From CAVSKL01 sp963728475 [NCBI: Candidatus Eiseniibacteriota bacterium] (lineage in GTDB: Bacteria > Eisenbacteria > RBG-16-71-46 > JABDJR01), in NCBI GenBank assembly GCA_963728475.1, contig CAVSKL010000001.1, positions 1 to 64,000 on the forward strand: 64,000 nucleotides of DNA. Reading direction: 5' to 3'. Shown piece by piece: positions 1 through 64,000 of the stretch. A program made the translations under genes and the position numbers. The notes under the pieces are model-generated. The model was not told the DNA's origin. It was given only the letters and a program-made list of their open reading frames with translations, and searched no databases. Each line of letters opens with the position of its first letter. Position 1 is the first letter of the stretch.

Positions 1-339
1 AGCAATGTCACCATCGAGAACAACATCATCGCCTACTCGCGGTCCGGTGGCGGCATCGGATGCCTGAACGGGGCGACCCCGGTGATCCGCAATAATCTGC
101 TCTGGCAGAACGGGGACGGCGACGCCACCGGTGACTGCACCTCCTGGCCCGGCACCGACGGCAACCTCTCCGCCGATCCCGCCTTCTGCGACACCACGTC
201 CGGCGACTGGTCGGTGGCGGAGAACTCGCCCGCGCTGACCGACCCCAACGGACCGATGGGGGCCATTTCCGAACCCGGTTGCCAGGCTGCTTCAGTCAAG
301 CCGACCACCTGGGGCCGCCTCAAGGCGCTCTACCGATGA
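1..339 (+). CDS. Secreted parallel beta-helix protein, C-terminal part (cut by window edge)
   Basis: The frame is open from base 1, so the gene begins outside the window. The 112 visible residues are the end of a right-handed parallel beta-helix: short repeats with Asn-Asn-Ile and Asn-Asn-Leu turns, then a Cys-containing cap (DCTSWPG, FCDTTSGDW) and the tail TTWGRLKALYR before TGA. The same C-terminal block recurs almost unchanged at 2992-3330 and 4473-4811, so this is the first of at least four tandem paralogues. Its stop overlaps the next ATG (ATGA at 336-339). Such helices often bind or cleave polysaccharides or act as surface proteins; no catalytic residue can be assigned here. Confidence 0.8.
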   Translation, partial: SNVTIENNIIAYSRSGGGIGCLNGATPVIRNNLLWQNGDGDATGDCTSWPGTDGNLSADPAFCDTTSGDWSVAENSPALTDPNGPMGAISEPGCQAASVKPTTWGRLKALYR

Positions 340-740
340 GCCGATCGAACGGAGGCCGGACGGTGGGGGGCGCGGCCCGCGGGCCTGCGCCCGGCCGCCT
401 GATTGCACGTCCCTCGCCGCCCGGCACCGCGGCCGCGTTGGCGCTGGCGCTCCTCGGATCCGCCTTCGTCCCGCGCCTCGCCGCCGCGCGGACGTGGAAC
501 ATCTCAGCTGACGGTACAGGCGACGCCCCGACCATTCAGGCCGGGATCGACAGCGCTGCGGTCGGGGACACCGTGCTGGTGGGTCCGGGGACGTATTACG
601 AGAACATCCTGTTTCGGGGGCGGGACATCGTCTTGAAGGGCTTGGCCGGGCCCGAGGCCACGATCATTCACGGTTCCCCCTCGGTTCTTCCCACCGGGCT
701 TCGGGCAGCCCCGATACAACTGGGCGTAAAAAACGCGTGA
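336..740 (+). pseudogene. Beta-helix paralogue 2, 5' fragment (interrupted by insertion)
   Basis: The ATG at 336 overlaps the previous TGA. The product starts with a basic leader and a hydrophobic segment ending in Ala-Ala-Ala, a probable Sec signal peptide around residues 25-50. The family N-terminal repeat TIQAGIDSAAVGDTVLVGPGTYYENI follows in two pieces (TIQAGIDSAAVGDTV, LVGPGTYYENI). Similarity to paralogue 3 stops near 728 after QLG, and the frame closes at 738-740 just before the left end of an IS3-like remnant. The rest of the gene resumes near 2290. It is one gene split in two and no longer able to make a full product. Confidence 0.8.
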
Positions 741-865
741 ATTTACTGTACGGCTTGATGAGACCCGACCCTTGAGAGGGGGGGTACTCCGGTGACTCCC
801 CAGGTCGAGATCGTTGATCCTGGGACTTCCCTGTGCTTGATCTCGCGTCGCGATCCGACGATTCC

Positions 866-1850
866 CTCAGTGGAGCGTTCGACCTCGATCTTCGGCTTGT
901 TGATCCAAACCTCCCGGGGAAGCGCGGCGGCTGAGGATTGCCGTTCGTGAACCGTTCCGGATGGGCGGCGTGCGCCTGCGCCAGCACGGCGGCGCGCCGG
1001 GCGAGCTTCTCCTGCGCGAGTCCGTAGTGCACGTCGTGCGGCGTCAGCAGCCCAGTCCGCTGTGGCGGCGCCGGTGTTGTACCACGGGAAGAAGTCACCG
1101 CCGTGAGCTCGGGCGTCTTGGATGAGCCGAAGCGTTCCGGAAGTCCGGCCGGTACTTGAGCGCTTGAACGGCTCTCGGAGTACGGGTTGTCGTTCGAGAC
1201 ATGCGGTCGGGAGTGCGTTTTTGTGACTCCAGGTCGGCCAACAGGAACGCCACGGGTTTGGACTTCATCGACGAACCTCGGTCGGCGTGGATCGTGAGCT
1301 GGCCCGGCACGATCCCCTGCCTCGCGCACGACTCCTCGAGAGCCGCCGGGCCAGCACCGCCGACTCCCGGTACGCTACCATCCAGCCGACGACGTAGCGG
1401 CTGAAGACGTCCAGGATCACGTAGAGGTAGTAGTACGTCCACTTCGCCGGCCCCAGGAGCTTGGTGATGTCCCAACTCCAAGCTCACGCGGGCGCGTGGC
1501 CAGAAGCTCGGGAGCCGCGTAGGACGGGTGCCTCAGCTGGTCTCGCCGCTCCCGCACTTCGCGATTCGCGGCCAGGATGCGAACATGGTCTTCTGAGCAC
1601 AGGTAGTTTTCCTCGTCGAGGAGCGTCGCATAGACTTCGGCCGGGGCAAGGTCCGCGAATCGAGGCTCGTGAAGGACCTCAAGCACCGCATCCCGCTCCT
1701 CGGGAGTCAATGCCCGGGGATCGTGCGAGGCTGGGGATCCGGCCTACTCAGGCTCCGGTAGTACGTCGCCGGGAGAGCGCCAGAGCGGCGCAGGTGGGAG
1801 CAACGCCCAGCCCGGGACCGACGGCCTGACCGTCTGCATCAGCGCCTCCC
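866..1850 (-). pseudogene. IS3-family transposase OrfB (DDE integrase) remnant
   Basis: Fragments of one OrfB follow each other on the minus strand in changing frames: LGVAPTCAALALS near 1760-1800, TPEERDAVLEVLHEP and APAEVYATLLDEENYLCS between about 1710 and 1590, the catalytic-core piece ARQGIVPGQLTIHADRGSS near 1240-1320, and KTHSRPHVSNDNPYSE plus LLTPHDVHYG further on. The HADRG Asp and the DNPYSE Glu region belong to the DDE core. Several frameshifts break the gene, so no functional enzyme is made. Confidence 0.75.
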
Positions 1851-2239
1851 GTTGCTCTCGGAGAGCTCGATCCCCAAAAGCTGCGAGAGTTTTTTTTGGA
1901 CCTCGACCAGGCCTTCCGCACGCTCGGCACGCGCCCGGGACCGCCCAGCTCGCGCTCCAGTTCTGAGATCCGCTTGTCCCGCGGATCGGGTGGCTGCACC
2001 TTGGGGCCGCGCTTCCTGGGCCGGAGCCGGCCAGCCACCCCGGGAACGGGCAGCTCGCCAAGCGGACAGATGCGAGGAGTACAACCCCTCGCGTCGGAGC
2101 AGCGCTCCATCTCCCCGGGCTTGCTCAGCTCGGCCTCCTGCAAGACCCGCCGCTTGTACTCCGCCGTGAACCGCCGCCGCTGTGCCTTGGCCAAAACCTC
2201 AACCTCTCGATCGTTCGTCCTGATTCCGTCTCGCTCCAT
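1850..2239 (-). pseudogene. IS3-family transposase OrfA remnant
   Basis: Read from an ATG at 2239, the first segment has the helix-turn-helix signature RRRFTAEYKRRVLQEAE. Similarity then moves to another frame (MYSSHLSAWRAAR), back to the first (RPRKRGPKVQPPDPRDK, ISELEREL) and again to the second (VEVQKKLSQLLGI). At least three frameshifts are therefore needed to rebuild one OrfA with its DNA-binding helix and leucine-rich coiled coil. It is clearly inactive. Confidence 0.75.
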
Positions 2240-2289
2240 CGGAGACCTTACTCGCTCTACATAAACTCCGGGGGGTCGTGTCTCATCCA

Positions 2290-3330
2290 TATTGGCGAGA
2301 GAATCCCGACGGCACCCCGCACTACCTATCACCTGAAGCTTTCAGGGGTATCGTGGTGAGCATCGAGAACGGGGAGACGCGGAGCACCGTCCTGGAGGGC
2401 TTCACCATCACCGGTGGGTACATGGGCATATTGGTTAACGACGCAAGCCCGACCGTTCGCGGGAACACTGTCACCGCAAACTCCGCAACACAGCGTGGAC
2501 ACGTTGGTGCCGGCATCGCTGCCGCTAGCAACCCTCAAAACCCTCTAAGTCCAGTCATCGAGGACAACATCGTTTCCGATAACTACGTCAACGGCACAGG
2601 TTCCGGCATCGTGTGCTCCGATATCGTAGCCACGGTGAGACACAACACAGTGATCGGCAACTGGGCCGAAGCTGGCGACGGCGGCGGCATCTATTGCGCC
2701 TATTGCCGGGTTGGGAGCGTGATCTCTGACAACCTCGTTCAAGGGAATGTTGCCGGTGATAAGGGCGGCGGCATTTATGTGGGTGGGTTGGGAAGAATCG
2801 ATGAGTTTGTAACAGTTGAAAGGAACATCGTCGTCGACAACGCTTCGGGCGGCAACAAGTACGTTCTGGTCGCGGGCGCCGGGATCGCACTGGAGACCGG
2901 GAACGCCCTGATCGCCCACAACACAATCGTGGGCTCGCTGGTTACCGGGTCCCTCGGTTCAGTGGGAGGGGACATCGGCATCACCGACCCAAGCAACGTG
3001 ACGGTTGAGAACAACATCATCGCCTACACGCAATCCGGCGGCGGCATCGGATGCCTGAACGGGGCGACCCCGGTGATCCGCAATAATCTGCTCTGGCAGA
3101 ACGGGGACGGCGACGCCACCGGCGACTGCACCTCCTGGCCCGGCACCAACGGCAACCTCTCCGCCGATCCCGCCTTCTGCGACACCACGTCCGGCGACTG
3201 GTCGGTGGCGGAGAACTCGCCCGCGCTGACCGACCCCAACGGGCCGATGGGGGCCATTTCCGAACCCGGTTGCCAGGCTGCTTCAGTCAAGCCGACCACC
3301 TGGGGCCGCCTCAAGGCGCTCTACCGTTGA
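2290..3330 (+). pseudogene. Beta-helix paralogue 2, 3' fragment
   Basis: From about 2290 the sequence again matches paralogue 3 (YLSPEAFRG, ENGETRSTVLEGFTITGGY) and runs open to TGA at 3328-3330, ending in the family tail TTWGRLKALYR. An in-frame ATG at 2460s or the nearby ATGAGC-like context gives no convincing new start and there is no signal peptide, so this is the distal half of the gene split by the IS remnant. Its last 340 bases are nearly identical to the ends of paralogues 1 and 3, whereas bases 2300-2840 differ from 3790-4320 at many sites. Confidence 0.75.
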
Positions 3331-4811
3331 GCCGATCGAACGGAGGCCGGGCGGTGGGGGGCGCGGCCCGCGGGCCTGCGCCCGGCCGCCTGATTGCACC
3401 TGACCTGTTGCGCTACCACGAAGGACCCGGGTACGGGGAAGCCAAGCGGTCGCGGGTGGGCGGTCTCCCATCGCCCGGCACCGCGGCCGCGTTGGCGCTG
3501 GCGCTCCTCGGATCCGCCTTCCTCCCGCGCCTCGCCGCCGCGCGGACGTGGAACGTCACCGCCGATGGGTCCGGCGACGCCCCGACCATTCAGGCCGGGA
3601 TCGACAGCGCTGCGGTCGGGGACACCGTGCTGGTGGGTCCGGGGACGTATTACGAGAACATCCTCTTCCGGGGGCGGGACATCGTCTTGAAGGGCTTGGC
3701 CGGGCCCGAGGCCACGATCATTCACGGCTCCCCCACAGTCACTCCCACCGGGCTTGCGAGTAGCCGAGTGCAACTAGGCCTGAACCCTGACGACTCGCCA
3801 CACTATCTAACACCCGAGGCCTTCCGAGGCACCGTGGTAAGTATCGAGAACGGGGAAACACGGAGTACGGTCTTGGAAGGTTTCACCATCACCGGCGGAT
3901 ATAGGGGCATATTGGTCAACGAAGCAAGCCCAATTGTTAGGGCCAACATTGTCACAGCGAATTCTGCGACAGCCTTTGGTGAAGTCGGCGCCGGGATCAG
4001 TGCCGCTAGCAATCCTCAAAACCCTCTAAGTCCAGTCATCGAGGACAACATCGTTTCGGACAACTACGTTAATGGCACAGGGTGCGGAATCGTCTGCTCC
4101 GATATCATAGCCACAGTGAAGCATAACGTCGTGGTTGGCAATCGAGCAGACTTCGGCGACGGCGGCGGCATCTACTGCATCGACTGCCGTGTCGGTAGCG
4201 TGGTCTCCGACAACCTCGTTCAAGGGAATGTTGCCGGGGACAAGGGGGGCGGGATCTACGTCGGCGGGTATGGCAGAAGCGACGAGTTCGTTACGGTCGA
4301 GCGGAACCTCGTCATCGACAACTCCTCGGGCGGCAACAAGTACGTTCTGGTCGCGGGCGCCGGGATCGCACTGGAGACCGGGAACGCCCTGATCGCCCAC
4401 AACACAATCGTGGGCTCGCTGGTTACCGGGTCCCTCGGTTCAGTGGGAGGGGACATCGGCATCACCGACCCAAGCAACGTGACGGTTGAGAACAACATCA
4501 TCGCCTACACGCAATCCGGCGGCGGCATCGGATGCCTGAACGGGGCGACCCCGGTGATCCGCAATAATCTGCTCTGGCAGAACGGGGACGGCGACGCCAC
4601 CGGCGACTGCACCTCATGGCCCGGAACCGACGGCAACCTCTCCGCCGATCCCGCCTTCTGCGACACCACCTCGGGCGACTGGTCGGTGGCGGAGAACTCG
4701 CCCGCGCTGACCGACCCCAACGGACCGATGGGGGCCATCACCGATCCGGGGTGCCAGGCTGCTTCAGTCAAGCCGACCACCTGGGGCCGCCTCAAGGCGC
4801 TCTACCGGTGA
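3327..4811 (+). CDS. Secreted right-handed parallel beta-helix protein (intact paralogue 3)
   Basis: This is the only complete copy, 494 codons from a TTG at 3327 that overlaps the preceding TGA. Order: basic leader, hydrophobic signal segment ending AAA near residue 72, the TIQAGIDSAAVGDTV repeat typical of pectate-lyase-like folds, about ten beta-helix rungs rich in NNI/NNL and GGGI turns, a Cys-containing cap and the tail TTWGRLKALYR. Compared with paralogue 2 the leader carries a net insertion of about 63 bases. No pectate-lyase catalytic signature is evident, so a substrate cannot be named. The TTG start is chosen from the conserved junction; a GTG at 3353 is a possible alternative. Confidence 0.8.
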   Translation: MSRSNGGRAVGGAARGPAPGRLIAPDLLRYHEGPGYGEAKRSRVGGLPSPGTAAALALALLGSAFLPRLAAARTWNVTADGSGDAPTIQAGIDSAAVGDTVLVGPGTYYENILFRGRDIVLKGLAGPEATIIHGSPTVTPTGLASSRVQLGLNPDDSPHYLTPEAFRGTVVSIENGETRSTVLEGFTITGGYRGILVNEASPIVRANIVTANSATAFGEVGAGISAASNPQNPLSPVIEDNIVSDNYVNGTGCGIVCSDIIATVKHNVVVGNRADFGDGGGIYCIDCRVGSVVSDNLVQGNVAGDKGGGIYVGGYGRSDEFVTVERNLVIDNSSGGNKYVLVAGAGIALETGNALIAHNTIVGSLVTGSLGSVGGDIGITDPSNVTVENNIIAYTQSGGGIGCLNGATPVIRNNLLWQNGDGDATGDCTSWPGTDGNLSADPAFCDTTSGDWSVAENSPALTDPNGPMGAITDPGCQAASVKPTTWGRLKALYR

Positions 4812-5113
4812 GCCGATCGAACGGAGGTCGCGCGGTGGGCGGCGCGGCCCGCGGGTCTGCGCCCGGCCGCCTGATTGCACGTCCCTCGCCGCTCGGCACC
4901 GCGGCCGCGTTGACGCTGGCGCTCCTCGGATCCGCCTTCGTCCCGCGCCCCGCCGCCGCGCGAACTTGGCAGGTGGCCGTCGACGCGAGCGGCGACGCTC
5001 CGACCATCCAGGCGGGGATCGACAGCGCCGCGGTCGGGGACACGGTCTTGGTGGGTCCAGGCACCTACTGGAGCACCGTACTGGAGGGTTTCACCAGCTC
5101 GTCGGAGGAGTAG
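4808..5113 (+). pseudogene. Beta-helix paralogue 4, truncated
   Basis: It starts at GTG 4808, overlapping the TGA of paralogue 3. The signal peptide and the first repeat (TIQAGIDSAAVGDTV, LVGPGTY) are normal. An internal deletion then joins GPGTY directly to the STVLEGFT rung found about 70 residues later in the intact copy. After roughly 24 further bases the family sequence ends and the frame runs into the antisense strand of the neighbouring TolB-like gene, stopping at 5113. The copy lacks nearly all of the beta-helix and the C-terminal tail. Confidence 0.75.
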
Positions 5114-5865
5114 ACGATCTGCGAGCCGTCGGGCGACCACGCCGGCCAGCCCTCCGCGGCCGGGGTGCGGGTGAGATTCCGCGGGTTGCCGCCGCCGGCA
5201 TCCGCGACATAGACCTCGTCGTCGGCGCCGCCGTGGAGGTACACGATCCGGGTCCCGTCGGGAGAGAGCCGGGCGCAGGTCTCCTCGGCGGGAGTGGCGA
5301 TGACCGGCCGGAGTCCGGCGCCGTCGGCGCCGATCTCATACACGTCCAGGTCGCCCCTCCCGGCGCGGTCCGAGTTGAAGAGAAGGCTCGCGCCGCCGGG
5401 GGTCCAGTAGGGATGGATGTCCCGGGCGGGATCGGTGGTGAGCGCGCGGAGTCCGCTCCCGTCCAGGTTCATGACGTAGACGTTCTCGTTCCCGTCCCGG
5501 TCCGACACCAACGCAACGCGCGCGTTGTCGGGGGACCAATCCGGGTAGTCGTCGTTGAACTCGTCGTGGGTGACCCGGGTCTCGCCGCTCCCGTCGGCGT
5601 TCATGACGTAGATCTGCCACCTTCCGGTGCGGTCGGACTGGAAGAGGATCCGCTTCCCGTCGTTCGACCACCGGGGGTACGCGTTCTTCATTCCCTCGGT
5701 CCAGAGCACCCGATGGGCGGGGACCACCGCCGCCCCGGCGGCGCCTTCTTCCCGGGTGGCGGTGATCCGGAGGGTCGCTCCGTCCTGCTCCGGGTTCTGC
5801 CGGGGCGCGCCGCACGCGCTCACTCCGGCGGCCAGCAGCACTCCGAGGCTCCATCGCAGTTTCAT
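5065..5865 (-). CDS. TolB/PD40 beta-propeller lipoprotein, C-terminus replaced by rearrangement
   Basis: The ATG at 5865 gives a lipoprotein signal (LLAAGVSACG, Cys about residue 17), then repeated PD40 blades of the form PRWSNDGKRILFQSDR, PDWSPDN, PYWTPGG, ARLSPDG and PAWSPDGSQIVYSSD. These fold as a TolB-like propeller, usually periplasmic and protein-binding. The last residues, VKPSSTVLQ, are read from the antisense strand of truncated beta-helix copy 4, so the natural end has been lost. The start overlaps the upstream small membrane gene (ATGA), and both follow the PD40 kinase gene on the same strand, suggesting one transcript. 266 residues. Confidence 0.75.
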   Translation of the reverse strand: MKLRWSLGVLLAAGVSACGAPRQNPEQDGATLRITATREEGAAGAAVVPAHRVLWTEGMKNAYPRWSNDGKRILFQSDRTGRWQIYVMNADGSGETRVTHDEFNDDYPDWSPDNARVALVSDRDGNENVYVMNLDGSGLRALTTDPARDIHPYWTPGGASLLFNSDRAGRGDLDVYEIGADGAGLRPVIATPAEETCARLSPDGTRIVYLHGGADDEVYVADAGGGNPRNLTRTPAAEGWPAWSPDGSQIVYSSDELVKPSSTVLQ

Positions 5866-6146
5866 GAGGGCATCTCCGGAAGCCACGTGAACCTGATCAC
5901 CAGGAGCGCGGCCACGGTGACGACGGCGAGAGCCACGGTGACGCGATACCGGCCGGCCAGGGCGAACCCTACCGAGGCCCCGAGGAGCGCCGCGTCCAGG
6001 AGCGCGCCGCCGATGAAGGGGTCCACCATCCGGAAGGTGAGGGCGGGGCCGAGCCCATGGCGGAGCCGGAAGTACTCGGCCAGGATCCGGACCAGGGCCA
6101 GGAACTGCGCTCCAAGCCCGAGATAGGCCCACCGGCGGCGGGTCAC
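5862..6146 (-). CDS. Small integral membrane protein, unknown function
   Basis: 94 residues with about three hydrophobic helices (roughly residues 8-25, 45-64 and 68-88) separated by short Arg-rich loops. I do not recognise a family. It lies 28 bases after the PD40 kinase gene, and its stop overlaps the start of the TolB-like lipoprotein, so the three genes are probably co-transcribed and translationally coupled. It may anchor or assist the partner proteins, but that is inference from position only. Confidence 0.6.
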   Translation of the reverse strand: MTRRRWAYLGLGAQFLALVRILAEYFRLRHGLGPALTFRMVDPFIGGALLDAALLGASVGFALAGRYRVTVALAVVTVAALLVIRFTWLPEMPS

Positions 6147-6174
6147 GGGGCGCGCCTCCCCGGCGCCCGGGGGA

Positions 6175-8724
6175 TCACTCCAGGCCCTCGAGCATCCACA
6201 CGTCTCCCCCCTTGGGACGGAAGCGGTCGAACAGCACCCACCGGCCGTCGTGGGACCAGACCGGGTAGTCGATCCGGCTATCCGGATCGGCGAACTCGTA
6301 GACCTGCTCCGGATCGCCGCCCCCGGCCTTCGAGGACCAGAGAACTTTGTGGGCCATGACGTCCATGATCCGGGTGCCGGCGGGGTTGAGCGAGAGGTGC
6401 GAGCCGCCGCGGACGTGGGGGAGCGCGGCCGGTTCCCCGCCCCCGGCGGGGACCGTGTGCACGGCCTGGCCGCCGGTGGAGCGTCGGAAGACGATGCGCG
6501 AGCCGTCGGAGGTCCAGCGCAGGAAGTGCCCCATCACCCCCACCCGCGTCACCTGCCGGGGGTTGCCGCCGTCCGCATCCATGACCCACACCTCCAGACG
6601 GCCGTCTCGGTCCGAGTGGTAAGCGATGGAGCGCCCATCGGGGGAATGGAACGGGTTCACCTCCACCTGGTCGGCGGGGGAGAGGCAGCGGATCTCGCGG
6701 GTGGCCAGGTCCAGGGTCCAGATCCCGGGGTTGCCGTTCCGCGCGGAGAAGAAGGCCAGGGACCGGCCGTCCGGGCGCCAGCTGGGCTGAAAGTCGCCGC
6801 CGGGCCCCCGGGTGAGCTGCTCCATGGAACGGTCGTCCAGGCGGTAGAGCCAGAGGTTCATGGCCCCGGCGCGGTCGGAGTTGAACGCCACCGCGCGGTC
6901 GTCGGGCGACCACGCCCCCCGGCTCGACTCGCGGGTGCCCGCGATGACCGCCTCCGGTTCGCCGGCCGCGCGCCCGGTCTCCGGGTCGACCGGAAGGCGC
7001 CACACGTCGGCGTTCTGGCGGAGAGTGCAGAAGGCCAGGCGCCTGCCGTCGGGGGAGAACGCCGCCTCCACGTCCTGCCCCGCGCCGGTCGTGACCTGCC
7101 GGAGGGCGCCGGCGGGAGCGCCCTGGGGGTCGACCGGCACCCGCCACAGGTTCATCCCGCCGCTTCGGTAGGAGGTGAAGTAGACCTGCCCGCCGGGGGC
7201 GAACACCGGGTGCACGTCCAGGACCGGATCGCGGGTGATCCAGTGGAGGTCGCCTGAGCCCAGGTGGACGGTGCGGATGTCGAGCTGGGTGCGCTCCACG
7301 TTCTGGAAGACGAGCACCCGCCCGTCCGGGGACCAGCGGGGGCGGACGTGGGCGACCGCCTCGGAGGTGTCGGTGGTGAGCTGGCGGGGATTGCGGCCGT
7401 GCCCGTCCACCGTCCAGATCCGGCGCGGTCCGGCCCAGTCCGCGTCCACCGCGATCTTGGTCCCGTCGGGCGAGACCGCCGGGTTCCAGGCGTCCTCCAC
7501 CAGCGTCCGCTCCGCCCCGGTCTCCAGGTCCTGCTCCCAGACGTCGCCCGCGTTCTCGGGGGTGCCCCCGAACACGCCGAACACGTCGCCGGGCTGGAGC
7601 TGCCGCCCGCGGGCGCGGCTCCGCACGAAGAGGATGGCGTCGCCGCCGGGGCGCCAGACCGGATGGATGTCGTCGCGGTCGCCTCGGGTCACCGGGAACG
7701 ACTCGCCGCTGGCCAGCTTGAGCCGGAAGATCTTACGCACCGGGCCGACCTGCCGGGTGAACAGGAGGTCTTCGCCGTCGGGCGAGAAGGCGGGAGCAGC
7801 CTCGACCCCTTCCGACCAGGTGAGCTGGGCGAGCCGCGGCATGGCGCCCGGCACCGGTCCGGTGCCGGCCTCCACGTGCGCCCGGGCGCGGAGGAGTTCG
7901 TCCCGGACGTCGCGGGCGCTCCGTACCCGCTCGGCGGCCGGTTTGGCCAGGCAGGACAGGAGAAGTCGCCGTACCCCTTCCGGGAGGCCGCCGGGCAGCG
8001 CCGACCACGACGGCTCGCGCGCCAGCACCGAGGCCACGGTCTCGGCATAGCTCTTGCCCGGGAAGGCGCGGGCGCCGGTGAGCATCTCGAACAAGACGCA
8101 GCCGAAGGCCCAGAGGTCGGCGCGCTCGCCGGCGGGCTCCCCCCGGACCTGCTCCGGGCTCATGTAGGAGGGGGTGCCGAGCACGGTGCCGGCCAGGGTG
8201 AGAGGGGCGGCGCCGAGGGCCTGGGTCTGGTCTCCCGGGGCGGGCTCATCGGACAGGACCCGGGCCAGGCCGAAGTCGAGCACCTTCACGCGGTCTTCGG
8301 CGTCCAGGTGGATGTTGCCCGGCTTGAGGTCGCGATGGACGACGCCCTTGGCGTGGGCGGCGTCCACCGCCTCGATGATCTGGGCGGCCACGTTGAGGGA
8401 AAGCTCGAATGGAAGCGGCCCCCGGCTCAGGCGTTCCGCGAGCGAGGTCCCGCCCACCAGCTCCATGACCAGGAAAGGACCGAGGTCGGAATCCTCCACC
8501 CCGTGGATGGTGGCGATATTGGGGTGGTTGAGCGAGGCCAGGACCCGCCCCTCGCGCCGGAAACGTTCCGCGCGCTCGGGATCGCCGGCCAGCTCAACGG
8601 GGAGGAGCTTGAGCGCGACCTCGCGATCCAGCCGGGTGTCGCGGGCGCGGATCACCACGCCCATCCCGCCCTGGCCGAGGTCGCCGAGAACCTCGAAGTG
8701 GCTCAGCCGGTCGCCCTGCTTCAT
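6175..8724 (-). CDS. Serine/threonine protein kinase with C-terminal PD40 (TolB-like) propeller
   Basis: 849 residues. The N-terminal Hanks-type kinase domain (about 1-285) has the Gly loop GQGGMG at 17-22, Lys39, the catalytic HRDLKPGN at 130-137, DFG at 150-152 and SPEQ in the activation segment. From about residue 300 to the end there are roughly ten PD40 blades (AFSPDGEDLLF, RWSPDGRVLVF, AWSPDDRAVAF and others). Unlike many bacterial kinases of this layout I see no clear membrane helix between kinase and propeller, so it may be soluble. The propeller probably senses or docks partners. It heads a likely three-gene unit with a membrane protein and a PD40 lipoprotein. Confidence 0.9.
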   Translation of the reverse strand: MKQGDRLSHFEVLGDLGQGGMGVVIRARDTRLDREVALKLLPVELAGDPERAERFRREGRVLASLNHPNIATIHGVEDSDLGPFLVMELVGGTSLAERLSRGPLPFELSLNVAAQIIEAVDAAHAKGVVHRDLKPGNIHLDAEDRVKVLDFGLARVLSDEPAPGDQTQALGAAPLTLAGTVLGTPSYMSPEQVRGEPAGERADLWAFGCVLFEMLTGARAFPGKSYAETVASVLAREPSWSALPGGLPEGVRRLLLSCLAKPAAERVRSARDVRDELLRARAHVEAGTGPVPGAMPRLAQLTWSEGVEAAPAFSPDGEDLLFTRQVGPVRKIFRLKLASGESFPVTRGDRDDIHPVWRPGGDAILFVRSRARGRQLQPGDVFGVFGGTPENAGDVWEQDLETGAERTLVEDAWNPAVSPDGTKIAVDADWAGPRRIWTVDGHGRNPRQLTTDTSEAVAHVRPRWSPDGRVLVFQNVERTQLDIRTVHLGSGDLHWITRDPVLDVHPVFAPGGQVYFTSYRSGGMNLWRVPVDPQGAPAGALRQVTTGAGQDVEAAFSPDGRRLAFCTLRQNADVWRLPVDPETGRAAGEPEAVIAGTRESSRGAWSPDDRAVAFNSDRAGAMNLWLYRLDDRSMEQLTRGPGGDFQPSWRPDGRSLAFFSARNGNPGIWTLDLATREIRCLSPADQVEVNPFHSPDGRSIAYHSDRDGRLEVWVMDADGGNPRQVTRVGVMGHFLRWTSDGSRIVFRRSTGGQAVHTVPAGGGEPAALPHVRGGSHLSLNPAGTRIMDVMAHKVLWSSKAGGGDPEQVYEFADPDSRIDYPVWSHDGRWVLFDRFRPKGGDVWMLEGLE

Positions 8725-9051
8725 TGGCGGAAGTGTATCGCACGCGCGCGGGTGGACGGAGCGGTAGCCGGTGGGCCCTGGACATCGGAGGGGCCAGCGG
8801 GCGCGTGTGCCGCGGGGCGCGCGGCCCCGGCTCTATGGTGCATGACGTTCGGGCGGCGGCGGCCGGGCTTGCCCTCGAGCGGGGTTGGGCGAAAATTTCC
8901 CCGGGGAAACTTCAGGGTTTCCGGCCGGCATAGGAGCCTGACCGGCCGGCTCCTCCGTCGAAAAATACCCGGGTATTATGTTGTGCCGCATACACTTATA
9001 GCTCCTTAGCCCCCACCTTTCACCCGGACCAAACTTCCATCGCCGGCCGGC
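8725..9051. promoter_or_regulatory. dnaB-kinase intergenic region with two perfect 14-bp palindromes
   Basis: No gene is visible. TTTCCCCGGGGAAA (8896-8909) and AATACCCGGGTATT (8964-8977) are perfect palindromes with the same core geometry, 54 bases apart, inside a locally AT-richer stretch upstream of the kinase gene. They look like operators, but the binding protein is unknown. Minus-strand CATAAT overlaps the second palindrome and could be a -10 box; no good -35 accompanies it. Confidence 0.4.
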
Positions 9052-10428
9052 TCAGAACCCCGGCTCCTGGGTCTTGCTGAGGTTCTCGAACCGGGTGTAC
9101 TCGGATATGAACGCGACCTTGAAGAAGCCGACGGGGCCGTTGCGCTGCTTGCCGATGATGATCTCGCCCAGGCCCTCGTTCTCGTCGGTGCGCTTGTAGT
9201 GCTCCTCGCGGTAGACGAACGCCACCACGTCCGCGTCCTGCTCGATCGCGCCCGACTCGCGCAGGTCGCTCAGCATGGGCCGGTGGTCGGAGCGCGCCTC
9301 CACCGCGCGGGAGAGCTGGGAGATCGCCACCACCGGCACCCGGAGTTCCTTGGCCAGCGCCTTCAGCCCGCGCGAGATCTCGCTGATCTCCTGCTGGCGG
9401 CTCTCGGTCCGCGCCGCGCCCTGCATGAGCTGCAGATAGTCGACCACGATGAGCCCCAGGTCGCACTCGGAGCGCAGCCGCCGCGCCTTGGCCCGCATTT
9501 CCAGCACCGTCATCGAGGCGGTGTCGTCGATGTAGATCGGGGCCTCGGACAGCTCCCCGGCCGCGGTGATCAGGAGCGGCCACTCCTTGTCCCGCAGATA
9601 TCCCGTCCGCAGCCGCTGGGAACTCACCCGCGCCTCGCTGCAGAGCATGCGCAGCAGCAGCTGCTCCATGCTCATTTCCAGGCTGAAGATGCCCACTCCC
9701 CGTCCCTCGCGAACCGCCACGTGCGAGGCGATGTTCAGGGCCAGCGCGGTCTTCCCCATGGAAGGACGTCCCGCGACCACGATCAGATCGCCCGCCTGGA
9801 AACCGCTGGTCATGGTGTCCAGGTCCAGGAAGCCGGTGGCGAGGCCGCTCACCGCCTGCTTCTCCTCGTAAAGCTTCTCGATGCTCTTGATCGCGGGGTT
9901 GATGAGCTCCCGCACCCGCACGAATCCCTTTCGGATGCTGGAGTCGGAGATCGCGAACATGGCGCGCTCGGCCTCGTCGAGGAGGTCGGCGGGGTTCTCC
10001 CGGGCCTCGAAGGCGCGGCCGGCGATCTCGGTGGAGATGTCGATGAGCTGGCGCAGGATCGCCTTCTCCTTGACGATCTGCGCGTGGTACTCGACGTTGG
10101 CGGCGGTCGCGACCTGGTCCAGGAGCCCGGCGATGTAGGTGCCGCCGCCCACGGTGTCGAAGTCGCCGTTCCGGCGCAGCTCGTCCGCCACCGTCACCGC
10201 GTCGATGGCGTCTTCCTTTCGCTGCCAGAGGGCGACCAGGGCGTTGAAGATGCGCCGGTGGGCGGGACGGTAGAACGCGCGTTCGTCGATGACTTCCAGC
10301 ACCCGGGCGATGGCGCGGACGTCGAGGAGCATGGCTCCCAATACCGACCGCTCCGCTTCCAGCGCCTGGGGCGGCACCCGGACCCCGTCGCCCACCATCT
10401 CACGAATCTGGTGTTCCGCGCTCGCCAA
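9052..10428 (-). CDS. dnaB: Replicative DNA helicase DnaB
   Basis: 458 residues, normal length for the hexameric 5'-3' helicase that unwinds DNA at the replication fork. The N-terminal domain (about 15-120) is followed by a linker and a RecA-like domain with Walker A GRPSMGKT (220-227), Walker B LIVVDYLQLM (near 320) and the downstream SQLSRAVEAR and DLRESGAIEQDAD motifs. No intein is present. ATG at 10428. A promoter-like TTTCCA-N17-TAGAAT lies on the same strand at 10710-10738. Confidence 0.97.
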   Translation of the reverse strand: MASAEHQIREMVGDGVRVPPQALEAERSVLGAMLLDVRAIARVLEVIDERAFYRPAHRRIFNALVALWQRKEDAIDAVTVADELRRNGDFDTVGGGTYIAGLLDQVATAANVEYHAQIVKEKAILRQLIDISTEIAGRAFEARENPADLLDEAERAMFAISDSSIRKGFVRVRELINPAIKSIEKLYEEKQAVSGLATGFLDLDTMTSGFQAGDLIVVAGRPSMGKTALALNIASHVAVREGRGVGIFSLEMSMEQLLLRMLCSEARVSSQRLRTGYLRDKEWPLLITAAGELSEAPIYIDDTASMTVLEMRAKARRLRSECDLGLIVVDYLQLMQGAARTESRQQEISEISRGLKALAKELRVPVVAISQLSRAVEARSDHRPMLSDLRESGAIEQDADVVAFVYREEHYKRTDENEGLGEIIIGKQRNGPVGFFKVAFISEYTRFENLSKTQEPGF

Positions 10429-11049
10429 CCGTCATTCCCCCGGCGCCCGGATCGGGGCCTCGCCCGCCCCGCCCTCCGAGGGCGGGCGAAGCCGTGGCCC
10501 GACCGGCGCATGACATGAAACAGACCGCTCGCGCCCACCGCCGTGGTGGACCGATCTGCCCTCACCAGTCTGTTCCTGCCGGTGGTGATTGAAGCTCTCA
10601 CCGCCCGGCCGCGAACGCGCGTGCGCGCGCTCGACGATCAACGCACCGGGGCGAGAGTATTCGAAGGGGTCGAGTCGATCAACGAACTCGACGAAAACGG
10701 GGTGCATTCATTCTAGCGCGGGGACAATGGTGTGGAAAGGAAACCCCTTGAAAAGCGCCCGCCCGCCCGGGGCTCCCGGGAACCGCCCGCAATCGGCGGT
10801 TTCCTCATCGAAACGACACTTTCCACTTATCCCCCGGCGGCTGGGGAAAACGGGCGGCCGCCGGCGGCACGGATCCTGAAATTTCGATCCATCCGGTAAC
10901 CGGCAATCTCCCAGCGGATTACGATACTCAAGTCCCCGAACGAAGCCCCGGCCGGCGCTGCGGCTCTGGAAAACTCAGTGGATAAGGCATTTAAGACGGG
11001 GGGGGCGCGCCCGGTTCCGGCCCGCGCCGGGGGTGACGAAACCGGGGCG
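10429..11049. other. 621-bp intergenic region upstream of dnaB
   Basis: No convincing coding sequence or tRNA. On the minus strand TTTCCA (10733-10738), a 17-base spacer and TAGAAT (10710-10715) form a plausible promoter for dnaB with a leader of about 275 bases. Three sequences resemble DnaA boxes: AGTGGATAA (10977-10985, one mismatch as TTATCCACT), TTATCCCCC (10828-10836) and TGTGGAAAG (10731-10739). They are too few and too scattered to call an origin. Confidence 0.35.
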
Positions 11050-11994
11050 TCAGCGAAGGTATTCCTGCCGCAGGAGTTGGACGTCCTCCCACACCACCCG
11101 CTTGAGATTCGGGTTCCGCAACAGCGCGGCGGGGTGGTAGGTCGGCAGCACCATGATCCGCTCGCGGTAGTAGTGGATCTTCCCGCGCAGGGCGCCCATA
11201 GGCGCGCCGGGGTTTCCGGTCAGGAACCCGGCGGCGAACCGTCCCAGAGCGCAGATGATCTTGGGCTGGATGAGATCGATCTGCTCTTCCAGGTACGGCG
11301 TGCAGGCGGCGATCTCCTCGGGCTTGGGATCGCGATTCCGGGGCGGGCGGCACTTGAGAATGTTGGCCACGTAGATCTCGTCCCGCTCGAAGCCGATCGC
11401 GTCCACGATCTGGTCCAGGAGCTTCCCGGCCCGGCCCACGAACGGGAGCCCCTGCTCGTCCTCGTTCTGACCCGGCGCCTCGCCCACGAACATGACGCGG
11501 TTCCCCGCCCTTCCGCGCGAGAACACGACCTTGGTGCGCGTCGAGCACAACCCGCACTTCCGGCAGGTGGAGGCGGTCCTGTCCAGGGCGGCGAGCTTCG
11601 CCATCCGCGCATCGCGATCGGGGGTGGCGGGCTCCGGCGCGATCCTGGAGAGCTTCTTCCCCCGGCCCGAGGCCCCCTCGCCCGATCCCGCCGCCGGCGC
11701 CGCCAGCCGGGGCGCCGAAGCGGGAACCGGAGCCGGGGGCGATGAGCCGGCCGCGGGCCGCGCCCCGGACGGGGCCGGACGCGCCGCCGGACGTGCCGCA
11801 AGAGGCGCCGGACGCATCGCCGGGGTGATCGGGCGAGCCGCCGAAGCAGCCGGACGTGCCGCCGGCGTGGGCCGGCTCACGCTCTCCCGGAGCCCGGGCG
11901 CGGACAGGTGGGTCCGGCCGCCGGCCCCGGCGCGATCCAGGTGGCCTCGGAGGTGGGCGCTAAGGCGTGCGAGTTCGTCGCGTGGATCGGCCAA
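11050..11994 (-). CDS. Family-4 uracil-DNA glycosylase (4Fe-4S)
   Basis: The TTG at 11994 starts a 314-residue protein. Residues 1 to about 115 are a low-complexity Ala/Pro/Arg-rich extension. The catalytic domain follows, with the iron-sulfur ligands CRKCGLC and two later Cys (LKCRPPRNRDP, AACTPY), the uracil-pocket motif GEAPGQNEDEQGLPFVG and the C-terminal motif TYHPAALLRNP. It removes uracil from DNA to start base-excision repair. The start lies inside the end of coaBC (35-base overlap), so the two are co-transcribed. The long disordered leader is unusual for the family. Confidence 0.92.
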   Translation of the reverse strand: MADPRDELARLSAHLRGHLDRAGAGGRTHLSAPGLRESVSRPTPAARPAASAARPITPAMRPAPLAARPAARPAPSGARPAAGSSPPAPVPASAPRLAAPAAGSGEGASGRGKKLSRIAPEPATPDRDARMAKLAALDRTASTCRKCGLCSTRTKVVFSRGRAGNRVMFVGEAPGQNEDEQGLPFVGRAGKLLDQIVDAIGFERDEIYVANILKCRPPRNRDPKPEEIAACTPYLEEQIDLIQPKIICALGRFAAGFLTGNPGAPMGALRGKIHYYRERIMVLPTYHPAALLRNPNLKRVVWEDVQLLRQEYLR

Positions 11995-13237
11995 CCGTCG
12001 TCCTCCTCGGGGCGGCGCTCCGTCGCGCCACCACCCAGTCCAGAATCCGCTGGGCCACCTCCCGCTTGGGGAGGACGGGAAGCTTGCGCCCCGCCTTCCC
12101 GCGCTCGAGCAGGGTGACCACGTTGGTGTCGCCGCCGATCGCCGCGCCCTTGACCTTGGGGTTGTTGACCACCAGGAGGTCCACCCCTTTTCCCTCCAGC
12201 TTCCTCCGCCCGGAACGCTCGGCGTCGGCGGTCTCGAGGGCGAAGCCGACCAGTATCTGCCCGTCGCGGCGCTTGCCGGCCAGGCCGGCCAGGATGTCGG
12301 GGTTGGCGACCAGGCTCACCTCGACCCCGTTCTCGCTCCGGCGGATCTTCTGGGTGGCCGCGGTGGCGGAACGGAAGTCGCCCACCGCCGCCGCCATCAC
12401 CAGGACGTCGCACTCGCCGAAGTGGCGCCCCGCCGCCCGCGACAGCTCATCGGCGGTCTGGATGCGCTCCACCAGAACCCCCTCGGGGGGGGGCACGTCC
12501 ATGGGGCCGGCCACCAGCGTCACCTCGGCCCCGCGGGCCAGCGCCTCCTCGGCCAACGCCACCCCCATCTTCCCGCTCGACCGGTTGCTGATGATGCGCA
12601 CCGGATCCAGGGGCTCCTCGGTCCGGCCGGCGGTGACCAGCACCCGCACCCCGGAGAGATCCTGGGGATGGCCGATCAGTTCCGCCACCCGCTGGAGAAC
12701 GGCCACCGGCTCCGCCATCCGCCCCTTGCCGTATTCGCGACAGGCCATCCAGCCGTCTTCGGGCTCCACGAACTGGTGCCCGAGGCGCCGGAGCCGGTTC
12801 ACGTTGTCCTGGGTCACCGGGTTCTTCCACATGCGATGGTTCATGGCCGGGGCCCACAGGACCTCGGTCCCCGACGCCACCAGCACGGTGGAAAAGGCGT
12901 CGTCGGCCAGCCCCCACGCCCCCTTGGCCAGGGAGTTGGCGGTGGCGGGAGCGACCACGAACAGGTCGGCGTCCTTCACCAGCTCGATGTGCTCGACTCC
13001 GCTCTCGTCGGCGTGACCGGAGGCGTCGTCGGTGTCGCCGGCGTAGAGCGAGGTGAGGACCGGATGCCCGGAGAGGGCGCGGAAGGTGAGCGGGGTCACG
13101 AAGCGGGCGGCGGCGCGGGTCATCACCACGTGCACGTCGGCCCCCTCCTGCATGAACAGGCGGAGGAGTTCGGCCGCCTTGTAGGCGGCGATCCCGCCGG
13201 TCACCCCCAGCACGATCTTCTTCCCTTTGAGCTTCAT
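11960..13237 (-). CDS. coaBC: Bifunctional phosphopantothenoylcysteine decarboxylase / phosphopantothenate-cysteine ligase
   Basis: 425 residues from ATG 13237 (MKLKGKKIVLGVTGGIAAYK). The N-terminal flavin-dependent CoaC part has the IAAYKAAELLR start and the PAMNHRMW loop. The C-terminal CoaB part begins about residue 190 with VLVTAGRTEEPLDPVR and has NRSSGKMG, a CTP-binding hallmark, and NKV-like NNPKVKG. It carries out two steps of coenzyme A synthesis from 4'-phosphopantothenate. It sits between rpoZ and the uracil-DNA glycosylase on one strand, close to the common rpoZ-coaBC order. Confidence 0.95.
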   Translation of the reverse strand: MKLKGKKIVLGVTGGIAAYKAAELLRLFMQEGADVHVVMTRAAARFVTPLTFRALSGHPVLTSLYAGDTDDASGHADESGVEHIELVKDADLFVVAPATANSLAKGAWGLADDAFSTVLVASGTEVLWAPAMNHRMWKNPVTQDNVNRLRRLGHQFVEPEDGWMACREYGKGRMAEPVAVLQRVAELIGHPQDLSGVRVLVTAGRTEEPLDPVRIISNRSSGKMGVALAEEALARGAEVTLVAGPMDVPPPEGVLVERIQTADELSRAAGRHFGECDVLVMAAAVGDFRSATAATQKIRRSENGVEVSLVANPDILAGLAGKRRDGQILVGFALETADAERSGRRKLEGKGVDLLVVNNPKVKGAAIGGDTNVVTLLERGKAGRKLPVLPKREVAQRILDWVVARRSAAPRRTTVGRSTRRTRTP

Positions 13238-13339
13238 GGGCGGGTCTTTCCTGCGGGACGCGCGGTCCGGCGCTCCACGTCCGTCTGAATCCCCGGGCGC
13301 GGTGCGGGATCGCAACCAGGGCGGCGTCCCGGCGGTAAC

Positions 13340-13374
13340 CATAACAAAAGGCCGGAGGCTTTGGACCTCCGGCC
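13340..13374 (-). terminator. Intrinsic terminator after rpoZ
   Basis: A perfect 9-bp stem, GGCCGGAGG (13350-13358) and CCTCCGGCC (13366-13374), has a 7-base loop. Read on the minus strand it is followed at once by TTTTGTTATGG, a U-rich tract. It lies between rpoZ and coaBC and should end or attenuate transcription before coaBC. Confidence 0.75.
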
Positions 13375-13405
13375 GTTCCAAGTCGAGGATCGCGCGGACC
13401 GGCGG

Positions 13406-13618
13406 CTAGGCCTCGATCCCGGTCCCTTCCTGCTCCACCGCCTGATCCAGGGTCTCGGGCTCGTAGGTGTACTTGACCTTCCCCTGTCCGAGGCGCTCCC
13501 AGGCGAGCTTGGTGGGACGCCGCTTGAGTTCGCGCCCGTGCATCCGGGCGATATCGTTCAGGCGGCGCGCCTCGCGGGAGGCAATCACGACCAATTCGTA
13601 CTTGTTCATCACCTTCAT
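13406..13618 (-). CDS. rpoZ: RNA polymerase omega subunit
   Basis: 70 residues, typical of the omega subunit that helps assemble the RNA polymerase beta' subunit. The conserved N-terminal helix MNKYELVVIASREARRLND and the KRRPTKLAWERL region can be seen. It is preceded by a GAGGAG ribosome site and a 7-bp hairpin (13627-13647). A minus-strand TATGCT preceded by TGG (13697-13702) is a plausible extended -10. The gmk-rpoZ-coaBC order is common in bacteria and supports the call. Confidence 0.88.
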   Translation of the reverse strand: MKVMNKYELVVIASREARRLNDIARMHGRELKRRPTKLAWERLGQGKVKYTYEPETLDQAVEQEGTGIEA

Positions 13619-13800
13619 CGCGCTCCTCGCCGCCGCGTGCGCGGCGATCGTGGGATGACCGAACGGGGGCGAAGCTCCCCCGGGAACCGGCCGAGAAGCA
13701 TACCACGGCGCCCGAACCCGCTCCAGCGCATGGTCTAATCGCAGGATCGGCTTGACGTTGCGGAGGGCGCCGGCGCCGGCCCCCCTGGGCCCGGCCGCCC

Positions 13801-13816
13801 CCCCGAGGCCTCGGGG
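13801..13816 (-). terminator. CCCCGAGGCCTCGGGG palindrome abutting the gmk stop codon
   Basis: This perfect 16-bp palindrome directly follows the gmk stop. It could form a hairpin or a bidirectional signal, but no U-tract follows. The same CGAGGCCTCG core recurs at other gene ends in the window. Confidence 0.4.
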
Positions 13817-14449
13817 TCAGCCCCGGCGGGGTCCCCGGGCCAGGCGATCGACCCGCGACCGCTCCGCCGTGATCACCGCGCGGACCCGGGCCACCGCGTC
13901 CTCCAGCACGTCGTTGACCACCGCGTAGTCGTAGCGGCGCCACTCGGCCAGCTCCCCGGCGGCGTTCACGAGCCGGGTGCGGATCTCCTCCTCGGGGTCC
14001 GAGCCGCGGCCCCGGAGGCGCTTCTCCAGGGCGTCCATGGCGGGCGGCGCGACCAGGATCAGCACCGCGTCGTGCCCCAGGAGGCCCTTGACCGAGTGGC
14101 CCCCCTGGACGTCCACGTTCAGGACCGGGTAGCGGCCGGCGGCCAGATGCTCCTCCACCGGGGCGCGCGGGGTGCCGTAGTGGTGGCCGTGGACCTCGGC
14201 CCACTCCAGGAAGAGGTCCCGTTCCGCCTCGCGCCGGAACCGGTCCTCGCTCCAGAAGTGGTAGGCCACGCCGTCGGTCTCGTCCGGACGGCGCGGGCGG
14301 GTGGTGGCCGAAACCGAGCGCACCAGGAGCGAATCGTCCCGGATGAGGTGGTTGCAGATCACCGTTTTCCCCACCCCGCTCGGACCCGAGATCACGAGCA
14401 CGAAAGGTTGAGGGGACGGGAGGCCGGTGAAGGTGGAGTCGGCGGGCAT
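13817..14449 (-). CDS. gmk: Guanylate kinase
   Basis: 210 residues; it phosphorylates GMP to GDP. The P-loop GPSGVGKT is at 22-29, followed by the GMP-binding SATTRPRRPDETDGVAYHF region, the YGTPRAPVEEHL segment, LNVDVQGG and the lid RLRGRGSDPEEEIRTRL. Length and motif order are normal for the family. It lies 13 bases downstream of yicC in the usual yicC-gmk-rpoZ-coaBC order. Confidence 0.95.
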   Translation of the reverse strand: MPADSTFTGLPSPQPFVLVISGPSGVGKTVICNHLIRDDSLLVRSVSATTRPRRPDETDGVAYHFWSEDRFRREAERDLFLEWAEVHGHHYGTPRAPVEEHLAAGRYPVLNVDVQGGHSVKGLLGHDAVLILVAPPAMDALEKRLRGRGSDPEEEIRTRLVNAAGELAEWRRYDYAVVNDVLEDAVARVRAVITAERSRVDRLARGPRRG

Positions 14450-14462
14450 GCGGCGCGGTTCC

Positions 14463-15365
14463 CTACTCGATGTTCTGGATCTGCTCGCGGATGATCTCGA
14501 TCTCTTCCTTGAGCTGGATCACCTGCCGGGCGATGGCCACGTCGTTGGCCTTGGAGCCGATGGTGTTGGCCTCGCGGTTCATTTCCTGGGTGAGGAAGTT
14601 GAGCTTGCGGCCGATGGGACCGCCTTCGGTGACGAGCTGCTCGAATTGATCGATGTGGGACCGCAACCGGACCACCTCTTCGGTGCAGTCCATGCGTTCG
14701 GCCTGGAACGCCGCCTCGACCAGGAGCCGGTCCTGGTCCATGCCGGCCTCGCCGTTCAGGAGTTCGGCGATCCGGGAGCGAAGACGCTCCTTGGCCTCCT
14801 TCACCCGCTCGGGGGCGCGGCTCTCCACCGCGGCCAGGGACTCCTTGAGGGTGGCGGAGCGGGCGGTGAGGTCGCGGACGAGCGCGGCGCCCTCGGACTC
14901 CCGCATGGCGACCAGGTCCTCCACCGCTCCCGCGCAGGCATCCTTGAGGAAGTTCCAGGCGGCCTCGGAATCGAGCTCGGGCTCGCTCCAGGTCAACAGG
15001 TCCGGGAGCCCCATGATCTGGCCCAGGGTGACCGGATCGCGAAAACCGAACCGGCCGCGGACCTCGTTCAGAATCTCCACGTACCGCTCGGCCAGATCCA
15101 TGTTGACGCTCAGGATCCCCCCCTCCTCGCCGGAGCCGGCCTGGCCGCCGCCCGCGCCTTTCCAGGAAACGGAGAGGTTCACCTTGCCGCGGTCCAGGCG
15201 CTCCTGGAGGAACGAACGGAGTTTGTCCTCAAGGGGCTGGAAGGAGCGGGGAAGACGGGCGGAAAGCTCCAGGAAGCGGTGGTTGACCGAGCGCGCCTCG
15301 ACCACCAGGGTCCGGCCGTGGCGTTCGAGTTCCGCGCGGCCGAAGCCGGTCATGCTGCGTGTCAC
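14463..15365 (-). CDS. yicC: YicC/YloC-family endoribonuclease-like protein
   Basis: 300 residues from a GTG at 15365 preceded by GAGGAGG. An upstream ATG at 15407 is in frame but lacks such a site. The start TRSMTGFGRAE and the end of the protein, EMNREANTIGSKAND followed by an EEIEIIREQIQNIE helix, are hallmarks of the family (DUF1732 at the C-terminus). Members of this family act on RNA; the E. coli protein is linked to small-RNA decay. It is the first gene of the gmk-rpoZ-coaBC group. Confidence 0.9.
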   Translation of the reverse strand: MTRSMTGFGRAELERHGRTLVVEARSVNHRFLELSARLPRSFQPLEDKLRSFLQERLDRGKVNLSVSWKGAGGGQAGSGEEGGILSVNMDLAERYVEILNEVRGRFGFRDPVTLGQIMGLPDLLTWSEPELDSEAAWNFLKDACAGAVEDLVAMRESEGAALVRDLTARSATLKESLAAVESRAPERVKEAKERLRSRIAELLNGEAGMDQDRLLVEAAFQAERMDCTEEVVRLRSHIDQFEQLVTEGGPIGRKLNFLTQEMNREANTIGSKANDVAIARQVIQLKEEIEIIREQIQNIE

Positions 15366-15590
15366 GGGGCCTCCTCGGCGGGAGGGTCGCGGGCCGTTCC
15401 CGGCCATCCCCCGCCCGCCCGGGAATCGGATCCAGAGGACGGCTCGTCGATGCGGCTCGTCCGGCTCGCCGGGGGTGCGCAGAAGCTAATCGGCGGCGCG
15501 GAATCTGTCAAACCGGGGCTTTCACGGGGCCCGGCCGGAACCGCCGGCGGCCGCGCCGCCGCCGCGGAGACCGGCCGTTCCCGCGCCTGC

Positions 15591-15602
15591 TAGACTCCCG
15601 CC
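15591..15602 (+). promoter_or_regulatory. Extended -10 box close to the rqcH start (possible leaderless mRNA)
   Basis: TGC-TAGACT (15588-15596) ends 6 bases before the ATG at 15603, and no Shine-Dalgarno sequence lies between. Transcription would start at or next to the A of ATG. No -35 match is seen, as is common with an extended -10. Confidence 0.45.
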
Positions 15603-17366
15603 ATGAACAGTCTCGCCCTCCGCGCGGTGATCGCGGAACTTCATCCCTACCGGGGGCTCCGGCTGGAGTCGGTGGGCGCCGCCGACCCCTGGGAGATCCA
15701 TCTCCGGATGGAGAAAGGGGTGACCCTCGTCGCCTGCGCCCACCCCGAGCACAACGCCTTCTTCCCCGCCCCCGCGGAGGCGGTCGCGGGGGAGGCCTCG
15801 GTGCCGTTTGCGCGGGCGCTGGAGAAGGCGCTGGCCGGCTCCCGCCTGGCCGGAGCCCGGCAGGCCGGGCTCGACCGGGCGCTGGCGCTCCGGTTCGAGC
15901 GGCGCGACCGGCTGGGGGACGTGACCGGGTCACAGATCATCGTGGAACTCACCGGGAAAGGGGCGAACCTGGTGCTGGTGGACGGGCTCGAGCCCTTCGC
16001 CGGGCGGGTGCTGGACCGGCTCCGGGAGGACCGCTCGCGTCGAGAGCCGCGGGACCTTTCCGGCGGCGCCTCCTACCGGCTCACCGGGCCGGACAAGGCC
16101 GACGCCGCCGCCGGGGACGAAGCCGCCCTGGCCCGGGCGGCCAACGCCGTCCTCGGCGAGCGCGATGGGGCCTCGGCGCTGGTCGCGGCGTGGACGGGAA
16201 TGGATCCGGCCGCCGCCGCCCTCCTCTGGTCCGGGACCCCCGACCACGCGCCGGAATCGCTCGCCCGCGCCTGGCTCGCGTTCCTGGACTCGGTGCGTCC
16301 CGCGGGTCCGGAGGGGACGGCGGGAGCGCGGTTTCAGCCCACCCTGCTGATTCACGGCGACGGCAAGCCCGAGGCCCTGGTCTTCGCCCCGCCGGCCGGG
16401 GCCGGGCCGCGCCTGAGCGGCGAGACGCGCGCCTTCCCCACCGCCTCGGCGGCGACCGCCGCCGCCCACCGGGCGTTCCGGGAGCGGCACGGGGTCTCCG
16501 AACAGCCGCACCTCGTCCGCCCGCTCCGCCAGGCCCAGGAGCGCACCGAGCATGCCCTGGAGGCGCTCGAACGCGACGTGGAGGAGGCGGCCCGGGCGGA
16601 CGAGTTCCGCCGTGCCGGCGAGGCGGTCCTGGCCGCCGCCCACGACGTTCCGCGCGGCGCCTCCACCGCCGAGGTCCGGGACCACCGGAGCGGGGAGACC
16701 TTGACCGTGGAACTCGACCCCGCGCTCAACGCCGCCGCCAACGCCGAGCGCTACTTCAAGCGGGCGAGGAAGGCGGAGCGCTCCGGAGACAAGGTGGACC
16801 GCCGCCGGCGCGAACTGGAGAAGCGCCGCGACGCCCTGGCCGGGCTCCGCCGCGAACTGGACGATGCGGGCGTCGACCCGCCTCCGGCGGCGTGGTTCGA
16901 CCGGGCGCTCCGGCTGGGGGTGAAGCTCCCCCGGGATGAGATCCCGGCCGAGAGCGGCTCCGGGCCCGACGATGGACTCTCGGCGGCGCTCCGCCCCCGG
17001 CGTTACGATCTGGGGGACGGCTGGGAGGCGCTGGTGGGTAAGAGCAACCGGGGGAACGAGGTCCTGACCCTGGAGATCGCCCGCCCCGGGGACACCTGGA
17101 TGCACGCCGACCAGGTGCCCGGCTCCCACGTGGTGCTCCGCCATCACGAGAAGGGCAAGGAGCCGCCCAAGGAGAAGGTGCTGGCGGCGGCGGCGATCGC
17201 GGCCTGGTTCTCCAAGGCGCGGAACGCGGGCAAGGTGCCGATCCTGATCACCGAAAAGCGCCAGGTGCGCAAGCCCCGGAAGGCCCCGGTGGGAACGGTC
17301 ACCGTCGGCGTCCACAAGACGATCCTGGTCGGACCGCGCAACCCCGACGCCCGGTCCGGCGACTGA
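15603..17366 (+). CDS. rqcH: Ribosome-associated quality control protein RqcH (NFACT family)
   Basis: 587 residues. The NFACT-N domain starts MNSLALRAVIAEL and has the family Arg-Asp-Arg region FERRDRLGDV, the GANLVLVDG strand and a central basic coiled-coil part (ERYFKRARKAERSGDKVD). The C-terminal NFACT-R domain contains GKSNRGNEVLT, DTWMHADQVPGSHVVLR and KAPVGTVTV. RqcH binds stalled 50S subunits and adds C-terminal Ala tails to nascent chains. It stands alone and diverges from yicC. The N-terminal half is more GC-rich and divergent than usual. Confidence 0.92.
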   Translation: MNSLALRAVIAELHPYRGLRLESVGAADPWEIHLRMEKGVTLVACAHPEHNAFFPAPAEAVAGEASVPFARALEKALAGSRLAGARQAGLDRALALRFERRDRLGDVTGSQIIVELTGKGANLVLVDGLEPFAGRVLDRLREDRSRREPRDLSGGASYRLTGPDKADAAAGDEAALARAANAVLGERDGASALVAAWTGMDPAAAALLWSGTPDHAPESLARAWLAFLDSVRPAGPEGTAGARFQPTLLIHGDGKPEALVFAPPAGAGPRLSGETRAFPTASAATAAAHRAFRERHGVSEQPHLVRPLRQAQERTEHALEALERDVEEAARADEFRRAGEAVLAAAHDVPRGASTAEVRDHRSGETLTVELDPALNAAANAERYFKRARKAERSGDKVDRRRRELEKRRDALAGLRRELDDAGVDPPPAAWFDRALRLGVKLPRDEIPAESGSGPDDGLSAALRPRRYDLGDGWEALVGKSNRGNEVLTLEIARPGDTWMHADQVPGSHVVLRHHEKGKEPPKEKVLAAAAIAAWFSKARNAGKVPILITEKRQVRKPRKAPVGTVTVGVHKTILVGPRNPDARSGD

Positions 17367-17413
17367 GCCATACTCACTCCGGCCGTCCCCTCAGGCCCGA
17401 GCACGGAGGTTCC

Positions 17414-18895
17414 ATGCACGCGAACGTGAGGCGGGCGGGAGCCCGTGGCACCGCCCGGCGCGGGGCGCATCGGGCCCGAGGCCCCGCCCGATTCCTCCCC
17501 GTCGCGGCCCTGGCCGGCCTCCTGGCCGCCGGCTGCGGGGGCAACGGCCCCACCGGGAGCGGGAACCGCCCGCCCCAGATCGCCGGGATCGTGGCGCTTC
17601 CCACCTCGGTGGTGCTGGGCGGCACCACCCGGATGACCCTGCTGGTGAGCGATCCGGACAACGATGTGCTCCACATCGACTGGACCGCGGCCTCGGGCCG
17701 GTTCTCCAGCCCCGGCGCCGAAGGCACCGACTGGACCGCTCCCGACACCGCCGGCGTCTACACCCTCTTCGTTTCGGTCTCCGACGGCACCGAGTCCCGC
17801 GCCGACTCGGCCCGGGTGCGGGTGGGCCAGGGATCGGTCACCGTGATCAGCGATCCCCCCGGGGCGTACATCGCCCTCGACGGATTCGAGACCGCCCAGC
17901 GGGCCCCCCACACCTTCGATCCGCTGGCGGTGGGCGACCGGACCTTCACCATCACCAGCGTCGACTGGAGGTACGACCACGCGAGCGAGATGGTCACCCT
18001 GGAGCACGGCGATGCCGACACCGTCCGGTTCCGGCTCGCCCCGGTTTCCAGCGAATTCCTCACCCTGGGGCGGAACGACCTCGCCGCGATCGGCGGGGTG
18101 GCCTACCTCCACGGCGGGACCGGCGTGGTCTACGCGGCGCGGCTCACCGACGGGACCACCGGGATCTTCAACTCCACCCTGAGCCCCCGCACCGGAACCC
18201 CCAACGGGATTCTGCTCGCATCACCGGCCAAGGTGGACGAGCCGGTCACGGTGAGCGGCGACGGAAGCCGCGTGGTCTACGTGGGGGAAAACGGCGGGCT
18301 CTTCCTGATCACCGTCACCGATCCCCAGGGGGATGGCCTGGTGGACGAGGTCACCGACCTCCGCCGCCTCGGCTCCGAGACCAGGTTCAGCCCTTCGCTC
18401 GACGGGAGCGGCCGGCTGGCCTTCTCCATCACCGCGGCCGGCGATCCGGAGGCGGTGCCGGTCCTGTGGGGCGACTTGCAGGACTCGGTCCTGGCGGACG
18501 CCCATCTCGCCGCCTTCAGCATCGGGAAGCTCCCCTCCTTCCAGCCCGGCGGGGAGATGCTCGCCTTCATCCGGAACGGGGTGCTGCTCGCGGTGCCGAT
18601 CGCCGACACCGGTCCGCGGAGCGCGGATACCCTGTCGGCCGAGGGATACAACACCGCCCCCACCTGGGGTCCGTGGGGTCCCATGCCCATCGCCGTCCTC
18701 ACCGGGGAAGACGCCGGCCACGTGGACGCCGTGCGGCTGGCGGTGCCCGGCGCCGGGGCCACCGCGGTGGTGTTCCGCGGCCTGGACTCCCCCGCCTTTC
18801 CGGCCTGGAGCCCGTCCCAGGAAGTGGTCGCGGTGAGCGAGAACGCGGCCTCGGGACCGAGAATCAGGATCCTCTTCAACCTGCCGATCCCGTAA
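17414..18895 (+). CDS. Lipoprotein with cadherin/PKD-like, PEGA and TolB-like segments
   Basis: 493 residues. A lipobox LLAAGCGG places the acylated Cys near residue 41. An Ig/PKD-like region follows (about 50-130, SDPDNDVLHIDW, DTAGVYTLFVSVSDG), then a PEGA domain (about 132-205, GSVTVISDPPGAYIALDG) and a propeller-like C-terminal half with weak PD40 blades (SGDGSRVVYVGENGG, AWSPSQEVVAVSE). PEGA domains often bind cell-surface components. The product is probably an outer-membrane or periplasmic lipoprotein of unknown role. It converges on fbp across a CGCCCCCGGGGGCG palindrome. Confidence 0.75.
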   Translation: MHANVRRAGARGTARRGAHRARGPARFLPVAALAGLLAAGCGGNGPTGSGNRPPQIAGIVALPTSVVLGGTTRMTLLVSDPDNDVLHIDWTAASGRFSSPGAEGTDWTAPDTAGVYTLFVSVSDGTESRADSARVRVGQGSVTVISDPPGAYIALDGFETAQRAPHTFDPLAVGDRTFTITSVDWRYDHASEMVTLEHGDADTVRFRLAPVSSEFLTLGRNDLAAIGGVAYLHGGTGVVYAARLTDGTTGIFNSTLSPRTGTPNGILLASPAKVDEPVTVSGDGSRVVYVGENGGLFLITVTDPQGDGLVDEVTDLRRLGSETRFSPSLDGSGRLAFSITAAGDPEAVPVLWGDLQDSVLADAHLAAFSIGKLPSFQPGGEMLAFIRNGVLLAVPIADTGPRSADTLSAEGYNTAPTWGPWGPMPIAVLTGEDAGHVDAVRLAVPGAGATAVVFRGLDSPAFPAWSPSQEVVAVSENAASGPRIRILFNLPIP

Positions 18896-18906
18896 CCCCG
18901 GCCCGG

Positions 18907-18920
18907 CGCCCCCGGGGGCG
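18907..18920. terminator. Palindrome between convergent genes
   Basis: CGCCCCCGGGGGCG is a perfect 14-bp palindrome midway between two convergent stops (18895 and 18958), followed by GCTTTCG. It probably works as a bidirectional terminator, though no U-run supports an intrinsic mechanism. Confidence 0.4.
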
Positions 18921-18957
18921 GCTTTCGACCCGGGCCGGCCCGAGCGCGGGCGGCCGG

Positions 18958-20004
18958 TCAGTTCCCGTTCCGGATGGCGGCGGAGGCCGGGGTCCGCACG
19001 TACCCCAGGTATTCCTTCACGTCCTCTTCGCTCCCGATGATGAGCGGGGTGCGCTGGTGGATCTCGGTGGGCTCGATCTCCATGATCCGCCGCTGGCCGT
19101 CCACCGCCATCCCGCCCGCCTGCTCCACGATGAACGCGGTGGGCGAGGCCTCGTAAAGGAGGCGGAGCTTGCCCTCGGGATGCTTGGCGTCGCGCGGATA
19201 GAGGAAGATCCCGCCGTAGAGAAGCGTGCGGTGGACGTCGGCGACCAGGCTCCCGATGTAGCGCGCCTTGTAGGGGCGGCGGCCCCCGTCGCATCCCTTC
19301 AGGTGCTCGATGTAGTCGCGGGTCCCCTCGTCCCAGTGGATCGAGTTCCCCTCGTTCACGCTGTAGATGTTCCCGCGCTTGGGGATCCGGATGTTCTCGT
19401 GGCTCATCAGGAACTCGCCCACACTGGGGTCGTAGGTGAAGCCGTGCACCCCCTGGCCGGTGGTGTAGACGAGCATGGTGCTGGAGCCGTAGACGAGATA
19501 GCCGGCGCAGACCTGCCGGTCTCCCTTCTGCATGCAGTCCGAGGGGCCGCCGGGTCCGTCGCCGGGGGTCACCCGCCGGTGGATGGAGAAAATGGTGCCG
19601 ATCGAGACGTTGGCATCGATGTTCGAGGACCCGTCCAGCGGATCGAAGTTGAGCACGTACTTTCCGCAGGGGTACTCCTTGGGGATCTGCAGGACGTCGT
19701 CCTCCTCCTCCGAGGCCATGACGCAGAGGTGCCCGGTATGGTCGAGCGCCTGATAGATCACGCGGTTGGCGAAGGCGTCGAGCTTCTGCACCTCCTCCCC
19801 CTGAACGTTGGTCTCGCCGGTCTTGCCGAGGACGTCCATCAGCCCGGCCTTGGACACCTCGCGATGAATGATCTTGGCCGCGAGCATGATCTCGGACAGG
19901 AGATCGGAAAACTCGCCGGTCGCTTCGGGAAAGTGGCGTTCCTGCTCCATGATGTAGCGGGAAACGGTGACGATTTTTCCCTGCAATTGCTTGGAGACGG
20001 GCAT
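18958..20004 (-). CDS. fbp: Class I fructose-1,6-bisphosphatase
   Basis: 348 residues from ATG 20004, preceded by GGGAGGA. Diagnostic motifs are the metal site EEEDD (99-103), DPLDGSSN (121-128) and the substrate-binding RYIGSLVADVHRTLLYGG and GKLRLLYEASP segments. It hydrolyses fructose 1,6-bisphosphate to fructose 6-phosphate in gluconeogenesis, consistent with growth on organic acids implied by the acyl-CoA genes. A perfect -10 hexamer TATAAT lies on the same strand at 20089-20094. Confidence 0.96.
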   Translation of the reverse strand: MPVSKQLQGKIVTVSRYIMEQERHFPEATGEFSDLLSEIMLAAKIIHREVSKAGLMDVLGKTGETNVQGEEVQKLDAFANRVIYQALDHTGHLCVMASEEEDDVLQIPKEYPCGKYVLNFDPLDGSSNIDANVSIGTIFSIHRRVTPGDGPGGPSDCMQKGDRQVCAGYLVYGSSTMLVYTTGQGVHGFTYDPSVGEFLMSHENIRIPKRGNIYSVNEGNSIHWDEGTRDYIEHLKGCDGGRRPYKARYIGSLVADVHRTLLYGGIFLYPRDAKHPEGKLRLLYEASPTAFIVEQAGGMAVDGQRRIMEIEPTEIHQRTPLIIGSEEDVKEYLGYVRTPASAAIRNGN

Positions 20005-20088
20005 CGGGGTCCTCCCGAAGATGAGGGTGTGGCGGCCGGAAGCGTCGGTCCGGCGCGGACCAAATGTGGGAGCGATCTCGAGAGCCCA

Positions 20089-20094
20089 ATTATA
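20089..20094 (-). promoter_or_regulatory. Likely fbp -10 box
   Basis: TATAAT read on the minus strand, 85 bases before the fbp ATG, in an otherwise GC-rich gap. No -35 hexamer fits at a 16-18 base spacing. Confidence 0.4.
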
Positions 20095-20358
20095 GATGAA
20101 AGGGGAACCCGGCTCGCGGCAAAATCCGGCGCGCTCCGCGGGGCGCGGGATGAAACCGTTTCCAAATTCCGTTGGACCGGTTGAACCGGAGCGGCGAGGC
20201 CGGAGGGAGCGCGGTCCGGCGCTGGACCGGGCGCGAAAACCGGGCATGAGCAAGGGGGGAGGGCTCCCGGAGCATCCTCCCCCCCGGTTCAGTCACCGCC
20301 GGAGCGGCCCCGGTTACGGACCGCCCGCGAAGGGCGGCCTCGCCCGCGGCCGTCGGCC

Positions 20359-21704
20359 TCAGAGCACGCCGGCGATCGCGCGGTCCAGGATCTCGATCCC
20401 GCGCAGGATCTCGGCGTCGGTCACGTTGAGCGCGGGCCGGAAGCGGATGCTCCGGGGCCCGCAGGGGAGGCTCAGCACCCCCAATTCACGCCCCTTGGCC
20501 AGAACCTTGTTCCGCGAATCGGTGTCGGGGAGATCGAACGCGGCCATGAGCCCGCGACCCCGGGCCTGGGTCACGACGGAGTGGCGCGCCTCCAGGCCGC
20601 GGAGCCCTTCCAGCAGGGTCTCGCCCCGGAGCCGCGCGTTCTCGACCAGGTTCTCCTCCTCGATGATCTCCAGATAGCGCTGGCCGCGCACCATGTCCAC
20701 CAGGTTCCCGCCCCAGGTGGAGTTGATGCGGCTGGACTCCACGAACACGTTCCGCTCCACCTGGTCGAAGCGGCGTCCACCCAGGAAGCCGCAGACCTGC
20801 ATCTTCTTCCCGAAGGCGACCGCGTCCGGTTCGACCCCCTGCCAGTGCTCGTAGGCCCAGAACTTCCCGGTCAGACCGACCCCGGTCTGCACCTCGTCGA
20901 AGATGAGGATGAACTCCAGCTCGTCGGCCAGCCGTCGCAGCTCCCGCAGGAACTCGCCCCGAAAGTGGTTGTCCCCCCCTCGCCCTGGATGGGCTCGATG
21001 ATGATGGCGGCGATGTCGTCGCCGTAGGCGCCGGCCGCCTCGCGGATCTCGTGCACCGCGCGCGCCTCGGATTCGATCACCCTCTCCAGGTTCATCCCCT
21101 CCAGCGGAAAGACGCATTTGGGGTTTTCCACCCGCGGCCACGTGAATTTCGGATAGAACATGGTTTTTCGAGGGTCGGCGGTGTTGGTCATGCTCATGGT
21201 GTAGCCGGTCCGGCCGTGGAAGCACTGCCGGAAGTGAATCACCTTGGAGCCGTATTCGCCCCGCACTCCCTTGGCGTGGTTCTTCCGCACCTTCCAGTCG
21301 AACGCCGCCTTCAGCGCGTTCTCCACCCCCAGGGCGCCTCCGGCCACAAAGAAGGCGTGGGGCAGGTAGGGGCGCGAGGCCGTGCGGCGGAAGATCTCCA
21401 CGAACTCCGCGTACTCGACGGTGTAGACGTCGCTGTTGGCGGGGTTGGAGAGCGCGGCCCGGAGGAGCTTCTGCTGGAACTCGGGCTCCTTCATCCGCGG
21501 GTGGTTGTGCCCCACGGGGAGGCTCGCGAAGTAGGTATAGAAGTCCAGGTACTCCTTGCCGTCGCGGGCGTCGACCAGGACGGAGCCGTGGCTCCGGTCC
21601 AGGTCCACCACCACGTGGAACCCGTCCACCAGGATGGACTTCTTGAGCGTGTCGAAGACGGCTTCCGGGGCGACGCGGAATTTCACATCGGTCGGTGTCG
21701 TCAT
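20359..21704 (-). pseudogene. lat: L-lysine 6-aminotransferase, one frameshift in a G-run
   Basis: Two overlapping frames together give one class-III PLP aminotransferase of about 448 residues. The first part (ATG 21704, AGGAG upstream) includes FYTYFASLPVGHNHPRM, FHGRTGYTMSMTN and AAIIIEPIQGEGG. The second continues DNHFRGEFLRELRRL, LIFDEVQTGVGLTGKFWA, the PLP-lysine region AFGKKMQVCG and INSTWGGNLVDM. The break lies at a run of seven G (20973-20979); eight would restore the frame. It could be an assembly error or a real mutation. The enzyme moves the epsilon-amino group of lysine to 2-oxoglutarate. Confidence 0.85.
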
Positions 21705-22252
21705 GTTCGTGATCTCCTAGACGGAACTCCGGTCGGTTCCGCGAAAGCGACGAGTGCCCCGCCCGCGACCGGCGGCCGGGGATGCCGCGAAATCAGGTTC
21801 CGAGACGCGGTGATCGGGAGAGAGGGGGCGCGAACTAGCCCCAGCCCCGGAACGGGCAGTACCGGAAGGAGATCTTCGGCTTGAGGATGGAAAAAGTCGG
21901 ATGGAATGCCATGGCCTCGGTACCGCGAAAAGAAGCCCGGGAGCGGGACCCGGCGTTCCCGCCGAACCCCCCCGACACCGGGCTTGGACCGCAATGATTG
22001 TACCAGGGGAAAGGCTGCCGGGTCCACCCGGGCGGGCCCGGCGCGGCCTCGCCGAGGCCTCGGCGAGCGGCCCCGGAAGTCGTTTGGGGCAGAGCGGTTC
22101 CGCGCAGGACCGGGCGGCACCGGGTGCGCGGACCGGCCATCGGGACCCGGGTCCCTAACCGGCCACGACAGGGTGCGCGGAGTATCGGCGCCCTCGCGCC
22201 GGGAGCGATGCCGACCGCGGCCGGGTCCGGCGGACTGGGTGGCGCGAGAGGG
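21705..22252. other. Intergenic region between yajQ and lat
   Basis: No gene is visible. It contains a perfect 20-bp palindrome (22048-22067, CTCGCCGAGGCCTCGGCGAG) with the CGAGGCCTCG core found at other sites in the window. Nothing else stands out. Confidence 0.4.
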
Positions 22253-22759
22253 CTAGGTGGAGCGATAGTTTCCGAACTTGAGCTCGACCCCGAAGTCCTT
22301 CTCCTTGAGGAGGTGGATGACCTCCTGGAGGTCGTCCCGCTTGGGGCCGGTCACCCGGACCTGGTCCTCCATGATGGTAGCCTGGACCCGCTTGAGCTTG
22401 GCCTCCTTCAGCGTCTTGACCACCTCGCGGGCGATCTCGCTGGAGAGCCCCTGGACCAGTTCCACGTTCTGGCGCACGGTGCCCATGGCCGCGTCCTCGA
22501 CCTTGCCCCGGTGGAGGTTCTTGAGCGCGACGTCCCGCCGGATGAACTTCGACTGGAGCACGTCCCAGATCGCCTCCAGCTTGTAGGCGTCGGGGGCGTG
22601 GATCGCCACCTTTCCCTCCTTGCGGTCGAACTCGATGGTGAACTTGACCCCCTTGAAGTCGTAGCGGTTGGCCAGTTCCTTCTGGGCCTGGTTCACCGCG
22701 TTGTCCACCTCCTGGAGATCCACCCCGGTGGTGATGTCGAACGATTCCTTGGATGCCAT
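22253..22759 (-). CDS. yajQ: YajQ-family nucleotide-binding protein
   Basis: 168 residues, full length. The start MASKESFDITTGVDLQEVDNA, in two parts MASKESFDITTG and VDLQEVDNAVNQA, and the strands ANRYDFKG, IHAPDAYKLEAI, GLSSEIAREVVK and QVRVTGPKRDDLQ are highly conserved in the family. Members bind nucleic acids or cyclic di-GMP in some bacteria. GGAAG lies upstream of ATG 22759, with minus-strand TAGAGT (22790-22795) as a possible -10. It is divergent from the acyl-CoA carboxylase operon. Confidence 0.95.
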   Translation of the reverse strand: MASKESFDITTGVDLQEVDNAVNQAQKELANRYDFKGVKFTIEFDRKEGKVAIHAPDAYKLEAIWDVLQSKFIRRDVALKNLHRGKVEDAAMGTVRQNVELVQGLSSEIAREVVKTLKEAKLKRVQATIMEDQVRVTGPKRDDLQEVIHLLKEKDFGVELKFGNYRST

Positions 22760-22832
22760 GGCGCTTCCTTTCGATGTGCGGACGGGGCAACTCTACGACG
22801 CCCCGCCCGGGACGGAAAGGCCGCGCCGGCGC

Positions 22833-22861
22833 TTGTTTCCCGGCCGCGCCCGGGGTAGGCT
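22833..22861 (+). promoter_or_regulatory. Promoter for the carboxylase-mutase operon
   Basis: TTGTTT (22833-22838), a 17-base spacer and TAGGCT (22856-22861). The -10 ends 9 bases before the ATG at 22871 and no Shine-Dalgarno sequence is present, so the transcript would have almost no leader. Confidence 0.5.
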
Positions 22862-22870
22862 CTTCAGGCC

Positions 22871-24388
22871 ATGAAACGCTTGTTCGACAAGGTTTTGGTC
22901 GCCAACCGGGGGGAAATCGCGGTCCGGGTGATCCGGGCGCTCCGGGAGGAGGGAATCGGCTCGGTGGCGGTCTACAGCGAGGCCGACCGCGACGCCCTCC
23001 ACGTCCGGTTCGCCGACGAGGCCTACCCGATCGGCCCGCCCCCCTCGGCCGAGTCGTACCTGAACCGGTCCGCCATCCTCGAAGTCGCCCGCCGCTCCGG
23101 CGCCCGGGCGGTTCACCCCGGCTACGGGTTCCTCTCCGAGAACGCGGCGTTCGCCCGCGCGACGGCGGAGGCGGGCCTCACCTTCATCGGTCCCTCGCCC
23201 GAGGCCATCGCCGCCATGGGCGACAAGCTTCGGGCCCGCGAGCTGGCCGCGCGGGCGGGGGTGCCGGTAGTCCCCGGGAGCCCGGGGGCGGTGGCGACCC
23301 TGGCCGAGGCCCGCGACCAGGCCGCCCGCATCGGCTACCCGGTCATGCTCAAGGCCTCGGCCGGAGGCGGCGGCAAGGGCATGCGGGTGGTCCGGGACCC
23401 CGGCGAGATGGAGAGCGCCTTCGACCTTACCCGCGGAGAGGCCCGGAGCGCCTTCGGCGACGGCACCCTGTACCTCGAGAAGTTCGTGAACAAGCCGCGC
23501 CACATCGAGATCCAGGTGTTCGGCGACGGCCGTGGGAACGTGGTCCACCTGGGCGAGCGCGAGTGCTCCCTCCAGCGGCGGCACCAGAAGGTGGTGGAGG
23601 AAGCGCCGTCGGTCGTGATCACCCCGGAGGTACGCGCGGCCATGGGCGAGGCCGCGGTGAAGCTGGCCCGCGCGGTGGACTACACCAACGCGGGGACGGT
23701 GGAGTTCATCTACGGCGCCGGGGGGGAGTTCTACTTCCTGGAGATGAACACCCGGCTCCAGGTGGAGCATCCGGTGACCGAGCTGGTGTACGGAGTGGAC
23801 CTGGTGCGGGAGCAGATCCGGGTCGCCGCCGGAGAGTCGATCTCCTGGCGGCAGGAGGATCTCACCCCCAAGGGGTGGGCCATCGAGTGCCGCATCTACG
23901 CCGAGGACCCGTTCAACAATTTCCTCCCCTCCCTGGGCCGCATCTCCCGGCTCCGCCCCGCCGCCGGACCGGGGATCCGCAACGACATCGGCATCCTCTC
24001 GGGCTCCGAGGTCACCCGCTGGTACGACCCCATGCTGGGGAAGCTCATCGTGCACGGCGCGGACCGCGAGGAAGCCCGGCGGCGCATGTTGCGGTCTCTG
24101 GGCGAGGCGCTGGTGGAAGGGGTGCGCACCAACATTCCGTTTCATCGCTGGGTGCTGGCCCGGGAGGAGTTCATCCGCGGCGACTTCGACACCGGATTCA
24201 TCGAGGCCGCCTTCGACGGCAAACAGGCGGACTCCGATCCCGAGCGCGAGCGGGCGGCGGTGATCGCGGCGGTGCTGGCCGCCCACGAGGAGAACCTGAG
24301 GGTGCGCCCTCCCGCCGACCGGAACGACGGCCCCGGCCATGCCTGGCGGCTCCTGGGCCGCCCGGGCGCGCTGGAACGGGGGCGCTGA
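22871..24388 (+). CDS. Biotin carboxylase subunit of acyl-CoA (propionyl-CoA) carboxylase
   Basis: 505 residues. The biotin-carboxylase fold is complete: KVLVANRGEIAVRVIRA at the start, VHPGYGFLSEN, the Gly-rich ATP loop GGGGKG (165-170), the catalytic region EMNTRLQVEHPVTE (about 291-304) and GWAIECRIYAEDP. It carboxylates biotin with ATP and bicarbonate. The next gene supplies the biotin carrier and then a methylmalonyl-CoA mutase subunit, which points to propionyl-CoA carboxylase rather than acetyl-CoA carboxylase. The carboxyltransferase subunit is not in the window. Confidence 0.92.
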   Translation: MKRLFDKVLVANRGEIAVRVIRALREEGIGSVAVYSEADRDALHVRFADEAYPIGPPPSAESYLNRSAILEVARRSGARAVHPGYGFLSENAAFARATAEAGLTFIGPSPEAIAAMGDKLRARELAARAGVPVVPGSPGAVATLAEARDQAARIGYPVMLKASAGGGGKGMRVVRDPGEMESAFDLTRGEARSAFGDGTLYLEKFVNKPRHIEIQVFGDGRGNVVHLGERECSLQRRHQKVVEEAPSVVITPEVRAAMGEAAVKLARAVDYTNAGTVEFIYGAGGEFYFLEMNTRLQVEHPVTELVYGVDLVREQIRVAAGESISWRQEDLTPKGWAIECRIYAEDPFNNFLPSLGRISRLRPAAGPGIRNDIGILSGSEVTRWYDPMLGKLIVHGADREEARRRMLRSLGEALVEGVRTNIPFHRWVLAREEFIRGDFDTGFIEAAFDGKQADSDPERERAAVIAAVLAAHEENLRVRPPADRNDGPGHAWRLLGRPGALERGR

Positions 24389-24389
24389 C

Positions 24390-24926
24390 GTGTCCGCGCG
24401 CTACGTGGTGCACAAGGGGGACGAGACCCTCACCGTCGCCGTGACCGAGGAGGGCACCGGCTACCGGGTGGAGATCGACGGCGACGTCCTCTACGTGGAC
24501 TCCCGCTCCACCCCCGGAAGCCCCACCCGGTCGATCATCATCGACGGCCGCTCCTACGAGGCGGCCTGCGTGAGCGGCCGCGACGGAATGGAGGTCTATC
24601 TCTCCGGCGACGTCTTCCACGTCCGGGTCACCGACGAGCTGTGGGCCCGGGCGGAAGAGGCCGCCCACGGGACCGCCGGGGGCGAGACCGTCGCCTCCCC
24701 GATGCCGGGTTCGGTGGTGAAGGTCCTGGTGAAGGAAGGCGAGGTGGTGGCCCGCGGGAGGAGCGTGGCGGTGGTCGAGGCGATGAAGATGCAGAACGAT
24801 CTTGCCTGCGTTTCCGGTGGGCGGGTGGCGGAGGTCCGGGTGAAGGCGGGAGACGTGGTGGACCAGGGTACGGTGCTGGTGGTACTGGTCCCGGAGGACG
24901 CGGAAGGAACCGCGGAGGAGGCGTGA
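24390..24926 (+). CDS. Biotin carboxyl carrier protein (separate C-terminal part of PCC alpha)
   Basis: The GTG at 24390 lies one base after the carboxylase stop. 178 residues: an N-terminal region of about 95 residues resembling the BT linker domain of propionyl-CoA carboxylase alpha, then a biotinyl domain with [16 protein letters not shown] and the biotinylated Lys133 in EAMKM. In many bacteria it is fused to the biotin carboxylase; here it is a separate gene. Its stop overlaps the next start (TGATG). Confidence 0.88.
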
Positions 24927-26572
24927 TGGGCGGGGACAGAACGCGGACCGAAGCGAAGGGGATGGCCTCGGAGAAGGCGGGAAAGCGGCCGGGAGAGCGG
25001 AAGGAGCGCTTCGAAACCACCTCCGGGATCCCGGTGAAGGCGGTGTACGGCCCGGAAGATCTCCCGGAGTTCGACCCCGGGCGCGATCTGGGCGAGCCGG
25101 GGAAACCCCCTTTCACCCGCGGGATCCACCCCACCATGTACCGGGGCCGGCTCTGGACCATGCGCCAGTATGCGGGCTTCGGCGACGCCGCCGACACCAA
25201 CCGGCGGTTCAAGTACCTGCTCGACGCCGGGCAGACCGGGCTTTCCACCGCCTTCGACCTCCCCACCCAGATGGGCTACGACTCCGACCACCCCATGGCC
25301 GCGGGCGAGGTGGGCAAGGTCGGGGTGGCCATCGACAGCCTGGACGACATGCGCTCGCTCCTCGACGGCCTCCCCCTCGACCGGGTCTCCACCTCCATGA
25401 CCATCAACGCCACCGCGGCGATCCTCCTCGCCATGTACCTGGTGGTGGCCGAGGAGCAGGGCACGCCCTGGGAGAAGGTCTCGGGGACGGTGCAGAACGA
25501 TCTCTTGAAGGAGTACATCGCCCGCGGCACCTACATTTACCCGGTGCGGCCCTCGCTCCGCCTCACCACCGACATCTTCGCCTTCTGCCGGGATCACGTG
25601 CCGGGCTGGAACACGATCTCGATCAGCGGCTACCACATCCGCGAGGCGGGCTCGACCGCGGCGCAGGAGATCGCGTTTACCCTGGCCAACGGCCGGGTCT
25701 ACGTGCGGGAGGCGGTGGCGCGCGGGCTGGCGGTCGACGAGATCGCCCCCCGGCTCTCGTTCTTCTTCAACGCGCACTCGAACCTGCTGGAGGAGGTGGC
25801 CAAGTTCCGGGCGGCGCGGCGGCTCTGGTACCGGATCATGACCGGAGAGTTCGGGGCGCGCGATCCCCGGAGCACGCTCCTCCGCTTCCACGCCCAGACC
25901 GCGGGGTCCACGCTCACCGCGCAGCAGCCGATGAACAACGTGGTGCGCACCGCGATCGAGGCCCTGGCCGCGGTCCTGGGAGGCGCGCAGTCGCTCCACA
26001 CCAACAGCATGGATGAGGCGCTGGGGCTCCCCACCGAGGAGGCGGTCCGGGTGGCGCTCCGCACGCAGCAGATCCTGGCCGAGGAATCCGGAGTGGCGGA
26101 CACGGTGGATCCCCTGGGGGGGAGCTACTACCTGGAGCGCCTCACCGACGACCTGGAGACCGCCGCCCGCGCCTACTTCGACGAGATCGAGGCGCGGGGG
26201 GGAATGGTGGCGTGCATCGAGGCGGGGTGGGTGCAGCGCGAGATCCACGAGGCGGCCTACCGCTTCCAGCGCGAGGTGGAGCGGGGCGAGCGCGCCGTGG
26301 TGGGGGTGAACCGCTACCGGGTGCCCGAGCCCGAGCCGGCGATCTTCCACATGGACCCGGCCCTGGAAGCCGCGCAGCGCAAGCGCCTGGCCACAGTCAA
26401 GGCGGCTCGCGGCGCCCGGGCGGTGGAGGCGGCACTCGCGGAACTGGATCGCGCCGCCCGCGGCGACGCCAACCTGGTGCCGCCGATCGTGGATGCGGTG
26501 CGCGCGCGCGCGACCCTGGGCGAGATCTCGGACGTGCTGCGCAAGCGGTTCGGGACCTACGACCAGGCCTAG
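24926..26572 (+). CDS. Methylmalonyl-CoA mutase large subunit (catalytic domain only)
   Basis: 548 residues, the archaeal-type layout with the B12-binding domain encoded elsewhere. Conserved segments include [36 protein letters not shown], the active-site [14 protein letters not shown] and [16 protein letters not shown]. The residue corresponding to Arg207 of characterised mutases, which binds the substrate carboxylate, is Arg200; the Tyr89 position is His68. With the upstream carboxylase and the epimerase at 30.2 kb this supports methylmalonyl-CoA to succinyl-CoA conversion. No small subunit follows it; the only one in the window is at 42.7 kb. Confidence 0.9.
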
Positions 26573-26684
26573 CCGCCAGTCGATAAACTGGTAGGGAGCC
26601 CAGGCCGCTGATCTGGAGTCGTTCCAAGCCCGCGGGACCCCGGATCTCCCTGGCCCCAGGCGCTCCCCCGCCGGTCATCCAAAA

Positions 26685-26735
26685 ATGATTGAGGACAATG
26701 AATCAAGTATATGCTAATTTATTTGGCATCTAACC
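26685..26735 (+). promoter_or_regulatory. AT-rich promoter region for the secreted protein gene
   Basis: A sharp AT-rich island in GC-rich DNA, 60-110 bases upstream of ATG 26797. TTGAGG followed after 15 bases by TATGCT is a possible sigma-70-type pair; the spacing is short, so the exact boxes are uncertain. Confidence 0.35.
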
Positions 26736-26796
26736 CCGGTTCCGGCAACCGTGCCGGGGGCCTCGAGACCGCCCTGCATCCCAGAAGGAGACTCCC

Positions 26797-27540
26797 ATGC
26801 GGCTTGTCCTGCTCCCCTTAAGACTTTCCCTGGTGGTGGCGGTGATCGGGGCCGCGCTGGCCGGCGCGCCTCCGGCTCGAGCCCAATCCGGCACTTGCTG
26901 CGTGGTGCCGGACAACGGGAGCGGGACCGCCGATCTTCCCCCCAGCTGCTCGGAGGGATACGACGGAAGCCAAATGGAGGTGAGTTCCGGTCTTCCTTCC
27001 GGGAGCACCCTCGAAGGTCCGGCCCGGATGTACGGCTTCTTCGACATCACGTACCTCGCCGGCGGACCGCTGGGCGACCAGACCCAGCAGTACCAGTGCT
27101 TCCTGGACTTCGAGATGACGGGCACCGGAGCCATGACCGGTTACCACCGCCTGGTCACGATTCCCCTCCAGTGCCAGTCGGCCTCAGCGCCCCGGGGCCC
27201 GGCGGCGGCGCCCGTCCAGGATTTCGATACCGAAATGATGACCCTGCAGGGCCAGCTCCCCCCGGGTGACCCCGATTTCGACCTACTGCGCATTTCGGCG
27301 GGCACGGATTTGGGACTCCCGAGCCCCGGCCACACCACGCTGACCCAGGAGTCCGGGCCCGCCTGGGCGGTGGACAGCTTCTTCGACATCACCTACCGGA
27401 TCGATTTCATCGGCTCGTCGGGGGGACCGTTCGGCGGCATGTCCGGATCCACCACGGCGGCGATCCGCATGCAGACCTGCGAGTCCCCGGTGCCGACCAG
27501 GTCCTCGACCTGGGGAGCCATCAAGCGGCTCTATCAGTAG
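26797..27540 (+). CDS. Secreted protein with C-terminal TWGAIKRLYQ tail
   Basis: 247 residues with a clear signal peptide (basic start, hydrophobic core, cleavage after PPARAQ near residue 30). The mature part has a Cys pair (GTCCVVP), two copies of an FFDITYxxxxxGG motif (residues about 86 and 193) and no family I recognise. The C-terminus, STWGAIKRLYQ, matches the TTWGRLKALYR tail of the beta-helix proteins at the start of the window although the bodies are unrelated. AGAAGGAGA is a good ribosome site. It is probably exported, perhaps to the surface. Confidence 0.8.
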   Translation: MRLVLLPLRLSLVVAVIGAALAGAPPARAQSGTCCVVPDNGSGTADLPPSCSEGYDGSQMEVSSGLPSGSTLEGPARMYGFFDITYLAGGPLGDQTQQYQCFLDFEMTGTGAMTGYHRLVTIPLQCQSASAPRGPAAAPVQDFDTEMMTLQGQLPPGDPDFDLLRISAGTDLGLPSPGHTTLTQESGPAWAVDSFFDITYRIDFIGSSGGPFGGMSGSTTAAIRMQTCESPVPTRSSTWGAIKRLYQ

Positions 27541-27975
27541 GCGCTCGCACGAGGGGGCGCCGCCTCGAGGTTGGCGATCACCGCGCCGGGTTCGGCGGGG
27601 GGGCGGAGGCCGCGGAGGCCGAAGCGTCCCCGCCGCTCCCGGACTCCCCGGAGAGGAGGCCGCAAACCCGGGAAGGCCGGGAGCGGGGAGACAGTGCCCC
27701 CGGTGTGCGGCGCGGGCGGCCCGGGCCCGAAGGAGGGCGGAAGAGGCGCCGGGGCGGCCGAGTCGCACCGCGGGACCAAAGGCCGGCGCCAACGTCGTGG
27801 CTCTCTCGATCCAGGCCTACCGTCCCGCGTGGCAGCCATACGAATTGCAAGGGCGGGGCCAGGTATTTCGCGCACCCCGCGCGCCGCAACGCGTTGAACG
27901 CCCACGTTCGGACGGTCGCGCGCCGGTGCCCGCCGACGCGCGTCCAGCATCCCCCGCCGAGGCCTCGTCAGGTGC
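27541..27975. other. GC-rich gap between convergent genes
   Basis: Very GC-rich sequence without a supportable gene. A CGAGGCCTCG palindrome at 27958-27967 lies 8 bases past the stop of the minus-strand gene. No terminator with a U-tract is visible. Confidence 0.4.
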
Positions 27976-30066
27976 TCATCGCAGCCGCACGAATCGCGCG
28001 GTGGCGCTTCTCCCCTCCCCCCGGACCCGGGCGAAGTAGACCCCGGCGGGGGCGGCGGCGCCGCCGGCGAGCCGGCCGTTCCACTCCCACGTGAACGGAG
28101 CCTCACCGTGGATGCCTTCGCTCCGGGCCACCCGGCGGCCGCGCACGTCGAAGAGCTCCACGGTGTAGGGGCCGGTCGGCGCGCCCACCCAGTACAGGGT
28201 GGCGGCGCCGCGGACGGGATTCGGGGCGACACTGAGCCCCCGCCGCCGCGCTTCCGGCGCCGCCGGGTCCTGGGCGGAGAAGGGATGGTCCCCGGAACCC
28301 GCGGGATCGGCGGCCAGAATCGTGAGCCCGCCCCAGCTGATCAGCCCCACCAGGGGCGCCGGCCCGCCGGGTTCGACCCGCACCGTGTAGCCTCCGGGCG
28401 CCCAGTCGCGCACCGACATCCACTGCACCCGCGCCTCGAGCGACGGCACGTAGGCATCGCCGGTCCGGAGCACGCCGTCGAACCCGCTGTCCCCGCCCGA
28501 GGGGTAGGACGCCTCCGGTCCCTCCAGCGACCAAGCCGGGGGGGCGAAGTCCGCCTCGACTCCCGTCCACGCCACGATCACGAAGAGCGCGGGGTGGGGC
28601 AGGATCCACTCCGGCCGGATCCGCGGTCCGCGGAGCAGCTCCGGGGATGGGGCCTCGGAGAGAGCCGTGAGAACGTGGGAGAGCGCGGCGGGGCCCTCCC
28701 TCACGGCCGGACCCGGTCCCGGGAAGCCGTGGTGCGTCTCCGGGGAGCCGCGGGGCGCCCCCGGGCGGTCCCGGCGCGGCCGCCCCAGCGCCGGGCCGGA
28801 CGCGCGCGCCGGGTTTCCCCAGCCGCCGGAGAAGTCGAGCCAGCCGGCGTGGGCGCCGGACGCTCCGGGTTTGCCCGGGGCGAGGGGGGGCAGGTTCCCC
28901 CGGGGGAGCCCGGCCAGGGTATAGCCGCCGTCTTCGCCGGGGCGAAGCTCGCGGCCGTCGCCCGGATGCTCATCGGTCCCGACGTAGGCGTAGGTGGAAC
29001 CGGAGTCCGGGTAGCTCGCGTGCGAGCCCAGGGCGACGTAGACCACGGGGTGGGTCGCCTCCCACTTCACCTCCCCCACGGCGAGCGGCACCGCCCACTC
29101 GTGCTGGGCGAAGGCCACCCCGCGCGGGAACCCATCGGGATCCAGGATCACCGTCACCCGTTCCCAGTCCCCCTCGTGCACGTTCACCCAGTCGTCGTAG
29201 ACGTAGAGCAACCAGTACTGGAGGTAGATCCACCCCGGCCGGGCGGGGTCGGAGGCGGAGGCGGCGTAGACGGTCGGGGGGTAACTCCGGCCCCGGAACT
29301 CCGGTCCCCGGATGGCGCGGTAGCCGGCCAGGCCGCCCGAGGGATTGTCCAGGGCCAGGAAGGCGCGGGTGTCGTTCCGGCGATAGAGCACCGAGTCGGC
29401 GGCGTCCAGGGAGAGCGTGTCCCCCCGCCGGGTCACCAGCCGCGAGGCGTCCAGGAAGAGATCGGCGCCGTAGGGGAGAAACTCCTCGCGGAGGTCGTAC
29501 CGGAGCACCGGCGCGTAGCGGGCGAGAAGATCCCCGCCCGTCTCGACCGGGTCGCCGCCGTCGTGAACCGAGTAGGCGGTGAGCAGGGTTTCGGGCTCCC
29601 CCCCGCCGTCCGGAGCCAGGGTCAGGGTGAAGGGGACGAGCGAGCGGGCGGCCGGGGTGAGCATCGCGATCTGGTCCAGCGACTCCGGGAAGCAGGGGGC
29701 CAGGGAGATCGTGGCGGGTTCGTAGAAGGTGTTCCCCGGGGTCCGCGCCACCTCGAACCGGTAGACCCCGGCCGGAAGGGGCGTGCTCACCCCCACCGAG
29801 AGCCCCTGCCGGAGCCCTCTCGGGAGGCCGCTGGGCGGCCGCACCCACGACACGTCCCAGGAGCAATCCGAGGCTCCGCCCGGCGCGGCGCCGGAGATCG
29901 ACGCCGCCGCGGGCACCTTCGCGTCCCCCGGCGCCGTCGCGGAAGCCTTCGCGGTCCCGGAAACCAAAGCGTCCCCGGAAAGCAACGCGGCCGCGCTCAA
30001 CAGGAGCGACCCGATCGCTCCCCGGCGCACCCGTCGAAGAAAGCGAAACGTACCTATCGCCGGCAT
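27976..30066 (-). CDS. Secreted Vps62-related protein with FlgD/T9SS-like C-terminal module
   Basis: 696 residues. An N-terminal hydrophobic segment (about 18-32) is followed by a Ser/Ala/Pro-rich spacer. The Vps62-like region (about 255-370) has LQYWLLYVYDDWVNVHEGDW, WERVTVILD, QHEWA and the GSHASYPDSG motif. The last 85 residues, starting SVAPNPVRGAATLYW and including VELFDVRGRRVAR and GVYFARVR, form the FlgD-Ig/T9SS-type module that ends many FCB-group secreted proteins. The substrate and role are unknown. It is divergent from the epimerase gene. Confidence 0.8.
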   Translation of the reverse strand: MPAIGTFRFLRRVRRGAIGSLLLSAAALLSGDALVSGTAKASATAPGDAKVPAAASISGAAPGGASDCSWDVSWVRPPSGLPRGLRQGLSVGVSTPLPAGVYRFEVARTPGNTFYEPATISLAPCFPESLDQIAMLTPAARSLVPFTLTLAPDGGGEPETLLTAYSVHDGGDPVETGGDLLARYAPVLRYDLREEFLPYGADLFLDASRLVTRRGDTLSLDAADSVLYRRNDTRAFLALDNPSGGLAGYRAIRGPEFRGRSYPPTVYAASASDPARPGWIYLQYWLLYVYDDWVNVHEGDWERVTVILDPDGFPRGVAFAQHEWAVPLAVGEVKWEATHPVVYVALGSHASYPDSGSTYAYVGTDEHPGDGRELRPGEDGGYTLAGLPRGNLPPLAPGKPGASGAHAGWLDFSGGWGNPARASGPALGRPRRDRPGAPRGSPETHHGFPGPGPAVREGPAALSHVLTALSEAPSPELLRGPRIRPEWILPHPALFVIVAWTGVEADFAPPAWSLEGPEASYPSGGDSGFDGVLRTGDAYVPSLEARVQWMSVRDWAPGGYTVRVEPGGPAPLVGLISWGGLTILAADPAGSGDHPFSAQDPAAPEARRRGLSVAPNPVRGAATLYWVGAPTGPYTVELFDVRGRRVARSEGIHGEAPFTWEWNGRLAGGAAAPAGVYFARVRGEGRSATARFVRLR

Positions 30067-30107
30067 CGGAACTCCCCCTACCCCGGCGCGCGGGCGCAGG
30101 AAGGCCC

Positions 30108-30120
30108 CATGCTACACTCG
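30108..30120 (+). promoter_or_regulatory. Extended -10 box upstream of the epimerase gene
   Basis: ATGCTACACTCG contains TG-C-TACACT (-10 at 30113-30118), 84 bases before the ATG. The same 10-mer GCTACACTCG occurs at 47888-47897 upstream of the debranching enzyme gene. Confidence 0.4.
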
Positions 30121-30202
30121 AAGAAACGGGATGTCACGGCGCCCCGCGGAGGACGCGAGCGGGCGCCGCGGGCCGGGAACGCGTCCGGAGAGGGGTGCTC
30201 GG

Positions 30203-30613
30203 ATGATTCGGCGGCTCGATCACATCGGCATCGCGGTGAGGGATCTCCAGGAGGCGCTCGGCCGTTACTCGGAAGGGCTGGGCCTTCGTTCCGACCACGA
30301 GGAGATCGTGGAGGAGCAGCAGGTCCGGGCCGCGTTCCTGCCGGTGGGCGGGACCCATCTGGAACTCCTCGAATCCCTCTCCCCGGACGGGCCCATCGGA
30401 CGGTTCCTCGAGAAGCGGGGCGAGGGCATCCATCACCTCTGCTTCGAGGTGTCCGACATCCGCAAGGCCCTGGCCGCGTGCGAAGCGGCTGGGCTCGCCC
30501 TGATCGACCGCGAACCCCGGGCCGGCGCCCACGACAAGTGGGTGGCGTTCGTCCACCCCAGGAGCACCGGCGGCGTGCTGATCGAACTCAGCCAGGATCG
30601 AAGCCCGGCTTAG
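30203..30613 (+). CDS. mce: Methylmalonyl-CoA epimerase
   Basis: 136 residues, a glyoxalase/VOC-fold metalloenzyme. Visible elements are RRLDHIGIAVRDLQEA with the first metal His (H7), the GGTHLELLE strand, the GEGIHHLCFEVSDI segment and the final metal-binding Glu in VLIELSQ. It interconverts (R)- and (S)-methylmalonyl-CoA between propionyl-CoA carboxylase and the mutase, both encoded about 4-7 kb upstream. ATG at 30203 with GGAGAGG upstream. It heads a probable operon with the membrane protein and SDR genes. Confidence 0.93.
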   Translation: MIRRLDHIGIAVRDLQEALGRYSEGLGLRSDHEEIVEEQQVRAAFLPVGGTHLELLESLSPDGPIGRFLEKRGEGIHHLCFEVSDIRKALAACEAAGLALIDREPRAGAHDKWVAFVHPRSTGGVLIELSQDRSPA

Positions 30614-30631
30614 CCACATCGAGGGGACGGC

Positions 30632-31180
30632 ATGAGAGGCCAGGCGGCGGACATCAAGAGCGTTCCGATCCTGGTGGATCGGCGCGCCAGCACCTTCGGG
30701 TCCCTCGGCGCCGCCCTGCGACTCCGTCCCGGCTTCCGCGAGACCGGCGTCCTGACCCTCTACGAGGACCGCCTGGTCTACGAGCCGGCCGCCGGCGAGC
30801 GGGTCGCCATCGCCATGGAAGAGGTCGAGCGGTTGGGGGTGGGCCTCTGGCAGGGCATCCGCACCCGGGGGGTGCCGGTGCTCAAGATCACCTACCGGAA
30901 GAACCTCATGTTCGGCGTGGTGGTGGCCCGGCCCGACCGCTGGATCAACGCGGTGGACACCCTCACCGCCGGCCGCCCCCGGCCGCCCTCCATCGACCAG
31001 CGCGCGGTTCCCCGTAACGAGGTGCGCACCTTCCGGGTGGCGGTGGCCTCGATCCTGCTCCTGGTGATCCTCCTGGGGGTGGTGCTGCCGATTCTCTTCA
31101 CCCGGTTCCACGACCGCACCGTGCGGGAGATTCAGCGCGAGCGCACCCCCGCCGCCGGGCCCACCGGGACCGGCGGTTGA
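30632..31180 (+). CDS. PH-like/GRAM-like domain protein with one membrane helix
   Basis: 182 residues. Residues about 25-110 form a beta-rich pattern (GVLTLYEDRLVYEP, RVAIAMEEVERLGVG, PVLKITYRKNLMFGV) that resembles bacterial PH or GRAM-like domains. A single transmembrane helix (about 135-156) follows. The function is unknown. It lies 18 bases after mce, and its stop overlaps the TTG start of the SDR gene. Confidence 0.65.
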   Translation: MRGQAADIKSVPILVDRRASTFGSLGAALRLRPGFRETGVLTLYEDRLVYEPAAGERVAIAMEEVERLGVGLWQGIRTRGVPVLKITYRKNLMFGVVVARPDRWINAVDTLTAGRPRPPSIDQRAVPRNEVRTFRVAVASILLLVILLGVVLPILFTRFHDRTVREIQRERTPAAGPTGTGG

Positions 31181-31974
31181 CCGCCGATCCCCGTTTTCCC
31201 CTTCGCGACCGTACGGTGGTGGTGACCGGCGGCGGCACCGGGATCGGCCTCGCCACCGCCCGCGCCTTCGTGGCCCGGGGCGCCCAGGTCCTGATCTGCG
31301 GCCGGCGCAAGGAAGTGCTGGAACGGAGCGCGGCGGAGATCGCCGCCGAGGCCATCCTGGCCGGGGCGGGGGTCATCGCGACCATGACCGCCGACGTGGT
31401 CCGCCCCGAGGACATGGAGGCGGTGGGCGACGAGGCCGTCCGCCGCTGGAGACGGCTGGACGTATGGATCAACAACGCCGGCCGATCCGAGCGGGCGACC
31501 TTCCCCGACGCCGGCCCCGAACACGTGGCCCGGATCCTGGCGGTGAACGTGACCGGCACCGTGAACGGTTGCCGCGCCGCCGTCCGCCGCATGCGCGGGC
31601 ACGGGGGCGCGGTGGTGAACGTGGCCTCGTACCTGGCGCACCACGCCGGGGCGAGCGCCTCGCTTCCGGTCTACGCGGCGTCGAAGGGGGCGGTGACCGC
31701 CCTCACCCGGTCGCTCGCGGTCAAGCACGGCCCCGAGGGCATCCGGGTGAACGCGGTGCTGCCCGCCCTGGTCCTCACCGGCTTCAACCGGGAACTCTGG
31801 GAAGGGCACGACGACCTTCTGGCCCGGGCCCGGGAACTGGGAGAGCGCTATCCTCTCGGCCGGTGCGGGCTTCCCGAGGACGTCGCCAACGCCATCCTGT
31901 TCCTGGCCGGGGACGAGGCCGGTTGGATCACCGGTCAGGAGCTGGTGGTGGACGGCGGGGTGAGCGCACTGTAG
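31177..31974 (+). CDS. Short-chain dehydrogenase/reductase
   Basis: 265 residues from a TTG at 31177 overlapping the previous stop (TTGA). The Rossmann motif TGGGTGIG, NNAG, catalytic Ser in VASYLAHH and YAASKGA (Tyr-x-x-x-Lys) are present, as are the GIRVNAVLPA and ITGQELVVDGG ends. It uses NAD(P)H; the pattern is close to 3-oxoacyl or dienoyl-CoA reductases, which fits the acyl-CoA setting, but the substrate is not determined by sequence. Confidence 0.85.
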   Translation: MTADPRFPLRDRTVVVTGGGTGIGLATARAFVARGAQVLICGRRKEVLERSAAEIAAEAILAGAGVIATMTADVVRPEDMEAVGDEAVRRWRRLDVWINNAGRSERATFPDAGPEHVARILAVNVTGTVNGCRAAVRRMRGHGGAVVNVASYLAHHAGASASLPVYAASKGAVTALTRSLAVKHGPEGIRVNAVLPALVLTGFNRELWEGHDDLLARARELGERYPLGRCGLPEDVANAILFLAGDEAGWITGQELVVDGGVSAL

Positions 31975-31998
31975 GTGGAATTCGGGACCCCGGCGCGC

Positions 31999-32004
31999 TA
32001 GGCT
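31999..32004 (+). promoter_or_regulatory. Possible -10 box (TAGGCT) upstream of the osmC-family gene
   Basis: GCGC-TAGGCT lies 88 bases before ATG 32093. It resembles other -10 boxes in the window; no -35 is evident. Confidence 0.3.
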
Positions 32005-32092
32005 GTGAGGCCTCGGGCTCGCGGCGCCGGCTCCGGCCGATCCCCTTACCGTTTGCGGACCCGCGAGGCGCGCCCGCGCCGGGAGGTAGGAC

Positions 32093-32530
32093 ATGTCGGT
32101 GACCGCGGTCTGGACCGAGGGCATGAACTTCGAGATGACGTTCCCCGGCGGGGAGCGCTTGGTGCTCGACAGCGTGCCCCAGGCCGAACGCCCCGGCCCC
32201 GGACCCGGCCCCATGGAGACCGTACAGGCGGCGCTGGCCGGCTGCACCGGCATGGACGTGGTCTCGATCCTCACCAAGATGCGGAAGAACCTGAAGTCGC
32301 TCGAGATCCGGACCCAGGCCGAGCGGCGGGAGGAGGAGCCCCGCATCTACACCCGCATCGTTCTCACCTACGAGCTGACCGGTCACGAACTGGACGAGGC
32401 GGCGGTGAAGCGCGCGGTGGAGCTTTCCCAGGAGAAGTACTGCTCGGTGGCGGCCATGCTCCGCCCCACCGTGGAACTGGACTACCGGATCGTCCTGAAC
32501 GGGGTGACGGTCCAGGGAGAGCAGCGGTGA
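32093..32530 (+). CDS. OsmC-family peroxiredoxin-like protein
   Basis: 145 residues. The two redox Cys of the family are at 51 (ALAGCTGMD) and 117 (EKYCSVAAML), with the conserved central helices between them. OsmC/Ohr proteins reduce organic hydroperoxides; the short N-terminus and the CTGMDVV motif fit the YhfA-like subgroup. GGGAGG precedes the ATG. Its stop overlaps the GTG start of the NHL lipoprotein (GTGA). Confidence 0.88.
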   Translation: MSVTAVWTEGMNFEMTFPGGERLVLDSVPQAERPGPGPGPMETVQAALAGCTGMDVVSILTKMRKNLKSLEIRTQAERREEEPRIYTRIVLTYELTGHELDEAAVKRAVELSQEKYCSVAAMLRPTVELDYRIVLNGVTVQGEQR

Positions 32531-33474
32531 GGCGCCGCTTTGCGGCCGCCCCCCTCCTGATCCTGGCGCTGGCCGCCGCCGGCTGCGGCGGCGGCGGCGG
32601 CACCACCGCTCCCAAGCCCGAACCCCAGCGCCCCCTCGCCTTCCGGGGCGAATGGGGCTCGGAAGGGACCGCCCCCGGCCAGTTCACCCATCCCTCCGGG
32701 ATCGCGGTGGACGACTCCGGCCGGGTCTACGTCGCCGACAGCGGGAACGACCGGATCCAGAAGTTCAGCGCCGAGGGAGACTGGCTGGGGGCGTGGGGCG
32801 GGTCCGGGAGCGCGCCCGGACAGTTCCATTACCCGTGGGGGCTCGACGTGGACGACGCGGGGCGGGTGTACGTGGCCGACTACGGCAACGCCCGCGTCCA
32901 GGTCTTCGACGGCGCCGGGAGCCTTCTATCGGTCTGGACGAACCAGAGCATCGGGTTCGAGATTCTCCGGAGCCCCAAGGACGTGGCCTCGCTCGGCGAC
33001 AGCGTGCTCTTCGTGGCCGACGCCGCCGGGAACCGGATCCTCTCCTTCAATGCCGACGGCGCTTTCCGCGAGGGTTTCTTCTCGGTGGCCTTCGCCCTGG
33101 ACGTGGACGGCCGGGGCGACGTCTACGCCGCCAGCTCGCTGGACTACCACCTGAACCGGTTCGCCAAGGACGGCCGGCCGCTGGGCTTCTGGGTGCTTCC
33201 GACCGATTCCACCGGCAACAACGGGCTGGGGGGATATCACGGGGTGGCGGTGGACGGGGCCGGCGACGTGTTCGTGGCCGACGCGGTTCTGGGCGCGATC
33301 TACAAGTACGCTTCCGACGGAGCCATGCTCACCGAATGGCCGACGCGGACGGACGCCGCCGGCGAGGTGGGCAACCCCGCCGCCATCGCGGTCGGCCCCG
33401 ACGGCTCGGTCTACGTGGCCGAGTTCAACTACGGCCGGATCCAGCGCTACGGACCGGAGACGGTCGGACCCTGA
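32527..33474 (+). CDS. NHL-repeat lipoprotein
   Basis: 315 residues from GTG 32527, which overlaps the OsmC stop. The lipobox is LALAAAGCGGG (Cys about 20). At least five NHL blades follow, such as FTHPSGIAVDDSGRVYVADS, FHYPWGLDVDDAGRVYVADY and GVAVDGAGDVFVADA, forming a six-bladed propeller. It is probably an exported surface or periplasmic binding protein; no enzyme motif is seen. It ends only three bases from the stop of the opposing DUF362 gene. Confidence 0.85.
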   Translation: MRRRFAAAPLLILALAAAGCGGGGGTTAPKPEPQRPLAFRGEWGSEGTAPGQFTHPSGIAVDDSGRVYVADSGNDRIQKFSAEGDWLGAWGGSGSAPGQFHYPWGLDVDDAGRVYVADYGNARVQVFDGAGSLLSVWTNQSIGFEILRSPKDVASLGDSVLFVADAAGNRILSFNADGAFREGFFSVAFALDVDGRGDVYAASSLDYHLNRFAKDGRPLGFWVLPTDSTGNNGLGGYHGVAVDGAGDVFVADAVLGAIYKYASDGAMLTEWPTRTDAAGEVGNPAAIAVGPDGSVYVAEFNYGRIQRYGPETVGP

Positions 33475-33477
33475 CCC

Positions 33478-34611
33478 TCAGGGCCTTCCGCCCGGCACGT
33501 CCCGCGCCACCAGCCCCTTCTCGTAGTCGCGGAAGAGGCGCCCCCAGTCGGTGTTGTCGAGGGTGTCCTGGACGCGCTTCTTCCCGTGGGCCGGGTACCA
33601 GTAGACGTCGTGGTAGAGCTTGGACGCCGCGTAGGACCACGGCACGATCGGGCTCTGGAGGAGGATCTTCTCGAACGGCTTGAGCGGCCCGTGGTAGATC
33701 GCCTTCTGGCCCTTGGACGCGAAGGTGTCTTCGTCGCCGTGAAAGCCGAAGTTCACCTTCGAGATGTCCGCCCCCTTGACCTCGATCTCCCGCACGTCCC
33801 CCACCCCCAGGCCCGCCTCGTGGGCGAGGCGGATGAACTTGATCGAGAGCGGATCGAAGCCCATGAGCTTGGCGCTCACCGCGTCGATCGCCACCTGGTC
33901 GGAGGACGCCAGCATATAGCCCTTGATGTGGGGACGGATCGCCCGAGGCCCCGGGCCGTCGCCGCAGAAGATGCCGTCGGTAACCGCGAACACCCCGGGG
34001 TGGATGTCCTTCTGGATCCGCAGCAGGTCCACCAGGGTCTCGTGGATGACGGCGTGGGTCCAGTGGCGGCGGAAGTGCAGGAGCCCTCCGAACGCGTTCT
34101 TCATGGCCCCGGTGATGGTGGTGAAGACGTGGGTCTTGACCGTGGGCAGGTGGATGATGTTTTTCCCCACCAGGAACTTCGGGATCCGGATGCCGTCCTT
34201 CCGGTAGACGTCTTCCAGGACCAGCATCTTCCCCTTGGGCTTGTACTCGATCCACTCCTGGTCGGGATCGTTCAGGAACGTCCGCTTCACTCCGTACTTG
34301 TCGCAGACCGGCTTCTGCTTGTTGTTGACCTCACCCACCCGCGAATCCACCACCACGGTGTCGTTGTGGACGCCCCACAGGGACTCCGCCCGGAACCCGT
34401 CCTCGAGCAGGGTGCGGATCACGCCCTCGAGTTGCCAGGGGGTGGTGGAGGTTCCCGGCATGTAGAGATGCCAGGTCACGTTGATCTTGAGGCAGGTGTC
34501 GACGTCGGGTTTCAGCCCGTCGCGGTAGCCCGCCTCCCGCATGGCCCGCGAAACGTCCTCGAGGACGGTGGCGGGGTCGGACTTGATGACGCTGACGATG
34601 CTCTTGGCCAT
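33478..34611 (-). CDS. DUF362 domain protein
   Basis: 377 residues. The DUF362 core can be followed from CLKINVTWHLYMPG through VHNDTVVVDSRVGEV, NIIHLPTVKTHVFTTITGAM, the family GAMKNAFGG motif, AVTDGIFCGDGPGPR and DQVAIDAVSAKLMGFDP. No ferredoxin-like CxxC cluster is present at the C-terminus, unlike many members. The function of the family is not firmly known. A minus-strand TATACT at 34678-34683 may be its -10 box. Confidence 0.8.
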   Translation of the reverse strand: MAKSIVSVIKSDPATVLEDVSRAMREAGYRDGLKPDVDTCLKINVTWHLYMPGTSTTPWQLEGVIRTLLEDGFRAESLWGVHNDTVVVDSRVGEVNNKQKPVCDKYGVKRTFLNDPDQEWIEYKPKGKMLVLEDVYRKDGIRIPKFLVGKNIIHLPTVKTHVFTTITGAMKNAFGGLLHFRRHWTHAVIHETLVDLLRIQKDIHPGVFAVTDGIFCGDGPGPRAIRPHIKGYMLASSDQVAIDAVSAKLMGFDPLSIKFIRLAHEAGLGVGDVREIEVKGADISKVNFGFHGDEDTFASKGQKAIYHGPLKPFEKILLQSPIVPWSYAASKLYHDVYWYPAHGKKRVQDTLDNTDWGRLFRDYEKGLVARDVPGGRP

Positions 34612-34777
34612 GATTTTCGGATCCTTCTCGAAGACGAGGGGAAGCGCGGCGAACCGCGTCGCCGCGCCGGACCGGAGAGTATATCGTCCGGAGGCCGGGC
34701 TACCCCGGCTCCGGACCGGCCTACCACTTAACGGATTGAATTCATGGACGTTACGAAGTCCGGCCGGGGCCGGAGGG

Positions 34778-35935
34778 TCAGCCCTTGAAGCCGTGTTCCC
34801 GGAGCCAGGTCCGGGCGATCACCAGCCGCTGGATCTCGCTCGTCCCCTCGTAGATCTCGGTGACCCGGGCGTCGCGGTAGAAGCGCTCCACCTGGTAGTC
34901 CTCGGTGTAGCCGTAGCCCCCGTGGATCTGGATGGCCTTGTGAGTGATCCAGGTGGCGGCCTCCGACGCGAACAGCTTCGCCTCCGAGGCCTCGCGGGTG
35001 AATTTCATGCCCTGCGAGCGCATCCAGGCCGCGCGATAGATCAGAAGCCGCGCCGCCTCCAGGCGGGTCGCCATGTCGGCGAGCATCCACTGCACCGCCT
35101 GGAACTCGGCGATGGGCTGCCCGAACGCCTCGCGCTCCCGGGCGTAGCGCACCGACTTGTCGAGCGCGGCCTGGGCGATTCCCAGGGCCTGCGCCGCCAC
35201 CCCCACCCGGCCTCCGTCAAGCTCGGTCATGGCGATCCGGAACCCCTGCCCGGGCTTTCCCAGGAGGTTCGCCGCCGGCACCCGGCAGTCCTGGAGGCTG
35301 AGCGCCACGGTGTCGCTGGACTTGATCCCCATCTTCTTCTCGGGCTTTCCCACCACCAGTCCCGGGGTCCCCTTCTCCACCAGGAACGCGCTGATCCCGC
35401 GGTTCCCGGCCCCGGGGTCGGTCTTTACGAAGATCACGTAGAGGTCGGCGTGACGGCCGTTGCTGACCCAGTTCTTCTCCCCGTTCAGGAGGTAGTGGTC
35501 GCCGTCGACGACCGCGGTCGCCCGCATCCCCCCCACGTCGCTCCCCGCCCCCGGTTCGGACAGGCTGAACGCGGCCAGCCATTCCGTCACGAGTCTCGGC
35601 AGGTACTTCCGCTTCTGCTCCTCGGAGCCGTGCTCCGCGATAAGCTGCACCCCCACCGAATTGTGCACGGCCACGATGATGGAGAGCGCGGGCCAGACCT
35701 CGGCCAGCGACTCGATGACCAGGGTGTAGGAGACGGGATCGAGGGCGATCCCTCCGTACTTCTCAGGGCAGAGCATGCCGCCCAGCCCCAGCTCCTCCCA
35801 CATGCGGGTCACGAGCTCCCGCGGGAAGCGGGCCTCGTTCTCGAACTCCAGGACGACCGGAGCGAGTTCGCTCCGGGCGAACTCGCGGATGGTGTCCTGG
35901 AGCATCTTCTGCTCTTCGTTGATGCTGAAATCCAT
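34778..35935 (-). CDS. Acyl-CoA dehydrogenase (copy 1)
   Basis: 385 residues from ATG 35935. Standard flavin fold: AAFSLSEPGAGSD, the WVSNGRHAD strand, GFRIAMTELDGGRVGVAAQA, QAVQWMLADMATRLEAARLL and IQIHGGYGYTEDYQVERFYRD. The catalytic Glu sits in [12 protein letters not shown]. It dehydrogenates short-chain acyl-CoA at C2-C3 and passes electrons to ETF. It is the last gene of the minus-strand acyl-CoA operon, 20 bases after copy 2. Confidence 0.93.
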   Translation of the reverse strand: MDFSINEEQKMLQDTIREFARSELAPVVLEFENEARFPRELVTRMWEELGLGGMLCPEKYGGIALDPVSYTLVIESLAEVWPALSIIVAVHNSVGVQLIAEHGSEEQKRKYLPRLVTEWLAAFSLSEPGAGSDVGGMRATAVVDGDHYLLNGEKNWVSNGRHADLYVIFVKTDPGAGNRGISAFLVEKGTPGLVVGKPEKKMGIKSSDTVALSLQDCRVPAANLLGKPGQGFRIAMTELDGGRVGVAAQALGIAQAALDKSVRYAREREAFGQPIAEFQAVQWMLADMATRLEAARLLIYRAAWMRSQGMKFTREASEAKLFASEAATWITHKAIQIHGGYGYTEDYQVERFYRDARVTEIYEGTSEIQRLVIARTWLREHGFKG

Positions 35936-35955
35936 GTGCGGCCGGCGCTTCCCTT

Positions 35956-37095
<1,140 letters not shown>

Positions 37096-37114
37096 GGCGT
37101 CCTCCCTTCAACCC

Positions 37115-37978
37115 TCAGGACTCGTAGACGTAGAAACCGTGTCCGGACTTCCGGCCCAGGCGGCCGGCCCCGACCATCTTCCGGAGCAACGGGCAGGGAC
37201 GATACTTGTCGTCGCCCAGCCCCTCGTGGAGCACCTGCATGATCGCCAAGCAGGTATCGAGGCCGATGAGATCGGCGAGCGCCAGGGGCCCCATGGGGTG
37301 GTTCATCCCCAGCTTCATCACGGTGTCGATTGCCTCGGGTTCGGCCACCCCTTCCATCACGCAGAACACCGCCTCGTTGATCATCGGCATGAGCACCCGG
37401 TTGGAGACGAAGCCGGGATAGTCGTTGACCTCCACCGGGATCTTCCCCACCCGCCGGGCCGTCTCCACCGCGAAGTCCCGGGTGGCGTCCGAGGTGGCCA
37501 GGCCCCGGATGATCTCCACCAGCTGCATGACCGGGACCGGATTCATGAAATGGATCCCCGCCACCAGCTCCGGCCGCCTGGTCCGGGCCGCGATCTCGGT
37601 GATGGAGATGGACGAGGTATTGCTTCCGAACGGCACCTCCGGGGGGCAGATCCGGTCGAGCTTCCGGAACAGGTCGAACTTCACGTCCGGGTCCTCGGTG
37701 ATCGCCTCGATCACCAGGTGCGCCTCCGCCGCCGTCTCCAGCTCCGACGAGGTGGCGATCCGGTTCAGGGTCGAACGCATCTCGTCCTCGGACACCTTCC
37801 CCTTCGTCACCTGCCGGCCCAGGTTCTTCTCGATGGTGGTCACCGCCCGGTTCAGGAGCGACGGCTCCAGGTCCACCAGGTTCACCTCGTACCCGCTCTG
37901 GGCGAACACGTGGGCGATGCCGTTGCCCATGGTCCCCGCCCCGATTACCGTAACCCGCTTCACGTCTTCCGCACGCAT
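37115..37978 (-). CDS. hbd: 3-hydroxybutyryl-CoA dehydrogenase
   Basis: 287 residues from ATG 37978. The NAD-binding motif is [19 protein letters not shown] (from residue 11). The catalytic pair is in [16 protein letters not shown] and the downstream [20 protein letters not shown] region; the end [10 protein letters not shown] is typical. It oxidises (S)-3-hydroxybutyryl-CoA to acetoacetyl-CoA, the step before the thiolase encoded just upstream. No enoyl-CoA hydratase, the enzyme preceding it, is present in the window. Confidence 0.95.
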
Positions 37979-38125
37979 GGCCGGCCCCCTTGATCCCGCT
38001 GTGATCGTCTCTCGCCGCGTCCCCCGGACCCGCGACGCCCGCCCCGCGGAGGCGGAGCGGGCGAAGGGCCTCCCGTTCGGGCGAACGGGCTCCCGGGCGG
38101 ACTCCGGAGCGGCGGTGCCGCCGCC

Positions 38126-38137
38126 CCGAGGCCTCGG
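38126..38137 (-). terminator. CCGAGGCCTCGG palindrome 2 bases after the thiolase stop
   Basis: On the minus strand it is followed by a second short inverted repeat (GGCGG-CA-CCGCC, near 38111-38123). No U-run is present, so intrinsic termination is uncertain. It belongs to the recurrent CGAGGCCTCG set. Confidence 0.35.
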
Positions 38138-38139
38138 AA

Positions 38140-39318
38140 TTACATCTCCACCGCCAGAGCGACCGCATTCCCGCCCCCCAGACAGAGGGTGGCCAGGCCG
38201 GTTCTGGCCTTCCGGTCCTTCATGGCGTAGAGGAGGGTGGTGAGGACGCGGGCCCCGCTGGCGCCGATGGGGTGGCCCAGCGCGACCGCGCCGCCGTGGA
38301 CGTTGACCCGGTCCCAGTCCCATTCCAGCTCGCGGCCGTCCACCAGGGCCTGAGCGCTGAACGCCTCGTTGGCCTCGATGAGGTCCCAGTGGTTGATGTC
38401 CACGTGCATCTTGTCCATGAGCTTGCGGACCGCGATCACCGGGGCGTAGAAGAGCATCTCGGGGGCGGTGCCGCCGGTGGAGTAGTCGACGATGCGGGCG
38501 AGGGGGGACTTGCCCAGCTCCTTCGCCCGCTTCTCGCTCATCACCACCAGGGCGCTGGCGCCGTCGTTCACGCTGGGGGCGTTCCCGGCGGTGACGCTGC
38601 CGTCCTTCTTGAACGCAGGCTTGAGCGCGGCCAGCTTCTCCAGGGTGGTGTCGGCGCGGGGCCCCTCGTCGGTGTCCACCACCAGGGCCGGCCCCTTGCG
38701 CTGCGCGATCTCGACCGGCAGGATCTCGTTCTTGAACTTGCCTTCCCGGATCGCCTTCACCGCCTTCATCTGGCTGCCGAGGGCGAACTCGTCCTGATCC
38801 TCGCGGCTCACGTTGAACTTGTCCGCGATCAGCTCCGCCGCCATCCCCATGTGGAAGTCGTTGTACACGTCCCAGAGCCCGTCGTGGACCATGGCGTCGA
38901 CCAGGGTGCCGTCGCCCAGCCGGTAACCGGTCCGGGCCTGCGGCAGCAGGTACGGCGCGTTGGACATGCTCTCCATCCCCCCCGCCACCAGCACGTCGTG
39001 ATCCCCGGCCCGGATGGCCTGGGCCGCGAGCATGACCGCCTTGAGCCCCGACCCGCAGACCTTGTTCACGGTGAACGAGCCCACCTCGTCGGGGATTCCG
39101 CCCCAGTGGGCGGCCTGCCGCGCCGGGTTCTGCCCCACGCCGGCCTGCAACACGTTCCCCATGATGCACTCTTCCACCAGGCCGGGGTCGATGCCGGCCC
39201 GCTTGACCGCCTCCGCCACCACCAGGGCCCCCAACCGCCCCGCCGGGAGCGGGGCGAGCCCGCCCAGAAACCGCCCCACCGGGAGGCGGCACGCGCTCAC
39301 GATGACCGCTTGATTCAT
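38140..39318 (-). CDS. Acetyl-CoA C-acetyltransferase (thiolase)
   Basis: 392 residues. The nucleophile Cys88 is in [16 protein letters not shown]. The other active-site blocks are [38 protein letters not shown] and [14 protein letters not shown] with the second Cys. It splits acetoacetyl-CoA with CoA into two acetyl-CoA (or the reverse). With the CoA-transferase upstream and the dehydrogenases downstream it forms a butyrate/acetoacetate degradation set. Confidence 0.95.
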
Positions 39319-39436
39319 GATTCCACCACTCCTTCCGTCCTGCTTCCTGCGTCCGTTCGGGTGCCCGCGGCGTCCGCCGGGCGGGTCTCCCGCCCCTCCC
39401 CCGAGGCCCGGGAGGCCGGACCCGGTACTTCGACGG

Positions 39437-40596
<1,160 letters not shown>

Positions 40597-40600
<4 letters not shown>

Positions 40601-41274
40601 GATGCCTCCTCCCCCACGTCCATGATCGCGACCTCACCCTCGACGAGCAACTCGGGTTCGGTGAGCTTGCGGATCTCCTCCACCGAGACCTCGGGGGCGC
40701 GTTCGCGGAGCACCAGGCCCTTGCCGGTGACGTCGATCACCGCCAGATCGGTGATGATCCGGTCCACCACCCCCACCCCGGTGAGCGGCAGCTCGCAGGA
40801 GTTCAGGATCTTGGGCTCACCGTCCTTGGAGGTGTGGGTCATGGTCACCACCACCCGCTTGGCGCCGGCCACCAGGTCCATGGCGCCGCCCATTCCCTTC
40901 ACCATCTTGCCCGGGATCATCCAGTTGGCCAGGTTCCCTTCCCGGTCCACCTGGAGGGCGCCCAGGATGCTGAGATCCACGTGCCCACCCCGGATCATGG
41001 CGAAGGAATCGCTGGAATTGAAGAACGACGCTCCCGGCATCTCGGTCACGGTCTGCTTGCCGGCGTTGATGAGGTCGGCGTCCTCCTTCCCCTCGTAGGG
41101 GAAGGGGCCGATCCCCAGGAGCCCGTTCTCCGAATGCAGGGTGATGGTCATTCCCCGCGGAATGTGGTTGGCGACCTGGGTGGGCATTCCGATTCCCAGG
41201 TTCACGTAGAACCCGTCCCGCAGCTCCCTAGCGGCCCTGAGAACGAGTCGTTCTTTGCTCGATACGCTTTTCAT
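40597..41274 (-). CDS. 3-oxoacid CoA-transferase subunit B
   Basis: 225 residues. The catalytic Glu49 is in [42 protein letters not shown] and the [17 protein letters not shown] segment are typical of the beta subunit of succinyl-CoA:acetoacetate or acetate-type CoA-transferases. It pairs with the overlapping upstream A subunit (47-base overlap). It loads CoA on acetoacetate or a short acid, feeding the thiolase. Confidence 0.93.
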
Positions 41275-41989
41275 AGTTCGTTCCCTGGAAGATGAAGTCC
41301 ACGAAGATACCGGGAGTGGCCACCTGGTCCGGGTCGATCCCGCCGACCTCGACCAGCTCCTCCACCTCCGCGATGGTGACGCGCGCGGCCATGGCCATCA
41401 TGGGATTGAAGTTGCGCGCCGTCTTCCGGTAGACGAGATTTCCCGCCTTGTCCCCTCGGTACGCCTTCACGAATGCGAAGTCGGCGGTGATGCTCTCCTC
41501 GAGCACGTAGGCCCGCCCTCCGAACTCCCGGGTCTCCTTCCCGGCCGACGCCTTCTTCACGCTTCCGTCCGCGGCGTAGAGCATGGGAAGGCCGCCCTCG
41601 GAAACCTGGGTGCCGTACCCGGTGGGGGTGTAGAAGGCGGGGATGCCCGCGCCTCCGGCCCGGATCTTCTCCGCGAAGGTGCCCTGGGGGATGAGTTCCA
41701 CCTCCAGGTCCCCCTCCAGGAACTGCCGCTCGAAGGTCTTGTTCTCCCCCACGTAGGTGGAGATCATCTTGCGGATCTGCCGGGTCTGGAGCAGCAGCCC
41801 CAGGCCGAAATCGTCCACCCCGGCGTTGTTGCTGATCGCGGTGAGGTTGGTGGCCCCCCGCTCCCGGGTGGCGGCGATCAGGTTCTCGGGAATCCCGCAG
41901 AGCCCGAACCCGCCCAGGAGAATCCTGGCCCCGTCGCCGAGGCCCGCCTTTTCCAGCGCCTCACGGGCGCTGCCGACTACTTTGTCCAT
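41228..41989 (-). CDS. 3-oxoacid CoA-transferase subunit A
   Basis: 253 residues. The family start [19 protein letters not shown], the [15 protein letters not shown] segment, [19 protein letters not shown] and [13 protein letters not shown] identify the alpha subunit. It overlaps the beta-subunit gene by 47 bases, so the two are translated together and form the active heterodimer or tetramer. Confidence 0.94.
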
Positions 41990-42010
41990 CTCGCTCCCGT
42001 CCTCGTCGGT

Positions 42011-42721
42011 TTAGGGCGCGGGGGCCTCGGGCACCCGCACCTCGGTGTACTTCCCGTCCACGAGGGTGACCGTCGTCTCGAACACGTCCCGACCCGGAAT
42101 CCTCACCGCCACCGTGTACCGGTCGCGGAAGAACACGTCCACCGGGACCCCCGCCGGGGGGAGCAGGGCCAGGGTCGAGAAGAGGGTGGGGAAGGGGCCC
42201 GCCTCGAGCTTCCTCCCGCTCCCCGCGGGACGCACCTCGCTCCACAGGATCCAGCGGCAAGAGCCCTCCGCCCGCGAACCGGCCACGTAGTAGTGGCCGT
42301 CGAAGGAGAAGGTCCCGCCGCCGTCCAGACACTGCCAGTGCACCGGGTAGAGCCCCGCCGGCACCGGCGTCCCGTCGTCCGCCACCTCGTCCCAGCCCGG
42401 CACCCGGTTGGTCCACGGGACCTCGGGAACCCGGTGGACCGTCCTCCCGGTCAGGTCGCGCACGGTGAGGCTGCCCACCGAACAGGAGTCCGGACCGGAC
42501 CGCAGCTTCGACGCCGCCGCGGGACCGGTGGGGCAGGTGGGCGGCGGCACCGCGTTCTCCTGCCACAGGTCGACCTCCACCCGCGCCGAGTCCGGCACCC
42601 CCGCCGGCAACAGCACCCGGAGCCCGGCGCCTCCTTCCACCGCGGGACCGGTGGGCCCGTCGCTGCAGCCCGCGGCCATCCCCGCCAGCGCCAGGAGCGC
42701 CAGCCCCGAGCGCGCGGTCAC
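42011..42721 (-). CDS. Lipoprotein of unknown function inside the acyl-CoA operon
   Basis: 236 residues from GTG 42721, which overlaps the stop of the B12-binding subunit (GTGA). Lipobox [16 protein letters not shown], Cys about 19. The middle part ([31 protein letters not shown]) resembles a FlgD-like Ig fold, and the end has [17 protein letters not shown]. An exported lipoprotein is out of place among cytoplasmic CoA enzymes, yet it is tightly coupled by position. The role is unknown. Confidence 0.7.
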
Positions 42722-43140
42722 GCGCCCGCTTCCTGGCCCGTCTCCCGCGCCTTGAACCAGCCCCGGATGTACTCCACGATGTCGCCGGTGGGGGTGCCGG
42801 GGCCGAACAGGCGCCCCACCCCGATCGCAGCGAGCTTCTGCATGTCCTCCACCGGGATGATCCCTCCGCCGGTGACCAGGATGTCGTCGGTCCCTTTGTC
42901 CCGCAACAACTCCATCAACCGGGTGAACAGGGTCATGTGGGCGCCGGAAAGCACGCTCAGCGCCACCACGTCCACGTCCTCCTGGATGGCCATGTTGACC
43001 AGGGCCTCGGGGGTCTGATGCAGGCCCGAGTAGATGACCTCCATCCCCGCGTCGCGCAGGGCCGCGGCCACCACCTTGGCTCCCCGGTCATGGCCGTCCA
43101 GTCCCGGCTTCCCCACCAGTACCCGAATCTTGCGTTCCAT
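42718..43140 (-). CDS. Cobalamin-binding small subunit of acyl-CoA mutase
   Basis: 140 residues, a single B12-binding Rossmann-like domain. The base-off/His-on motif DGHDRG (15-20, His17) ligates cobalt; later motifs are [28 protein letters not shown] and [15 protein letters not shown]. It completes the mutase with the large subunit encoded 56 bases upstream. It is the only such subunit in the window, so it may also serve the methylmalonyl-CoA mutase subunit at 24.9 kb. Confidence 0.93.
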
Positions 43141-43196
43141 GAATGTCCTTCCCCGCGGACGGCCCGCCGCCCGCCCGGAGCCCGGCCCGGCCCGCG

Positions 43197-44864
<1,668 letters not shown>

Positions 44865-44898
44865 GCGACCTCCCGTCGATGTTCGAAGTGGGTGAGGG

Positions 44899-45861
44899 TC
44901 AGTCTCCGGGGGAGGCGTTTCCCAGCCCGCCCACCAGCTCCCGCGCCGCGTCGCCCGGGGTGATTTCGCGCCGGACCACCCGGTCCAGCAGCTCCTCAAG
45001 CCCTTCGCCGTCCTCAGCCCGTACCCGCTCCAGGAGCGCCAGTCGCGCCTCGCCGAGGAGCCGGTGCTCCAGGGTGCGGCGGCGATGCTCCTCCAGAATA
45101 CCCGTTTCCACCAGCCAATGGCGGTGTGTTTCCAGCCAGTCCGCCAGCTCCGGCACCCCCTCGCCGCGGAGGGCGACGGCCCGCAGCACCTCCGGGCGCC
45201 GGCCCCGGCGGGGCCTGAGATCCAGCATCGATTCGAGGTCGTTGGCGAGCCGGTGGGCGCCATCCCGGTCGGCCTTGTTGACCACGAAGGCGTCGCCGAT
45301 TTCCATCAACCCCGCCTTCATGGTCTGGATCGCGTCCCCGCTCTCCGGAACCAGGATCACCGCCACCGAATCGGTGGCGTCGGCGATGTCCAGCTCGACC
45401 TGGCCCACCCCCACCGTCTCCACGAGAATCCGCGTGAAGCCGGCGGCGTCGAGAAGATCGAGGGCCTCCTCGGTGGCCGCGGCCAGCCCCCCCATGCTTC
45501 CCCGGGTGGCCATGCTCCGCATGAAGATCCCCGGGTCCTCGGAAAGTTCGGTCATGCGGAACCGGTCTCCCAGAAGGGCCCCGCCGGTGAAGGTCGAGGT
45601 CGGATCCACCGCCACCACCGCCACCCGCTCTCCGCGATCCCGCAGGAGGAGCGCCAGCCGGGCGATGACCGTGCTCTTGCCCGCCCCCGGCGGACCGGTG
45701 ATGCCCACCCGGTGCGCCCGGCCCGTCGCCGGGTAGACCCGGCGCAGGACCTCGGCGATTCGTGGATCGCGATCCTCCGCCCAGCTGATGAGGCGCGCCA
45801 CCGCGCGGGAATCGCGCGCGCTCAGCCCCTCGACGAGGGATTCGATCCTGTTTCTGTCCAC
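44899..45861 (-). CDS. meaB: MeaB/ArgK-type G-protein chaperone of acyl-CoA mutase
   Basis: 320 residues. G1 GPPGAGKS (56-63), the [16 protein letters not shown] switch region with Asp, [11 protein letters not shown] and the base-recognition NKAD are intact. Proteins of this family load cobalamin onto the mutase and protect it from inactivation. It is the first gene of the eleven-gene minus-strand run and lies 34 bases before the mutase gene. A strong promoter precedes it (46035-46063). Confidence 0.95.
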
Positions 45862-46034
45862 GAGACCTCACGGTGGGTGCGATGCGCGACGGGTCCGAAT
45901 GACGACGGTCCGCGCCGGACCTCCGCCGGATGCGAGGCGGCCACGCGCGGGCGCCGGGCGGGCGAAGGGTCCGCGGATGGCCGGCGCGGAGGCGCTGGCG
46001 GGCGCGGGTTCAAGCCGGTGAAATCCTGATGTAA

Positions 46035-46063
46035 ACGCTAGCAGGACTTGGGCTTGAGGTCAA
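46035..46063 (-). promoter_or_regulatory. Sigma-70-type promoter of the meaB-mutase operon
   Basis: On the minus strand: TTGACC (46058-46063), a 17-base spacer ending in TGC, then TAGCGT (46035-46040). It combines a 5/6 -35 match, ideal spacing and an extended -10. The predicted start is about 165 bases before the meaB ATG. Confidence 0.6.
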
Positions 46064-46185
46064 CGCACAGGGGGTGCCCGGGAGCGTGCGGATATTCCGA
46101 TTCCAAAATCTGGAAAGCGGCCTGGAGGAGTGCGAAATGCACGGTGGCGCCGCCGTCCCGCCCCCCGCCGGAGCCGTTTCCGGGG

Positions 46186-46231
46186 AAAAAATATGGGCGG
46201 ACTCGGCGGTGTCCGTGCGCCGAGCCCGCCC
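46186..46231 (-). terminator. Strong intrinsic terminator of the candidate RNA
   Basis: On the minus strand a 14-bp stem (GGGCGGGCTCGGCG with CGCCGAGTCCGCCC, one G-U pair) with a 9-base loop is followed by ATATTTTTT. It is the best intrinsic terminator in the window and directly abuts the hairpin of the candidate RNA. It lies about 150 bases upstream of the meaB promoter, so it does not end the meaB leader. Confidence 0.8.
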
Positions 46232-46375
46232 ACAGAGGCGAGCGGTGGATGGCTCTGGGCTTCCCTATCGATGGAGGTGCATGAGAGATCAGGAAAGCGC
46301 GCTTTGGTCCGCTCGCCTCTGTTTGCCTTGCATCGTCTCGCAACGACCTTGCACTTGTAATTACAGCAAGAAGAA
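46195..46375 (-). ncRNA. Candidate structured non-coding RNA, unknown class
   Basis: The minus strand folds into three consecutive elements before the terminator: CTTGC/GCAAG (46348-46370) with TGTAATTACA in the loop, a short TTGC/GCAA hairpin (46328-46343), and a perfect 14-bp helix ACAGAGGCGAGCGG/CCGCTCGCCTCTGT (46309-46322 with 46232-46245). Inside that helix a 10/13-base internal loop is closed by an inner GCTTTCC/GGGAAGC helix. A minus-strand AATAAT (46380-46385) could be the -10 box, giving about 180 bases. I find no tmRNA, RNase P, SRP or cobalamin-riboswitch core motifs. Confidence 0.55.
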
Positions 46376-46578
46376 GGCCATTATTCCCGGGGTGCGCGGC
46401 CGGCGTTCGCTGTACCATAACTCATTGCCAATAAATCAATTAGAGATGGAGTCGGCCGGACGCGGGCGCCGACCTGGAAAGGCGGGGCCGGCCGGTGATG
46501 GCGACCCGCCGGCCGGAGGTGGGCAGGAGCCGGCCGGATAGCCCCAACCCGCTGCGGGACTGCCGGATAGTTCGATGG
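46376..46578. other. AT-rich islet upstream of the candidate RNA
   Basis: No gene is visible. Bases 46423-46447 (CATTGCC-N7-CAATTA, then GAGAT) match 61997-62021. Read on the minus strand this gives TTGATT followed by GGCAATG, upstream of the candidate RNA. Confidence 0.35.
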
Positions 46579-46905
46579 CTAGCGGGGTTCCGGCGGTGGG
46601 GCTTTGGTTCCCGCATCAACCCGCCCGCTCTCCCCGGCGGAGGTCCCGGATTCGGACTTCCGCGCTCCCGGCGTCCGGGACGGGGTGTGCGGGTTCCACT
46701 CGGGCTTGAAGTCACCGCCCCGGCGGCGCCGGCGCTTGGGGGCCCCGGCCAGGGAGCGGCTCCAGTCCGGCTGAAACCGGCGCGGGCCCCGCATCCGGGC
46801 CACCTTGGACCGTTCCCGGTTCAGGAGGTAGATGAGTCCCAGATAGACCACGAGCAGGATGAACAGGAAGGCGGTGGCGGGGTGTTTGAAGAAGTGGTCG
46901 AGCAT
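46579..46905 (-). CDS. Small membrane protein with basic, Pro-rich tail
   Basis: 108 residues. One hydrophobic helix (about 10-27, ATAFLFILLVVYLGLIYLL) is followed by a very basic stretch (KRRRRRGGDFKPEW) and a low-complexity Ser/Pro/Gly tail. I know no family. ATG start with weak upstream pairing. The clean N-terminal helix and typical third-base GC make a real gene likely, but the tail may be disordered or poorly constrained. Confidence 0.5.
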   Translation of the reverse strand: MLDHFFKHPATAFLFILLVVYLGLIYLLNRERSKVARMRGPRRFQPDWSRSLAGAPKRRRRRGGDFKPEWNPHTPSRTPGARKSESGTSAGESGRVDAGTKAPPPEPR

Positions 46906-47333
46906 TGTGCAGGGTCCGGTTGCAAAGTGGCCGCCCGGAGAGCGAGGGGGCGGGATTTCGGGCCGGCCCGGCGCCGGGGGGCGGTGGCCTCCGCCGGTTT
47001 ATGTGAGGATGCCACAACGGGCTGCGGCCCGCCAGCCAAACCGGCACGGGTCTTGGCATCGCCCCTGCATAGACCGGTTATTGGATGCGGCCGGCGGCAG
47101 TCTCCCTGCCCGGCCCGTGAGGTTTCGCGTCGTTCGAGTCAACAAGCCGATTTTGGGATCAGGCTGCCTCTCCCGCGCGTCGGGAAGTTTCGCCGAGCCC
47201 ACTTCTGAATCGGATTCGTAACGGCCTGGGGCCCACGGCCAGAGTGGGGAGACTGGCGCCGGTCGCTTCTTTTCGGCGCCGGCCGCCTCTTCCCGGAATC
47301 CGCCTCTTCCCGGAATCCGCCGCTTCTGTTCGC
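46906..47333. other. Intergenic region with a sigma-54-like site and a 17-bp tandem repeat
   Basis: No gene. TTGGCATCGCCCCTGCA (47053-47069) has GG and GC ten bases apart, as in sigma-54 promoters, pointing to the plus strand, where no gene follows before the opposing yraN. Two perfect tandem copies of CCGCCTCTTCCCGGAAT lie at 47283-47316. Confidence 0.35.
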
Positions 47334-47726
47334 TCAGAGCCGGTAGCGGCCGCTGGCGGGGAAGGCGTTGGGGAGGTGGCGGACCAGAAGCGCTCCGCTT
47401 CGCCCCGGCGCCGGCTCGATCACCACCACGTCGAACCGCACCTTCACCGCGCGTAGCTCCCGGACCCGCAGGTACCCCACCGCCGCCGTCTCGATGTCGA
47501 GTTGCTTTTGCCGGTTCACCGCGCCGACCGCGCCTCCCAACCGCGGGCGCTCCCGGAACTTCACCTCCACGAACACCACGGTGCGGTCGCGACGGGCGAC
47601 CAGGTCCACCTCCAGCCGGCTGTAGCGGAAGTTCCGCTCCAGGATCGCGTACCCGCGCAACGCCAGGAACGCGGCGGCCAGGCTCTCGGCGTGGCGGCCG
47701 CGCTCCACGTGGGATCCATCCTTCAT
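47334..47726 (-). CDS. yraN: YraN-family endonuclease-like protein
   Basis: 130 residues from ATG 47726. The Holliday-resolvase-like nuclease core is intact: Glu39 and Asp41 in RLEVDLVARR, and Glu54/Lys56 in VFVEVKFRER. The early HVERGRHAESLAAAFL helix is typical. The role of the family is unclear, though it has a restriction-type nuclease fold. The gene is alone here, divergent from the debranching enzyme. Confidence 0.88.
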   Translation of the reverse strand: MKDGSHVERGRHAESLAAAFLALRGYAILERNFRYSRLEVDLVARRDRTVVFVEVKFRERPRLGGAVGAVNRQKQLDIETAAVGYLRVRELRAVKVRFDVVVIEPAPGRSGALLVRHLPNAFPASGRYRL

Positions 47727-47802
47727 GGCGATGGTTCGCCTTCCCGGAGGGGGGAGTAGGGGGCGGGGGCCTTGGCCGGACCCCGGGCGTCGCCGCATCC
47801 GC

Positions 47803-47814
47803 CCGAGGCCTCGG
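47803..47814. repeat. CCGAGGCCTCGG palindrome
   Basis: This perfect 12-bp palindrome lies in the divergent yraN/debranching-enzyme gap. It shares its core with sites at 13801, 22048, 27958 and 38126. Confidence 0.4.
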
Positions 47815-47887
47815 AAAGGACGGGATTAGCCTGTCACGGAAGCGGGGTGGATCGCAACCCGGACCGGGGCGGCAACCGGGGCCCTGC

Positions 47888-47897
47888 GCTACACTCG
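47888..47897 (+). promoter_or_regulatory. -10 box upstream of the debranching enzyme gene
   Basis: GCTACACTCG with TACACT at 47890-47895, 35 bases before the ATG. It is identical over ten bases to the site upstream of mce (30111-30120). Confidence 0.4.
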
Positions 47898-47930
47898 ATC
47901 GCGTCCGCGACCCGACGGAAGGAGGGCTCC

Positions 47931-49898
47931 ATGACCGTGCCGCCCGGCGATCCCACCGTTTTCACCCCCGGTTCCGCCGGCGCCGCCCGCGCGCTCGACC
48001 TGGAGTGGCTCGAGACCGACGGCCGGGGCGGGTACTCGTCCTCCACGGTGTCGCTGGCCAACAGCCGCCGCTACCACGCCATCCTGAACCCGGCGGTGCG
48101 CCCGCCGCTCGGGCGGATGGTGCTCTGGGCCTCGCTCGACGAGCGGCTGGCCCTGGACTCGGGAGAGGTGTGGCTCTCCTCCCATCGCTACCCGGGGGCG
48201 GTGGAGCCCTCGGGCTACCGGCGGCTCACCCGTTTCGAGGCCCGCCCCTTCCCCCGCTGGACCTACGACGTCGGCGGGTCGCGGTTCGTGCGCGAGCTTT
48301 TCCTGGTCCATGGGCACGGCGACGTATACCTGGCCTACACCTGGGACGGGCCCGCCCCGCTCGAATTCGGACTGCGCCCGCTCCTCGCCTTCCGGGATCA
48401 TCACGCCACCGCCCGCCGCGACGCGGACGGCGACTCGGTGCCGTGCGCGCCCCCGACCGTCGCCTTCCGCTTCCGAGGCCCCGAGCCGACGATGTACGTG
48501 ACCGCGCCCGGCGCGGAGTTCAACCCCGGGCCGGCCTGGGTGATGAACGAGGAGCTTCCGCTCGAGACCTACCGCGGGCTCCCCGACCGCGAGGACCTCT
48601 GGGTGCCGGGCGAGTTCCTGTTCCACCTGCGCCCCGGCGGCACCGCCTGGGTCCGGGCCGGCCTCACCGAGGCTCCTCCCGGAGAGTACGCCGAGCTTCG
48701 CGCCCGGGAGCTTCGCCGCCGGGAGAGGCTGGCCCTGGAGTTCCTGGACGGATTCGACGGCCTGGGGCCCCTGGCCGCGGCCGCCGACCAGTTCCTGGTG
48801 CGCCGGGGGGGAAGGAACACGGTGATCGCGGGCTATCCCTGGTTCACCGACTGGGGGCGCGACACCATGATCTCGCTTCCCGGGCTCACCCTGGATGCCG
48901 GGCGCCCGGAAATCGCGCGCGAGCTGATCCTGACCTTCGCCGGCGAAATGCGGGAGGGGCTCATCCCCAATCGCTTCCCCGACGACGGCGAGCCCCCCGA
49001 ATACAACACCGTGGACGCCACCCTGTGGCTGGCGGTGGCGCTCTGGAGGACCTGGAAGGCGACCGGCGACCTGGATCTGGTCGAGGAGGTGCTGCCGGCC
49101 CTCCGGGAGGCGCACCGCCGTCACCGGGCCGGCACCCGGCACGGAATCCACGTGGACGCCGACGGACTGCTCGCGGCGGGCGAACCGGGCGTGCAGCTCA
49201 CCTGGATGGACGCGAAGGTGGACGACTGGGTGGTGACCCCGCGAATGGGCAAGCCGGTGGAGATCCAGGCCCTCTGGTACAACTTCCTCCGGATCGGCGC
49301 GGACCTGGAAGACGCCGTGGGCGGGGACGGCGCGGTCTGGCGGGCCGGCGCGGAGCAGGTGCGCGGCGCGTTCGGCGTGTTCTGGGATCCCGGGCGCGCG
49401 TACTTTGCCGACGTGATCGCCCCGTCCGGCGCGCCCGACTGGACGGTTCGTCCGAACCAGCTCTTCGCCCTCTCGCTCCCTCATGCGCTGGCCACCGTCC
49501 CCCAGGCGCGCTCGGTGATCCGGCTGGTGCGGAACAAGCTCCTCACGCCGCGGGGTCTCCGGTCGCTCGATCCCGCCGATCCCGGCTACCACCCCCGCTA
49601 CGGCGGCGACCGCCGCTCGCGGGACGGCGCCTACCACCAGGGAACGGTGTGGGGCTGGCTCCACGGCGCGTATCTGGACGCCCTCCTCCGCTACGAAGGG
49701 GCGGCGGGCAGGAAGGAAGCGCGCTCGTTGCTGCTGGGCTGGCGCGAGCACTTGGCCGAGGGTTGCCTGGGCCAGGGCGCAGAGATCTTCGACGCCGAGC
49801 CACCGTTCGCGCCACGCGGCTGTCCGGCTCAGGCGTGGACGGTGGCCGAGCTCATCCGGACCGCCCGGGCGCTGCGCGAGGTCGAGGCGGGCGATTGA
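47931..49898 (+). CDS. Glycogen-debranching enzyme / amylo-alpha-1,6-glucosidase
   Basis: 655 residues from ATG 47931 with AAGGAGGG upstream. The N-terminal half is the GDE-N domain (LETDGRGGYSSSTVSLANSRRYH). The C-terminal (alpha/alpha)6 glucosidase domain has AGYPWFTDWGRDTMISLPGL with the catalytic Asp, IPNRFPDDGEPPEYNTVDA, QLTWMDAKV and GAYHQGTVWGWLHG. It removes alpha-1,6 branches from glycogen or maltodextrin. It is a single-gene unit; no other glycogen gene is nearby. Confidence 0.92.
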   Translation: MTVPPGDPTVFTPGSAGAARALDLEWLETDGRGGYSSSTVSLANSRRYHAILNPAVRPPLGRMVLWASLDERLALDSGEVWLSSHRYPGAVEPSGYRRLTRFEARPFPRWTYDVGGSRFVRELFLVHGHGDVYLAYTWDGPAPLEFGLRPLLAFRDHHATARRDADGDSVPCAPPTVAFRFRGPEPTMYVTAPGAEFNPGPAWVMNEELPLETYRGLPDREDLWVPGEFLFHLRPGGTAWVRAGLTEAPPGEYAELRARELRRRERLALEFLDGFDGLGPLAAAADQFLVRRGGRNTVIAGYPWFTDWGRDTMISLPGLTLDAGRPEIARELILTFAGEMREGLIPNRFPDDGEPPEYNTVDATLWLAVALWRTWKATGDLDLVEEVLPALREAHRRHRAGTRHGIHVDADGLLAAGEPGVQLTWMDAKVDDWVVTPRMGKPVEIQALWYNFLRIGADLEDAVGGDGAVWRAGAEQVRGAFGVFWDPGRAYFADVIAPSGAPDWTVRPNQLFALSLPHALATVPQARSVIRLVRNKLLTPRGLRSLDPADPGYHPRYGGDRRSRDGAYHQGTVWGWLHGAYLDALLRYEGAAGRKEARSLLLGWREHLAEGCLGQGAEIFDAEPPFAPRGCPAQAWTVAELIRTARALREVEAGD

Positions 49899-49942
49899 CG
49901 GACAGCGGCGGCCGCCCGACGCCCGCGCGAGGGACCGCAGCT

Positions 49943-50158
49943 TCAGTTGAGCGGGACCACCCGGCCCCGGTAGTCGGTGCGGCGCACGCCGCCCTTCGAC
50001 TCGTGCACCACCACGATGCCCTCGGCGAGTTGCGCCAGCACCCGGGCCGCGCTCTCCGCCGCGTCGATCGTGTTGTAGAACGCGAGGGGGCGCTCGGCGT
50101 TCTCCCGTTGAACGTGCCAGGTGCCGTCGGGCTCGTGACCGACGTGGTATTCCTTCAT
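49943..50158 (-). CDS. Small DUF2188-like protein
   Basis: 71 residues. The pattern YHVGHEPDGTWHVQRENAER, then AARVLAQLAEGIVVVHESKG and a final RTDYRG fits the small DUF2188 family: a short beta-hairpin, a helix and another strand. The function is unknown; relatives appear in stress responses. A minus-strand TATACT at 50258-50263 is a likely -10 box 95 bases upstream. Confidence 0.7.
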   Translation of the reverse strand: MKEYHVGHEPDGTWHVQRENAERPLAFYNTIDAAESAARVLAQLAEGIVVVHESKGGVRRTDYRGRVVPLN

Positions 50159-50257
50159 CCCATCCTCCTCCTCTTCCATCCCGGCGCCGGAGAGGCCCGG
50201 GGCGGGCCCGCGGCGTGTTGCCGCCGTCGCTCCCGCCGGGCGGCGGGAGGCCGGAGG

Positions 50258-50263
50258 AGTATA
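50258..50263 (-). promoter_or_regulatory. -10 box for the DUF2188-like gene
   Basis: TATACT on the minus strand in a GC-rich gap, 95-100 bases before the ATG. No good -35 is seen. Confidence 0.35.
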
Positions 50264-50344
50264 GACGAGGGGCGGCCCGCGAGCAGCCCGTCGAAAGACC
50301 GGCCCCGGTCGCGCCGGGTAGGTGGATCCACCCAATCCAAGGGC

Positions 50345-50440
50345 GCAAAAAGGCAGGCCGGACAATAGGTTCCAGCCGTATTCTCCACTCCGCGATTGAC
50401 AGCGGGCACCCGGCCTGCCAGGGTGGAGAAAAGGACGTCG
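50345..50440 (+). promoter_or_regulatory. Interleaved inverted repeats with a consensus -35 box
   Basis: GGCAGGCCGG (50352-50361) pairs with CCGGCCTGCC (50410-50419), and TTCTCCAC (50381-50388) pairs with GTGGAGAA (50423-50430). The order A-B-A'-B' would form a pseudoknot in RNA. A perfect TTGACA (50396-50401) lies inside, and 17 bases later TGC-CAGGGT is a weak -10. So this is either a folded RNA or a promoter with operators, upstream of the membrane-protein genes at 50.56 kb. A separate palindrome GGTGGATCCACC is at 50321-50332. Confidence 0.4.
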
Positions 50441-50563
50441 GAGCTTCTTGGCATCGGCGTTCGCATTGGGTCCGCCGGTTCTCGCGGCGGCATCAGCAAA
50501 TCATCGTCGTCGTCCCGGTGAACGGACCCGGCCGGGCCGGGTCCTCGGAAAGGAATCAGCCAC

Positions 50564-50791
50564 ATGAAGCCGTTGGTTCTCGTGGGCGTGATCCTGATCG
50601 CACTTGGCGTCATCGGTATCGTCTGGGGAGGGATTACCTACACCCAGCACCACGATACCGCCGATTTGGGCCCGTACCACATCAACGTCAGCCAGAAGAA
50701 AACCGTGCCCATCCCGCCGGTCATCGGCGCGGTGGTGCTGGTGGCCGGCGTGGTGGTGGCGGTAGCGGGGGCCCGACGGCGAGCGGGCTAG
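50564..50791 (+). CDS. Small two-helix membrane protein
   Basis: 75 residues with two hydrophobic helices (about 3-24 and 48-68) flanking a polar loop, DLGPYHINVSQKKTVPIPP. The loop pattern (DLGP...K.VP.PP) is one I recognise from short membrane proteins in several Gram-negative phyla, without known function. GGAAAGGA precedes the ATG. It is 56 bases before the DUF1328 gene, probably in one transcript. Confidence 0.7.
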   Translation: MKPLVLVGVILIALGVIGIVWGGITYTQHHDTADLGPYHINVSQKKTVPIPPVIGAVVLVAGVVVAVAGARRRAG

Positions 50792-50847
50792 AGACCCCGC
50801 TCGCCTCGCCAGGATTCACCGGAGCGGCACGCAGAAAGGAGACGATC

Positions 50848-51021
50848 ATGCTCTACTGGGCGTTCGTATTCTTCATCATCGCCCTGATCGCGGCCCTGTT
50901 CGGATTCGGCGGGATCGCGGTAGGGGCTGCGGCCGTCGCCAAGATCCTGTTCTTCGTGTTCTTGGTGGTGTTCATCATCAGCCTGATCGCGGGCGTTTCC
51001 CGTCGTCACCCGCACGTGTAA
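50848..51021 (+). CDS. DUF1328/YtjA-family membrane protein
   Basis: 57 residues. The start MLYWAFVFFIIALIAALFGF and the GIAVGAAAVAKILFFVFLV helix are the hallmark of the YtjA family of tiny two-helix membrane proteins, often stress-induced. GAAAGGAGA lies upstream of the ATG. It is the last gene of the small plus-strand unit starting at 50564. Confidence 0.88.
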   Translation: MLYWAFVFFIIALIAALFGFGGIAVGAAAVAKILFFVFLVVFIISLIAGVSRRHPHV

Positions 51022-51336
51022 ACGGCGACGCCGTTTACCCACGGCGAGGATCGGACCCGGCCGGGGCCAGCCCGGTCAGGGCGCGTCCGGGTCCCGGATC
51101 ACCCGGGGCAGGACACGAGCCGGGAGTTCCCGGACGCGCCGGTCCGGTCCGTTTCAAGAGACGCCTTCCGCCGCCCTCCCGGGGGGACGGGCGGGGGATA
51201 GCCGCGGGCGAAAACGTGGAACCGCCCGGGGCCGTGAAGGCCCCGGGCGGTTTCCTGATCGTGGAAGTCCTGATCGGGGAGGTTCGCGCCCACCGAAGGG
51301 GGGGCGGAACGCCCGGCCCGGGAGGCCGGCCGGAGG
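51022..51336. other. Intergenic region between DUF1328 gene and rplS
   Basis: Besides the terminator hairpin at 51220-51252 no gene or motif is visible. Confidence 0.4.
51220..51252 (-). terminator. Terminator hairpin after rplS
   Basis: A perfect 14-bp stem (AACCGCCCGGGGCC with GGCCCCGGGCGGTT) closes a 5-base loop. On the minus strand CCACGTTTTCG follows, so the U-run is short and displaced. It probably ends the rpsP-rplS operon. Confidence 0.6.
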
Positions 51337-51816
51337 CTACTTCTTCTTGGCCTTGGTCTTGGAGACGGCCTTCTTGTCCGCCTTCTTCGGAGGCTTGGCG
51401 GCCGCTTCCTCGTTACCGGGCTCCACCGCCACCGCCGCGGCCATGACCTCGCTCGCCGAGGCCAGGTCGGTGGCGATCCGGCGGCCGGCGATGCGGGCCC
51501 GCTTGCCCTTGCGATCCTTCATATAGGTGAGTTGGGCCCGGCGCACCCGGCCCGCCCGTACCCGCTCGATCAGCACGATGTTGGGGGAGTGCAGCGGGAA
51601 AATGCGCTCCACCGCGATGTTGCTCGAGATCTTCCGGACGATGAAGGTCTCGCGGATCCCGCCTCCCCGGCGGCCGGTCACCGTCCCTTGGAAGACCTGG
51701 GTCCGGATCTTGTCGCCTTCGACCACCCTCACGTGGACGCGCACGGTGTCGCCCACCTGGAACTCGGGGATCTCGGTCTTGGTGTTGTCCCGTTCGACTC
51801 TCAGAATCGCCTTCAT
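51337..51816 (-). CDS. rplS: 50S ribosomal protein L19
   Basis: 159 residues. The conserved core is PEFQVGDTVRVHVRVVEGDK, FQGTVTGRRGGGIRETF, ERIFPLHSPNI and the VRRAQLTYMKDRKGKRARI end. A non-conserved Ala/Lys-rich tail of about 45 residues follows. L19 sits at the 30S-50S interface. It is the last gene of the rpsP-khpA-rimM-trmD-rplS operon, the standard bacterial order. Confidence 0.96.
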   Translation of the reverse strand: MKAILRVERDNTKTEIPEFQVGDTVRVHVRVVEGDKIRTQVFQGTVTGRRGGGIRETFIVRKISSNIAVERIFPLHSPNIVLIERVRAGRVRRAQLTYMKDRKGKRARIAGRRIATDLASASEVMAAAVAVEPGNEEAAAKPPKKADKKAVSKTKAKKK

Positions 51817-51903
51817 GTTCGTATCCTCTGCGCTACGGGACCCCGGTCACCGAGATCCGTTGTCTGGGTCGATTTCCACCGAAAATCACCGGTGGCCCCA
51901 CGG

Positions 51904-52641
51904 TCAGGCCTCTTCCCGGCGTATCCGATCCAAAAACCGTCGGTCCGCCTCGGTCAGGTCCGCCTCGGCGAGCAGATCCGGCCGGCGGCGCCAGGTCGTC
52001 TCCAGGCGGCGTTCCCGCCGCCAGCGGGCGATGTTCGCGTGGTGCCCGGAGAGCAGCACCTCGGGCACCCGCCGCCCCTCGAACTCCTCCGGCCGGGTGT
52101 AGTCGGGGAAACCCAGGAGCCCTTGCTCGTGGCTGTCCTCCGCCCCCGACTGCGCGTCGCCCAGGACCCCCGGCAGGAGCCGGGCGGCGGCCTCGATCAT
52201 GACCGCGGCCGCGAGTTCGCCGCCCGCCAGCACGAAGTCGCCGATCGAAACCTCTTCCGCTCCCAGGATCTCGAGCGCCCGCTCGTCGATTCCCTTGTAC
52301 CGTCCGCAGAGCAGCGTCACCGCGCCCGCTCCACTCCACGCCCGCGCCGTCTCCTGGTCGAAGAGCCGGCCCTTGGCGCTCATCACCACCGGCGTTCCGC
52401 GCGACTCCGGCGGAATGCTCCGCCAGGCCGCCGCCACCGGCTCCACCTTCATCACCATTCCCGCTCCGCCTCCGAAGGGCGCGTCGTCGGTGGTGCGGTG
52501 CACGTCGTTGGTGAAATCCCGTATGTCGAGGACCGCCAGCTCCAGGACCCCCCTTTCCCGGGCGATCCGGACCATGCCCTCGGAGAGGGCCGCTTCCACC
52601 AGCCGGGGGAAGACGGTGAGCACGTTCACCCGAAGGGTCAC
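51904..52641 (-). CDS. trmD: tRNA (guanine-N1)-methyltransferase
   Basis: 245 residues. The SPOUT-knot motifs are VHRTTDDAPFGGGAGMVMK, LLCGRYKGIDERALE, EVSIGDFVLAGGELAA and DYTRPEEFEGRRVPEVLLSG. It methylates G37 of tRNAs to keep the reading frame. It overlaps rimM by four bases (ATGA) and precedes rplS. Confidence 0.96.
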   Translation of the reverse strand: MTLRVNVLTVFPRLVEAALSEGMVRIARERGVLELAVLDIRDFTNDVHRTTDDAPFGGGAGMVMKVEPVAAAWRSIPPESRGTPVVMSAKGRLFDQETARAWSGAGAVTLLCGRYKGIDERALEILGAEEVSIGDFVLAGGELAAAVMIEAAARLLPGVLGDAQSGAEDSHEQGLLGFPDYTRPEEFEGRRVPEVLLSGHHANIARWRRERRLETTWRRRPDLLAEADLTEADRRFLDRIRREEA

Positions 52642-53168
52642 GCCGCGCCGTCCCCGCCGCCGGCCCCGGGGAGCAGACCCGGAGGCGGATCGATCACGAC
52701 CCGGCCCGCCTCGATGTCGATCCCGGTCACGATCGGCTCCACCGCGGGGATCAGCACCTCCCCACGCGGGCCGCGAACCACGAACACGTCGTTGGCTCCG
52801 GTGCTCAGCACCTCGGCCACCTTTCCCACCGTCTCTCCTTCGGTGGTCGCCACCTCGAGCCCGATCAGCCGGTACTGGTAGTAGGTTCCCTCTTCCAGAG
52901 GCGGGAGGGTGGACTCGTCCACTTCCAGCTCCAGCCCCGCCAGCATCTCGGCCTCGCTCCGCCCGCCGATCCCCCCGAAGCTCACGATCCAGCCCCCCTT
53001 GTGGGGGCGGGCCGCGTCCACGGTGAGGACCATGTCTCTTCCCGCCCGCTGCGCAGTGAACGACGCACCCGGCACGAGGAGGCCGGGAGCGTCGCCGAAA
53101 CGGCTCACCACCACCTCGCCACGGATCCCATGCGCACCGAGCACGCGGCCGACGGCTATCCGGCCCAT
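52638..53168 (-). CDS. rimM: Ribosome maturation factor RimM
   Basis: 176 residues. The N-terminal barrel starts IAVGRVLGAHGIRGEVVV; the PRC-like C-terminal domain has YYQYRLIGLEVATTEGETVG, NDVFVVRGPRGEVLIPAV and VDPPPGLL-like IDPPPGLLPG. It assists 30S head assembly. It is 4 bases after the KH-domain gene and overlaps trmD. Confidence 0.95.
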   Translation of the reverse strand: MGRIAVGRVLGAHGIRGEVVVSRFGDAPGLLVPGASFTAQRAGRDMVLTVDAARPHKGGWIVSFGGIGGRSEAEMLAGLELEVDESTLPPLEEGTYYQYRLIGLEVATTEGETVGKVAEVLSTGANDVFVVRGPRGEVLIPAVEPIVTGIDIEAGRVVIDPPPGLLPGAGGGDGAA

Positions 53169-53172
53169 CCCG

Positions 53173-53403
53173 CTAGTCGACCACCTCCACCACGGCCCGC
53201 TTCCCCTCGCGGTTGGCGGCGGCGCTCACCAGGGCCCGCACCGAGCGTATGGTCCGCCCGTGCTTGCCGATCACCTTGCCCCGGTCCTCGGTCTTGACCT
53301 TGACCTCGAAGAGCTGGGCCTTGTCGCCCGCCACCTCGTGCACCTCCACGTAGTCGGGATGGTCCACCAGGTTCCGGACGATGTAATCGATGAGCTCCTT
53401 CAT
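53173..53403 (-). CDS. khpA: KH-domain RNA-binding protein (KhpA/YlqC)
   Basis: 76 residues. The KH signature GKVIGKHGRTIRSVRALVSA and the end VVEVVD are clear. It binds RNA, in some bacteria together with KhpB. The position between rpsP and rimM is conserved in bacteria. Confidence 0.93.
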   Translation of the reverse strand: MKELIDYIVRNLVDHPDYVEVHEVAGDKAQLFEVKVKTEDRGKVIGKHGRTIRSVRALVSAAANREGKRAVVEVVD

Positions 53404-53409
53404 GGGAGG

Positions 53410-53946
53410 CTATGCCTCGTCCTTCTCCTGCCCGGCCGCGGGAGCGGCGCCCTCCGAGGGGGCCTCCGGCTCGCCCGGGTCCTGGGCCCGGCCCTTGACC
53501 TCGGCGGCGGTCTCCGCGTCGCCCTCGTGGACGGCGGCTTCGGGAGTCTCGGTCACCTGCACCCCCGCCGCTTCCTCGGCCCCGGCGACCGCCACCGCGC
53601 CCTCGGACGCCGCGGCCTCCGCCACCGCCTTGTCCCGCTTGGCGGGGCGGCGCTTGGGCTCCTCGGCGACGGCCACCTCGAACGTCTCCGCCGCGCGGCG
53701 GGTGGGATGAGTGGTGTTCTCGCGCTTCAGGAGCGAGCGCACCGTATCCGACACCTGCGCACCCTTTGAAGTCCACTGGGCGACCTTGTCGCGGTCGATG
53801 TGGACCACGATCGGGTCCTCGAGCGGGTTGTAGTAACCGATCTCCTCGACCGCGCGACTGTCGCGGGCGCGGCGCGAATCGATCACGACGACACGGTAGA
53901 AGGGACGGTTCCTTCCTCCCGCGCGCTTCAAACGAATTGCCAGCAC
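53410..53946 (-). CDS. rpsP: 30S ribosomal protein S16 with long acidic tail
   Basis: 178 residues. The first 85 are the normal S16 core (LAIRLKRAGGRNRPFYRVVV, DSRRARDSRAVEEIGYYNP, QWTSKGAQVSDTVRSLL). About 90 Ala/Glu-rich residues follow, unlike the usual 80-100 residue total, and are probably disordered. It is the first gene of the operon, with a promoter at 54173-54201. Confidence 0.95.
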   Translation of the reverse strand: MLAIRLKRAGGRNRPFYRVVVIDSRRARDSRAVEEIGYYNPLEDPIVVHIDRDKVAQWTSKGAQVSDTVRSLLKRENTTHPTRRAAETFEVAVAEEPKRRPAKRDKAVAEAAASEGAVAVAGAEEAAGVQVTETPEAAVHEGDAETAAEVKGRAQDPGEPEAPSEGAAPAAGQEKDEA

Positions 53947-54172
53947 GTTGTGGTTCTCCTCCTCGGACTCCGACGGGCGGCCTGGGGAGCGGATCGCTTC
54001 CCGGCACGGTGACTTCGCGGAATGACGTCGATGGCGATCCGGAGGTGCGAGGCGGCCGCCCGCACCCGGCCGGTAGGGAAAACGGCGATGGAGAATAACA
54101 CAGGGGCCGCGGAGGCCGGAAGTCCGATCCGGCTCCGGGCGGTTCTAGCCGCCGACGGCAGACGAGGGGGCG

Positions 54173-54201
54173 AGTATAGGGAGCCCGCCCCCGTAATTCA
54201 A
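54173..54201 (-). promoter_or_regulatory. Sigma-70-type promoter of the rpsP operon
   Basis: On the minus strand TTGAAT (54196-54201), a 17-base spacer and TATACT (54173-54178). It is the best promoter match in the window. Transcription would start near 54166, about 220 bases before rpsP. The remainder of the gap 53947-54290 shows nothing else. Confidence 0.6.
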
Positions 54202-54290
54202 CTCATTTCGGGACAGGGGGTTGAGGGTGCCGGAGAAGCCTCCCGGGGTTCCTCTCCCCCGCCGAGGCCCGGGTGGGGACTTCGGGCGGC

Positions 54291-54698
54291 TCAGGCGGCG
54301 TCGCGCCCCTCCTCCCCCAGATCCGGAACCCTCCCCAGCGCCCGGCAGAGCACCACGTAGACCTGTTGCCAGGGAACGGGTTGCCGGAGCACCCCGGCCG
54401 CGCCCAGGCGGCGGGCGGTCTCGGGGATGGCGGGGTCGTCGTGGGCGGCGACCACCACCACCGGCAGGGCGGCGGTGGCGGGATTGGATTTGAGCTTCCA
54501 CAGGGTCTCGTGGCCCCACGCGCCGGAGCGGCTCACGTCCAGGATGACCGCGTCGGGAGCGGCCCGGGTGACCGTCTCCCAGGCGATGCGGGTGCCGTGA
54601 ACCATGCCCACGACGGCGCCGCGTTCACGAAGTCGGTCGGCGAGGAGATCCGCCCAGCGGGCGTCCTCGGCCACCAGGAGGATCCGGGTATCGTTCAC
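54291..54698 (-). CDS. Response-regulator receiver-like protein, degenerate
   Basis: 135 residues from GTG 54698, preceded by AAGGAG. The fold follows a CheY-like receiver: ILLVAEDARWADLLADRL with the acidic pair, the phospho-acceptor site in PDAVILDVSRSG, and LPVVVVAAHDDPA. The usual conserved Lys before Pro is replaced by Gln (RQPVPWQQV), and the Thr/Ser position reads Ala. It may not switch normally. No output domain and no neighbouring histidine kinase are present. Confidence 0.7.
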   Translation of the reverse strand: MNDTRILLVAEDARWADLLADRLRERGAVVGMVHGTRIAWETVTRAAPDAVILDVSRSGAWGHETLWKLKSNPATAALPVVVVAAHDDPAIPETARRLGAAGVLRQPVPWQQVYVVLCRALGRVPDLGEEGRDAA

Positions 54699-54904
54699 GG
54701 CACCGCTCCTTGGTACAAGGCGGTAAACGCGTGCCGGGCAGGGCACTCCGGTTATCGGCAGCGGAACCGGGAGGCTGAGGGGGACCCGCTTCCGGAGACG
54801 GGACGGGCGGGCGGGGCGCCCCACCGGGGGGAGCGGGTTCGAGTTGGAACACCGGGGCCCCGGAGAGTTCGCCTCCGAGGCCCCGCCGCGGCTCGCGGCG
54901 CCGG

Positions 54905-55573
54905 TCAGTTCTCCTCGATCCGGGCCCGGGCCCGGACCTGCTCCTCGCTCAGCTGGTGGCCGGCGTAGGCGCGGATGTCGCCCGCCTTGAGCTTCACGGT
55001 GAGCCGGTGGAGGCTCTTGTCCCGGAAGTAGTCGGCGCGAACGAGCTGGGCGTCCACCTCCACCCAGTCGTCGCCGGAGAGGCTCGAGAGGGCGTCGCCG
55101 TAGTCGAGAAGGGCGTCCACGAGTTCGGTCTTGCCGTGGTCGTACCGGCGCCCGGCGCGGTCGCTCTCCCGCTGGATCCTCTCGTCGCGGTCCTTGTCCC
55201 GGTCCTTTCCGGAACCGCGGTCGTCGTCCTCGTCGTCCCCCCACACCACGATCCGGTGGCTCCCCACCCAGATCGAGTGCCGGCCGTGGTCGGTGCTCCA
55301 CCACCCGTCGTCCACCAACGACACCTCGATGGTGAAGAGCGCGCCGTAGCCCTCGAGGTAGGTCCCGCGCGCGTTGTCGCGGTCGTAGACCAGCCAGTTG
55401 GGGCTGTCGATGAGGGTCTCGTTCAGGATGTCCTCCATCACCCGGATCTGGCGGTCTAAGCGGTCGGAGGTCGGAGCCGCCTCGGTGGGAACCGCCCCGG
55501 GGAAGACGGTGGCGGTTCCAAGGCCGGCGAAGAGGGCCAGGGACAAGAGGCGTCTGGAAATGCGAAGAGTCAT
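54905..55573 (-). CDS. Secreted protein of unknown family
   Basis: 222 residues from ATG 55573. A signal peptide (ISRRLLSLALFAGLG, cleavage near AAP, about residue 30) is followed by a domain with two Trp-rich segments (NWLVYDRDNARGTYLEGYG, VDDGWWSTDHGRHS), then a highly charged Asp/Lys/Arg stretch (about residues 112-150) and a mixed C-terminus. I recognise no family. It lies between the receiver-like gene and ffh but has its own gaps. Confidence 0.7.
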   Translation of the reverse strand: MTLRISRRLLSLALFAGLGTATVFPGAVPTEAAPTSDRLDRQIRVMEDILNETLIDSPNWLVYDRDNARGTYLEGYGALFTIEVSLVDDGWWSTDHGRHSIWVGSHRIVVWGDDEDDDRGSGKDRDKDRDERIQRESDRAGRRYDHGKTELVDALLDYGDALSSLSGDDWVEVDAQLVRADYFRDKSLHRLTVKLKAGDIRAYAGHQLSEEQVRARARIEEN

Positions 55574-55764
55574 GATCCACCCCCACGTTGCCGGCCGGCG
55601 ACCGGGCGGTTCCCGGGCGTCCGGTTTTCGGCGGGCTCCGGTCTGGACCGGGTTCACCGGTTGAGACGCGGGAGGGGGGCGGAGCGTTCAAGCGTCGGGA
55701 CGCCGGGCCATGGCGGCGGCTATTCGCGGCCCGGGCCGGGATTTTCCTCGCGGCTCGCGGGCCG

Positions 55765-57084
55765 CTAGAAGGGGAGCGGGATCCGGGGCATGCCCTTCCG
55801 GGCGCCCTTCATCATCCGCATCATCTTCTGCATGTCGCGGAACTGCTTCAGGAGATGGTTCACCTCCTGGACCGAAGTTCCGCTTCCCAGGGCGATGCGC
55901 TTCCGCCGGCTTCCGTTGATCACGCCGGGGTTCCGGCGCTCCTCGGGGGTCATGGACTGGATCATGGCCTGGATCGAGACCAGGGCGTTGTCGTCCACGG
56001 TCACGTTCCGGAGCTGCTTCCCCACCCCCGGGATCATCTTGAGCAGGTCCTCGAGTGGGCCCATCTTCTTCAGCTGCTCGAGCTGGTTGAGGAAGTCGCC
56101 CAGGGTGAACTCCTCCTTGCGGATCTTCTCGGCCATCTCCCGGGCGGACTTCTCGTCCACCACCCCCTGGGCGCGCTCGACCAGGGTGAGCACATCGCCC
56201 ATGCCCAGGATGCGGGAGGCCATGCGGTCGGGATGGAAGTCCTCCAGGGCCTCGGGCTTCTCCCCCACCCCCACGAACTTGATGGGGACGCCCGTCACGT
56301 GAGTGACCGAGAGCGCGGCCCCGCCGCGGGCGTCGCCGTCCATCTTCGTCAGCACCACCCCGGTGAACTCGATCCGCTTCGAGAAGGTCTCGGCCAGGTT
56401 CACCGCGTCCTGGCCGGTGAGGCCGTCCAGGACCAGCAGGGTCTCGTCGGGGTGGACGGCGCCACGGATCCGCTCCAGCTCTTCCATGAGCGGCTCGTCC
56501 ACGTGGAGCCGGCCGGCGGTGTCGAGCACCACCAGGTCGAAGTCGCGCCGGCGAGCCTCGGCCACGCCGTCCCGGCAGATCGAGACCGGATCCTGGTCCC
56601 GGCGGACGAAGGTCTCGGCGCCGACCGACGCCCCCACCACCTCGAGCTGCTCCATGGCGGCGGGGCGCCGGGTGTCGGCGGCGACCAGGAGCACCCGCTT
56701 CTGCCTCTTGAGGAACCGGTAAGCGAGCTTCCCGCAGAAGGTGGTCTTCCCGGAACCCTGGAGTCCACACACCATGACCACGGTGGGACCCTGCTGGGCC
56801 TGGGCCAGGGGACGGTGGTTGGAGCCCAGGAGATGGACCATCTCGTCGTGGACCACCTTCACCACCTGCTGGGCGGGATGGATTCCCTTGAGCGTCTCCC
56901 GCCCGGCGGCCTTGGCCTCGACCTCTTTCACGAAGTCCTTGGCCACCTTGTAGTTGACGTCGGCCTCCAGCAGTGCCCGGCGTACCTCGCGGAGCCCCTC
57001 CCTCACGTTCTCGGGGGTGAGCGCGCCCTGTCCGCGAAGCTTGCGGAAGACGTCGTCGAATTTGGAGGAGAGTTCTTCGAACAT
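55765..57084 (-). CDS. ffh: Signal recognition particle protein Ffh
   Basis: 439 residues. The N domain is followed by the G domain with P-loop GLQGSGKTT, DTAGRLHVDEPL, TKMDGDARGGAAL, and the Met-rich M domain (MTPEERRNPGVINGSRRKRIALGSG, FRDMQKMMRMMKG). With 4.5S RNA it targets membrane proteins. TAGACT (57094-57099, minus) preceded by TGC ends 9 bases before the ATG, without a Shine-Dalgarno sequence, hinting at a nearly leaderless transcript. Confidence 0.97.
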   Translation of the reverse strand: MFEELSSKFDDVFRKLRGQGALTPENVREGLREVRRALLEADVNYKVAKDFVKEVEAKAAGRETLKGIHPAQQVVKVVHDEMVHLLGSNHRPLAQAQQGPTVVMVCGLQGSGKTTFCGKLAYRFLKRQKRVLLVAADTRRPAAMEQLEVVGASVGAETFVRRDQDPVSICRDGVAEARRRDFDLVVLDTAGRLHVDEPLMEELERIRGAVHPDETLLVLDGLTGQDAVNLAETFSKRIEFTGVVLTKMDGDARGGAALSVTHVTGVPIKFVGVGEKPEALEDFHPDRMASRILGMGDVLTLVERAQGVVDEKSAREMAEKIRKEEFTLGDFLNQLEQLKKMGPLEDLLKMIPGVGKQLRNVTVDDNALVSIQAMIQSMTPEERRNPGVINGSRRKRIALGSGTSVQEVNHLLKQFRDMQKMMRMMKGARKGMPRIPLPF

Positions 57085-57093
57085 GGGAAAACC

Positions 57094-57102
57094 AGTCTAG
57101 CA
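57094..57102 (-). promoter_or_regulatory. Extended -10 box close to the ffh start
   Basis: TGC-TAGACT on the minus strand, nine bases before the ATG, identical to the box at rqcH (15588-15596). No ribosome-binding site lies in between. Confidence 0.45.
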
Positions 57103-57160
57103 CGGTCCGCCGGGGGTCCCGGAACCGGTCCCGGAGGCGCCCCCGGGGGAAAATGCGCGG

Positions 57161-57427
57161 CGCCCGAGCGTTGTTGGGAGCGGTCCAGTCCGAAAAGGTG
57201 AAGGAGCCCCACGCCGTCGAGAACGTGGTCGGGGTGATCCCGATGAGAACGTTGTCGCCGGCGGGAGGATAGGCGACCGGAATGTTGTTGGTTGCACTCA
57301 ACCGGAAGCGGACGTACTGGGGAAGGACCGGGTTCGCATTATCGAGCCATCGGTAGCCCACCGTCACCCGGTAGGTCTTGCCGGCCTGGATGCCGGAACC
57401 GGGCAGGAACGGTGTTTCGTACCGCAT
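57161..57427 (-). pseudogene. Fragment of a secreted beta-sandwich-type protein
   Basis: 89 residues from an internal Met read as part of an extracellular domain: IQAGKTYRVTVGYRWLDN, PQYVRFRLSATNNIPVAYPP and TTFSTAWGSFTFSDWTAP. A signal peptide is missing. After NNARA the similarity appears to continue in another frame (AFSPGGASGTGSG) and then stops. It looks like a decayed remnant of a larger secreted protein just upstream of ffh. Confidence 0.5.
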
Positions 57428-57855
57428 CCGGCCCGCCCGCGGGTCCCTTGCCCCCCGCCGGGCTTGCCGGTTTCCGGCGTCCCTCCGGCGGTCGAGACGG
57501 GGGCCGCGGGCGAGGGGGAACGGGTTTGAGGCGGCGCCGGCGCTCCGCGCCCGAATTCAAGATTCCAGACAAGGACCACCGGAAAAGGTGGGCCGGACGC
57601 GCCTTCCGGGGGTAGAATCCTTGGCACGCAAATGACGTCCCCTGCGGCCTTCGGGGGGAGGGCGGCCGGGGCGAGTCCGCCGATCACGTGCTTCGAGGAC
57701 GAGTTGCCGCGACCGGAACCGGTTCCGGGGGCGGCGGGAACAACGGGTGGAGTGGTGAACGTGTTGTATTCGAAGACCTTGGCGGCCCTGGTCACGGCGT
57801 GCTCGGGAGCGGTCGGAACTCCGTCGCCCTTGCAGAGCAACGGAGGAAGCTTCTC
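57428..57855. other. Region upstream of the secreted nuclease gene
   Basis: TAGAAT (57613-57618) is a likely -10 box. From ATG 57632 a 75-codon frame ends at 57859, its TGA overlapping the ATG of the nuclease gene (ATGA). From in-frame GTG codons at 57752/57755 it would encode a short lipoprotein-like peptide (VLYSKTLAALVTACSG). It could be a leader ORF but lacks family support. Confidence 0.3.
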
Positions 57856-58884
57856 ATGAAAGTCCGGCAGGCGCAGGCCCGGCTCCTGCGGCAACTTCCG
57901 CTTCTGGCTCTGGCCGCGGCCGTGGCCTGGATGGCCGGGTGCTCCTCCCCCACTCCCCTCGACCCCGGCGGCGACCCCGGCTTCCCCGAGAACCCCGACT
58001 CTTCCTGTAGCGGCGTCCTCCCGGTATTCAACCCCTTCCCCAACGGGTTCGCGTCGGTGGGAACCGATACCACCCTGGACATCGCCACCTGGAACATGGA
58101 GTTCTTCCCGCTGGACCTCCCCGGCGATTACGACTGCGGGCACGCGGTGGATCTGAGCCGGGAGCAGGAAGCGGCGGACATCATCAACACCCTGAAACTC
58201 GACGTGATCGCGGTGGAGGAAATCTCGGACTCGACGGGCTTCTACGACATGCTCGACCTCTGCCCCAACTACGAGGGGATCGTCTCCCCCGAGCCGCATT
58301 CATCGCGGGACTGCAACTTCCAGCGGCCCGGGATCATCTTCCGGAGCGACCAGGTGACGGTGCACTCCACCGAGCTGCTCTTCACCGACGACAACAACGC
58401 CTTTCCCCGCGCCGCGTTCCAGGTGGATTTGACCGTCGCCGCGCGGGGGCGGTCGATCGATCTGCACGTGATCGTGATCCACCTCAAGGCCTCGGGCGGG
58501 GACGAGAACATCGCCCGGCGCCGGGCCGCCGCGATCAAGCTCGAACAGTACCTGGCCGACCAGTCCGCCGCCGATCCCCACGCCAACTACATGATCGCCG
58601 GCGACTGGAACGACGTGCTGGAGACGCCGCTCAGCACCAACCCGTTCGCCGCGTTCCTGGGCGACTCGGACAATTACAAGTTCCTGGACCAGTCCATGGC
58701 CGGAGACCGGAGCATGGCGTCGGAGGGCGGCTCTCTCATCGACCATCTGCTGATCAACCAGGCGGCCTGCGCGGACTTCGCGGCGGCCCGGGTCGCCACC
58801 CTCCGCCTGGACATCCTGCTGCCGGTGTACAAGAACGTCTCCGACCACCGGCCGGTCATGGTGCAGGCGCCGATCTTCCGTTAG
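57856..58884 (+). CDS. Secreted endonuclease/exonuclease/phosphatase-family lipoprotein
   Basis: 342 residues from ATG 57856 with GGAGGAAG upstream. The lipobox is AAAVAWMAGCSS (Cys about 29). The EEP fold is complete: IATWNMEFF, the catalytic Glu in DVIAVEEISD, HVIVIHLKASGG, AGDWNDVLE with Asp/Asn and the final SDHRPVMVQ. Members cleave DNA, RNA or phosphodiesters; the exported lipoprotein form may scavenge nucleic acid. It converges on the frameshifted hydrolase gene. Confidence 0.9.
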   Translation: MKVRQAQARLLRQLPLLALAAAVAWMAGCSSPTPLDPGGDPGFPENPDSSCSGVLPVFNPFPNGFASVGTDTTLDIATWNMEFFPLDLPGDYDCGHAVDLSREQEAADIINTLKLDVIAVEEISDSTGFYDMLDLCPNYEGIVSPEPHSSRDCNFQRPGIIFRSDQVTVHSTELLFTDDNNAFPRAAFQVDLTVAARGRSIDLHVIVIHLKASGGDENIARRRAAAIKLEQYLADQSAADPHANYMIAGDWNDVLETPLSTNPFAAFLGDSDNYKFLDQSMAGDRSMASEGGSLIDHLLINQAACADFAAARVATLRLDILLPVYKNVSDHRPVMVQAPIFR

Positions 58885-58930
58885 CATTCCGCGTCCCCGC
58901 CCGAGGCCCCGGCGCGGGGACCCCGGGGCC

Positions 58931-58960
58931 GCCGCCGGCCACCCTCCGGCGGCCGGCGGC
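58931..58960. terminator. 10-bp inverted repeat between convergent genes
   Basis: GCCGCCGGCC (58931-58940) and GGCCGGCGGC (58951-58960) pair perfectly around a 10-base loop between stops at 58884 and 58984. There is no U-run; it may be a bidirectional terminator. Confidence 0.45.
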
Positions 58961-58983
58961 TCCGAACCCGGTCGACCCGCCGA

Positions 58984-60392
58984 TCAGCGGGGCCGGTGGT
59001 TGCGGATCCAGTCGAGCATGCCGCTCCACGCGAGCGGCTCCGCGTTGCCGGCGATGAACAGATCCACGTGGCCGAAGTCGAGCTCGGCCTCGCTCGCGGG
59101 ATGGGTGCTGGCGGTGAGCAGGGTGATGTCGTGGCTTCCGAGAGCGTCCAGCGTGGCCAGCCCGATGTGACCGGCTCCCCCCCCGTCTCCACGTACAGCA
59201 CGGGCACCTTGACACTGGACAGCCGGTCGTCCCAGGGGGACTGGTCCGGGTTGGCGACGACCTGCTCGTAGTCGCGGGTGAACGCGTAGGGTTCGTAGGG
59301 CGGACCCGAGACCATGAAGTCCACCCACAGGTTCACCGCGGAGTACTGGAGGCCGGTGGGGATCCCGTCGGCGTCGAAGATGCCGGCCACGAAGTGGTAG
59401 GGATCGCCGGCGTAGGCCGGCCACGCGCCCGCCCCGATGGCGGCCTGCAGATTGGTGAGGCCGGGGATGAGGGCGGAGGCCCCGTTGGGATCGTCACGGG
59501 CGGGGGGGCCGAAGAGCGGGAACGGGCTCTCCAGAGCGTAACGGCCCGCGGCCAGCTCCGAGTTGAAGAAGTTCACCTCGTCCCGGTAGGCGGCCTTGAT
59601 GGTTTCGATGTCGCTGACGATGCCGTAGTCCGCGGCCAGGATTCCGCCCACGTTGCGGAAGGGCGGCGGAGTCCGGGTTTCCACTCCCGCCAGGGCGAAG
59701 GCGGTGACGGCGCCGCTGCTGAATCCCAGCAGGTTCATCTGCGTATCGCCGAACCCGGTGATCCGGCGGACGGCGCGGGCGACCTCGATGCCGGTCTGGA
59801 GATCGGCCACGTTTCGCCCCAACCCCCAGTCCGCCATGAAGGCGAGGTTGGTCTCGGAGGCCGGCACCAAGGTCCAGGACTGGTCGATGCCCCAGACGTC
59901 CACGCCGTTGGCGGCCAGGTAGACCGCGAACCCGAAGTCGTCCGGAGTCCCGGGCGAGGTCACCCCGGGGAGGAACATCCCGGTGAAGTCCTTGACGTCC
60001 CCGTGCTGCAGGAACACCGCGTCGCCGGTCCGGACCGGGACGTAGGGCGCGCTTTCCCGGACCACCCGGTGGACGCCGATCACGTCGTAGGGGCCGCTTC
60101 CCACCCGCACCCGGAAGCTGTAGTGGGCGATGCCCCCGGGGAGCGCCTGCCGGTCGAGACCTTCCAGCACGTTGGCCACGTCCTGGCGGGCGATGGTGGG
60201 ATCCGAGGGCACCGCGTCCTGGTCCGCGGGCCAGTGGGCGATGCTCACCAGATGGAAGGCCACCTGATCGGCGTCCACCGCGGCGGACTCCGGGGCGGTG
60301 TCGCCCGGAGACAGCGGCGCGCGGTCCCGGCCGCAGCCGGCGGCGAACACCGCGGCGAAGAACAAGACGAGTGCCGAGAGACTGAGCTTCAT
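58984..60392 (-). pseudogene. Alpha/beta-hydrolase lipoprotein gene, one frameshift in a G-run
   Basis: Two frames join into one product of about 469 residues. ATG 60392 gives a lipobox (FFAAVFAAGCGR) and a lipase-like hydrolase: VFLQHGDVKDFTG, LAANGVDVWGIDQSW, nucleophile NLLGFSSGAVTAFALAG, then VKVPVLYVETGG. The other frame continues GAGHIGLATLDALGSHD, ELDFGHVDLFIAGNAEP and WIRNHRPR with the catalytic His. The break lies at a run of eight G (59177-59184); nine would restore it. It is either a sequencing artefact or a true mutation. Confidence 0.8.
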
Positions 60393-60738
60393 GGCTACCT
60401 CCTGCGCATGTCGGGCACAAGGGACGGGCTCGCCGCGGAACGGAACGGGCGGGAGGTCGAAGGGTGCCGACCCCGGGCCCCCGATCCGGTGCGATCCCGG
60501 AAACCGGCCGCCGGGGGTGGGCGGATCTCTTCCTGTGTACCAAGAACGAATTTCCTGGGCGGTTTGAACATATATGACTTGAAATATCTCATGACGGAAA
60601 CGGTCGGGCCGGGGGCCGAGGCCCCGCGGGCGCCGGCCTCCGCCGTTGCGCGCGGCGGGGAGGGCGCGTAAAATTCCGGGGCGCCACGCGGCGCCATCCC
60701 GTTCCGGTGAGCGGGGTTCACGCCGCCGGAAATCTGAC
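60393..60738. other. Divergent promoter region of hydrolase and glycosyltransferase genes
   Basis: No gene. An AT-rich patch (60566-60600) and TAAAAT (60669-60674, plus strand, 65 bases before the glycosyltransferase ATG) are the only promoter-like elements. Confidence 0.35.
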
Positions 60739-61869
60739 ATGCCCACCGAACCCCGGCCCCGACGCATTCTCATCCTGGCCAGCGTCCGCTGGTACAACGC
60801 CTCCGCCGCCTACGCGGTGGAACTGGCCCAGGCGCTGTCCGCCCGCGGGCACGTGGTGCGCGCGGTGGTGAAGCCGGGAAGCCCGGTGGAGTTCGAGGCC
60901 CGTCGCCGCGGCCTGGAGGTGGCCGCCGGCTTCGACCTCACCGCCACCGGACCGGGGGCGGTGTTCGGAGCGGTGCGCGGACTGCGGGCCCTCATCCGGG
61001 AGTTCCGGCCCCACGTGCTGAACCCGCACCGGAGCGAGGATCACCTTCTCGCCGGCGCGGCCTCGCGGGGATCGGGCGTTCCCATCGTCCGCACCCGGGG
61101 CGACGTGCGCCCGCCCCGCGCCCACCTCGCCAACCGGGTGGTCTACCGCCGCTACACCGCCGCCCACGTGGCCTGCGCCGACTTCATGCCGGCGCGCTTC
61201 TATGCGCCGCTGGGCATCGATCCCGGCGAGGTCACGGTGATCCGGCCGGGAGTGGATCTCGAGGCCTGGCGGCGCGGGGCCCCGGAGCCGGAAGCGGCGC
61301 GGAGGATGCTGGGGATGGAGGGCGCCCCGCCCTGGATCGGACTCATCGGCCGCTTCACCGAGGCCAAGGGCCACCGGACGCTCCTCGCCGCCCTGGCCCG
61401 CATGCGCCGGCCGGCCCGCCTCCTGGTGTCGGGGGACGAGAACGAGATCACCGCCGCCGCTCTCCGGGCCGAGGCCTCCGCGCTCGGCGTCGGGGACCGG
61501 GTGCGCGTGGCCGGCCGGATCGGCGACGTGCGGACGGCGTTGCGGTCGCTGGGGGTCCTGGCGGTGCCTTCGGTGGCGTCGGAGGCGATCTCGCGGATCG
61601 CGATCGAGGGGCTGGCCCTGGGGGTCCCCACCGTGGCCTCGAGGATGAATTCGCTCCCCGAGGTGGTGGGCACGGCCGGGCTCCTGGTCCCTTCCGCCGA
61701 TCCCGGCGCGCTCGCCGAAGCGCTGGACCGGATGATCGGGGAACCGGAGCGGGCGGAAGCGGCGCGCAAAGCGGGGCCGGAGAGGATCGCCCGGCGCTAC
61801 GACCGCACCACCCAGATCGCGCTCACCGAGGACGTGTTCGAGCGGGCGATCTCGGGAAGCGGCGGGTGA
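60739..61869 (+). CDS. Glycosyltransferase, GT4-like
   Basis: 376 residues from ATG 60739. It has the GT-B pattern: NASAAYAVELAQALSARGH near the start, VTVIRPGVDLEAWR at the domain junction, LIGRFTEAKGHRTLL, AGRIGDVRTAL, and the donor site SEAISRIAIEGLALGVPTVAS with its Glu and the downstream LPEVVGTAGLLVP. It transfers a sugar from a nucleotide donor, probably to a cell-envelope glycan or lipid. No other glycan gene is adjacent, so the acceptor is unknown. Confidence 0.92.
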   Translation: MPTEPRPRRILILASVRWYNASAAYAVELAQALSARGHVVRAVVKPGSPVEFEARRRGLEVAAGFDLTATGPGAVFGAVRGLRALIREFRPHVLNPHRSEDHLLAGAASRGSGVPIVRTRGDVRPPRAHLANRVVYRRYTAAHVACADFMPARFYAPLGIDPGEVTVIRPGVDLEAWRRGAPEPEAARRMLGMEGAPPWIGLIGRFTEAKGHRTLLAALARMRRPARLLVSGDENEITAAALRAEASALGVGDRVRVAGRIGDVRTALRSLGVLAVPSVASEAISRIAIEGLALGVPTVASRMNSLPEVVGTAGLLVPSADPGALAEALDRMIGEPERAEAARKAGPERIARRYDRTTQIALTEDVFERAISGSGG

Positions 61870-62170
61870 TCGCCGGGTAACGGCAGGCGATCGCGGGAAG
61901 GAAGATGGGGGGCCGGGAGCCGCCCTCCTCCGACACTCCCGGTCCCCGCGAAACACCCCTCTGCGCAGGCGTGCTCGGCTGCCGATTCTATTAATCCATT
62001 GCCGCCGATACAATTAAAAATCCATCGTCGGCTCACCTTACATGGGAATCGTCAAATATTCCGACATGGCTCCGACGGCCGGGAGGCGGGGTTTCTTGGT
62101 TGACAGTTCAGTCAATCACGCCGACCCTCCGGGGGTCGGCGGCTCCCCACCGCCGCGGGAGACGAGGAGC
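61870..62170. other. Gap between glycosyltransferase and tetR with hairpins and an AT-rich motif
   Basis: GATCGCC/GGCGATC (61868-61892) overlaps the glycosyltransferase stop. GCCGCCGAT (62001-62009) and ATCGTCGGC (62024-62032) form a 9-bp repeat with one mismatch. CATTGCC-N7-CAATTA (61997-62016) matches 46423-46442. On the minus strand TTGTAT-N17-TAGAAT forms a good promoter pair that points into a gap without a gene. Confidence 0.35.
62100..62115 (+). promoter_or_regulatory. Probable TetR operator overlapping its own -35 box
   Basis: TTGACAGTTCAGTCAA has inverted TTGAC/GTCAA arms and includes a consensus -35 TTGACA (62100-62105). Seventeen bases on, GACCCT is a poor -10. The position fits autorepression of the tetR gene at 62171. 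Confidence 0.5.
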
Positions 62171-62893
62171 ATGAGCACGAAACCAGCCGAGTACAAGGCC
62201 GCCAGGACCCGGGACGCGGAACGGACCCAGGCGCAGATCCTGCTCGCCGCGCGAGACGAGTTCGCCGAGCATGGCTTCGCGGGAGCTCGCACCGGGCGCA
62301 TCGCCAAGGCGGCCCGGGTGCCGCAGGGCCTTCTCTACCACTACTTCGCGAGCAAGGAAGCCCTCTTCCAGGCGGTCAAGCTTGACACCCTCCGGCCCTA
62401 TTTCCAGGCCACGGTGGATCTCCTACGGAGCCATCCGGAGGACGGGAGTCCCGAGGGCATTCTCGAGAACGCGATCCGGACCTATTTCGACTTCCTCCGC
62501 CGGAACCCCCCCGTGGTGCGGCTCATGGCCTGGTGGGTGGCGGAGCGGGGCCGGGAACAGGGTGCGGTCATGGCCCAGGACCAGAGCTACGATCCGCCCA
62601 TGCAGCTGGGCGCACAGCGGATCGCCGAGGCGCAGAGGGCCGGGTACATCAATCCGACCCTCGATCCGGAGGCGGTGATCCGGAGCTTCCTCGCCCTCTG
62701 CGACCACTGGCACATGACCTTCGGCCGGTGCTGTGGCGGGACCTCGATCGACTTCAGGGACCCCCGGGCGGTGGCGGCGGCGCACGACGCCGCCCTCGAC
62801 CACATCGTGAACCTGGTGCTCGAAGGCTCCCTCACCGAGGCGGGGGCCCGGCTCCGCCGGGAACGCCTCCAGAACGAAGCCGAGGAGGGCTGA
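62171..62893 (+). CDS. TetR-family transcriptional regulator
   Basis: 240 residues from ATG 62171. The N-terminal helix-turn-helix has TQAQILLAARDEFAEHGF, ARTGRIAKAARVPQGLLYHYF and SKEALFQAV. The ligand domain is helical, with AWWVAERGREQGAV and FLALCDHWHMTFGRCCGG. GAGGAG precedes the start. Such repressors usually control an adjacent efflux or metabolic gene, yet none follows here; an operator-like site lies at both sides of the gene. Confidence 0.92.
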   Translation: MSTKPAEYKAARTRDAERTQAQILLAARDEFAEHGFAGARTGRIAKAARVPQGLLYHYFASKEALFQAVKLDTLRPYFQATVDLLRSHPEDGSPEGILENAIRTYFDFLRRNPPVVRLMAWWVAERGREQGAVMAQDQSYDPPMQLGAQRIAEAQRAGYINPTLDPEAVIRSFLALCDHWHMTFGRCCGGTSIDFRDPRAVAAAHDAALDHIVNLVLEGSLTEAGARLRRERLQNEAEEG

Positions 62894-63558
62894 GTCCCGC
62901 CCCCCGAGGAGAAGGGCGGAACCTCGATGCCATCGCAGGCGGATCTACCTGTGTTCATCGAACTACTGACTGAGTTTTCAGTAAACAAATCTCGATCCTT
63001 ATCCCCGTCCCGGGACGCCGCCGAGCACGGTCGCCGGCGCCGCCGGTGGGTCCTGGCCGGGGGGGCCCTCGCCCCGGCGCGGGCGCGGCCCACCATCACC
63101 CTGGCCGAGGTGCCGGAGCACACCGCCGCCGGGAACCCCCCCGTGGCCGCCGAGGAGCACGACCTGGACGCGAGCGAGGCCGGGCTGGCCGCAAGGCCGG
63201 CGCGGCTTCCCGCGCTCGCCCTGGAAGGCGGGTCCGCCAGCACCGACGACCCATTAGCGACCCTCGGACTGGACATGCCCGACGCCGGCGGCCTCGCCGC
63301 GCTCGCTGGCGCCGGCGGGCAACGCGGGCCGTAAACAGATGTCGGCGGCTTCGGCCGCCCGGCCGTCGCAGCCGGTGGCCGAGACGGCCGAAGCGGGGGT
63401 GGATCGGGCGGGAGGCGCACCGACCCGGGCTCGACGATGAACGCCGGGGGCGGCCGCTCCCCGCGCAAGAAGAATCCCGTTACCAGGCGGTACCCAGCGG
63501 GCCGACGTGAGTTCGCGCCCGGTGAGGGCGTGAAAGCCGGCGGAGCCGTCGAACCGTC
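62894..63558. other. Gap after tetR, second operator-like site, no supported gene
   Basis: ACTGA-CTGAGTTT-TCAGT (62966-62983) resembles the site before tetR (shared GACTGA). After it about 575 GC-rich bases contain only low-complexity Ala/Arg-rich frames on both strands, without a recognisable domain. A target gene regulated by TetR may have been lost or decayed here. Confidence 0.35.
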
Positions 63559-63723
63559 TCAGCTCTTCTTCCCGGTGTGGACCTGGATCCCCCCCCAGTA
63601 CCGCTCCACGTTCCGACTCGAGCACTTGGGGCAGCGAACCTTGGCGGGGACGTATTGGGCAACGGAGCGGTCGATCTCGAAGCGCTTCCGGCAATCCTTG
63701 CACTTGAACTCGTAGATGGGCAT
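63559..63723 (-). CDS. FmdB-type zinc-ribbon protein
   Basis: 54 residues from ATG 63723. The start MPIYEFKCKDCRKRFEI with CxxC and the second pair CPKCSS form a single zinc ribbon, as in FmdB/CxxC-CxxC regulatory proteins. GGGAGGACGAGGCC lies upstream. The function is unknown; a role in transcription has been suggested for the family. It is divergent from the TRAP permease gene. Confidence 0.9.
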   Translation of the reverse strand: MPIYEFKCKDCRKRFEIDRSVAQYVPAKVRCPKCSSRNVERYWGGIQVHTGKKS

Positions 63724-63893
63724 GGCCTCGTCCTCCCTCTCCCGGTCCGAGGATACACCCGCCCTTCGCCGGCAGGAACTCCGTTCCGGCCCCCCGGCGG
63801 GACCCGGCCCAAGAGGCGCAACATCTTGAGTCCCGCCCTTCGAGCGGCTAATCTCCACCCGCTTCAACGCCGACTTCGGAAGGAGGCCGCTTC

Positions 63894-64000
63894 GTGCACC
63901 GCTGGCTCCGCCTGTCCCGCGCCATCGACGTCATGAACGACCGGATCGGGCGGGCCATCGCCTGGCTCGCCCTGGCCATGGTCCTGATCGGCGCCTTCAA
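63894..64000 (+). CDS. TRAP transporter small permease subunit, N-terminal part (cut by window edge)
   Basis: The GTG at 63894 follows AGGAGG. The 35 visible residues (RLSRAIDVMNDRIGRAIAW then LALAMVLIGAF) match the start of DctQ-type small permeases: a short amphipathic leader and the first membrane helix. These subunits work with a large permease and a periplasmic binding protein for sodium-driven uptake of organic acids. The partners would lie beyond the window. Confidence 0.75.
   Translation, partial: MHRWLRLSRAIDVMNDRIGRAIAWLALAMVLIGAF

What the first reader, a model, noticed from the sequence alone, without database searches (positions are those of the whole stretch)
46186..46385. Orphan minus-strand structured RNA with a strong intrinsic terminator
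A perfect 14-bp helix with an internal loop and inner helix is immediately followed by a 14-bp GC-rich terminator stem and six U. The terminator lies upstream of a separate good promoter for meaB, so this is a free-standing transcript, about 180 bases, and not the meaB leader. I cannot match it to tmRNA, RNase P, SRP RNA or cobalamin riboswitch motifs. The layout (long helix, asymmetric internal loop, apical stem) recalls 6S RNA, but the length of the helix does not.
Basis: partly seen in the sequence, partly recalled or inferred. Interest (0 to 1): 0.7.

Follow-up and report, generated by a model that had tools for sequence, protein, structure and literature searches.

The report
Orphan small RNA gene near meaB
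A short RNA gene that folds into a long hairpin and ends at a very strong stop signal sits in front of a metabolic gene in an uncultured bacterium; it is probably a small regulatory RNA of a familiar general kind, seen so far in this one sequence only.

Summary
The minus strand carries a perfect 14-bp helix (46322-46309/46245-46232), an asymmetric internal loop and inner stem, then directly a perfect 14-bp terminator stem with six T (46231-46186). It folds far better than shuffles (z about -5); stringent intrinsic terminators occur at two places in the window. It looks free-standing: a TTGAC-type promoter for meaB (46063-46035) lies below the terminator, with a counterpart in all five relatives examined. 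It is not 6S RNA: the window's 6S lies elsewhere (47100-47254, plus; Rfam 46.2 bits, cut-off 46.4), and neither Rfam's nor a clade-specific 6S model matches the element. No credible homologue turned up in 86 held genomes, the closest about 60% identical in DnaB, so covariation could not be tested. Best reading: a lineage-specific regulatory sRNA of about 168 nt starting near 46354, perhaps from a sigma-54-type promoter (46380-46365), with an exposed CACCUC loop. The one test of that loop's targeting did not support it. It is a modest new member of a known kind. The more interesting by-product is a compact ~105-nt 6S RNA in Eisenbacteria-like and related genomes (38 of 59 searched), preceded in 26 of 38 by a strong sigma-54-like site.

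The parts
46365..46380 (-). sigma-54-type promoter candidate TGGCCTTCTTCTTGCT (GG-N10-GC), predicted start near 46354
   Evidence: score 12.9; 2.2% of 1000 dinucleotide shuffles of the 111-base upstream stretch reach it; 9 sites in the whole window (both strands, this one included) score as high. Inferred, not shown.
46360..46368 (-). alternative promoter: extended -10 TGCTGTAAT, giving nearly the same start
   Evidence: no TTG-N3-N16/18-TAnnnT promoter found at 46323-46470 minus.
46356..46365 (.). perfect palindrome TGTAATTACA between the -12 element and the predicted start: possible operator
   Evidence: only match in the window even with 1 mismatch allowed; expected 0.03.
46323..46354 (-). 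5' leader of the predicted transcript, small hairpin
   Evidence: fold; as part of the 78-nt piece 46323-46400 it is no more stable than shuffles (z -0.57).
46309..46322 (-). 5' arm of closing helix ACAGAGGCGAGCGG
   Evidence: 13 of 14 positions paired with probability above 0.96, the first 0.77.
46232..46245 (-). 3' arm of closing helix
46246..46308 (-). asymmetric internal loop, inner stem GCUUUCC/GGGAAGC and apical loop with CACCUC
   Evidence: fold; unpaired probability of the CACCUC stretch in the apical loop is 0.98-1.0; the next C is 0.47.
46186..46231 (-). intrinsic terminator: 14-bp GC-rich stem, 9-nt loop, six T
46035..46063 (-). separate meaB promoter candidate TTGACC-N17-TAGCGT, downstream of the terminator
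   Evidence: one of 2 matches of the pattern TTGAC[AC]-N16/18-TAnnnT in the window; counterpart in 5 of 5 relatives examined. Not found by the stricter scan.
44899..45861 (-). meaB (PF03308), next gene downstream
   Evidence: E 1.8e-88

Best explanation
A free-standing small RNA gene. RNA polymerase starts near 46354 on the minus strand, probably at a -24/-12 (sigma-54-type) promoter, and stops at the intrinsic terminator near 46187, giving an RNA of about 168 nt. Its long closing helix and the abutting terminator stem protect the 3' end, and the inner stem-loop presents an accessible CACCUC loop. The most likely action is base pairing in trans with G-rich, ribosome-binding-site-like stretches of mRNAs, lowering their translation. 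Shown: the DNA, the predicted fold, the terminator, and a promoter-like sequence for meaB below it with counterparts in five relatives. Inferred: transcription, the promoter type and the start. Inferred, and not supported by the one test made: targeting through the loop.
For: Fold z -5.2 to -5.4. Terminator of a kind found at only 2 places in the window. No coding signal: third-position GC of the overlapping 126-aa ORF is 0.65, against 0.87-0.88 in orf108 and meaB, and no Pfam match. meaB has its own promoter candidate downstream, with counterparts in 5 of 5 relatives examined. Terminator and closing helix are compatible, and the best fold with the terminator's 3' arm kept unpaired is about 20 kcal/mol weaker (-79.8 against -99.7), so no switch is evident. 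Sigma-54-like site at 46380-46365; the sigma-54 DNA-binding domain is encoded in 37 of the 38 relatives searched for it.
Against: No RNA data. No credible homologue in 86 genomes, so no covariation and no evidence of selection. The apical loop pairs with the start regions of 35 gene-like ORFs no better than shuffled loops do: mean -14.3 against -14.9 kcal/mol, and 229 of 300 shuffled loops did as well or better; it pairs better there than with 105 coding-interior stretches (-12.7), but shuffled loops were not tried on those. The sigma-54 score was devised here after seeing the 6S promoters, and its chance level (2.2%) is modest. The window's genome is not held, so rpoN and targets could not be checked in it.
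Confidence: 0.55

Rival explanations
1. Terminator and stabilising 3' end of the upstream yraN-orf108 transcript, not a separate gene.
For: orf108 (46579-46905) and yraN lie upstream on the same strand; no sigma-70 promoter of the pattern TTG-N3-N16/18-TAnnnT in 46323-46470 and none in the general scan; intrinsic terminators are rare here, so a shared one is plausible.
Against: It would need a 3' untranslated region of about 350 nt; promoter-like sites lie between; the long helix is not needed for termination.
Confidence: 0.22
2. Leader or riboswitch of meaB with a terminator as its off switch.
For: Same strand, upstream of a gene of cobalamin-dependent metabolism (the cobalamin link is general knowledge).
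Against: No Rfam riboswitch match; a meaB promoter candidate shared with relatives lies below the terminator; no competing antiterminator fold; the terminator is some 330 nt before the start codon.
Confidence: 0.05
3. A minimal or second 6S-type RNA that binds RNA polymerase.
For: Layout closing helix, bubble, apical stem; truncated Bacillus subtilis 6S-1 RNAs made of the central bubble and two short arms still work in vitro (PMC8876501, abstract read); relatives have ~105-nt 6S RNAs.
Against: No match to RF00013 or to the compact model R2; lacks the relatives' CCCUG, CGUGA and GGGCUGAUCCC strings, sharing only CUGAUC; the window already has a 6S.
Confidence: 0.05
4. A small inverted-repeat element (MITE-like) with 14-bp terminal repeats.
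For: 91-nt segment with perfect 14-bp ends; not found in the 86 genomes searched.
Against: No second copy in the window; no flanking target duplication seen by eye; the abutting terminator is unexplained.
Confidence: 0.08
5. Chance structure in a 70% GC genome.
For: GC-rich DNA makes strong hairpins; two other regions fold more extremely; loosely defined terminators are expected by chance at 0.8 per 1.4 kb.
Against: Two adjoining perfect 14-bp stems plus a six-T tract; 0 of 200 shuffles as stable; the 91-nt segment is less GC-rich than the window (0.60, against 0.70).
Confidence: 0.05

Closest known systems
Trans-encoded bacterial sRNAs with intrinsic terminators in general
   Same: Intergenic, promoter-like sites of its own, strong stem and terminator with U tract, accessible pyrimidine-rich loop.
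   Different: No known family; no chaperone site, target or homologue shown.
B11 / 6C sRNA of mycobacteria (C-rich loops; PMC10470900, passages read)
   Same: C-rich loop exposed on a stem, proposed pairing with G-rich sequences upstream of start codons.
   Different: B11 has two C-rich loops (passage); that B11 belongs to the 6C family is recalled. Here one loop, CACCUC, in a bubble-bearing stem. No Rfam match.
6S RNA (RF00013)
   Same: Closing helix, internal bubble, apical stem.
   Different: 91 nt rather than the model's 187; no sequence or model match; the window's 6S is a different RNA.

Membership tests
6S RNA (RF00013) | Covariance model match | tested here: not met
   No RF00013 match for 45900-46600 at E <= 10; the window's match is at 47100-47254 plus, 46.2 bits.
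6S RNA (RF00013) | Conserved sequence of the clade's 6S (R2 model) | tested here: not met
   R2's only window hit at E <= 10 is 47098-47255 plus, 15.9 bits, E 0.23.
6S RNA (RF00013) | Binds sigma-70 RNA polymerase and templates product RNA | not testable with these tools
   Needs biochemistry.
Known riboswitch or other Rfam family | Score at or above gathering cut-off | tested here: not met
   0 matches in the window; six weak matches in 45900-46600 at E 0.43 to 9.4, all far below their cut-offs.
Intrinsically terminated sRNA | Stable stem followed by U tract | tested here: met
Intrinsically terminated sRNA | Own promoter | tested here: inconclusive
   Sigma-54-like site (2.2% of shuffles) and an extended -10; no sigma-70 consensus site.
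Intrinsically terminated sRNA | Conserved structure with compensatory changes | tested here: inconclusive
   No credible homologue in 86 genomes.
Anti-Shine-Dalgarno sRNA (6C-like) | Loop prefers ribosome-binding sites over shuffled loops | tested here: not met
   229 of 300 shuffled loops as good or better over 35 start regions of the window; a small sample.

The most novel reading that the evidence does not exclude
In this lineage sigma-54 drives a set of non-coding RNAs: the 6S RNA (47100-47254) and, about 0.75 kb away on the other strand, this new sRNA. Both carry a -24/-12-like site shortly upstream, so that one signal would both restrain sigma-70 polymerase through 6S and repress selected mRNAs through the sRNA.
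Probability: 0.12. Interest if true: 0.55.

Novelty: new member of a known kind. Interest (0 to 1): 0.33.

Why it matters
By itself it adds one well-formed but orphan sRNA candidate in a deep, uncultured lineage. Chasing it exposed a compact 6S RNA below the Rfam cut-off in a poorly studied group, often with a -24/-12-like element at a fixed distance in front. If real, that would put the RNA that inhibits sigma-70 polymerase under the alternative sigma-54, which is directly testable.

Tried and rejected
DNA similarity to 20 relatives' genomes: 18 of 20 had matches at E <= 1, all short (the longest 38 query bases, best E 0.005 over 25 bases), taken as chance. A single-sequence covariance model R1 (made from two identical copies of the element) gave 3 weak matches at E <= 1 in 86 genomes (2 of 20, 1 of 47, 0 of 19). 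All three lie inside open frames of at least 150 codons and none is followed by a terminator with a T tract, so I rejected them. A first look at them had shown the wrong stretch for L136; one search replaces it. R1 is weak for remote homologues and the tool itself warns that an empty answer shows nothing. An exact loop pattern in viral contigs: none. Rfam on 19 meaB-bearing loci: only a cobalamin riboswitch in L008. Excess folding in the yraN-meaB gap of five relatives: none (z +0.2 to +1.7, 60 shuffles each). Three further loci with both genes but 2.3-4.3 kb between (L013, L022, L032) were not examined for promoter or gap folding. Loop-to-start-site pairing: not above shuffled loops. The coding reading of the 126-aa ORF was rejected on codon composition. 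A second copy in the window: none.

For the passing 6S note: RF00013 rang in 6 of 20 genomes, all below the cut-off. I first took the G069 hit (L144) for chance because I cut its sequence at the wrong offset; R2 later scored the same place at 127 bits, so it is a true member. In one search I gave R2 39 of the 60 handles then held outside the phylum of G006, and only part of the first-look candidates was scored (99 a genome; 150), so misses are not proof of absence; its 21 hits run from E 3.5e-5 to 0.046. The L147 minus-strand and window rows and the L147 plus-strand row (a near-copy of L146) were left out of the 37-row alignment A5. rpoN does not separate 6S genes with and without the -24/-12 site, since 37 of 38 genomes have it. 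Thus sigma-54 use rests on the motif and its spacing alone; 12 of 38 genes lack a strong site, three of the 26 strong sites (L159, L176, L177) lie at other spacings (20, 12 and 51 nt), and several rows are near-identical relatives.

Full report
WHAT IS THERE. On the minus strand, reading 5' to 3': a possible promoter zone (46380-46356); a short leader; a perfect 14-bp helix 46322-46309/46245-46232 enclosing an asymmetric bubble, an inner stem and an apical loop; and then, without a spacer, a perfect 14-bp terminator stem with a 9-nt loop and six T ending at 46186. The minimum free energy of the 200-nt segment is -88.6 kcal/mol, z -5.29, with 0 of 200 dinucleotide shuffles as stable. The 91-nt element alone has z -5.19 and the predicted 168-nt transcript z -5.4. 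Perfect 14-bp inverted repeats with a spacer of at most 150 occur twice in the window, and stringent terminators at two places. A scan for a helix abutting a terminator in 131 records (0.96 Mb, both strands) scored highest here, with weaker hits in six other records. Two results temper this: the looser terminator scan expects 0.8 sites in the surrounding 1.4 kb by chance, and in a sliding scan corrected for composition two other regions fold more extremely, 45241-45410 minus inside meaB and 51151-51340 plus.

SURROUNDINGS. Upstream on the same strand lie yraN (47334-47798, PF02021; the gene name is recalled) and a 108-aa ORF without a Pfam match (46579-46905); downstream lie meaB (44899-45861, PF03308) and the methylmalonyl-CoA mutase gene (PF01642). 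Of eight relatives' loci that hold both yraN and meaB, five have them close, with about 200-340 nt between. All five gaps hold a TTGACA-N17/18-TAnnnT promoter pattern and no excess folding; the other three were not examined. The window has the counterpart, TTGACC-N17-TAGCGT at 46063-46035, below the terminator, although the stricter general promoter scan did not list it. A 126-aa ORF overlaps the element, but its third-position GC is 0.65, against 0.87-0.88 for the neighbouring genes, and it has no Pfam match.

HOMOLOGUES. The window's own genome is not held. The nearest held genomes are Eisenbacteria-like MAGs by record title. MeaB reaches 57% over near full length in 47 genomes of one phylum (best partial segment 62%). 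DnaB (PF00772/PF03796) reaches 61% in 20 genomes of another phylum and 58% in 7 of a third. At this distance a small RNA is unlikely to be recognisable. DNA search of 20 genomes gave only short matches. The single-sequence model R1 on 86 genomes gave three weak matches, all inside long open frames and without a terminator.

IS IT 6S? No. Rfam found nothing at its cut-offs in the window, and no 6S match at the element even at E <= 10. RF00013 in 20 relatives gave six sub-threshold matches of about 106 nt, which led to a clade model R2 built from five of them. R2 hits once per genome in 17 of 20 and 21 of 39 genomes. R2's only window hit is 47098-47255 plus, at 15.9 bits. Rfam scores 47100-47254 plus at 46.2 bits, E 3e-8, just below the 46.4 cut-off; it folds with z -5.21. 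That is most likely the window's 6S RNA.

PROMOTER. No TTG-N3-N16/18-TAnnnT promoter precedes the element; an extended -10 (TGCTGTAAT, 46368-46360) does. A -24/-12-like site TGGCCTTCTTCTTGCT (46380-46365) predicts a start at 46354; 2.2% of shuffles reach its score, and 9 sites in the window, this one included, score as high. A perfect palindrome TGTAATTACA (46356-46365), the only match in the window even with one mismatch allowed, lies between the -12 element and the start and could be an operator. These are inferences.

MECHANISM. The element reads best as a free-standing sRNA gene: two stable stems, one of them the terminator, and an exposed apical loop with CACCUC unpaired at probability 0.98-1.0. 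Base pairing with G-rich ribosome-binding sites is the natural guess, by analogy with the C-rich loops of B11 RNA (PMC10470900, passages read). The one test made went against it: over 35 start regions of the window the loop pairs no better than shuffled loops (229 of 300 as good or better). With only 64 kb this test is weak. A switch is unlikely, because helix and terminator are compatible and no competing fold of similar strength was found.

PASSING FINDING: COMPACT 6S. In 37 aligned members the RNA is 101-109 nt. Invariant or nearly invariant are CCCUG near the 5' end, CGUG, GGGCUGAUCCC in the middle, AGU, CACG and GGGG near the 3' end. Of 23 predicted pairs, 11 have at least one sequence with both sides changed and the pair kept. 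Upstream, 26 of 38 genes have a strong GG-N10-GC site (1.4 expected from shuffles), 23 of these at 30-35 nt before the RNA; the window's 6S has TGGCATCGCCCCTGCA at 29 nt (1.8% of shuffles as good). The sigma-54 domain PF04552 is found in 37 of 38 of these genomes. On print: searches for 6S RNA with Eisenbacteria gave no paper, with sigma-54 and ssrS two papers (listing only), with covariance or distribution terms 133 papers of which 12 were listed, and with RpoN and promoter 34 papers of which ten were listed. I read passages of one of the last (PMC3459932), and they do not describe 6S as sigma-54-driven. I therefore cannot say that this is unreported.

Noticed in passing
window 47100-47254 (+): Most likely the window's 6S RNA: RF00013 at 46.2 bits (cut-off 46.4), E 3e-8, z -5.21, missed at Rfam's own threshold; a -24/-12-like site TGGCATCGCCCCTGCA at 47054-47069 precedes it.
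   Followed up: partly
L145-L182 (hit regions): A compact 6S RNA of 101-109 nt, one hit per genome, in 38 of 59 Eisenbacteria-like and related genomes searched with R2; where RF00013 itself was tried it stayed below the cut-off. 26 of 38 are preceded by a strong sigma-54-like GG-N10-GC site against 1.4 expected.
   Followed up: partly
window 51151-51340 (+), hairpin 51220-51252: One of the most extreme folds in the window, with a perfect 14-bp hairpin of 5-nt loop, just beyond the end of the ribosomal protein L19 gene (PF01245, 51337-51816 minus).
   Followed up: no
window 45241-45410 (-): The most extreme composition-corrected fold of the sliding scan lies inside the meaB coding sequence.
   Followed up: no
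window 46356-46365: Perfect palindrome TGTAATTACA, only match in the window, expected 0.03; possible operator.
   Followed up: partly
L008 10342-10514 (+): Cobalamin riboswitch, 114 bits, in a meaB-bearing locus.
   Followed up: no
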